Positions 1 through 32,975 of a DNA stretch of 32,975 nucleotides are shown one piece after another. The notes below the pieces were generated by a model, which was given only the letters and a program-made list of their open reading frames with translations, made no database searches and was not told the DNA's origin. The position numbers and the translations under genes are program-made. Each line of letters starts with the position of its first letter. Position 1 is the first letter of the stretch. The stretch spans positions 1 through 32,975 of the forward strand of contig DAIDKO010000031.1 of the NCBI GenBank assembly GCA_027450005.1, in the 5' to 3' direction. The stretch comes from Rhodanobacter sp. (lineage in GTDB: Bacteria; Pseudomonadota; Gammaproteobacteria; Xanthomonadales; Rhodanobacteraceae).

Positions 1-106
1 AACGGAACCGCGGGCGCCGCGGCCACGACGGCAGCAGCCAAACTTCCTCCGCGTTGTGCATCGTCACCCCGAGCGCAAACAGCCAGCCTAGCAGCGACAG
101 CGGCAT
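1..106 (-). CDS. HXXEE-type membrane protein, N-terminal fragment
   Basis: An open frame starts at ATG 106 on the minus strand and runs off the left edge, so only 35 residues are visible. It starts with a hydrophobic stretch (LSLLGWLFALGVTM) followed at once by HNAEE, then VWLLPSW. The pattern H-x-x-E-E after a hydrophobic helix is the signature of the HXXEE family of small multi-pass membrane proteins of unknown function. The start lies 7 bp past the rlmH stop codon, so the gene is probably co-transcribed with rlmH. The call rests on one short motif and the rest of the protein is outside the window, so the family assignment is tentative. Confidence 0.5.
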   Translation of the reverse strand, partial: MPLSLLGWLFALGVTMHNAEEVWLLPSWPRRPRFR

Positions 107-113
107 GGATGGG

Positions 114-584
114 CTAGGCCCGATGGTAGGGATGGCCCGCCACGATGGTCGTGGCGCGATACAGCTGCTCGGCCAGCACCAGCCGCACCAGCATGTGCGG
201 CAAGGTCAGCGGACCCAACGACCAGCGCTGGTCGGCGCGCGCGAGCACTTCCGGCGCATGACCGTCGGGGCCGCCGATCAGGAAGGCCCGGTCGCGCCCG
301 GCCATCCGCCACGACGCCAGTTGCACGGCCAGTTCCTCGCTGGACCAAGTCTTGCCGCGGCCATCCAGCGCCACCACGTGGCAGTCACGCGACAACGTGG
401 CGAGGATCGCCGCGCCCTCGTCATGCATCGCCTTCGCATCGTCGCGACCCTTGCCGCGCGCACCGGGCTTCAGCTCGACCAGTTCCAGCGGCAACTCGTG
501 CGACAGGCGCTTGCGGTATTCGGCGAAACCTTCCGCCACCCATACCGGCATGCGCTCGCCAACAGCGATGATGCGCACGCGCAT
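114..584 (-). CDS. rlmH: 23S rRNA (pseudouridine1915-N3)-methyltransferase RlmH
   Basis: The 156-residue product matches the usual RlmH length of about 155. RlmH is a SPOUT-class enzyme that methylates N3 of pseudouridine 1915 in helix 69 of 23S rRNA on assembled 70S ribosomes, using S-adenosylmethionine. Visible family features are the N-terminal MRVRIIAVGERMP strand, the central VALDGRGK segment, the knot motif LIGGPDGH that binds the cofactor, and the C-terminal LVLAEQLYRA and GHPYHRA segments. It follows rsfS with a 9-bp gap, the conserved rsfS-rlmH pairing. The normal upstream partners nadD and holA are more than 5 kb away here. The start at ATG 584 fits the family N-terminus. Confidence 0.95.
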   Translation of the reverse strand: MRVRIIAVGERMPVWVAEGFAEYRKRLSHELPLELVELKPGARGKGRDDAKAMHDEGAAILATLSRDCHVVALDGRGKTWSSEELAVQLASWRMAGRDRAFLIGGPDGHAPEVLARADQRWSLGPLTLPHMLVRLVLAEQLYRATTIVAGHPYHRA

Positions 585-593
585 GCCTGTGCG

Positions 594-980
594 TCAGCCG
601 GCTTGCGCGGTGCCGACATCCTGCTCGCGGTCGCCTACCGTCCACAGCCGCTCCAGGCCATAGAACTCGCGGATACGTGGCAACATCACGTGCACGATCA
701 CGTCGCCAAGGTCAACCAGCACCCACTCGGCTTCCTGCTCGCCTTCCACGCCCAGCGGCATCACGCCGGCCTTCTTGGCGAACTTCACCACTTCGTCGGC
801 GATTGATTTGACGTGGCGCGCGGAGGTGCCGGAGGCAATCACCAGCAGATCAGCGATGGAAGTCTTGCCGCGCACGTCGATCTCGCGAACGTCCTTGGCC
901 TTCAGTTCTTCCAGCGCGGCGATGACAGTCTTGCGCAGTTCGGCCGTGGAGTCGGCCTTGATCTTGCGGTTGGTGCTCAA
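594..980 (-). CDS. rsfS: Ribosomal silencing factor RsfS
   Basis: This 128-residue protein belongs to the RsfS/YbeB/Iojap family. These proteins bind uL14 on the 50S subunit and block joining with 30S when nutrients are short. Diagnostic segments are ALEELKAKDVREIDVRG, LLVIASGTSARHVKSIAD and the C-terminal WVLVDLGDVIVHVMLP followed by REFYGLERLW. The likely start is TTG at 980 (protein begins MSTNRK), preceded by a GAGG about 9 bases upstream. An uncommon start codon is plausible for this gene. About 20 residues after the last conserved block (VGDREQDVGTAQAG) form an unstructured-looking tail. It is followed closely by rlmH. Confidence 0.94.
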   Translation of the reverse strand: MSTNRKIKADSTAELRKTVIAALEELKAKDVREIDVRGKTSIADLLVIASGTSARHVKSIADEVVKFAKKAGVMPLGVEGEQEAEWVLVDLGDVIVHVMLPRIREFYGLERLWTVGDREQDVGTAQAG

Positions 981-1027
981 GAGGGAGTGCCTCGGTGCGG
1001 TATCGCGCGCCGGTGCGGCGCGGCGGC

Positions 1028-1059
1028 AGTATAACGCCGGCCACCCGCGACGCCGTCAA
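1028..1059 (-). promoter_or_regulatory. rsfS: Possible promoter for rsfS-rlmH
   Basis: On the minus strand a good -10 hexamer, TATACT (1033-1028), lies upstream of rsfS. TTGACG (1059-1054) overlaps the stop codon of the nitronate monooxygenase gene. The spacer is 20 bases, longer than the usual 17, so the -35 assignment is weak. A local promoter is expected because rsfS is no longer next to nadD. Confidence 0.35.
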
Positions 1060-2129
1060 TGCGGTGCGACGGCGCGGCGCGCCAGTCGGTATTCGTGCAT
1101 CAGCCGCGCCACCAGCTCGGCGGCGGGTTGCGGGCGCGCCCGTGCGGCAGCTTGCCCGCACCACTCGGAAACCAGGTCGGCGCGACCGGCAGCCGCTGCG
1201 GCACGCCGCAGCGGCGCGGTGAGCGCATTGAGCACGGGATAAACGGGCAGCTCGTCGGCGCTTCCCTCCAGCGCCTCGACATAGCGGTTGCGCAGCCCGC
1301 GCGCCGCGCGGCCCGAGAAGCTGCGGATGGTGGCGACGCGATGGTCTTCCGCATCGAGGAGGTCGCGCTTCCATGCTTCCGCCGCCGCGGATTCGGGGCA
1401 GGCGAGAAAAGCCGTGCCGAGCTGGCTGGCCGCCGCGCCGAGTACTTCGGCGGCGAGCATGCCGGCGCCGTCCATGATGCCGCCCGCGGCGATCACCGGC
1501 ACGCCGTCGCAGGCCGCCACGGCCAACGGAATCAGCGCGAACAAGCCGACCAGCGGCGTCTCGCCCGCATGCAGGAAGCCGCCGCGATGGCCGCCCGCCT
1601 CGGCACCCTGCACGCACACTGCATCCGCACCGCGCTCCGCCCAGGCGCGCGCTTCCGCCGCCGTGGTTGCGGTGCCGATCACGCGGATGTCGCAGCGCTT
1701 CAGCTCCTGCATCTGCGCGGACGTGAGCAGGTCAAACGCAAAGCTGGCCACCGCGGGACGCGCCTCGCACAGCGCCGCGAACTGATCGGAGAAGCGCGGC
1801 GCCCAGCGCGCCGGCAACGTGGTGCGCGCATCCAGGCCTTCGCGTTCCATCAGCGCATCCAGCCGCTCTCGGGCGCGGGCGACGGCGGCCATGTCCGGCG
1901 CAGCCTCGTCGGGCAACACGAACAGGTTGAGCGCGAAGGGGCGGCCGGTAAGTGCGCGGGTTTGCGCGGCTTGCTCGAGGATCGCCTGCGGCTCGGCATA
2001 GCCCACGCCCAGCGAGCCCAGCCCACCCGCCTCCGCAACGGCGGCGGCCATCTGCGGCGTGCTAGCACCCGCCATCGGCGCCTGGATCAACGGATGCTCG
2101 ATGCTCAGTTGCTGTGCGAGGGAAACCAT
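1056..2129 (-). CDS. Nitronate monooxygenase (2-nitropropane dioxygenase family)
   Basis: This 357-residue protein is an FMN-dependent TIM-barrel enzyme of the NMO family, which oxidises alkyl nitronates (such as the toxin propionate 3-nitronate) to carbonyl products and nitrite. Visible features are the N-terminal HPLIQAPMAGASTP strand that contacts FMN, the GGLGSLGVGY loop, GADAVCVQGAEAGGHRG carrying the conserved catalytic-site histidine, and the phosphate-binding VPVIAAGGIMDG followed by LGAAASQLGTAFL. The C-terminal part (about 275-357) is less conserved and alanine-rich. It lies between nrsF and rsfS on the same strand with a 91-bp gap from nrsF, so co-transcription with the sigma-factor operon is possible. 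The exact substrate cannot be read from sequence. Confidence 0.9.
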   Translation of the reverse strand: MVSLAQQLSIEHPLIQAPMAGASTPQMAAAVAEAGGLGSLGVGYAEPQAILEQAAQTRALTGRPFALNLFVLPDEAAPDMAAVARARERLDALMEREGLDARTTLPARWAPRFSDQFAALCEARPAVASFAFDLLTSAQMQELKRCDIRVIGTATTAAEARAWAERGADAVCVQGAEAGGHRGGFLHAGETPLVGLFALIPLAVAACDGVPVIAAGGIMDGAGMLAAEVLGAAASQLGTAFLACPESAAAEAWKRDLLDAEDHRVATIRSFSGRAARGLRNRYVEALEGSADELPVYPVLNALTAPLRRAAAAAGRADLVSEWCGQAAARARPQPAAELVARLMHEYRLARRAVAPH

Positions 2130-2220
2130 GCGCGTCGCCTGCCGCGGAAACCCGCGCGATTATCCGCCTTCGCAGCGGCATGCGGCGCGCTGCCTTCCCT
2201 CATCCCGGCACGGCGGAGGG

Positions 2221-2871
2221 TTACCTCGACAGCAGCCGCCCGCCCATCGCCGAATTCGCCGCCACCACCACGCCCACCGCCAGCGCATGGGTGAACAGGT
2301 CGGTCGCGGCCGCGTCGTAGGCGTGGCAGATCTCCAGCAGGCTGGCCGATGCGGCTGCGCTGGCCAGGCCCACCAGCATCGCGGTCAGCAGGGGGCGCAG
2401 CGGGCAGGCACGGCGCACCAGCCACACCAGCAGCGCCGACAACGGGATCGAGAAGGCCACGATGAAGACGAAGCAGTCGGCGGACTGGTGCAGCGTGGCG
2501 ATGCTAGTGCCCGGGGCCAGCCAGGTGCGCAGGCAGCCCAGTCCGCTGGCGCCGATCCACAGCAGCGCGGGCGGCAGCGGCAACCAGCCCCAGGCGCGCG
2601 ACCGCCCCGGCACGGCCAACGTGAACGCGGCCCAGGCCGCCGTCACCGCGGTGAGCACGGCGCCCAGCGCGGCCCAGGCGAGATCCGGCGCGCCGGCCCA
2701 GCGGCGCAGCATGGGCTGGTCGCCGTAATGTGCAAATAGCAGCATGGCGATCGCCACCACTAGCGCGAGCCAGCCCAGCGTGCGTCGCCACGGCGGCAGC
2801 AGGCGCCGCACCGGCACCAGCTCGGCGCTGAGCGCGGCAATCAGGCTGTCGTTGGAGCGCGGCTCGGCCAT
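2221..2871 (-). CDS. nrsF: NrsF-type membrane anti-sigma factor (DUF1109)
   Basis: The 216-residue protein has about six hydrophobic segments, near residues 32-46, 66-88, 98-113, 132-152, 159-178 and 193-206. Its first 30 residues are hydrophilic (SLIAALSAELVPVRRLLPP), typical of NrsF/DUF1109 negative regulators of SigF-class ECF sigma factors. Cysteines are at 113, 133, 156 and 182. C133 and C182 lie close to the two conserved cysteines (about 131 and 181) that, from memory, are needed for signal response in Caulobacter NrsF. It starts 3 bp after the sigma gene stop, so translation is probably coupled. Inferred job: hold the sigma factor at the inner membrane until oxidation or metal stress modifies the cysteines. 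Confidence 0.85.
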   Translation of the reverse strand: MAEPRSNDSLIAALSAELVPVRRLLPPWRRTLGWLALVVAIAMLLFAHYGDQPMLRRWAGAPDLAWAALGAVLTAVTAAWAAFTLAVPGRSRAWGWLPLPPALLWIGASGLGCLRTWLAPGTSIATLHQSADCFVFIVAFSIPLSALLVWLVRRACPLRPLLTAMLVGLASAAASASLLEICHAYDAAATDLFTHALAVGVVVAANSAMGGRLLSR

Positions 2872-2874
2872 TAC

Positions 2875-3456
2875 TCAGTCTTCCCCGTGCAGGTGACCGC
2901 GCAAGGCCTTCAAGGCGCGGTGCAGGTTCACTTTCAGCGCGCCGGTGTTGCGGCCGGTATGCGCGGCGGCCTCGGCCAGCGATTGCTCGCGCAGGCCGAG
3001 TTGCTCCACCGCTTCGCGCTGGCCGGGCGGCAGTTGCGCGATGGCCTCGCGCAGGCGCCGTGCCTGCTGGCGGCGCTCGGCATCCACGCTCGCGTCGTCG
3101 CGATCGGGGTGCTGGTCCAAAGCGATCTCGTCGTGCAGTTCGCGCCGGTCGCGCCGGCCATGGCTGCGCAGCACATCGATGGCCCGGCGCCCGGCAATGG
3201 CGCCCAGCCAGGCGTCGTAGGAGCGCGCCGCGTCGTAGGTGTGGCGCACGCGATGCACGGTCAGCAGGGTTTCCTGCACCACGTCGTCCAGCGCGTCCGT
3301 ACCCACGCCCTGCCGGCGCGCCACCGCGCGGATCAGCGCCACCGAATCGGCCAGCACGCGCTCGTAGGCGCGGCGGTCGCCCGCCTGCGCGGCGGCCATC
3401 CAGGCGGCACGCCGGCGTTCGGCCTGCTCGTTGGCGCTGGCGGGTTCGGCGGGCAC
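2875..3456 (-). CDS. sigF: ECF sigma factor, SigF-like
   Basis: The protein has ECF sigma region 2 (DDVVQETLLTVHRVRHTYD, then YDAWLGAIAGRRAIDVLRSHGRR) and region 4 (QLPPGQREAVEQLGLREQSLAEAAAHTGRNTGALKVNLHRA, given here in pieces of the helix-turn-helix). The frame is open back to an ATG at 3558. However, the SigF-type -10 element lies at 3562-3559, so that ATG would fall upstream of the transcript start. I prefer GTG at 3456, giving 193 residues, the usual ECF size. TTG at 3528 (217 residues) and ATG at 3399 (174 residues) are alternatives. The gene overlaps nothing and sits 3 bp before nrsF. It is probably self-activating through the promoter at 3584-3559. Confidence 0.85.
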   Translation of the reverse strand: MPAEPASANEQAERRRAAWMAAAQAGDRRAYERVLADSVALIRAVARRQGVGTDALDDVVQETLLTVHRVRHTYDAARSYDAWLGAIAGRRAIDVLRSHGRRDRRELHDEIALDQHPDRDDASVDAERRQQARRLREAIAQLPPGQREAVEQLGLREQSLAEAAAHTGRNTGALKVNLHRALKALRGHLHGED

Positions 3457-3558
3457 GGAGACGCGGCAATCCAGTGACGGGGCGAAGCCGCCATCCCATA
3501 CCAAGCTGCCATCGGCGGTCAAGGGCAATTCGTCCCGTGCTGCGGTACCACCCTGCAA

Positions 3559-3584
3559 TTCGCCGCATCCGGCCGCCGGGTTAC
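3559..3584 (-). promoter_or_regulatory. sigF: SigF-type promoter for sigF-nrsF
   Basis: On the minus strand GTAACC (3584-3579) is followed by exactly 16 bases and then CGAA (3562-3559). This is the same motif and spacing as the divergent copy at 3600-3625. As I recall it, GTAACC-N16-CGAA is the promoter consensus of Caulobacter SigF. The predicted transcript starts near 3552, which implies autoregulation and rules out the ATG at 3558 as start codon. Confidence 0.75.
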
Positions 3585-3599
3585 CCCGTATCGGTCAAT

Positions 3600-3625
3600 G
3601 TAACCATCGGCGCGATGGTGACGAA
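3600..3625 (+). promoter_or_regulatory. SigF-type promoter for dipZ-msrB
   Basis: GTAACC (3600-3605), a 16-base spacer and CGAA (3622-3625) form the second, divergent copy of the motif. The -35 elements of the two promoters are only 15 bp apart, back to back. The predicted start of transcription is near 3632, giving a leader of about 25 bases before ATG 3657. Confidence 0.75.
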
Positions 3626-3656
3626 TCACCAGCACACCTCAACCGGAACCCTCGCC

Positions 3657-5384
3657 ATGCTCCTGCTGATCCTTGCCTACCTCGGCGGCGTGCTCACCAT
3701 CCTCAGCCCCTGCATCCTGCCGGTGCTGCCGTTCGTGTTCGCCCGTGCCGATCGCCCGTTCCTGAAAAGCGGCCTGCCGATGCTGATCGGCATGGCCGCC
3801 ACCTTCGCGCTAGTCGCCACGCTGGCCGCAGTCGGCGGCGGCTGGGCGGTGCACGCGAACCAGTACGGCCGCGCCGTGGCGCTGGTGGTGCTGGCCCTGC
3901 TTGGCCTCACCCTGCTCTCCGGCCACGTCGCCGAATGGCTGACCCGGCCGTTCGTGGCGCTGGGCAACAAGCTCTCGCAACGCACCGACGGCGACGGCGG
4001 ATCGGTATGGGCCTCGGTGGGCCTGGGCATCGCCACAGGCCTGCTGTGGGCGCCGTGCGCCGGCCCCATCCTCGGCTTGCTGCTGACCGGTGCGGCGCTC
4101 AAGGGCGCCAGCGTCACCACCACCCTGCTGCTGCTCACCTACGCGCTGGGCGCGGCCACTTCGCTGGCGCTGGCGTTGGCCGTAGGCGGCAAGGTGTTCG
4201 CGCTGATGAAGCGTTCGCTGGGCGCAGGCCAGTGGGTGCGACGTTCGCTGGGCGTGCTGGTGCTGGCCGGCGTGGCCGCCATCGCGATGGGCGTGGATAC
4301 CGGCCTGCTCACCCGCGTCTCGCTGGCCAGCACCAACGGCCTCGAGCAGAAGCTGATCGATGCGGTGCAGCCGATGCCTGCCGCGATGGCCTCGCCCGCG
4401 CCGAAACCCGGCGAGGCGTTGCCGGTGGAGGGCACGCTGCCTTCGCTGTCCGGCGCCACCGGCTGGCTCAACAGCGCACCGCTCACCCGCAACTCGCTGC
4501 ACGGCAAGGTGGTGCTGGTGGATTTCTGGACCTACTCCTGCATCAACTGCCTGCGCTCGCTGCCCTATGTCGAAGCCTGGTACGACAAATACAAGGACCA
4601 CGGCCTGGTGGTGATCGGCGTGCACTCGCCCGAATTTGCCTTCGAAAAGGATCGGGCCAACGTGGCCGCAGCGGTGAAGCGCCTGGGCGTGACCTATCCG
4701 GTGGCGCTGGATTCCGACTACGCGATCTGGCAGGGCTTCAACAACGAATACTGGCCGGCGGAATATTTCATCGACACCTGGGGCCGCATCCGCCACCACA
4801 GCTTCGGCGAAGGCGGCTATGCTGAAGACGAAGACGTGATCCGCCAGTTGCTCACCGCCGCCGGCCACACCCACCTGCCCGGCGGCTACGTGCAGCCAGG
4901 CGCGAAGGGCGTGGAAGCCGCCATCGCGAACGACAGCGACCGCTCGCCGGAAACCTACGTGGGCTACGCGCGTGCCGACAACTTCGCCGGCGGCCGGCTG
5001 GTACATGGCGACGCATCCGACTACCGCGCGCCGGCCACGCTGGACACCAACCAGTGGGCGCTGGGCGGCCGCTGGACCGTGCGCCCGCAGGAAGCCACGC
5101 TGGACGCCGCCAGCGGCTCCATCACCTACCGCTTCCGCGGCCGCGACCTGCACCTGGTGCTCGGCCCCGGCAGCGATGGCAAGCCGGTGCGCTTCCGCGT
5201 CACGCTGGATGGGCACGCTCCCGGCGCCGACCACGGCGTGGACACCGACGCGAACGGCAACGGCACGGTCAAGGCGCAGCGCCTGTACCAGTTGGTGCGC
5301 CAGGCCCACGGCAACGGCGAGCGCACCTTCACCATCACCTTCCTCGAACCCGGCGTGCACGCCTACGCGTTCACCTTCGGCTGA
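3657..5384 (+). CDS. dipZ: DipZ-like thiol-disulfide transporter: CcdA, thioredoxin and beta domain fusion
   Basis: The 575-residue protein resembles mycobacterial DipZ. Residues 1-215 form a CcdA/DsbD-beta-like membrane domain with two redox cysteines, C19 in SPCILPVLP and C134 in WAPCAGP. These carry electrons from cytoplasmic thioredoxin across the membrane. Residues 255-410 are a periplasmic thioredoxin/TlpA-like domain with the active site C295-I-N-C298. The last 150 residues, rich in beta-strand patterns and ending in the aromatic VHAYAFTFG, match the carbohydrate-binding-module-like domain of DipZ. ATG 3657 is chosen because the next in-frame ATG upstream (3615) lies inside the promoter. 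It is followed by exported MsrB, so it is the likely reductant supply for that enzyme. Confidence 0.9.
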   Translation: MLLLILAYLGGVLTILSPCILPVLPFVFARADRPFLKSGLPMLIGMAATFALVATLAAVGGGWAVHANQYGRAVALVVLALLGLTLLSGHVAEWLTRPFVALGNKLSQRTDGDGGSVWASVGLGIATGLLWAPCAGPILGLLLTGAALKGASVTTTLLLLTYALGAATSLALALAVGGKVFALMKRSLGAGQWVRRSLGVLVLAGVAAIAMGVDTGLLTRVSLASTNGLEQKLIDAVQPMPAAMASPAPKPGEALPVEGTLPSLSGATGWLNSAPLTRNSLHGKVVLVDFWTYSCINCLRSLPYVEAWYDKYKDHGLVVIGVHSPEFAFEKDRANVAAAVKRLGVTYPVALDSDYAIWQGFNNEYWPAEYFIDTWGRIRHHSFGEGGYAEDEDVIRQLLTAAGHTHLPGGYVQPGAKGVEAAIANDSDRSPETYVGYARADNFAGGRLVHGDASDYRAPATLDTNQWALGGRWTVRPQEATLDAASGSITYRFRGRDLHLVLGPGSDGKPVRFRVTLDGHAPGADHGVDTDANGNGTVKAQRLYQLVRQAHGNGERTFTITFLEPGVHAYAFTFG

Positions 5385-5392
5385 GCCTTGCC

Positions 5393-5419
5393 GCCCCTCC
5401 CCTCTGGCAGGGGAGGGGC
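5393..5419. repeat. Perfect hairpin between dipZ and msrB
   Basis: GCCCCTCCCC (5393-5402) and GGGGAGGGGC (5410-5419) form a perfect 10-bp stem with a 7-base loop. There is no T-run after it, so a full terminator is unlikely. It could stabilise the dipZ mRNA or lower msrB expression. It resembles the C-rich hairpin at 7825-7847. Confidence 0.6.
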
Positions 5420-5442
5420 ACCACTCCCCACTGGAGGCTTCC

Positions 5443-6060
5443 ATGTCCCGCCTCGACGAAACCCTCGCGATGGATCGCCGCCGTTTCCTGCGCGCCGCGG
5501 TTAGCGGCAGCGCGTTGCTCGTGGCCGGCGGCGGCTTCGCCCTGCCCCGCCTGCTTGCCGCTGGGGCCCAGGGAGGGGTGCCCGCGCTGATCCACGACCA
5601 GCCGGGCGAAGTGCTGCTGGAGTGCTACGCCGACGACGGCCGCGACCTCGGCCCCTGCAAGGTCGCCCGGCTGGTGCTCACCGATGCGCAATGGCGCGTG
5701 CGCCTGTCGCCGCTGGCGTTCGAGGTGATGCGCCGCAACGGCACCGAACTTGCCTTCAGCGGCCCGCACGAACGCCCCGCACAACCCGGCCTGTTCCGCT
5801 GCGTGGCCTGTGCCACCGCGCTCTACGACGCCGCCAACGAATTCGACTCCGGCACCGGCTGGCCCAGCTTCTGGCGCCCCATCGCCAAGCGGAACGTGAT
5901 CGAAAGCCGCGACGACAGCCTCGGCATGGAACGTATCGCGGTCAGTTGCGCCGGCTGCAACAGCCACCTCGGCCACGTGTTCGACGACGGTCCGCGGCCG
6001 ACGGGACTGCGCTATTGCATGAACTCGGTGGCGTTGCGGTTCGTGGCGCGAACGGGGTGA
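5443..6060 (+). CDS. msrB: Tat-exported peptide-methionine (R)-S-oxide reductase MsrB
   Basis: The 205-residue protein starts at ATG 5443, six bases after a GGAGG. Residues 11-42 are a Tat signal: DRRRFLRAAVSG then a hydrophobic stretch ending ALPRLLAAGAQ. Residues 75-203 are the SelR/MsrB domain with two zinc CxxC pairs (C120/C123 and C169/C172), the substrate-binding GTGWPSFW, HLGHVFDDG, and catalytic C192 in LRYCMNS. MsrB reduces methionine-R-sulfoxide in proteins. The Tat signal places it in the periplasm, which fits electron supply from the DipZ-like protein encoded just upstream. Two further cysteines, C61 and C72, lie in an extension before the domain and may act as resolving cysteines. 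It is inferred to be under SigF control with dipZ. Confidence 0.93.
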   Translation: MSRLDETLAMDRRRFLRAAVSGSALLVAGGGFALPRLLAAGAQGGVPALIHDQPGEVLLECYADDGRDLGPCKVARLVLTDAQWRVRLSPLAFEVMRRNGTELAFSGPHERPAQPGLFRCVACATALYDAANEFDSGTGWPSFWRPIAKRNVIESRDDSLGMERIAVSCAGCNSHLGHVFDDGPRPTGLRYCMNSVALRFVARTG

Positions 6061-6130
6061 CGGCGGACGCCGTCTCGCGCGATATGCGGTGGCCGGGTAG
6101 GCATGGCCTCGGGTTCGCCTAGCGCAAGCG

Positions 6131-6745
6131 ACAAAGCCGTTTCGAGCGCCTGCCGGCGCCCGAGTGACTTCTCTTTTGCTTTTCCAAATAGAGAAGTCAC
6201 CAAGAGAAAACGACACCCCGATGGCGCGCCCTCCAGGCATCCTGCCTTGCGGGTACGCGGGCGGGCTACGGGGCTTTTCGACGGGACTCCTGTCCCGGCG
6301 AAAAACTGGCCCGCATCCCTGCGGTCCATCCTGCGGACTTTCCTCCGCCCACCCGCCACGCCATAGGGGCCCCGGGTAGAGCAGCGCGCTCCCGGCGCGC
6401 ATTTCCCGAAAAGCCGGAGCAAGAGCACCACGCTCAGCGTGGCGCTCTGCTGTTGCTTCTGGTGCGCACGATGCGCGCCGGCTGTTCCGGGGCCCCTGGG
6501 CGGCGGTGAGGTGGGAACGATCAGGCAGCGCAGCGGGCGATACCACGGACGGTCTCGCCTTTTCGACCGGGCAGGAGCCCAGCCGAAAAGCCCGGCCACG
6601 CCTCACGCACTCGCAGGGCAGGAGGCCCGGAGAGCGAAGCCCCGGGGTGCTCTTTCTCTTTGGCTACTTTCTCTTTGAGCACGCAAAGAGAAAGTAGCTC
6701 GGGCGCCGGCAGGCGACCGAAACCGCCTCGTTACCCACCACACGC
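6131..6745. repeat. Large imperfect inverted repeat (palindromic intergenic element)
   Basis: This fills most of the 743-bp gap between msrB and nadD. The left arm starts with GTTTCGAGCGCCTGCCGGCG near 6140 and contains the stem GTGACTTCTC/GAGAAGTCAC (6164-6173 with 6191-6200). The right arm, read in reverse from about 6745, has the same order: GTTTCGGTCGCCTGCCGGCG, a longer CTACTTTCTCTTTG hairpin, a CCTGCC block, a GGCTTTTCG block and GGGGCCCC. Arms are about 240 bp. The centre (about 6400-6480) has its own hairpin, CCACGC-TCA-GCGTGG. No protein-coding gene is convincing. The terminal hairpin recurs at 7594-7667. The family resembles dispersed repeats of other Xanthomonadales genomes. Confidence 0.75.
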
Positions 6746-6803
6746 AATAACCAACGGACAGGCGAGCAAAGGCACTCGGGTTCAACGGGCACACGAAATC
6801 GCC

Positions 6804-7442
6804 TCAGCGACGATACGGCGCCAACAACCCCGGATCGTCGAACAACCCCGCCGGCAGCAGATAGCGCGGATCGCGTCCCGCGGCTAGCAAATCGCGGATG
6901 CGGGTGGCGGAGATTTCCAGCGGCGTCACCGCCAGTTCGATCAGCTTGCCGCAAGGCCTGGCATGCAAGGCAGCCACGTCGTCGACCCGGCGTGCAACGA
7001 CCTCCTCGATCAGCTCGGCGGGGCGCAAGGCGTCCACGCCGGGCCGGCTCAGCACGCCGATATGCGCGAAGTCGAACAGCTCGCGCCAGCGATGCCAGCC
7101 CGGCAGCCCGGCAAAGGCGTCCGCACCGAGCAACAACACCAGCGGCCGTGCGCCCTGCTCCGCGCGCAGTTCACGCAAGGTGTCGATGGTGTAGGAGGGC
7201 CCCTCGCGCTCGAGCTCCCGCGCATCCAGCACCAGCCGCGACTGCCCCGCCAGCGCCGCGCGCAGCATCGCCACCCGCTCGGAGGAAGACGCCAGCGGCG
7301 CCGGCCGGTGCGGCGGTACGCTGGCTGGCATCAGCCGCACCTCAGCATCCAGCAACTCCGCTGCCTCCCAGGCCACGGTGAGGTGGCCGATGTGCACGGG
7401 ATCGAAGGTGCCGCCGAAGACAGCCAGCGGGCGTGCGCTCAT
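6804..7442 (-). CDS. nadD: Nicotinate-nucleotide adenylyltransferase NadD
   Basis: This 212-residue enzyme joins nicotinate mononucleotide and ATP to give deamido-NAD in NAD biosynthesis. It carries the nucleotidyltransferase signature GGTFDPVHIGH near the N-terminus, the adenine/substrate region LLLGADAFAGLPGWHRW, and the C-terminal ISATRIR motif that binds ATP phosphates. The frame also has a GTG at 7448. A GGAGG at 7454-7450 is spaced 7 bases from ATG 7442 but only one base from the GTG, so ATG 7442 is chosen. Its normal neighbours holA (upstream) and rsfS (downstream) are both separated from it here by repeat-filled DNA and, on the rsfS side, by five other genes. Confidence 0.95.
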   Translation of the reverse strand: MSARPLAVFGGTFDPVHIGHLTVAWEAAELLDAEVRLMPASVPPHRPAPLASSSERVAMLRAALAGQSRLVLDARELEREGPSYTIDTLRELRAEQGARPLVLLLGADAFAGLPGWHRWRELFDFAHIGVLSRPGVDALRPAELIEEVVARRVDDVAALHARPCGKLIELAVTPLEISATRIRDLLAAGRDPRYLLPAGLFDDPGLLAPYRR

Positions 7443-7593
7443 TGCCACGCCTCCAGTGCCAATGCCGCAACCACCTCAGTTTTCAGATACGGCGGGGTGT
7501 GGCCGTATCGTTTATCGCGTAGGTGGGCGTAGCTCCAAGAGCCTCGAAATGCCCTGCCGGTAATTCCGGTGGATTGAATCAGGCCATTTCTCC

Positions 7594-7667
7594 GGGTTAC
7601 TTCTCTTTGGGCCAGCAAAGAGAAGCAACTCGGACGCCGGCAGGCGTCCGAAACCGCTCTGTCACTT
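7594..7667. repeat. Third copy of the terminal hairpin repeat
   Basis: GTTACTTCTCTTTG (7596-7609) pairs with CAAAGAGAAGCAAC (7616-7629) with one mismatch. It is followed by CTCGGACGCCGGCAGGCGTC and CGAAACCGC. The same order (stem, then the GCCGGCAGGCG block, then CGAAACCGC) ends both arms of the 6131-6745 element, so this is a solitary half-unit of that repeat. Confidence 0.75.
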
Positions 7668-7824
7668 GCGCCAACGCGAAATACAGAAACCCCTCTCTCC
7701 ACCCCCTCCCCCACAAGCGGAAGAGGGGACAAACACGTGTTGCGGCAGGCACCCAAAAGCCCGCCGCAGGCACGGCAAGGTACGGAAGCGAAAGGCCGCC
7801 GCGAGCACCCGCCCCTCACCCCAG

Positions 7825-7847
7825 CCCTCTCCCCGAAGAGGAGAGGG
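7825..7847. repeat. C-rich REP-like hairpin
   Basis: CCCTCTCC (7825-7832) and GGAGAGGG (7840-7847) form a perfect 8-bp stem within a CCCCTCACCCCAG context. Such hairpins are scattered between genes in many Xanthomonadales and Burkholderiales genomes. A related, poorer copy lies near 7683-7720. It lies just after the holA stop on the minus strand. Confidence 0.5.
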
Positions 7848-7869
7848 AGCAAAGCGGGCGGCACGGCAA

Positions 7870-8885
7870 TCATGCGAGCGCCCGCGCCACCCGCGGCTCG
7901 GCGATCGCCGCGACCAGCCGCTCGGCCTCCAGCCAGGCATCACCCTGCTGGCGCCCTTTGGCGATGCGGTCGATGCGCGAAGCGCGCGCGAGGCAGGCCA
8001 GCCAGTGCTCACGCGGCGCCCGGCGCAGCGCCTTGCGGAACAACTGCTCGCGCGCCGGCCACAGGCGTTCGGCGCGCGCCTGCGCGGCCATATCCATCGC
8101 GTTGGCGAGGCGCAGCGCCAGCTGCAACTGGTTCACCAGCCAGCCCATCAAGGCGATCAGCTCATCGCCCTCGGCACGCAGCCCGGCAAGGATACGCAGG
8201 GCGCGTGCACCTTCGCCCGCCAGCGCGGCATCGGTGAGCTTGAACACGTCGTAGCGGGCACTGTCGGCAACCAGGCTTTCCATCGCGGCGGCATCGATGC
8301 GGCTGCTGTTGCCGGCGCGCAGCACCACCAGCTTGTCCACTTCCTGCGCGGCGGCGAGCAGGTTGCCCTCCACGCGCTCGGCCAGCAGGGCGGCGGCGTC
8401 GGGAGTAGCGGCCAGTCCGCGCGAGGCGAGCCGTGCACCGATCCATGCGCCCCATTCATTGGGCTTCGGCGCGTTGAACACCAGCATTACGCCGGCCGCG
8501 TCCAGCTTCTTGCTCCACGCACCTTCGTGCTTGCTGCTCCATTCCATCGCGGTGATCAGCAAGGTGACGTCGGGCGGCGGGTTGGCGCAGAACTCGTTGA
8601 TGGCCTTGGCGCCTTCCACGCCGGGACGGCCAGTGGGCAGGCGCAGGTCGATGAGGCGGCGCGTGGCGAACAGGGACATGCCGGCGGCGGCGCGGGCGAG
8701 GTCGTCCCAGTCGAAGCGCTGTTCGACCTCGAGCACCTCGCGCTCGGCGTAGCCGAGCTTCTTGGCCTGCGCGCGCAAGGCGTCGGCAGCCTCCAGCACC
8801 AGCAGTTCTTCACCCGCGAGCAGGTAGACCGGCGCCAGCCGGTCGGCGGCCAGCGCCTTCTGCCATTGCGCGGGAGCGAGCGGCA

Positions 8886-8886
<1 letters not shown>
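7870..8886 (-). CDS. holA: DNA polymerase III subunit delta HolA
   Basis: The 338-residue product matches the delta subunit of the clamp loader, which opens the beta sliding clamp. Family features are the N-terminal LAPVYLLAGEELLVLEAAD segment, the ALRAQAKKLGYAEREV helix, the beta-clamp-binding hydrophobic patch within MSLFATRRLIDLRLP, and the C-terminal collar domain with WLVNQLQLALRLAN. The ATG overlaps the lptE stop by one base (TGATG), so translation is coupled. The gene is the last of the leuS-lptE-holA group; nadD, the next gene in most relatives, comes after a 427-bp gap. Confidence 0.93.
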
Positions 8887-12079
<3,193 letters not shown>

Positions 12080-12116
12080 TTACCAGAATGCCCGCCGTTC
12101 CCCGCCGTCGGCAGCG

Positions 12117-12728
12117 TCAGTCGGCGGGGCAGGCGGGCCGCTCACCGGCCTCATAGGCGCGTGCGGCGGCAGCGATGCGCGTTGCCAGCAAAGCCAGCGC
12201 CTGCTGGTGGCCGGCCACCAGCGCGTCATAGCCGGAGCCTACCTTTGCGCTGGCGACGCTGACGCAGGCCAGCGCCCCGTGCCCACCCGAACCACCGGCG
12301 AGGCGCAGGCTCCAGGCCGCCTGGATCAGCGCATGGTCGCCCGGCACCGATTCGAAGCGGCGCACGTCCAGCATGATGCGCAGGCGCGGCTTGCCGTTGC
12401 CGGGCAGGCCGCTCATGTCCGCGACGCCCAGCGCCTGTGCCAGGTCGGCGGACAGCGCGCCGCGGATCTCATCACCCAGCGGCGCGACCCAGCGCTGGCC
12501 GTCGAGCAGCTGCATGCCCTGCCCGCCCGTGCGCACCACCAGCTGCGGCACGTCCACCTGTGCGGGCACGTTTACCGGCAGCAACTCGAACGGGTACGGC
12601 GCCGGCGCGGCGCGCCCGGCCGCGGCGACCGGCGGCGCCAGCGTGTAGTAGTGCACCGGCGCCGAGGCACAGCCGGCGAGGCCCAGCGCGGATGCGCCGG
12701 CGAGTGTCCAGTAACGCAGGCGACTCAT
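12117..12728 (-). CDS. pqiC: PqiC-like membrane-transport lipoprotein (ABC-type transport auxiliary, DUF330)
   Basis: This 203-residue lipoprotein has the lipobox LAGC with C20, then ASAPVHYYTLAPP, the start of the DUF330/ABC_trans_aux domain. PqiC is an outer-membrane lipoprotein that docks the end of the PqiB tube. The VPQLVVRTGGQ, RWVAPLGDEIRGALSADLAQ and RLRIMLDVRRFE segments fit the family. Its ATG lies inside the end of pqiB (4-bp overlap, 12725-12728), so the two are coupled. It is the last gene of the pqi cluster. Confidence 0.9.
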   Translation of the reverse strand: MSRLRYWTLAGASALGLAGCASAPVHYYTLAPPVAAAGRAAPAPYPFELLPVNVPAQVDVPQLVVRTGGQGMQLLDGQRWVAPLGDEIRGALSADLAQALGVADMSGLPGNGKPRLRIMLDVRRFESVPGDHALIQAAWSLRLAGGSGGHGALACVSVASAKVGSGYDALVAGHQQALALLATRIAAAARAYEAGERPACPAD

Positions 12729-14386
12729 GGCTGGCTCCTGTACGGTTGGATGGCGTGCCGTTTCGGCGCGACAGGCGCGGGATCGGCCTGGCGGCCGCGC
12801 AGCAGCGCTTCGGGATGCACGTCGAGGTAGTCGGTGAGCACGCGCAGCGAACGCATCGTGCGCTGCAGCTCCTGCATCGAGTTGCCCAGGTTCTGCTGCA
12901 GCGGCGAATCGGCGGAGAGCGTGTCGTTGGCCGTGCCCAGCGTCTTGCGCGCATCGTGCAAGGTGTCGTCGAGCGCCGGAAGGGTCTTTCCGTTGACCTG
13001 CTTGAGCGTGACGTCCAGCCCGGCGAGGGTGTCGTCCAGGTGCTTGCCGATGCTGTCGAACGGAACCTTGTCCAACTTGCCCACGATGTCCGCCATCTGC
13101 TCCTGCAACTTGTCGAAACTGCCCGGCGCGGTGGGGATCTCCAGCGGGCGCGCGTCGGGGTTGTAGCTTGCCTTGGGCGGATGCGGCAGGAAATCCAGCG
13201 CGATGTAGAGCTGGCCGGTAAGCAGGTTACCGGTGCGCGCCTGCGCGCGCAGGCCATGGGCGATCAGCGTGCCGACCATGTGCGAGAGGTCGGCGTTGTC
13301 GCCGCGCCGCTTCGCCTGCGCCAGCAGCTTGGCATGCGCCTGGCCCAGCCGCTCCGGATAGATCAGCGCGCCGACGATGATCGGGAAATGCTGCGTCCTG
13401 GGGTCGTAGTCCATGCGCACCGAAACGACCTTGCCGAAGTTGATGCCGAGGAATTCCACCGGCGCGCCCACCGCCAGCCCGCGCAGCGACTGGTTGAAGC
13501 GCATGCGGATGTAGGTCGGCGGACCGCTCGGCGGCGCCATCGCAGCGGCCTGGTCGGCGAACAACTGGAAACTGGACCCGTCGGCCGCCGGCGTGTTGTC
13601 GTGCGGTCCGCCCGGATCCTGGAAGGCCACGCCGCCGGCCAGCACGGCGGCCATCGACTGCGTATTGAGCTTGAGTCCGTCCGCGCCCAGCGAAACGTCC
13701 ACGCCGCTGGCGTTCCAGAAGCGGGTGGAGTCGTTCACGTAGCGGTCGTTCGGGCTGTCGATGAAGACGGCGAACGTCACGCCGTTGCCGTCCTTGTCCA
13801 GTTGGTAAGACACCACGCGCCCCACCTGGATGCGGCGGAAGTACACCGGCGAGCCGATGTCCAGCGAGCCGAGGTCGTCGGCGTGCAGCACGAAGCTCTT
13901 GCCCGGTTCGCCATGGGTCACCGCGGGCGGGATTTCCAGGCCCTTGAACCTCTGCTGCGGCGTCCGCGAGTTGCCGATGTCCGCGCCGATGTAGGCCCCG
14001 GAGAACAGCGTGTCCACGCCGGAGACGCCGCCCAGCCCGATGCGCGGACGCACCACCCAGTAGCGCGTGCCCGCGGTGGCGAACGACCTGGCGCTCTTGT
14101 CCAGCGCGACCTTCACCAGCACGTGGCTGCGGTCGTCGCTCAGGCGGATCTTCTCCACCTTGCCGATCACCACGTCCTTGTACTTCACCGGCGTCTTGCC
14201 CTCGGCCAGTCCCTGCGCGCTCTGGAAGCTGATGGTGATCTGCGGACCGGCCTGCAGCCAGGCGTTCACCACCAGCGACAGGCCCACGATCGCGGCCAAC
14301 GCCGGCACCAGCCAGATCAGCCATGAATTACTGCGCTGCTTGCGCATCACCGGGCGCGGCAGGGCGCCGGGTTGCTCGTCAGTCAT
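12725..14386 (-). CDS. pqiB: PqiB-like intermembrane transport protein with three MCE domains
   Basis: The 553-residue protein has a cytoplasmic N-terminus, one membrane helix (about residues 24-43, WLIWLVPALAAIVGLSLVVN) and three MCE/MlaD domains, near 47-140, 165-250 and 290-385. Repeated cues are VKYKDVVIGKVEKIRL, VYFRRIQVGRVVSY and VEFLGINFGKVVSV. The last 120 residues are helical with spaced hydrophobics and match the coiled-coil needle of PqiB. PqiB forms a hexameric tube across the periplasm that moves lipids between the membranes. The start overlaps the end of the upstream pqiA half-gene by 8 bp. Confidence 0.93.
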   Translation of the reverse strand: MTDEQPGALPRPVMRKQRSNSWLIWLVPALAAIVGLSLVVNAWLQAGPQITISFQSAQGLAEGKTPVKYKDVVIGKVEKIRLSDDRSHVLVKVALDKSARSFATAGTRYWVVRPRIGLGGVSGVDTLFSGAYIGADIGNSRTPQQRFKGLEIPPAVTHGEPGKSFVLHADDLGSLDIGSPVYFRRIQVGRVVSYQLDKDGNGVTFAVFIDSPNDRYVNDSTRFWNASGVDVSLGADGLKLNTQSMAAVLAGGVAFQDPGGPHDNTPAADGSSFQLFADQAAAMAPPSGPPTYIRMRFNQSLRGLAVGAPVEFLGINFGKVVSVRMDYDPRTQHFPIIVGALIYPERLGQAHAKLLAQAKRRGDNADLSHMVGTLIAHGLRAQARTGNLLTGQLYIALDFLPHPPKASYNPDARPLEIPTAPGSFDKLQEQMADIVGKLDKVPFDSIGKHLDDTLAGLDVTLKQVNGKTLPALDDTLHDARKTLGTANDTLSADSPLQQNLGNSMQELQRTMRSLRVLTDYLDVHPEALLRGRQADPAPVAPKRHAIQPYRSQP

Positions 14387-15011
14387 CGGAATCTTCCTTG
14401 CCGTCCCAGATCAGGCGGGGATCGAAGCACATCGAGGCGAACATGGTCAGCACCACGGTGAGGCCAAAAAACACCACGCCCGGCAACGGCTCCACCAGGC
14501 TGAAATAGCCAAAGCGTACCAGCGCGGTGAGCAAGGCCACCACGAACACGTCGAGCATCGACCAGTAGCCGATCAGCTCCACCAGCCGGTACAGCTGCGT
14601 GCGTTGCCGCCGCGCCCAGCTGCTGCCGCGGCGGCTGCTGATGAGCAGCGTGCCGAGCGCGAGGAACTTCAGCATCGGCACCACGATGCTGGCGCAGAAC
14701 ACGATCACGGCCAGCCCAGGCGAGCCCTTCACCCACAACTCCACCACGCCGCTGAGGATGGTGTTGTCGTCGATATCGCCCAGGCTGGCGGTACGCATGA
14801 TCGGCAAGATGTTGGCGGGGATGTACATCAGGAATGCGGCGATCAGCAGCGCCCAGCAGCGCGCATAGGCCGCCGGCTTGCGCCGATGCAAGGTCGAACC
14901 GCAGCGCGGGCAGGCCAACGTGCCATCGTCCGCGTCGGTCATGCCGCAAACCTGCCCGCAGACATGGCAGCCGATCAGGCCCAGTTCGGCTGCGCGCGGC
15001 CAGGCGCTCAT
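14379..15011 (-). CDS. pqiA: PqiA-like inner-membrane protein, second half-size copy
   Basis: This 210-residue protein has one PqiA domain. It begins with two zinc-ribbon-like cysteine pairs (CHVCGQVCG, then CPRCGSTLHRR) and has four membrane helices. The motifs YIPANILPIMR and MLDVFVVALLTALV are family hallmarks. Typical PqiA of E. coli is about 417 residues with two such domains in one chain; here each domain is a separate gene. It overlaps the first copy by 4 bp (15008-15011) and pqiB by 8 bp, so all four genes are coupled. PqiA is the inner-membrane partner of PqiB. Confidence 0.9.
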   Translation of the reverse strand: MSAWPRAAELGLIGCHVCGQVCGMTDADDGTLACPRCGSTLHRRKPAAYARCWALLIAAFLMYIPANILPIMRTASLGDIDDNTILSGVVELWVKGSPGLAVIVFCASIVVPMLKFLALGTLLISSRRGSSWARRQRTQLYRLVELIGYWSMLDVFVVALLTALVRFGYFSLVEPLPGVVFFGLTVVLTMFASMCFDPRLIWDGKEDSDD

Positions 15012-15652
15012 GGCGATTCCTCGCGGGTCTCGTCCCACAACCGTGTCAGGTCCACGCCCGCGAAGATCGTGATCAGCAGCATCAGCGCCGCGTAGGCGTA
15101 GATGCCTGGATCGGGCTGCACGTCGAAATACAGGTGCGCCTTGACAATGGATACCAGCGCGCCCAGCACGAACACTTCGCTCATCGTCCACGGGCCGAGC
15201 CGGTGCAGGGTCACCATCAGTAGGCGGAAGCCGGGCGCGCGACGGCCGCTGCGCGCATACAGCAGCAACCAGCCCAGCATGAAAATCTTGCAGAGCGGGA
15301 ACACGAACAGCGTGAGCGCGGCCAGCACCGCCACCACCTGCGAATGATCGGTCCACATGGTGTGGATCACGTCCCACAGCGTGGCGTCCACGTGCTGGCC
15401 GTTGAGGCCCAGCGTGACGATCGGCCACAGCGTGGCCTGCGCAAACACCAGCAGCGCGGTGAGGATCAGCGCAAGCAAGGTGTTCGCGCCGAGGCCGCGG
15501 CAGCGCTCCAGCACCGCGCCGCAGCGCGCGCACTCGGCCAACTCGCCTTTCGCCAGCGGGCAGCGTCGGTGCACGGTGTCGCAGTGCTCACAGATCAGCA
15601 GCGATTGCGCGGCCGTTGCGTCGGTCGTGGCGTCCGGCGGGGACAGATCCAT
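15008..15652 (-). CDS. pqiA: PqiA-like inner-membrane protein, first half-size copy
   Basis: This 214-residue protein is the other PqiA domain and the first gene of the pqi operon. It has CEHCDTVHRRCPLAKGE and CARCGAVLER cysteine motifs, then four hydrophobic segments. TLWPIVTLGLNG takes the place of the usual ANILPIM motif, and PWTMSEVFVLGALVSIVK matches the second hallmark. I chose ATG 15652 (MDLSPPD) because the longer frame, back to 15733, adds arginine-rich, non-homologous-looking sequence. The 113-bp gap to the divergent cnoX-like gene must hold the pqi promoter, but no clear hexamers were seen. Confidence 0.88.
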   Translation of the reverse strand: MDLSPPDATTDATAAQSLLICEHCDTVHRRCPLAKGELAECARCGAVLERCRGLGANTLLALILTALLVFAQATLWPIVTLGLNGQHVDATLWDVIHTMWTDHSQVVAVLAALTLFVFPLCKIFMLGWLLLYARSGRRAPGFRLLMVTLHRLGPWTMSEVFVLGALVSIVKAHLYFDVQPDPGIYAYAALMLLITIFAGVDLTRLWDETREESP

Positions 15653-15765
15653 GCGGCGATTCTCGCAAATCCCATCGCGCCTCGGGGCGGCGCGTTGCGG
15701 GCTTGATATGCTGGGCGGCACCCTCCATTTCAATCGCCTTGATCATCTTCTGGACGGAACCCGCC

Positions 15766-16635
15766 GTGACCGATGCCACCCTCGCCCCCGTCTTCGACGT
15801 CACCGAACAGAACTTCGAGGCCGACGTGCTCAACGCCTCGCTGGACACGCCGGTGCTGGTGGACTTCTGGGCCACCTGGTGCGGCCCGTGCAAGACCCTG
15901 GGGCCGCTGCTGGAACAGCTCGCCACCGAATACAAAGGCGCGTTCCGCCTCGGCAAGGTGGACGTGGACAAGAACCAGCAGCTCGCGGCGATGTTCGGCA
16001 TCCGCAGCGTGCCTACCGTGGTGCTGGTGAAGGACGGCCAGATCGCTGACGGCTTCGCCGGCGCACTGCCGCTGGGCCAGTTGCGCGAATTCCTCGAGCG
16101 CCACGTGCAACCCCGCGAGGCCGACGACGACGATGCGATCGAAGCAGTCGCCGCGCCCGCCGAAACGCCGGAAGCGGCGATCAACCGGCTGCAGCAGGCG
16201 ATCGCCGCCGAGCCGGAGCGCGCCGAACTCAGGCTCGAACTCGCCATGGCGTTGGTGCAGGCCGGCCACAGCGACGCCGCTGCTACCGAACTCGACGCCC
16301 TGCCCGCCAACCTCGCCACCGATGCCCGCGCGGTGCGCCTACGGCACCAGCTCGAACTGGCACGTTCGCTGAAGGACGCCCCCGCGCAAACCGGACTCGA
16401 ACAACGCATCGCGGCCAATCCCGCCGACTGGGAGGCGCGCGACCTGCTCGGCGTGCGCCTGTTGTTGGGCGACGACCCGGCGGCCGGCCTCGAACAGTTC
16501 CTCGCGATTCTCGAAAAGGCCCGCGACTGGAACGACGGCGCCGCAAAGAAGCGCCTGCTCGCCGCCTTCGCCACGCTGGACGACGCCGAACTGGTCGGCC
16601 GCTATCGCCGCCGCATGGCCTCGCTGCTGTTCTGA
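15766..16635 (+). CDS. cnoX: CnoX/YbbN-like thioredoxin with TPR domain
   Basis: The 289-residue protein has a thioredoxin fold (residues 10-115) with WATWCGPC (C39, C42) and the cis-proline motif SVPTVVLV. A helical tetratricopeptide region (about 140-285) follows, with repeated A-x-x-x-L patterns. This is the CnoX architecture, a redox holdase that protects proteins from oxidative aggregation and passes them to chaperones. E. coli CnoX lacks the first active-site cysteine. This copy keeps both, so it probably has true thiol-disulfide activity. The start is GTG 15766, with ACGGAAC as a modest ribosome binding site. It is divergent from the pqi operon. Confidence 0.9.
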   Translation: MTDATLAPVFDVTEQNFEADVLNASLDTPVLVDFWATWCGPCKTLGPLLEQLATEYKGAFRLGKVDVDKNQQLAAMFGIRSVPTVVLVKDGQIADGFAGALPLGQLREFLERHVQPREADDDDAIEAVAAPAETPEAAINRLQQAIAAEPERAELRLELAMALVQAGHSDAAATELDALPANLATDARAVRLRHQLELARSLKDAPAQTGLEQRIAANPADWEARDLLGVRLLLGDDPAAGLEQFLAILEKARDWNDGAAKKRLLAAFATLDDAELVGRYRRRMASLLF

Positions 16636-16679
16636 TGCCCGCGGCCACGCTGGCTGCCCCTCAGTCCATACGCTAAAGT

Positions 16680-16702
16680 ACGGAGCGATTCCGTCGCTCC
16701 GT
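16680..16702. repeat. Hairpin just before the DUF4442 gene
   Basis: ACGGAGCGA (16680-16688) and TCGCTCCGT (16694-16702) make a perfect 9-bp stem with a 5-base loop. It ends 6 bases before ATG 16709, where no clear Shine-Dalgarno sequence is seen. It could terminate or pause transcription after the cnoX-like gene, or shape translation of the next gene. Confidence 0.5.
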
Positions 16703-16708
16703 CTCCCC

Positions 16709-17161
16709 ATGCGTGCCTCCGCCTTTCGCCGGCTGCTGAACCTCTGGCCACCCTTCCTGTTCAACAGCATCCGCGTGCAGTCGTTGAGCGCGGACTACAC
16801 GCAGGCGAAGGTCGTGCTGCGCCTGCGTCCGTGGAACCGCAACTACGTCGGGAGCCAGTTCGGCGGCAACCTGTTCGCGATGGTGGACCCGTTCTGGATG
16901 CTGCTGGCAATGCACCGGCTCGGCCCCGACTACTACGTGTGGGACAAGGCCGGCAGCATCGACTTCGTGGCGCCCGGCCGCGAGGACGTCTACGCGCACT
17001 TCCACCTGGACGACGCCACTGTCGACGAACTGCGCGCTGCCGCCGCGGGCGGCGACAAAGTGCTGCGCTGGTTCGACACCGATGTTGTCACCGCCTCCGG
17101 CCAGGTGATCGCCCGCGTGCGCAAGCAGATTTACGTGCGCTTGAAGCCCAGGGCGCGCTGA
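16709..17161 (+). CDS. DUF4442 hotdog-fold protein (possible thioesterase)
   Basis: The 150-residue protein matches DUF4442, a hotdog-fold family related to acyl-CoA thioesterases. Typical features are the N-terminal LLNLWPPFLFNSIRV segment, LRPWNRNYVGSQFGGNLFAMVDP (the active-site-like helix of the family) and VWDKAGSIDFVAPG. The late part, VVTASGQVIARVRKQIYVR, is a standard hotdog strand pair. The substrate is not known. It lies 73 bp after the cnoX-like gene on the same strand, with a strong hairpin between. The start at 16709 has no obvious ribosome binding site, but the family N-terminus supports it. Confidence 0.85.
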   Translation: MRASAFRRLLNLWPPFLFNSIRVQSLSADYTQAKVVLRLRPWNRNYVGSQFGGNLFAMVDPFWMLLAMHRLGPDYYVWDKAGSIDFVAPGREDVYAHFHLDDATVDELRAAAAGGDKVLRWFDTDVVTASGQVIARVRKQIYVRLKPRAR

Positions 17162-17265
17162 AAGCCCAAGGCTTGCGACGCCATGAAGGTCACCCATGGG
17201 CGGTGCTGAAGTCCAGCCTACGCATAACATCCTCGCAGGGACATGAAAGGGCCTTGCCTTAGGCA

Positions 17266-17294
17266 CATACCCCCAAGCGCCGCCCGGGGGTATG
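17266..17294. terminator. Inverted repeat between convergent genes, possible terminator
   Basis: CATACCCCC (17266-17274) and GGGGGTATG (17286-17294) form a perfect 9-bp stem with an 11-base loop. It lies between the DUF4442 gene (plus) and the membrane protein gene (minus), 8 bp before the latter's stop codon. There is no T-run on either side, so the termination role is uncertain. Confidence 0.45.
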
Positions 17295-17301
17295 GGTTGG
17301 G

Positions 17302-17970
17302 CTAATGGAGCACTTCGTCTCGCTCCTGCTCGAAACGGGCAATCTCCGCCAGCGCCGCCTCGGCTCGTTGCACGCTGCGCCCCGCTGCGCTGTCTTCGAG
17401 CTTGCGTCCCATGCCGGCGCGACGCATCAGCCATACCACAAGTACGCAGCCGGCCAGTCCCACCAAGGCACTGGATACTGCCCAGGACATGAATCGCGGC
17501 GACCACAAGTCAATGCCATACCAAGCCAGATTCATCCAGAGCACCGGTATCCAGATGAAGCAGCCCACGACGGCGTTGATCGGTGATTCGACGCGGACGC
17601 GCCATGCACGCAAGTCCGCTACCTGACGCTGAATGGCAAGTACCGGCGATGCGTAATCGATGCGACTGACCAGCTGCAGCACTCTCACGGCCATCACGAT
17701 CAACAGCAATCCATAAGCGTGAACCAGCAGTCCGCACACCAGCAGGTCGACGGCATGCCGGTGGCCGACCCAGAACACGGCGGCCACCACGGCGAACATC
17801 GCGCCAAATGCCAATTGCAGCACTTGCCCCCATACCAGCGGCCGCAGGCCACGGCGCAACTTGTCCAGGCGGCTGTCCTGGAACAACTGCATGTTCAGTG
17901 CCTGCTGTCGCTCCAACTGATTGCCCAGCGCCCGCCACGCCAGCTTCATCTCATCGAGTTCCATGCTCAT
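17302..17970 (-). CDS. Membrane protein coupled to an ECF sigma factor (possible anti-sigma)
   Basis: The 222-residue protein has a soluble N-terminus (MELDEMKLAWRALGNQLERQ) with a helical look. Four hydrophobic segments follow, near residues 47-68, 75-97, 130-151 and 163-185, and then a charged helical tail (RAEAALAEIARFEQERDEV). I do not recognise a named family. Its start overlaps the stop of the upstream sigma gene (ATGA at 17970-17967). That coupling and the N-terminal soluble helix suggest an anti-sigma or sensor role, but no zinc-binding anti-sigma motif is seen. It may start at the third residue (17964) instead. Confidence 0.75.
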   Translation of the reverse strand: MSMELDEMKLAWRALGNQLERQQALNMQLFQDSRLDKLRRGLRPLVWGQVLQLAFGAMFAVVAAVFWVGHRHAVDLLVCGLLVHAYGLLLIVMAVRVLQLVSRIDYASPVLAIQRQVADLRAWRVRVESPINAVVGCFIWIPVLWMNLAWYGIDLWSPRFMSWAVSSALVGLAGCVLVVWLMRRAGMGRKLEDSAAGRSVQRAEAALAEIARFEQERDEVLH

Positions 17971-18488
17971 GCTCCGGTAGCGGCCGCGGTGGTCATGCGA
18001 CTGCGCAGCCTGTGCTTGATACGGTTGATCTTGGTGGCCACGTTGCTGGTGCTGATGCCGAGCACGTCGGCAATTTCCGTGTAGCTGCGGTCTTCGAGGT
18101 ACAACAGGATCAGCGCGCGGTTGAGCGCGTCGAGTTCGCCGATGAATGTGTATAGCGCGGCGAGGCGTTCGTCCGGCTCCGCCACCGGCTGGCCCGGGAT
18201 GGTGTCAAGGTGCGTTTCGTCCAGCGGCTCGAAACGACCGGCTTCGCCGCCCGTACGTCGAAGATGCGATATCGCCACGTTCAAGGCGATGCGGTACAGC
18301 CAAGTGCTGAACTTCGCGCGCCGCTGGTCATAGCCGGCAAAGGAGCGCCACAGTTGCGCGCCGATCTCCTGCGCCAGGTCCAGCCGCTCCTCGGCACCGC
18401 GCGCGTAGACGCCGGCCACCTTGAGCACGATGCCCCGATGCTCGCGCCACAGCGCCTCGAAACGTTGCTGATCCGCCTTGCCGCCCAT
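17967..18488 (-). CDS. ECF-family RNA polymerase sigma factor
   Basis: The 173-residue protein has sigma region 2 (FEALWREHRGIVLKVAGVYA, DLAQEIGAQLWRSFAGYD, FSTWLYRIALNVAISHLRR) and region 4 (LDALNRALILLYLEDRSYTE and the helix-turn-helix IADVLGISTSNVATKINRI). It is the RpoE-like ECF type and is coupled to the membrane protein that follows. No obvious autoregulated promoter pair like that of the first sigma gene was found upstream; the 125-bp gap to the divergent DUF502 gene was examined by eye. The target genes are unknown. Confidence 0.9.
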   Translation of the reverse strand: MGGKADQQRFEALWREHRGIVLKVAGVYARGAEERLDLAQEIGAQLWRSFAGYDQRRAKFSTWLYRIALNVAISHLRRTGGEAGRFEPLDETHLDTIPGQPVAEPDERLAALYTFIGELDALNRALILLYLEDRSYTEIADVLGISTSNVATKINRIKHRLRSRMTTAAATGA

Positions 18489-18577
18489 GTCCGTCCAGCT
18501 GCCCCGTCATTGCCAGCATGATTCGCGCGGGCGCGGAAAAAATCACAGCCTCACACGATCGGACCGGGGGCGTTCAC

Positions 18578-18583
18578 TACAAT
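18578..18583 (+). promoter_or_regulatory. Possible -10 element for the DUF502 gene
   Basis: TACAAT matches the sigma-70 -10 hexamer well and lies 31 bases before ATG 18614. No good -35 hexamer is seen 16-18 bases upstream, so this is a weak call. Confidence 0.35.
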
Positions 18584-18613
18584 GGCTCGCCATCTCCGAC
18601 CCTGCGCGCCGCC

Positions 18614-19282
18614 ATGCCCCCACTTCGCTTCAAACGCTACCTGATCACCGGCCTGCTCACCTTCCTGCCGCTGTGGGTCACGTTGCTGGTGTTCAAGTTC
18701 GTGCTGGGGCTGCTGGCCGGCATCGGCGCGCCGCTGGTGACGGCTTTGATGGAGGCGCTGGGCCTGTTGGCGCCGCACGCGCGCGACACGCTCAACGGCA
18801 AGACCTGGCTGGTGTATGTACTGGCCCTGCTGCTGACGCTGGGTGGGCTGTACGCGGTGGGCTGGCTGGCGAACCGGGTGATCGGCAAGCGCCTGCTCGA
18901 CGCCTTCGACGCCCTGCTGCAGCGCATCCCGCTGGTGCAGACGATCTATGGCGGCACCAAGAAGCTGACCGCTGTGCTGCAGAACAAGCCCGGCGGCACG
19001 CAGCGCGTGGTGCTGGTGGATTTCCCCCGACCGGGCATGAAGGTGGTGGGTTTCGTCACCCGCACTCTGGTCGAGGAAGGCACGGGGCGCGAGATGGCGG
19101 CGGTGTACATCCCCACCACGCCCAACCCAACCGGTGGCTACCTCGAATTGCTGCCGATGAGCGAACTCACCCCCACCGACTGGACGATGGACCAGGCGAT
19201 GGCCTTCATCATCTCGGGCGGCGCCGTGGCGCCGGACAGCCTGCCTGCCACGCGGCGCCTGCCGCTCCCCCCTGACCTTTGA
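18614..19282 (+). CDS. DUF502 family inner-membrane protein
   Basis: The 222-residue protein begins MPPLRFKRYLITGLLTFLPLWVT, the usual start of DUF502 proteins. It has two long hydrophobic segments (about residues 10-50 and 70-96) and then a soluble domain. Conserved pieces are IPLVQTIYGGTKKL, VVLVDFPRPGMKVVGFVT, VYIPTTPNPTGGYLELLP and the late MAFIISGGAV. The biochemical role is unknown. The longer upstream frame (from 18518) is rejected because homologues start at this point. It stands alone between a divergent sigma operon and the M13 peptidase. Confidence 0.9.
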   Translation: MPPLRFKRYLITGLLTFLPLWVTLLVFKFVLGLLAGIGAPLVTALMEALGLLAPHARDTLNGKTWLVYVLALLLTLGGLYAVGWLANRVIGKRLLDAFDALLQRIPLVQTIYGGTKKLTAVLQNKPGGTQRVVLVDFPRPGMKVVGFVTRTLVEEGTGREMAAVYIPTTPNPTGGYLELLPMSELTPTDWTMDQAMAFIISGGAVAPDSLPATRRLPLPPDL

Positions 19283-19408
19283 CACTGTGCCGCCCATGAC
19301 GAACGGCCTAGCTTGGCCGGCCATGGCCGGACAGGCGGTCTGCCTGCCCTTGGTCAGCATGCGCAATGCGCCGCTACGGCGGCACCACACACTGAAAGAG
19401 GGAAATCC

Positions 19409-21547
19409 ATGACCCAGCAATTCCTGAAGCCCCTGGCGCTGGCCGCCGCCGTCGCGCTGGCGCTGACCGGCTGCGGCAAGAGCGAGCAGGCCGCTGCCCC
19501 AGCGCCGGCCAAGCCGGCCACCGCCGCCGCACCGGCCTCGGCCGCCACCACCGCTGCAGCCGCCACTCCTAAGAGCGTGTTCGACGTCAGCGAGCTGGGC
19601 CCGAGCAGCGAGGCATGCACGGACTTCAACAGCTTCGTCAACGCGAAGTGGGTCGCCGCCAACCCGATCCCCTCGGACTACCCGATGTGGGGTTCCTTCG
19701 TCCAACTGTATGCAAAGAGCCTGGACGACCAGCACCAACTGGTCGAGGCTGCCGCCAAGAACGCGGACACCGCCAAGGCCGGTTCGGTCCAGCAGAAGAT
19801 TGGCTGGCTGTACAAGTCCGGCATGGACGATGCCGCGATCGAGAAGGCCGGCTTTGACCCGATCAAGCCCAGGCTCGCCGCGATCGACGGCCTGAAGAAC
19901 ACCGCCGACATCGTGAAGTACCTCGACCAGACCGCCGCCGAAGGCGACGGCCAGGTGTTCGGCTTCGGTTCCGGCGCCGATTTCAAGGACGCCACTAACC
20001 AGATCGGCTACGCCGTGCAGGGTGGCCTGGGCCTGCCCACCAAGGACTACTACTTCAAGCCGCAGTACAAGGATCTGCGCGCCGCCTACCTCGCCTATAT
20101 CGCCAAGACGCTGGAGCTGACCGGGGTGTCCGAAGCCGACGCCAAGAAGCAGGCTGACCAGGTGATGAAGTTCGAGACCGCGCTGGCCGGCGCCTCGCTG
20201 GCCCCCACCGAGATGCGCAACCTCGACAACCAGTACCACTTCGTCAGCGTCAAGGACGCCGACAAGGTCACCCCGCACTTCAGCTGGGAACAGTTCTTCA
20301 AGACCCAGGGCGTGACGATCGACAAGGGCTTCTCATTGTCGCAGCCGAAGTTCTTCGCCGAGTTCGATAAGCTACTGACCACCGCGCCGGCCTCCGAGTG
20401 GCAGGCCTACCTGCGCTTCCACACCATCGACGATGCCTCCAACGCGCTGTCCAAAGCCTTCCGTGACAACCGCTTCGCCTTCTATGGCAAGACCCTGACC
20501 GGCACGCCCGAACAGAAGGCGCGCTGGAAGCAGGTGCTGGCCGGCGTCAACAGCGCGATGGGCATGGGCTTGGGCGAACTGTACGTGGCCAAGTACTTCT
20601 CGCCGCAAGCCAAGCAGCGCGCCGAGCAACTGGTCACCAACGTGCGCGATGCGCTGAAGAACCGTATCGAGCACCTGGCCTGGATGAGCGACGCCACCAA
20701 GGCCAAGGCGATCGACAAGTGGAACAAGTTCCTGCCCAAGATCGGCTATCCCGACAAGGGCGAGTGGCGCGACTGGTCGGGCCTGACCATCAGCCCGGAC
20801 AACTGGTACGCCAACCTGCAGGCCGCGCAGAAGTACAACTACCAGTACGACCTGTCGCACATCGGCAAGAAGACCGACCGCAAGGAATGGGGCATGACCC
20901 CGCAGACGGTCGACGCCTACTACGACCCGAGCACCAACACGATCAACTTCCCGGCCGCGATCCTGCAGCCGCCGTTCTTCTATGCAAACGGCGACGACGC
21001 AATCAACTACGGTGGCATCGGCGCGGTGATCGGTCACGAGTCCAGCCACGGCTTCGACGACCAGGGCAGCCAGTTCGACGGGGACGGCAACCGCGCCAAC
21101 TGGTGGACGCCGCAGGACAAGAAGCAGTTCGACGAACGCACCAAGGCGCTGGTCGAGCAGTTCGACGGCTATTCGCCGATCAAGGGCAAGCCGAACCTGC
21201 ACGTCAACGGCAAGCTGACCCTGGGCGAGAACATCGCCGACCTGGGCGGCCTCAACATCGCCTACGACGCGCTGCAGACCGCGCTCAAGGCCGACCCCAA
21301 GGAAGCCGACGCGAAGATCGACGGCTACACCGAGGATCAGCGCTTCTTCCTCAACTGGGCGCGCGTGTGGCGTGGCAGCGTGCGTGAGAAGGCGGCCGAG
21401 CTGAGCCTAAACACCGATCCGCACTCGCCGATCGCGATCCGCGCCATCGCCGCGCCATCCGACATGAGCGCGTTCGCCAAAGCCTTCCAGTGCAAGCCGG
21501 GCGATGCAATGGTGCGCTCGGGCGACAAGCAGGTGAAGATCTGGTAA
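19409..21547 (+). CDS. M13-family zinc metallopeptidase lipoprotein (PepO/neprilysin type)
   Basis: This 712-residue endopeptidase has a signal peptide with lipobox LTGC (C22), so it is probably a lipoprotein of the envelope. A low-complexity Ala/Pro linker (about 23-55) follows. The M13 N-terminal domain starts at the SEACTDFNSFVNAKWVAANP region. The catalytic domain has the zinc motif HESSH (H543, E544, H547) within GAVIGHESSHGFDDQG, the third ligand E607 in GENIADLGGL with D611 alongside, and the substrate-binding NTINFPAAILQPPFF segment. It ends in VKIW, like other M13 enzymes. ATG 19409 is supported by AGAGGGA five bases upstream. M13 enzymes cut small peptides at the N-side of hydrophobic residues. 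Confidence 0.95.
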   Translation: MTQQFLKPLALAAAVALALTGCGKSEQAAAPAPAKPATAAAPASAATTAAAATPKSVFDVSELGPSSEACTDFNSFVNAKWVAANPIPSDYPMWGSFVQLYAKSLDDQHQLVEAAAKNADTAKAGSVQQKIGWLYKSGMDDAAIEKAGFDPIKPRLAAIDGLKNTADIVKYLDQTAAEGDGQVFGFGSGADFKDATNQIGYAVQGGLGLPTKDYYFKPQYKDLRAAYLAYIAKTLELTGVSEADAKKQADQVMKFETALAGASLAPTEMRNLDNQYHFVSVKDADKVTPHFSWEQFFKTQGVTIDKGFSLSQPKFFAEFDKLLTTAPASEWQAYLRFHTIDDASNALSKAFRDNRFAFYGKTLTGTPEQKARWKQVLAGVNSAMGMGLGELYVAKYFSPQAKQRAEQLVTNVRDALKNRIEHLAWMSDATKAKAIDKWNKFLPKIGYPDKGEWRDWSGLTISPDNWYANLQAAQKYNYQYDLSHIGKKTDRKEWGMTPQTVDAYYDPSTNTINFPAAILQPPFFYANGDDAINYGGIGAVIGHESSHGFDDQGSQFDGDGNRANWWTPQDKKQFDERTKALVEQFDGYSPIKGKPNLHVNGKLTLGENIADLGGLNIAYDALQTALKADPKEADAKIDGYTEDQRFFLNWARVWRGSVREKAAELSLNTDPHSPIAIRAIAAPSDMSAFAKAFQCKPGDAMVRSGDKQVKIW

Positions 21548-21551
21548 GCCA

Positions 21552-21621
21552 CTGCGTGTCGCGGCGAAATCCGCCGCGGCACGCAGCCCCCTCGACGCCG
21601 CTCGCAAGCGCGGCGTTTTTT
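21552..21621 (+). terminator. Rho-independent terminator after the M13 peptidase gene
   Basis: Two hairpins follow the stop codon. The first, at about 21552-21587, pairs CTGCGTG with CACGCAG and CGCGGCG with CGCCGCG. The second, ACGCCGC (21595-21601) with GCGGCGT (21610-21616), is followed by six T residues (21616-21621), a classic intrinsic terminator. Confidence 0.9.
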
Positions 21622-21769
21622 GTGTCCGTCATCTCTGCAGCCGCCCTGCGGGCCATCGGTGGCGCGATGTCACAAATCGCTCCAGTCGACCTTTGGCCGC
21701 CACTAGTACAGCCCAGGGTCAGGGCGCGCTACGGCGCCGAAGAGTAGGCCGAGGAGTACGTTTGTGCCA

Positions 21770-22696
21770 TCACCTGTTCGCGCGGCGCGCCTCGTAGGTC
21801 GTCAGGTGGGCATGTGCCAGCCGCAGCAGCGGTGTCTCCATCCCATGCGCCTCCCCGCGTGCCAGCAGGTCGCCGATCACGTGGTCGGCCTCGATGCGCC
21901 CGCCGTGCTCAAGGTCCCGCATCATCGAAGCGCTGAGCGTGGACCCGGCTTCGGTAAGTACCTCGCGGGCGCGCTGCAGCACCGACGGATGTGGCTCGTG
22001 GCCGCAAGCGGCGGCGACGCGGCGGCAGTCGTCGAGCAGGGCCAGCGTCGCCTCGCAGCCGCCGGGCGCGGCCACGATGTCGCCCACCGGAGCGCGCATC
22101 AGGCAGGTGATGCCGGCCAGGCTGGCGAGGAACACCCACTTGTCCCACATGTCCTGCACGATAGTGCTGCTGGCCCGCGGCTCGAAGCTCGCGCCGTTCA
22201 TCGCCTGCGCGATGCGCCGCACACGCTCCGAATCGCTGCCATCGCGCTCGCCGAAGCTGAGGCTGTGTGACCGGTTGAGATGGCGCACCGCGCCATCGGC
22301 GTCCAGCGTGGCGGCAATCACGCACTGCCCGCCGAGCACCCGCGTGGCGCCGAAGCGAGCATCGAGCAAGTCGAGCTGGCGCAAGCCGTTGAGGATGGGC
22401 AGCACCGCGCCGCGCTCGCCCAGCGCAGGCGTGATGTCCTCGATTGCCTGCGGCAGATCCCAGGCCTTGCAGCTCAACAGCACCAAATCGAACGAGTCGC
22501 GCAGCGTGGCCACGGTCACCGTGGGTGGCGCGGCGATGTCGGCGTCGCCCAGTGCGCTGCGGATGCGCAGACCATGCTGCGCCAGCAGCGCCGCACGCCG
22601 TTCGCGCACCAGGAAGGTGACATCGCGCCCGGCCTGCAGCAGGCGCCCACCGAAATAGCCGCCGGTTGCGCCGGCGCCCACGACCAGAATTCGCAT
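21770..22696 (-). CDS. panE: 2-dehydropantoate 2-reductase (ketopantoate reductase)
   Basis: The 308-residue protein reduces ketopantoate to pantoate with NADPH in pantothenate and CoA synthesis. The N-terminus MRILVVGAGATGGYFGGRL is the Rossmann GxGxxG motif. The conserved LPILNGL holds the substrate-binding asparagine, WDKWVFLASLAGITCLMR carries the catalytic lysine, and SASMMRDLEHGGRIEAD is the family's C-terminal signature with the acidic residue. ATG 22696 is preceded by GAGGAGAG. The longer frame from 22804 is not supported. The family also contains paralogues acting on other 2-keto acids, so the exact substrate is not certain. Confidence 0.9.
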   Translation of the reverse strand: MRILVVGAGATGGYFGGRLLQAGRDVTFLVRERRAALLAQHGLRIRSALGDADIAAPPTVTVATLRDSFDLVLLSCKAWDLPQAIEDITPALGERGAVLPILNGLRQLDLLDARFGATRVLGGQCVIAATLDADGAVRHLNRSHSLSFGERDGSDSERVRRIAQAMNGASFEPRASSTIVQDMWDKWVFLASLAGITCLMRAPVGDIVAAPGGCEATLALLDDCRRVAAACGHEPHPSVLQRAREVLTEAGSTLSASMMRDLEHGGRIEADHVIGDLLARGEAHGMETPLLRLAHAHLTTYEARRANR

Positions 22697-22918
22697 CGCG
22701 CTCTCCTCGTGTCGATATCCGTTCAAGCCTAACGCCACCACGCACCGTTGCCGAGTCGTGCACGGGGACGATGTCGTCGTTGCATGCCGTTCATGTATCA
22801 CCACTCATTCGCGTTTGCATTAGCTTCTTGATGATCCGCATCGGAGCCGGCGCGTCGTGTCATGCGCCGGCCGACCCTCCCTGCGCCCCGTTCCGAACCA
22901 CTCTGTAGCCTTTCGCCG

Positions 22919-23267
22919 ATGGGCTTCGTCAAGAACCGCAAGCACTCCGTGGTGCGCCGCGGCGCCACCCCTTCGCTCACCGCCGCCACGCTCACCGCCA
23001 GCCTCGCGCTGGCGCTGCCGGCCATGGCGACCGATGCCGCATCGCCCGTCACCGATGCCCAGATCGCTACCGCCAAGCGCCTGCACGGCGTCACCGTGAA
23101 GGGCACCGTCGCGCTGTACAAGGTCGATCAAGCCTCCTCGCCGAAGTTCACCCAGCCGCTACTGGACACACCGCAGACAATCTTCGACATCAGCAAGGAG
23201 CTGATGCACGAGCAGGGCGCCAACACCCTCACTGAAGCGCTGCGCAGCACGCCCGGTGTCGGCACGA
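22919..23267 (+). pseudogene. Truncated TonB-dependent siderophore receptor, N-terminal part
   Basis: About 116 residues remain. Visible are a signal peptide (RRGATPSLTAATLTASLALALPAMATDA) and the start of a TonB-dependent receptor plug domain: VTVKGTV, FTQPLLDTPQTIFDISKELM, then LTEALRSTPGVGTI. This matches the opening of catecholate siderophore receptors such as Fiu. After GVGTI (about 23267) the sequence changes abruptly to the reverse complement of an IS256-family transposase. The missing 600-700 residues of barrel are not found in the window, so the gene is dead. The start at 22919 fits the signal peptide. The junction could be a few bases either way. Confidence 0.85.
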
Positions 23268-23679
23268 TCAGGCCCGGCGACACTTCGGCGCCGTACATAT
23301 CTTCCCGGTGCGCCTGGATCTCGCGCACCGTCAGGCCGCGGGCGTACAGCGACAGGATCTTTTCGTCGAAGCCGGTCCAGCAGGTCTGATGCTTGGGGAT
23401 CAGCTCCGGCTCGAAGGTGCCGTCGCGGTCGCGGGGTATCTCGATGGGCAGTTCGCCGAACTCGTCCTTGAACGTCTTGCGGCTACGGCCGTTGCGGGTG
23501 TTGCCGGCGGCGTTGGACACCGGCTCGTGCTTCTCATGACCGAGGTGCTCGGTCATCTCCGCATCCAGGGCCTTCTCGACCAGCAGCTTGGTCAGCTGCT
23601 TGAGCAGGCCGTTCTCGCCAATCAGGTCTTCGGGCTTCTGGTAGTTGGCCAACAGTCGGCTAAGCAGCTCGTCGGGCAC
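23268..23679 (-). pseudogene. IS256-family transposase, N-terminal fragment
   Basis: Starting at ATG 23679, about 137 residues match the IS256 (Mutator-like) transposase N-terminus: LLANYQKPEDLIGENGLLKQ, LLVEKALDAEMTEHLGHEKH, GNTRNGRSRKTF, and PRDRDGTFEPELIPKHQ. The last matching part is LSLYARGLTVREIQAH and EDMYGAEVSPGLI. The catalytic DDE residues, which lie later in the usual 400-residue protein, are gone. The frame continues for another 45 codons into reverse-complemented receptor DNA. The fragment cannot transpose by itself. Confidence 0.9.
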
Positions 23680-23767
23680 ATCGTGCTTGCGTGGGCTGAT
23701 GGTGTCTCCGGGCCTGGCAGCAGGCTCCTGCCTGGAACCCGTTTACACAAAACGTAGAACACGCCCC
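23268..23767 (-). mobile_element. IS256-family element, 5' fragment
   Basis: The fragment contains the first third of an IS256-family transposase gene on the minus strand and its left end. The end sequence near 23745-23767, read on the minus strand as GGGGCGT...GTTTTGTGTAAACGGG, looks like the terminal repeat typical of IS256 elements. The 3' two thirds of the transposase and the right end are missing. The broken side abuts the truncated TonB-dependent receptor, so a deletion after insertion removed the rest of both. A palindrome, GCAGGCTCCTGC, lies at about 23721-23732. Confidence 0.85.
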
Positions 23768-23887
23768 GCTCTCAGTGGGGATAACCGCTCCCACATGGGT
23801 ATCTCCGCGGCGCGGTTCAATGGCTTTGATTTTGCGTCGCGAAGCGTAGACTCTGCCGCCTGCATCACCAATCCCCGGAGAATCCGC

Positions 23888-24955
23888 ATGACCCAGACCC
23901 GCGCCTACGGAGCCACCTCTGCCAGCCAGCCGCTGGCGCCGCTCAAGATCGAACGCCGCGAACCCGGCCCGCATGACGTGAAGATCGACATCCTGTATTG
24001 CGGCGTGTGCCACTCCGATCTGCACACCGCGCGCAACGAATGGCAGAACACGCTCTATCCCTCCGTCCCCGGCCACGAGATCGTTGGCACCGTGACGTCA
24101 ATCGGCGCCGAGGTGACGAAGTTCAAGCCCGGCGACACCGTGGGCGTGGGCTGCATGGTGGATAGCTGCCAGCACTGCTCCTCATGCACCGAGGGCGAGG
24201 AGCAGTACTGCGAGAACGGCTTCACCGGCACCTACAACGGCCCGGTTTTCGGCGGCGAGAATACCTGGGGCGGCTACTCCGAGAGCATCGTGGTAAATGA
24301 GAAGTTCGTGCTGCGTATCGGCCACAAGCCGGAGCAGCTCGCCGCCGTGGCGCCCCTGCTTTGCGCCGGCATCACCACGTATTCGCCGCTGCGCCACTGG
24401 AACGTCGGCCCCGGCAAGAAGGTGGGCATCGTCGGCCTTGGCGGCCTTGGCCACATGGGCGTGAAGCTGGCGCATAAGATGGGTGCGCACGTGGTGCTAT
24501 TCACCACCTCGCCCGGCAAGCAGGCCGACGCCAAGCGCCTCGGCGCCGACGAGGTGGTGGTGTCGAAGGATGCAGAGCAGATGGCGCAGCACGCCGGCAG
24601 CTTCGATTTCATCCTCAGCACCGTGGCGGCATCGCACAACCTCGATCCCTTCCTCGCCCTGCTCAAGCGCGACGGCACGATGTGCCTCGTCGGCGCGCCG
24701 GAGCATCCGCATCCCTCGCCCACCGTGTTCAACCTGATCCTCAAGCGACGCCAGCTCGCCGGCTCGCTAATCGGCGGCATCCGCGAGACGCAGGAGATGC
24801 TGGACTTCTGCGCCGAGCACGGCATCGTCTCCGACATCGAGACGATCGCGATGAAGGACATCAACGCTGCCTACGAGCGCATGCTCAAGGGCGACGTGAA
24901 GTACCGCTTCGTGATCGACATGGCCACGCTGAAGCAGGAGGCCAAGGCCGCCTGA
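23888..24955 (+). CDS. NAD(P)-dependent zinc alcohol dehydrogenase (YahK type)
   Basis: The 355-residue protein is a medium-chain zinc alcohol/aldehyde reductase of the cinnamyl-alcohol-dehydrogenase group, close to E. coli YahK. It reduces a broad range of aldehydes with NADPH. Catalytic zinc ligands lie in YCGVCHSDLH and PGHEIVG. The structural zinc cysteines are in CQHCSSCTEGEEQYC. The cofactor motif is GLGGLGHMGVKLAHKMGAHV. The start at ATG 23888 follows CCCGGAGAA. It lies 120 bp from the broken IS256 end, so its promoter may have been altered by that insertion. The next gene, sir2, starts 64 bp later after a strong hairpin. Confidence 0.94.
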   Translation: MTQTRAYGATSASQPLAPLKIERREPGPHDVKIDILYCGVCHSDLHTARNEWQNTLYPSVPGHEIVGTVTSIGAEVTKFKPGDTVGVGCMVDSCQHCSSCTEGEEQYCENGFTGTYNGPVFGGENTWGGYSESIVVNEKFVLRIGHKPEQLAAVAPLLCAGITTYSPLRHWNVGPGKKVGIVGLGGLGHMGVKLAHKMGAHVVLFTTSPGKQADAKRLGADEVVVSKDAEQMAQHAGSFDFILSTVAASHNLDPFLALLKRDGTMCLVGAPEHPHPSPTVFNLILKRRQLAGSLIGGIRETQEMLDFCAEHGIVSDIETIAMKDINAAYERMLKGDVKYRFVIDMATLKQEAKAA

Positions 24956-24965
24956 TGCATCATGC

Positions 24966-25004
24966 GAAGGTCCGGGCCAGGCGCATCGCCGTGCCCGGAC
25001 CTTC
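24966..25004. terminator. 12-bp hairpin between adh and sir2
   Basis: GAAGGTCCGGGC (24966-24977) and GCCCGGACCTTC (24993-25004) form a perfect 12-bp stem with a 15-base loop. The T-run after it is absent (CTCACG follows). It may be an attenuator or weak terminator. Confidence 0.6.
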
Positions 25005-25019
25005 TCACGCCCCTTGGCC

Positions 25020-25847
25020 ATGAGCCCACTGCAAGCCTTCATCGAGGCCCATCCGCGCCTGTTCGTGCTCACCGGCGCGGGCTGCAGCACGGCTTCGGGC
25101 ATTCCCGACTACCGCGACCGCGACGGCCAGTGGAAGCGCACGCTACCGGTCACTTTCGCGGCCTTCATGCAGGAAGCGAACACCCGCCAGCGCTACTGGG
25201 CGCGCAGCCTGGTCGGCTGGCGCCACTTCGGCGACGCGCAGCCGAACGCCACGCACCGTGCACTGGTCGAGCTGGAACGGCAGGGCCGGATCGAGCTGCT
25301 GGTTACGCAAAACGTGGACGGCCTGCACCAGCGTGCCGGCAACACCGGCGTAGTCGACCTGCACGGACGGCTGGACTCGGTGCGCTGCATGGCCTGCGAT
25401 TGGCGCGCACCGCGCCACGCCTTCCAGCATGCCCTGGTGGAACGCAATCCCGCTTGGCGTGACCTCGACGCCACCGACGCGCCGGATGGCGACGCCGACC
25501 TCGAGTACCAGGACTTCGCGCATTTCGACGTTCCGCCCTGCCCGCAGTGCGGCGGCATCGTGAAACCCGACGTGGTGTTCTTCGGCGAGAACGTGCCGTG
25601 CCAACGCGTGGCCGCCGCGATGGAGGCGTGCCGCAACGCCGACGCGATGCTGGTGGCCGGCTCCTCGCTGATGGTGTATTCCGGCTACCGCTTCGCCCAT
25701 GCCGCCGCGCAGGCCGGCAGGCCGATCGCTGCCGTCACGCTGGGCCGCACCCGCGCCGATGCGCTGCTTGCACTGAAAGTGGATGCGCCGTGCGAGCAGG
25801 CGTTCGGCTTCCTTCTCGAAAATGCGGATCTCGCATCGGTGACCTGA
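25020..25847 (+). CDS. cobB: Sir2-family NAD-dependent protein deacylase
   Basis: The 275-residue sirtuin removes acyl groups from protein lysines using NAD. Visible motifs are GAGCSTASGIPDYRD (residues 19-32) for NAD binding, TQNVD (96-100), the catalytic H115 in DLHGRL, and the zinc cysteines C123/C126 (RCMAC) and C174/C177 (PCPQCGG). VKPDVVFFGE and GSSLMVYSGYRF are further class markers. The insert between the zinc pairs (AWRDLDATDAPDGDADLEYQ, about residues 145-164) is longer than in E. coli CobB and fits the class II sirtuins common in this group. ATG 25020 is used; TTG 25014 is less likely. The gene symbol is a family guess. Confidence 0.92.
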   Translation: MSPLQAFIEAHPRLFVLTGAGCSTASGIPDYRDRDGQWKRTLPVTFAAFMQEANTRQRYWARSLVGWRHFGDAQPNATHRALVELERQGRIELLVTQNVDGLHQRAGNTGVVDLHGRLDSVRCMACDWRAPRHAFQHALVERNPAWRDLDATDAPDGDADLEYQDFAHFDVPPCPQCGGIVKPDVVFFGENVPCQRVAAAMEACRNADAMLVAGSSLMVYSGYRFAHAAAQAGRPIAAVTLGRTRADALLALKVDAPCEQAFGFLLENADLASVT

Positions 25848-25855
25848 ACGAGAAA

Positions 25856-25877
25856 GCCCGGCAGTTTCCTGCCGGGC
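25856..25877. terminator. Terminator hairpin between sir2 and the convergent gene
   Basis: GCCCGGCAG (25856-25864) and CTGCCGGGC (25869-25877) form a 9-bp stem with a 4-base TTTC loop. On the minus strand it is followed by TTTCTCGTT, so it may work mainly for the convergent secreted-protein gene; the plus strand lacks a good T-run. Confidence 0.7.
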
Positions 25878-25928
25878 CCTCGTCTGTCACGTGCCACCTG
25901 TTGCGGCACGGCTGCCGCGAGGTTGGAC

Positions 25929-26312
25929 TTAATTCGCGGCAGGGGCGACGCACTTGATCTTGCTGCAATCGAAATCCACCTCGACGCCGCGACCTACGAT
26001 CACTTCTACGTTCTTGTGCTCGGCGACCGGATGGCCTATCTGCTTCAGAATCACGTTGTAGGTGCCAGACGGCAGCGCGTTCGCGGCGTAACGGCCAGAG
26101 GAATCCACAACCACCGTACGGCCGCCACCGGTCTCGGTGCTGCGCGCGGACACGGTGTAACCCGCCGGCGCCTTGCCGAAGATCGAGCCGGAGGTGGACT
26201 GGGCATTGGCCGTGGAGATGCCCGCCACGGCGAACGCGCCAACGACACAAGCCAGCGCCAGGCCACCAATCAGACGGCGCGAAGCGAAACGGATCGAGAA
26301 GATTTTGTTCAT
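25929..26312 (-). CDS. Secreted small protein with carboxypeptidase-regulatory-like beta domain
   Basis: Starting at ATG 26312 (MNKIFSIRF), this is a 127-residue protein. A longer start at 26324 adds four residues. GGAA lies six bases before ATG 26312. A signal peptide covers about residues 1-38, ending near TANAQ. The mature part (GSIFGKAPAGYTVSARSTET, GRYAANALPSGTYNVILKQ, NVEVIVGRGVEVDF) has the pattern of the carboxypeptidase-regulatory-like domain that opens Oar-type TonB-dependent receptors in Xanthomonadales. Here no plug or barrel follows, and the chain ends DCSKIKCVAPAAN with a cysteine pair that may form a disulfide. The function is unknown. It could be an orphaned receptor domain or a free periplasmic protein. 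Confidence 0.85.
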   Translation of the reverse strand: MNKIFSIRFASRRLIGGLALACVVGAFAVAGISTANAQSTSGSIFGKAPAGYTVSARSTETGGGRTVVVDSSGRYAANALPSGTYNVILKQIGHPVAEHKNVEVIVGRGVEVDFDCSKIKCVAPAAN

Positions 26313-26369
26313 GATGGTTTCCATTGATTACCAGCGAAAAAACACGGGCTTACCAAGGGTTTGGCGCTT

Positions 26370-26386
26370 GCCACGTGGGACGTGGC
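26370..26386 (-). other. Hairpin in the leader of the secreted-protein gene
   Basis: GCCACGT and ACGTGGC (26370-26376 with 26380-26386) form a 7-bp stem with a 3-base loop. A second, weaker GGCGG/CCGCC pairing lies beside it. Both are in the 200-bp gap before the secreted-protein gene. No regulator is recognised. Confidence 0.35.
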
Positions 26387-26522
26387 GGCTGGTGCCGCCC
26401 TCATATTGTGATACGAGACTGGATGCCTTCGATGCCGTACGTCCTCCCCGCTTAGCGAACGCCCCCATCGAATTCCGGACTGCAGCTTGACTCCTAACAC
26501 TCCTGCACGCATGGGCAGGAAG

Positions 26523-26627
26523 TCACCCCGACCGCACCGATAGCATACCGCCAACCGCCATCACGCAAATGAGCACGCAAACGCTGAACACGCTCTGCAG
26601 CATCAGGGTTTCGATCTTGAATTTCAT
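26523..26627 (-). CDS. 34-residue membrane miniprotein
   Basis: A short frame starts at ATG 26627, seven bases after a GGAG ribosome binding site on the minus strand. It encodes MKFKIETLMLQSVFSV followed by CVLICVMAVGGMLSVRSG. The first eight residues are polar with three charged ones. The next 20 or so are hydrophobic and could form one membrane helix, with a short positively charged tail. No family is recognised. The good ribosome binding site and the start-helix-tail layout are the only support, and GC-rich DNA gives many short frames by chance. It lies 210 bp upstream of the secreted-protein gene on the same strand. Confidence 0.5.
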   Translation of the reverse strand: MKFKIETLMLQSVFSVCVLICVMAVGGMLSVRSG

Positions 26628-27069
26628 TGCCGTTCTCCGTGGGGCGAAATGAGGAACGGTTTCGAGGCAGTGTTGAGCGAGCGCCATGCCAACACGGGAA
26701 TGCCCACGAACTCTCATTCCCACGCCGTTTGCGGCCTTCGCGGAGAGCGCCTAACCGTCCGCGGACATCCGCACCGGACAGCGGACGCAAGAAAGCACTG
26801 CGCTGCCTCACCCCGAGGTGGTGATAGGTCCATGCATCTGGCCTAGCCGCCAACGAGGGGCGCCGCCCTTGCCCGCAGCACCACTGCACCGCAACATGGA
26901 TTAGCCGCCAACTTCCCCCTGCCAGAAGGGCGCGAGTGCCATCCGGGCGCAACCACCAAGGATCGCTGCATGTCCCCCGCTTACGCCGGACGATCGTCGC
27001 CGCCGCCCATCCGATGCACTCGCCGCCAAGCCGGGCCCGGCCCCGGGGACGGTGTCGGCTGCCGTGCCG
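26628..27069. other. Gap of about 440 bp with a palindromic site, no gene seen
   Basis: No convincing coding sequence lies between the miniprotein start and the end of the MBL-fold gene. The one clear structure is the repeated GTCCGC/GCGGAC pattern at 26756-26787. Two copies of the tract TAGCCGCCAAC occur at about 26846 and 26903. Confidence 0.5.
26756..26787. promoter_or_regulatory. Nested palindromes, possible operator
   Basis: GTCCGCGGAC (26757-26766) is a perfect 10-bp palindrome. CGTCCGC (26756-26762) and GCGGACG (26781-26787) form an outer inverted repeat, and GGACA occurs twice inside. This layout looks like a binding site for a dimeric regulator. It lies upstream of the miniprotein gene (minus strand). 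Confidence 0.4.
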
Positions 27070-28206
27070 TCAATCCAGCGGCCAGGGCAACTGTTCGCCC
27101 AGTGCTCCGCCGGCGGAGACCTCGGGCGGCTCGGGCCGGGTCACCGGCCGCCCACTGCCGACGGTGCCATGCCGCCACCACGGCTGCACTTCGCGGTGCT
27201 CGACCGGCTCGACCGGCTCGCCCAGGCGCGGCAACAGCAGCGAGGCGCTATCGGGACCGGCCAGAGCGAGCAGATCCTCGACGGGCTCGTCCCAAGCATG
27301 CGTAGCCAACGAGAACGTGCCCCAGTGGACCGGCATCAGCACGCCGCCGCCGAGCATGCGATGTGCTGTCAGCGCATTGGCGGGCCCCAGATGGATATCG
27401 CCCCAGGACGGATGGAACGCGCCGACCTCGAGCATCACCAGGTCGAAGGGGCCTAGCCGGTCGCGGATGGATTGGTATTCGGTAGTGAGCCCGGTGTCGC
27501 CACTGAAGAACACGCGGTGGCGCTCGCCGCTGATCACCATCGACGACCACAGCGTCTGGTTGCGATCCTTCAGGCCGCGTCCGGAGAAATGCTGCGACGG
27601 CGCGGCGGTGACGGTGAGGCCGGTGCCCGGTATGCGATGGGTTTGCCACCACGCCAGCTCGGTGATGCGGGAAGCGTCGATGCCCCAGCTTTCGAGGTGG
27701 GCGCCGACGCCCAGCGAGGTGACGAAGGGCACGTTGGACCTCGAGAGCGCACGGATCGTCGGATAGTCCAGGTGGTCGTAGTGGTCGTGCGAAATGACCA
27801 CGGCATCGACCTCGGGCAGGTCGCGCAAACCGACCGGCACCGGCTGGAAGCGCCTCGGCCCGAGCAGCGCGAACGGCGAGGCACGCTGGCCCCACACGGG
27901 GTCGGTGAGCACGCGCCAGCCATCGATCTCCAGCAACACGGTGGAGTGGCCCAGCCAGGTGGCGCGCAAACCGCTGGCCGGCTTGCGCAGCCACGCCTCG
28001 CGCGGGTCATGCGAAGGCAACGGCTGCGGCGGCGTGCGGCCGTCGTCGCCGCACAGGAACTCTCGCAGCGTCGGCCGCTGGGCGTTCGGATCGCGCAGGC
28101 CAGGCAGCACCGGATGGATGTTGCGCAGCCGCTCGCCGTCCCACAGCGGCAGCTCGCGCAAGCGCTCCAGCCGCTCGCCCTGCGCCGCTTTGCCGAAGGA
28201 TTTCAT
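27070..28206 (-). CDS. MBL-fold metallohydrolase (UlaG/NAPE-PLD-like)
   Basis: The 378-residue protein has the metallo-beta-lactamase fold. The metal motif is SHDHYDHLD with H140, H142, D144 and H145. Upstream is ATWLGHSTVLLEIDGWRVLTDPVW, typical of the UlaG and N-acyl-phosphatidylethanolamine phospholipase D-like branch. Later ligand segments are FFSGDTGLT and VHWGTFSLATHAWDEP. Its substrate is unknown; phospholipid, lactone or phosphodiester cleavage are all known in the branch. The start at ATG 28206 (MKSFGKAAQG) fits better than 28239. The C-terminal 40 residues are proline-rich and probably not part of the fold. Confidence 0.9.
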   Translation of the reverse strand: MKSFGKAAQGERLERLRELPLWDGERLRNIHPVLPGLRDPNAQRPTLREFLCGDDGRTPPQPLPSHDPREAWLRKPASGLRATWLGHSTVLLEIDGWRVLTDPVWGQRASPFALLGPRRFQPVPVGLRDLPEVDAVVISHDHYDHLDYPTIRALSRSNVPFVTSLGVGAHLESWGIDASRITELAWWQTHRIPGTGLTVTAAPSQHFSGRGLKDRNQTLWSSMVISGERHRVFFSGDTGLTTEYQSIRDRLGPFDLVMLEVGAFHPSWGDIHLGPANALTAHRMLGGGVLMPVHWGTFSLATHAWDEPVEDLLALAGPDSASLLLPRLGEPVEPVEHREVQPWWRHGTVGSGRPVTRPEPPEVSAGGALGEQLPWPLD

Positions 28207-28512
28207 GCCACGCACTCCGCCATCGTCCATCGCATCCACCGAAGCATGGGGGCGCGGCGTGCCGGGACCAAGGACCCGCGGTCAGTGCCCTTGGCCGCCG
28301 ACCGCGTCCAGCTCCGCTGCAAATCGTCGATGTAATCCATTAAGTGCGTAGCTGATCGACAGGTTCATTTAACGACTGACAAAAATCAACCATATTCATT
28401 GCCCCCTCCCACGCCACTGCGCTCCGCCACGGAACAATCCGTTCACCGATGGGCGGTTCTCCTGCGCCATGCCAGGCCCCATGCTGTGCGCATCCATCCA
28501 GAGGGCATTCCC
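28207..28512. other. Divergent promoter region of MBL hydrolase and pirin
   Basis: This 306-bp stretch has no gene. Its middle (28320-28410) is the most AT-rich part nearby and is where promoters for both genes are expected. A weak plus-strand candidate pairs TTTAAC near 28368 with CATATT near 28391. No regulator site is clear. Confidence 0.4.
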
Positions 28513-29214
28513 ATGATCGAACGCAGGCCTTTCGACCGCCTCGGCGGCGCCGACCACGGCTGGCTCGACGCGAAGCACCACTTTTCGTTCGCCGGCTACC
28601 ACGACCCGGCGCGCATGGGCTGGGGCGCGCTGCGCGTGTGGAACGACGACACCATCGCGCCGCACACCGGCTTTCCGCCGCATCCGCATGCGGACATGGA
28701 GATCATCACCTACGTGCGCGAAGGTGCGATCAGCCATCAGGACAACCTCGGCAACAAGGGCCGCACGGTGGCCGGCGATGTGCAGGTTATGAGTGCGGGC
28801 AGCGGCATCACCCATGCCGAATACAACATGGAGAGCGAGACCACACGCATCTTCCAGATCTGGATCATCCCCGACGCACACGGCCAACCGCCGTCATGGG
28901 GCACGCGCCCCTTCCCCAAGGGCGGACGTGCCGGGCGCTTCGTGGCACTGGCCAGCGGCATCCCCGGCGACGCCGACGCGCTGCCCCTGCGCACCGATGC
29001 ACGCGTGCTCGGCGCCACGCTGAAGGCTGGCGAGACGGCGGAGTACGCCCCTGCCCCCGGTCGCTACGGCTACCTGGTGCCGGCCCGCGGCGCGGTGGCG
29101 TTGAACGGCGTGAAGCTGGAAGCCCGCGACGGCGCGGCGATCCGCGACGAAGCCACCCTGCGCGTCACCGCGCTGGACGATGCCGAACTGGTACTGGTGG
29201 ACGTGGCCGCCTGA
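28513..29214 (+). CDS. Pirin-family protein (quercetinase-like cupin)
   Basis: The 233-residue bicupin matches YhhW-type pirins. The metal ligands are H57 and H59 in PPHPHADMEI, and H101 and E103 in GITHAEYN. The order is MIERRPFDRLGGADHGWLDA, HHFSFAGYHDP, the metal sites, and then a C-terminal cupin half (GRYGYLVPARGAVALNGV) without ligands. Some members cleave quercetin with oxygen; others respond to iron state. ATG 28513 follows GAGGGCATTCCC. The gene stands alone, divergent from the MBL hydrolase. Confidence 0.93.
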   Translation: MIERRPFDRLGGADHGWLDAKHHFSFAGYHDPARMGWGALRVWNDDTIAPHTGFPPHPHADMEIITYVREGAISHQDNLGNKGRTVAGDVQVMSAGSGITHAEYNMESETTRIFQIWIIPDAHGQPPSWGTRPFPKGGRAGRFVALASGIPGDADALPLRTDARVLGATLKAGETAEYAPAPGRYGYLVPARGAVALNGVKLEARDGAAIRDEATLRVTALDDAELVLVDVAA

Positions 29215-29642
29215 AGCTTCGTCCGGCGGCCCTCGCGGCGACCGGACGAAACCTGCGAGGCGTGCGCCTCTGCTTCCTCACGGCGCGGTGGAAAACAGCC
29301 ATGCATGCTGTAGCAAACGCCTAGGCGAAGCAGCGCGCCAGAGCGCACTTGCGCGATGGCCCGGCGGGAAAGCCGACGCCTCGCCCGTGGTCGTGCCGAA
29401 GCCAGCCCGGCATGCACCCCATTCGTCAGGACGTCGCCCGCAGGGTACGGCGGCTCGAGCGCCGGCCATGCATCCAAAACGCCGACCCGGCCGTAAAGGA
29501 GGTGTCCTGGTCAGGCGGCGCAAAGCCCCCTCCCCCTCCTGCGCCGACTGCGCCGCCTGGCCAGGCGATGTTGCCGACGCGGCCGGCGCCGCGCCGCGAG
29601 CATCCATTAACCTTTGGTATTTTCCAGCAGCGAGGCATTGCC
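29215..29642. other. Gap of 428 bp before the dienelactone hydrolase, inverted repeat only
   Basis: No gene is convincing here. An AAGGAGGTG near 29496-29504 looks like a strong ribosome binding site but no sensible frame follows it. The one clear structure is the inverted repeat at 29508-29563. Confidence 0.45.
29508..29563. repeat. 15-bp inverted repeat
   Basis: TGGTCAGGCGGCGCA (29508-29522) and TGCGCCGCCTGGCCA (29549-29563) pair with one mismatch (a G-T type pair in RNA) around a 26-base C-rich loop. It lies 80 bp before the dienelactone hydrolase gene. It may be a terminator-like hairpin or a remnant of a small repeat. Confidence 0.5.
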
Positions 29643-30347
29643 GTGAAGCACAACGGATCCATGGTCGGTTTCAAGCGCCCTGACGGGCAGGAAGTCCAGG
29701 GCTACCTGGCCAGCCCCGCGCAGCCGCAGGGCGCGCCGGCCATCGTCGTCATCCAGGAATGGTGGGGATTGAACGACCAGATCCGCGGCGTGGCCGACCG
29801 GCTCGCCCGCTGCGGCTACCTCGCCCTGGTGCCCGACCTCTACCGCGGCAAGAGCACCGTGGAGGAAGAGGAGGCCCACCACCTGATGGAAGGCCTGAAC
29901 TTCGGCGATGCGGTATCGCAGGACATCGCCGGCGCAGTGGCCTACCTCAAGCAGCGTTCGGCCAAAGTCGCCATCACCGGCTTCTGCATGGGCGGCGCGC
30001 TCACCCTGCTGGCGCTGGGCCAGAACCGCGACCTGGCCGCAGGCGTCGTCTGGTACGGCATGCCACCGCTGGAGTACATCGACTCCAGCGCCATCAAGGC
30101 GCCGGTGCAAGCGCACTGGGCAACGCAGGATGCGTTCTTCCCGATCGCCAACGCGGATGCGCTGGAGGCCAAGCTCAGGGAGGCCGGCGCGGATATCGAC
30201 TTCCACCGCTACCTCGCCCACCACGGCTTTGCCAACGAGACCGCCGTGGGCCCTGGTCGCATCCCCGGCACCCAGCACGATGCGGTGTGGTCCGAGCACG
30301 CGTGGGATCGCACCCTCACCTTCTTCGGCCGCCTGCTCTGGTCCTGA
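29643..30347 (+). CDS. Dienelactone hydrolase family protein
   Basis: This 234-residue alpha/beta hydrolase has the dienelactone hydrolase triad: C115 in GFCMGGAL, D163 in ATQDAFFP and H194 in AHHGFANE, with the supporting E39 in IQEWWGL. Such enzymes hydrolyse dienelactones in chloroaromatic breakdown, but most members act on other esters. The start is GTG 29643, seven bases after a GAGG; ATG 29661 is the alternative. The triad is complete, so the protein is probably active. A strong terminator follows the stop codon, so it is likely a single-gene unit. Confidence 0.93.
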   Translation: MKHNGSMVGFKRPDGQEVQGYLASPAQPQGAPAIVVIQEWWGLNDQIRGVADRLARCGYLALVPDLYRGKSTVEEEEAHHLMEGLNFGDAVSQDIAGAVAYLKQRSAKVAITGFCMGGALTLLALGQNRDLAAGVVWYGMPPLEYIDSSAIKAPVQAHWATQDAFFPIANADALEAKLREAGADIDFHRYLAHHGFANETAVGPGRIPGTQHDAVWSEHAWDRTLTFFGRLLWS

Positions 30348-30409
30348 TCCCGGGTTGACGCCATTCGCCGACCTGGCGGATGGCGCAGGGTGGACAGGGT
30401 GGAATGGTG

Positions 30410-30465
30410 CCGGCGACAGCCGCGGCGGCCTGGCAGTGGTTGCGGCCTGTCGCCGGCATCTTTTT
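30410..30465 (+). terminator. Rho-independent terminator after the dienelactone hydrolase gene
   Basis: CCGGCGACAG (30410-30419) and CTGTCGCCGG (30447-30456) form a perfect 10-bp stem, followed by CATC and five T residues (30461-30465). The large loop may fold further (GCGGCC/GGCCGC type pairing). Confidence 0.75.
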
Positions 30466-30550
30466 CGGGACACCCCGGTGCGTTTGCGGAACGTGCCATC
30501 ACGCGTTCCGCAAGCCGCACGCTACGCGCCGTCCGGTGTGTCTTTCGGCC

Positions 30551-30579
30551 CTGTCGCCGATGGAGTTCCAGGGTATAAA
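30551..30579 (+). promoter_or_regulatory. Possible promoter for the GFA-family gene
   Basis: TATAAA (30574-30579) is a good -10 hexamer. CTGTCG (30551-30556) with a 17-base spacer is a poor -35. A transcript would start near 30586, 20 bases before GTG 30606. Confidence 0.35.
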
Positions 30580-30605
30580 AGACGGGAACGTCGCTGCCGC
30601 TCGTC

Positions 30606-31038
30606 GTGCACGAGCCATCCCCCGACGCCGAGGTATCTGGAAAGCCGCACCGCATCCTTCTGCGGGCAACTGCGCATCGAGGTGCAGGGCCCGACCCTCG
30701 GCACCGGCGTTTGCCATCGCCTGGCCTGCCAGAAGCGCACTGGCAGCGTGTTCGCCGCGCTGACCGGCTACGCCGCGCCATGGAAGGTCGAAGGCGCCGC
30801 CACCGAGTTCGTCCGCACCGGCAACCAGGGCGCGCGCTTCCGTTTCCGCTTCTGCCCGGTGTGCGGCAGCCCGGTGTTCCACACCGAGGAGGGCAACGAC
30901 GCCTTCGTGATGGTGGCCGTGGGCGCCTTCGCCGATCCCGGCTTCCCGCCGCCCGAGGATTCGGTCTACGAGTGCCGGCGGCACCCCTGGGTGCAGTTGC
31001 CCGAGGGGATCACGCGTTTCGACAGGGACCCCGACTGA
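30606..31038 (+). pseudogene. GFA-family protein, probably frameshifted and decayed
   Basis: The frame ending at 31038 encodes PRYLESRTASFCGQLRIEVQG, LACQKRTGSVFAALTGYAAP, TEFVRTGNQGARFRFRFCPV and CGSPVFHTEEGN, clear GFA (glutathione-dependent formaldehyde-activating) family sequence. No normal start fits that frame after the likely promoter. A GTG at 30606 is one frame off. Removing one C from the CCCCC run at 30619-30623 would join them as VHEPSPTPRYLES. Zinc ligands are also damaged: the usual CHCG is SFCG and CHCLAC is CHRLAC. The gene is probably dead, or a sequencing error sits in the C run. A GTG at 30538 gives an intact but odd frame. Confidence 0.7.
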
Positions 31039-31102
31039 GGTCTGCTCGAATGGCTGGCGACACGGATGGGCATGGCGGCTCAGCCTGCCCGTTCGACTGG
31101 TT

Positions 31103-31258
31103 TCATGGGTCCTGCACCGATTCGACCTGGATGCGCAGGGTCACTTCATGTCCATGCCGAACGACTTGCCGCCGTCGAGTCCGAACGCATCGCGCTGGAA
31201 CGTTCCCAGCGCATCGGCACCGCAACGCAGTCGCGGCTTGAGCATGAAATCGGGTCGG
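31103..31258 (-). pseudogene. YceI-family protein, frameshifted C-terminal remnant
   Basis: On the minus strand, one frame reads FMLKPRLRCGADALGTFQRD then AFGLDGGKSFGMDMK and stops. A second frame directly continues EVTLRIQVESVQDP and stops at 31103. Together these match the end of YceI-family periplasmic lipid-binding proteins, which typically read CGADA...RDAFGLDAGKSYG...VTLRIQVEAV. One missing G in AAG(G)TG near 31144 explains the shift. The N-terminal two thirds are absent; the tnpB remnant lies directly upstream, suggesting that its insertion broke the gene. Recognition is from family memory and needs a search. Confidence 0.65.
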
Positions 31259-31259
31259 A

Positions 31260-31969
31260 GTCTCAACCCTCAGCGGCAGTCGATCCCGTCGCTCTCGGGT
31301 GGGGCGCGGCGACGCCGCGCGATAGTTCAGTTCGCGGTTCCACGAGCTCGGCTGTCCAGCAGGCGATGAACCGCCGACCGCGCACGCATACTCTCCCCGC
31401 GCGTCCGTTCCCCGGCTCCTCCGGGTACGTTCCGGTCGCCCGGAAACCGCCGCGAGCAGGCGCAGGCCCTCGCGCTCGATGTTCTTCGCCGCGTTCAGGT
31501 CGCGGTGGTGGTTCGCGCCGCACGCCGGGCAGACCCAGCGGCGGTCGCTCAGCATCAGGCCCGCATGGACCTGCCCGCACGCGCCGCACGTCTTGCTGCT
31601 CGGGTAGAAGCGGCCGACGATGCTGACCACCCGACCCCGCCACGCGGCCTTGTAGGCCAGTTGCCGCCGGATCTCGCCCAGGCCGGCATCGGCCACCGAG
31701 CGCCGGAACGCACGCCGTCCCATGCTTCGCGCCATCGCCTTCACGGCCAGGTCTTCGATGCAGATCACCTGCGCGCCCGCCACCAGACGCGCCGTCAGCT
31801 GGTGATGGTGATCACGACGGCCGTCCGCGATCTTCGCGTGCAGGCGGCCGATGGCACGCTGGGTACGCCGTAGGCGGTTCGACGCGGCGCGGCGCGTGCC
31901 TTTCGCGAATGGCCGGGCCGGATCGAGCCCTTGCCCCCGGGCCGATGAAACCGACAGGAGCAGCGGCAT
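31260..31969 (-). pseudogene. tnpB: TnpB (IS200/IS605-type OrfB) remnant
   Basis: The frame from 31969 carries the C-terminal half of TnpB. It shows the RuvC-II segment AQVICIEDLAVKAM with its glutamate, GEIRRQLAYKAAWRGRVV, FYPSSKTCGACGQ with the zinc-ribbon CxxC, WVCPACG with the second pair, and the RuvC-III HHRDLNAAKNIEREG. The N-terminal half with the RuvC-I aspartate is not found, and the start (LDPARPFAKGTRR, then ASNRLRRTQRAIGR) looks internally deleted. The intact protein is about 370-400 residues. Downstream, the frame runs on through non-TnpB DNA to 31103. No tnpA was seen. The likely right end is near 31260, where the sequence passes into YceI-like DNA. Confidence 0.8.
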
Positions 31970-32054
31970 GCTTCGTCACGAACGGGTATTCAATACGGAC
32001 GGCGTGGTCGAACGTGGGCGCGGCAGGTAAATCCGCTCCCGTTGTACATCGGGC

Positions 32055-32975
32055 TTATCCAAGTGCCCCGCCCTCCGCGCGCAACTGCCGAATCCGCCCA
32101 CGCCCCCAGAAGCGGTAGGCGAGCGTCAGCGCGAGCAGGAACGGCACGCCACAAACCAGGGTCATGCGGAAGGCGCTGGTGAAGGCGGTCGTCAGCAACG
32201 CGCCCAGCATCAGCGCCGCGCCCAGCAGCGAAGTCGCCGGATAGCCCCACATGCGGAAGGCGAGGGCTTCGCCGCGATAGCGCCGGCGAAAGTACAGATG
32301 GGTGACGAAGATCATGAACCAGGTGAACATCGGGGCGACCATCGAGATCGCCATCATCAGCAGGAAGGAGCCGTCGGGGTTCAGCAGGTTCACCACCGTG
32401 GCCAACGCGATGCCGACGGCCGAGAGCAGCAGCGCCGCCACGGGCACGCCATGCGAGCTGAGCTGGCCCAGGCGCTGCGGGGCGTAGCCCGCCCGCGCGA
32501 GGCTGAACATCATGCGCGTCGAGGTATAGAGCTGGCTGTTCATCGCGGAAAGCGCCGCCACCAGGATCACGAAGTTGATCACCCCGGCGGCACCCGGGAT
32601 GTGCGTTGCCACCATCACCTTGACGAAGGGGCTTTCATCCACGCCGGCAGCCGTCCACGGCACGATCGCCAGCATCAACGCCAACGTCAGCAGGTAAAAC
32701 AGCACCAGCCGCACCAGCGTGGAGCGGAAGGCGCGCGTGACGGCCTTGCGCGGTTCGCTCGCCTCGCCGGCCGCCACGGCGATCATCTCGATGCTCAGGT
32801 AGCTGAAGATCGCCACGATCACCGCCACCCACATGCCCCAGATACCCTTGGGAAAAAGGCCGCCATGCACGGTGTAGTTGGCCAGCCCGATGCCCGAACC
32901 TGCGGGCGCACCGGCTACCACCCACGCACCGAGCACGATGAAGGCCACGATCGCCGCGATCTTCAACATCGAGAA
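32055..32975 (-). CDS. Amino-acid permease (APC superfamily), C-terminal part
   Basis: The last 307 residues of an amino-acid transporter are visible; the gene continues past the right edge. It has about eight membrane helices. The segment FSMLKIAAIVAFIVLG begins the visible part, and VAVIVAIFSYLSIEMIAVAAGEASEP is the conserved helix 6 region of the AAT family (GabP, ProY, LysP relatives). ALSAMNSQLYTSTRMMFSLARAGYAPQRLG is the helix 8 and loop signature. It imports an amino acid by proton symport, probably GABA or another neutral or aromatic substrate, but the selectivity residues are outside the window. Confidence 0.9.
   Translation of the reverse strand, partial: FSMLKIAAIVAFIVLGAWVVAGAPAGSGIGLANYTVHGGLFPKGIWGMWVAVIVAIFSYLSIEMIAVAAGEASEPRKAVTRAFRSTLVRLVLFYLLTLALMLAIVPWTAAGVDESPFVKVMVATHIPGAAGVINFVILVAALSAMNSQLYTSTRMMFSLARAGYAPQRLGQLSSHGVPVAALLLSAVGIALATVVNLLNPDGSFLLMMAISMVAPMFTWFMIFVTHLYFRRRYRGEALAFRMWGYPATSLLGAALMLGALLTTAFTSAFRMTLVCGVPFLLALTLAYRFWGRGRIRQLRAEGGALG

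Follow-up and report, generated by a model that had tools for sequence, protein, structure and literature searches.

The window analyzed here is a 32,975-nucleotide stretch of a Rhodanobacter sp. contig (DAIDKO010000031.1, assembly GCA_027450005.1). Between a sigF-like gene and a dipZ-like gene, which point away from each other, lie two divergent copies of GTAACC-N16-CGAA. The copy upstream of the sigF-nrsF operon occupies 3559-3584 on the minus strand (GTAACC at 3584-3579, CGAA at 3562-3559), and the copy upstream of dipZ-msrB occupies 3600-3625 on the plus strand (GTAACC at 3600-3605, CGAA at 3622-3625). Both matches are exact, with 16-base spacers, as an original prediction made from the sequence had described them; the −35 boxes are separated by a gap of 15 bases. 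The motif had been named there as the SigF consensus of Caulobacter; it is indeed printed as such in PMC3511200, and the consensus of ECF group 16, tGTAACc-N16-CGAA, is given in PMC3420878. Using the 6 bp that separate the −10 box from the transcript start mapped for ecfF (PMC3420878), we predict transcription from the sigF-nrsF promoter to begin at 3553-3550 (−); the predicted start of the dipZ-msrB promoter is at 3631-3634 (+).

By a first-order Markov estimate, the window should contain 0.015 exact N16 sites, both strands counted, and about 1.5e-7 divergent N16 pairs with −35 boxes at most 100 bp apart, which agrees with the earlier judgment that a chance pair is very unlikely. When the spacer is allowed to vary from 14 to 18 bases, three matches are observed in the window versus a mean of 0.08 in dinucleotide shuffles. 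The third, GTAACC-N14-CGAA at 26157-26180 (+), lies inside an open reading frame (25929-26324) and is taken as chance. No sigma-70-like promoter was found across 2000-6900 of the window.

The sigF-like gene (2875-3522, −) encodes a protein with sigma-70 regions 2 (PF04542, 36 bits) and 4 (PF08281, 39.2 bits), both above their cut-offs, and no other sigma region above its own, which is the architecture of an ECF sigma factor. Its longest frame begins at TTG 3558, immediately after the −10 box and upstream of the predicted transcript start. Because this codon abuts the −10 box, the true start must be downstream, at either TTG 3522 or GTG 3456. Of the 14 loci printed, 13 (all but L045) show a recognisable counterpart of a peptide like LTADGSLVWDGG that starts at codon 3522; in L050, a stop codon lies in frame just ahead of the counterpart of that codon. 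The anti-sigma factor gene nrsF (2221-2871, −, including the stop) begins 3 bases past the sigF stop codon, and its product matches PF06532 (NrsF) with 72.9 bits against a cut-off of 26.8; the hydropathy segments of the protein, in which we looked for six transmembrane helices, merge. An ECF-group-16 model was not among the matches listed from the profile libraries used. The window holds a second ECF sigma factor gene at 17967-18488 (−), with a gene behind it at 17302-17970 (−) whose product looks like a membrane protein, and no GTAACC-N14-18-CGAA was found near this sigma factor gene.

On the other side, the dipZ-like gene (3657-5384, +) encodes a CcdA/DsbD-like membrane part, a thioredoxin-like part and a C-terminal Thioredoxin_10 domain (PF17991, 171 bits). 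Redoxin also scores above its cut-off, and DsbD_TM reaches 24.7 bits, under its cut-off of 27.1. A possible ribosome-binding site, GGAA, can be read directly at 3645-3648. The msrB gene follows at 5443-6060 (+), with 146.8 bits to PF01641 and 159 bits to TIGR00357 (cut-off 113.05); the N-terminus of its product is twin-arginine-like (MDRRRFLRAAVSG), the Tat signal being read by eye. Where no family match is cited, the names dipZ, bufferin-like, DoxX-like and OrfB-like and the word 'periplasmic' are presumptive or assigned by eye. The output of dipZ-msrB is probably the repair of oxidised proteins outside the cell membrane. Farther along the window, a transposase-like fragment and what appears to be the truncated start of a TonB-type receptor overlap (23128-23679, −; 22862-23389, +), and an OrfB-like transposase fragment lies at 31103-31969 (−), all by eye; part of the latter recurs at the beginning of a called gene product on a different contig of this genome (L002).

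We examined the two sites across Rhodanobacteraceae, where NrsF is present in 80 of 147 genomes. The first set comprised 71 sigF-nrsF loci (the window plus 16 plus 54) from 14 genera, counted by code. Kept outside it were the high-scoring-NrsF loci of genera g11 and g26 (L041, L274-L279), the second NrsF of genome G001 (L042) and several weak matches (L036-L038, L040, L058, L060). The sigF and nrsF matches are spaced by 6-45 bases in 71/71 loci. Every readable locus has the sigF-side site: of 70, 55 match exactly and 15 have one mismatch, L242 stopping at a contig edge. The same holds on the dipZ/msrB side, where 55 of the 69 readable loci have an exact site, 10 have one mismatch and 4 combine exact boxes with N15; the gene behind the site is dipZ in 64 and msrB in 5, and the remaining 2 of 71 have neither gene in reach. 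A reversed-motif control within one mismatch was found in 0/71 and 0/69 loci, respectively. Every one of the 25 one-base mismatches falls on the sixth base of the −35 box, and pairwise identity of the spacers averages 40% and 38% on the two sides. L250 carries an additional exact site (7267-7292) within the N-terminal region of its sigF, with one-mismatch versions in L239 and L262.

A second set of 80 loci was drawn from named records, mostly Rhodanobacter, Dyella, Frateuria and Fulvimonas with some metagenome bins under broader names; it overlaps the first, and 35 of its loci have a sigF-side site absent from the first set. The sigF-side site is found in 80/80, of which 51 match exactly and 29 differ by one base. 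On the dipZ/msrB side, the count is 79/79: 68 match exactly, 8 differ by one base and 3 have exact boxes with a spacer of N15 or N17. The reversed control came within one mismatch in one instance. As the pair is kept in so many related bacteria, it is very likely real, and by its conservation we regard it as under selection.

The bare pattern is not specific genome-wide. In 15 genomes of the genus, there are 91 N16 matches, 31 at the sigF-nrsF locus and 60 elsewhere, versus 54 for the reversed control pattern. A genome-wide scan as proof of targets was therefore dropped as non-specific, and because this background is close to that of the control, only conservation separates true from chance sites. 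For the same reason, the original claim that the motif identifies the target genes without any experiment goes too far. In the genome of the window, the other three exact N16 matches all fall within called genes, as do the two further matches to a relaxed GTAAC-N17-CGAA (L284, L285).

As a negative control, DipZ was sought in 22 genomes without an NrsF match; 47 others without NrsF lay outside this set. Five of the 22 have a DipZ match, and in this small control only two are full length (G005, 68% identity; G052, 53%). Neither of these two genes has an upstream site within one mismatch, and the three shorter homologues have no site near their start. One of the shorter ones (L283) has a single one-mismatch N15 match elsewhere in its locus. 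Together with the conservation in all readable loci, the absence in the two full-length cases favors the proposal that the sites serve sigF-nrsF and dipZ-msrB.

We are confident that the best explanation of the locus as a whole is a set of separately maintained promoters of one autoregulated ECF sigma factor, which would be released from NrsF and direct periplasmic methionine repair. The strongest competing possibility is that the promoters are real and another cellular ECF sigma factor also, or mainly, reads them, so that sigF would not be strictly autoregulated. The second ECF gene of the window is a candidate, and there is a precedent in Caulobacter, where the sigF promoter is still active in a sigF mutant and the authors suspected a second factor (PMC3511200). 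However, the sites and sigF-nrsF co-occur in every readable locus of both sets, and the site is missing from both full-length DipZ genes of the NrsF-free negative control; we consider this possibility unlikely.

Alternatively, the two motifs could form a single bidirectional element or operator for both genes, one site being a by-product of the other. Such an arrangement is suggested by the loci in which the −35 boxes lie 13-16 bp apart, which make up 26 of 69 and include the window with its 15. Across the set, however, the gap can be as short as 2 bp or as long as 2424 bp, and neither site is ever lost, including in the 6 of 69 loci in which the boxes are 889-2424 bp apart. The distance from the end of the dipZ-side −10 box to the start of the dipZ/msrB match, on the other hand, stays at 30-38 bp in 59 of 65 N16 loci. 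Because the distance between the −35 boxes varies this much, we conclude that the promoters are kept independently, and we regard the single element as very improbable. Chance resemblance in GC-rich intergenic DNA, which the near-control frequency of off-locus matches (60 vs 54) and the position of the window genome's three other exact matches within genes might suggest, is given virtually no weight in view of the minute number of pairs expected in the window and, decisively, the conservation of the sites despite diverged spacers.

Sites of this type also occur beyond the divergent pair. Twenty-three of the 71 loci carry a further same-strand site downstream of nrsF, exact in 22 and with one mismatch in 1. 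What comes after it is a small methionine-rich repeat protein in 21 and a different small protein in two (L227, L267); that of L227 matches DUF2282. The frame chosen after this site was the methionine-richest open frame, a choice biased towards methionine-rich proteins. A codon-usage script, purpose-written rather than a published gene finder, independently called the methionine-rich gene in 12 of the third-site loci; it also supplied the gene calls around the off-locus sites and around the other matches in the window genome. Three of the proteins were scanned, and they score 92, 40.9 and 33.6 bits to TIGR02953 (penta_MxKDx; cut-off 41). This family is matched in 7 of the 15 genus genomes, in 2 above the cut-off, and always at the sigF-nrsF locus; it misses G001 and G003, where the methionine-rich gene is recognised by codon usage and by eye.

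The window has a remnant of this third promoter at 2199-2224 (−). Its GTAACC is kept at 2224-2219, overlapping the nrsF stop, and its −10 element has become TGAG (2202-2199); L050 and L044 have intact third sites at the same place. The next gene past the remnant is an unrelated one (1056-2129), no methionine-rich gene follows, and no MXKDX-family match was found in the window genome, an assembly that is 87.7% complete. The window is a case of promoter decay where the target gene is missing.

The 60 off-locus N16 sites of the 15 genus genomes were studied in 59 regions. Recurring genes follow 24 of them: MsrA 10 times (9 by clustering and L121 by position), a catalase-related protein 7, a secreted-looking protein 3, trxB 2 and an AhpD-like protein 2; some of the remaining 36 may be real. 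The MsrA concerned has an N-terminal extension and occurs in 10 of the 15 genomes, each time (10/10) with an exact site before it, and the 250 bp scored for the other MsrA type, present in 13 loci, never contain a site within one mismatch (0/13). In G009, an exact N16 site (L099; contig 17, 2588-2613) lies 20 bp before an MsrB-like gene that sits beside an MsrA of the other type; it is about 500 bp upstream of that MsrA, outside the 250 bp scored, and may put the pair under the same control. The catalase-related gene (PF00199) is found in 9 of the 15 genomes, with 7 exact sites, 1 with one mismatch and 1 exact at N15 or N17. The secreted-looking protein (L113, L120, L122) has no family match, and sites recur before thioredoxin reductase (L090, L137) and the AhpD-like gene (L136, L146). 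Of the genes that the earlier proposal suggested looking for downstream of such sites, msr genes occur there, as does DUF2282 in some relatives. Neither the extended-type MsrA nor the catalase-related gene was found in the window genome, a provisional absence given that this genome is 87.7% complete; as assembled, it has only the divergent pair and the decayed third site.

The anti-sigma factor differs from studied relatives in its cysteines. Cys133 of NrsF (codon 2473-2475, −) is a cysteine in 71/71 group loci and in 10/10 comparison sequences (residues 129-132). It is the counterpart of the first signature cysteine, C129 of OsrA, as placed via the comparison sequences rather than the OsrA or Caulobacter proteins themselves. 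Cys113 (codon 2533-2535, −) is likewise present in 71/71 group loci and, among the 10 comparison sequences, only in L042. The second signature cysteine (C179 of OsrA) is absent from that column in all 71 group sequences and present in 9 of 10 comparison sequences (residues 180-182), L042 again being without it. Two columns ahead of it, 61 of the 71 group sequences have C182. With the second signature cysteine missing, the inducing signal may not be the one that acts in the studied systems.

The bufferin-like sigF-nrsF loci of the same family (L041, L274-L279) carry three sites of the same motif each (7/7). One of the three points to the nrsF-containing operon; the other two precede small proteins, with larger genes behind them. 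At L275 and L276, the gene called next to the operon-side site is an nrsF copy, and one small protein behind a site of L041 matches DUF2282. Unlike in the window, their targets are not DipZ-MsrB (for bufferins, see PMC12452194). NrsF scores also differ, with 235.6 bits in L018 versus 72.9 in the window. Because the bufferin-like loci have the same motif before other genes, one promoter code appears to serve different outputs.

It is tempting to go further and propose two branches under one promoter code, with bufferin-type operons and a classical NrsF on one branch and thiol-based methionine repair with a C113-C133 redox switch on the other, the sensor chemistry and the output having changed and the promoter code having stayed fixed. 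We offer this only tentatively and think it is probably not correct as it stands. L042 contradicts a strict pairing of output and cysteines, since it has bufferin-like neighbors yet also C113 and C133, without the second signature cysteine. This second sigF-nrsF pair of G001 lies in one run with bufferin-like genes (DUF2282-like by eye), and no exact GTAACC-N15-17-CGAA site is among the matches listed for it.

Several characterized systems resemble the one described here. One is SigF-NrsF of Caulobacter crescentus, which likewise has an ECF sigma and NrsF operon, GTAACC-N16-CGAA and a similar promoter before sigF (PMC3511200). In lacZ fusions, activity was lost without the promoter elements; peroxide induction of SigF targets was not more than twofold, and sigF was weakly autoregulated (PMC3511200). 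The targets reported there differ, being CC2907-2905, CC3254-3257 and CC2748 (YedY-like) rather than DipZ-MsrB (PMC3511200). A classical NrsF also has the second signature cysteine that none of the 71 group sequences has. EcfF-OsrA of Bradyrhizobium japonicum is similar in having an autoregulated promoter and in belonging to ECF group 16, and its targets include three predicted peptide methionine-sulfoxide reductases, an output that is shared here (PMC3420878). Its motif is different, GTAAC(g,a)-N14-15-(c,t)CG(t,a), and OsrA requires Cys129 and Cys179 (PMC3420878); only the former has a counterpart here.

BcrS of Brucella melitensis (PMC8315932) and the sigF/nrsF-yedYZ-mrpX system of perchlorate reducers (PMC4623255) share an NrsF/DUF1109-type protein, a methionine-rich protein and methionine-sulfoxide reduction against hypochlorite, with MsrP/YedY and MsrQ/YedZ as the reductase. 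In our system, by contrast, the reductase would be MsrB, joined in relatives by MsrA, and the electrons would likely come from DipZ. The mrpX study is reportedly that of Melnyk 2015. In Haemophilus influenzae, the ECF sigma factor of RpoE2-HrsE-MsrAB controls a periplasmic MsrAB under hypochlorite stress; its anti-sigma factor is different, a 67-residue cytoplasmic protein and not NrsF (PMC7907618). PSPTO_1043 of Pseudomonas syringae, in a paper that mentions Rhodanobacter homologues, was considered and set aside as a different system, since it belongs to an RpoE-ChrR-type pair with another motif (PMC5507510). Our literature search, which covered few subscription journals, found among the papers listed no publication on a DipZ-MsrB/SigF-NrsF regulon in Rhodanobacteraceae and none that joins DipZ, MsrB and a sigma factor.

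From its sequence, we interpret the system as an ECF16-like regulon that controls its own sigma factor and serves the repair of methionine sulfoxide in the periplasm. Because the second signature cysteine was not found, we use the term ECF16-like, for a system that works in the manner of SigF-NrsF, and do not count it as a full member of the group. In a resting cell, the sigma factor would be held at the membrane by NrsF. Oxidative, perhaps HOCl-like, stress outside the membrane would oxidise the NrsF cysteines and free the sigma factor, and RNA polymerase with this factor would then transcribe sigF-nrsF and, divergently, dipZ-msrB. New sigma factor made from the minus-strand promoter would provide the autoregulation. 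MsrB, presumably exported, would reduce methionine-R-sulfoxide in periplasmic proteins, with DipZ delivering reducing power to it across the membrane. In relatives, the same promoter may add an extended MsrA with an export-signal-like N-terminus, a methionine-rich MXKDX-type protein and a catalase-related protein.

In kind, the system is a known one: an autoregulated stress regulon of the ECF16-like sort, with methionine-sulfoxide reductases among its members. What is new within the literature searched is the putative core output, DipZ with a predicted exported MsrB, and an anti-sigma factor that lacks the second signature cysteine. The locus provides Rhodanobacter, Dyella, Frateuria and Fulvimonas with a proposed regulon, complete with promoter positions, for the repair of oxidised methionine in the periplasm, which is directly testable. 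It also offers a natural comparison in which an anti-sigma sensor would have changed its cysteines as the promoter code stayed fixed.
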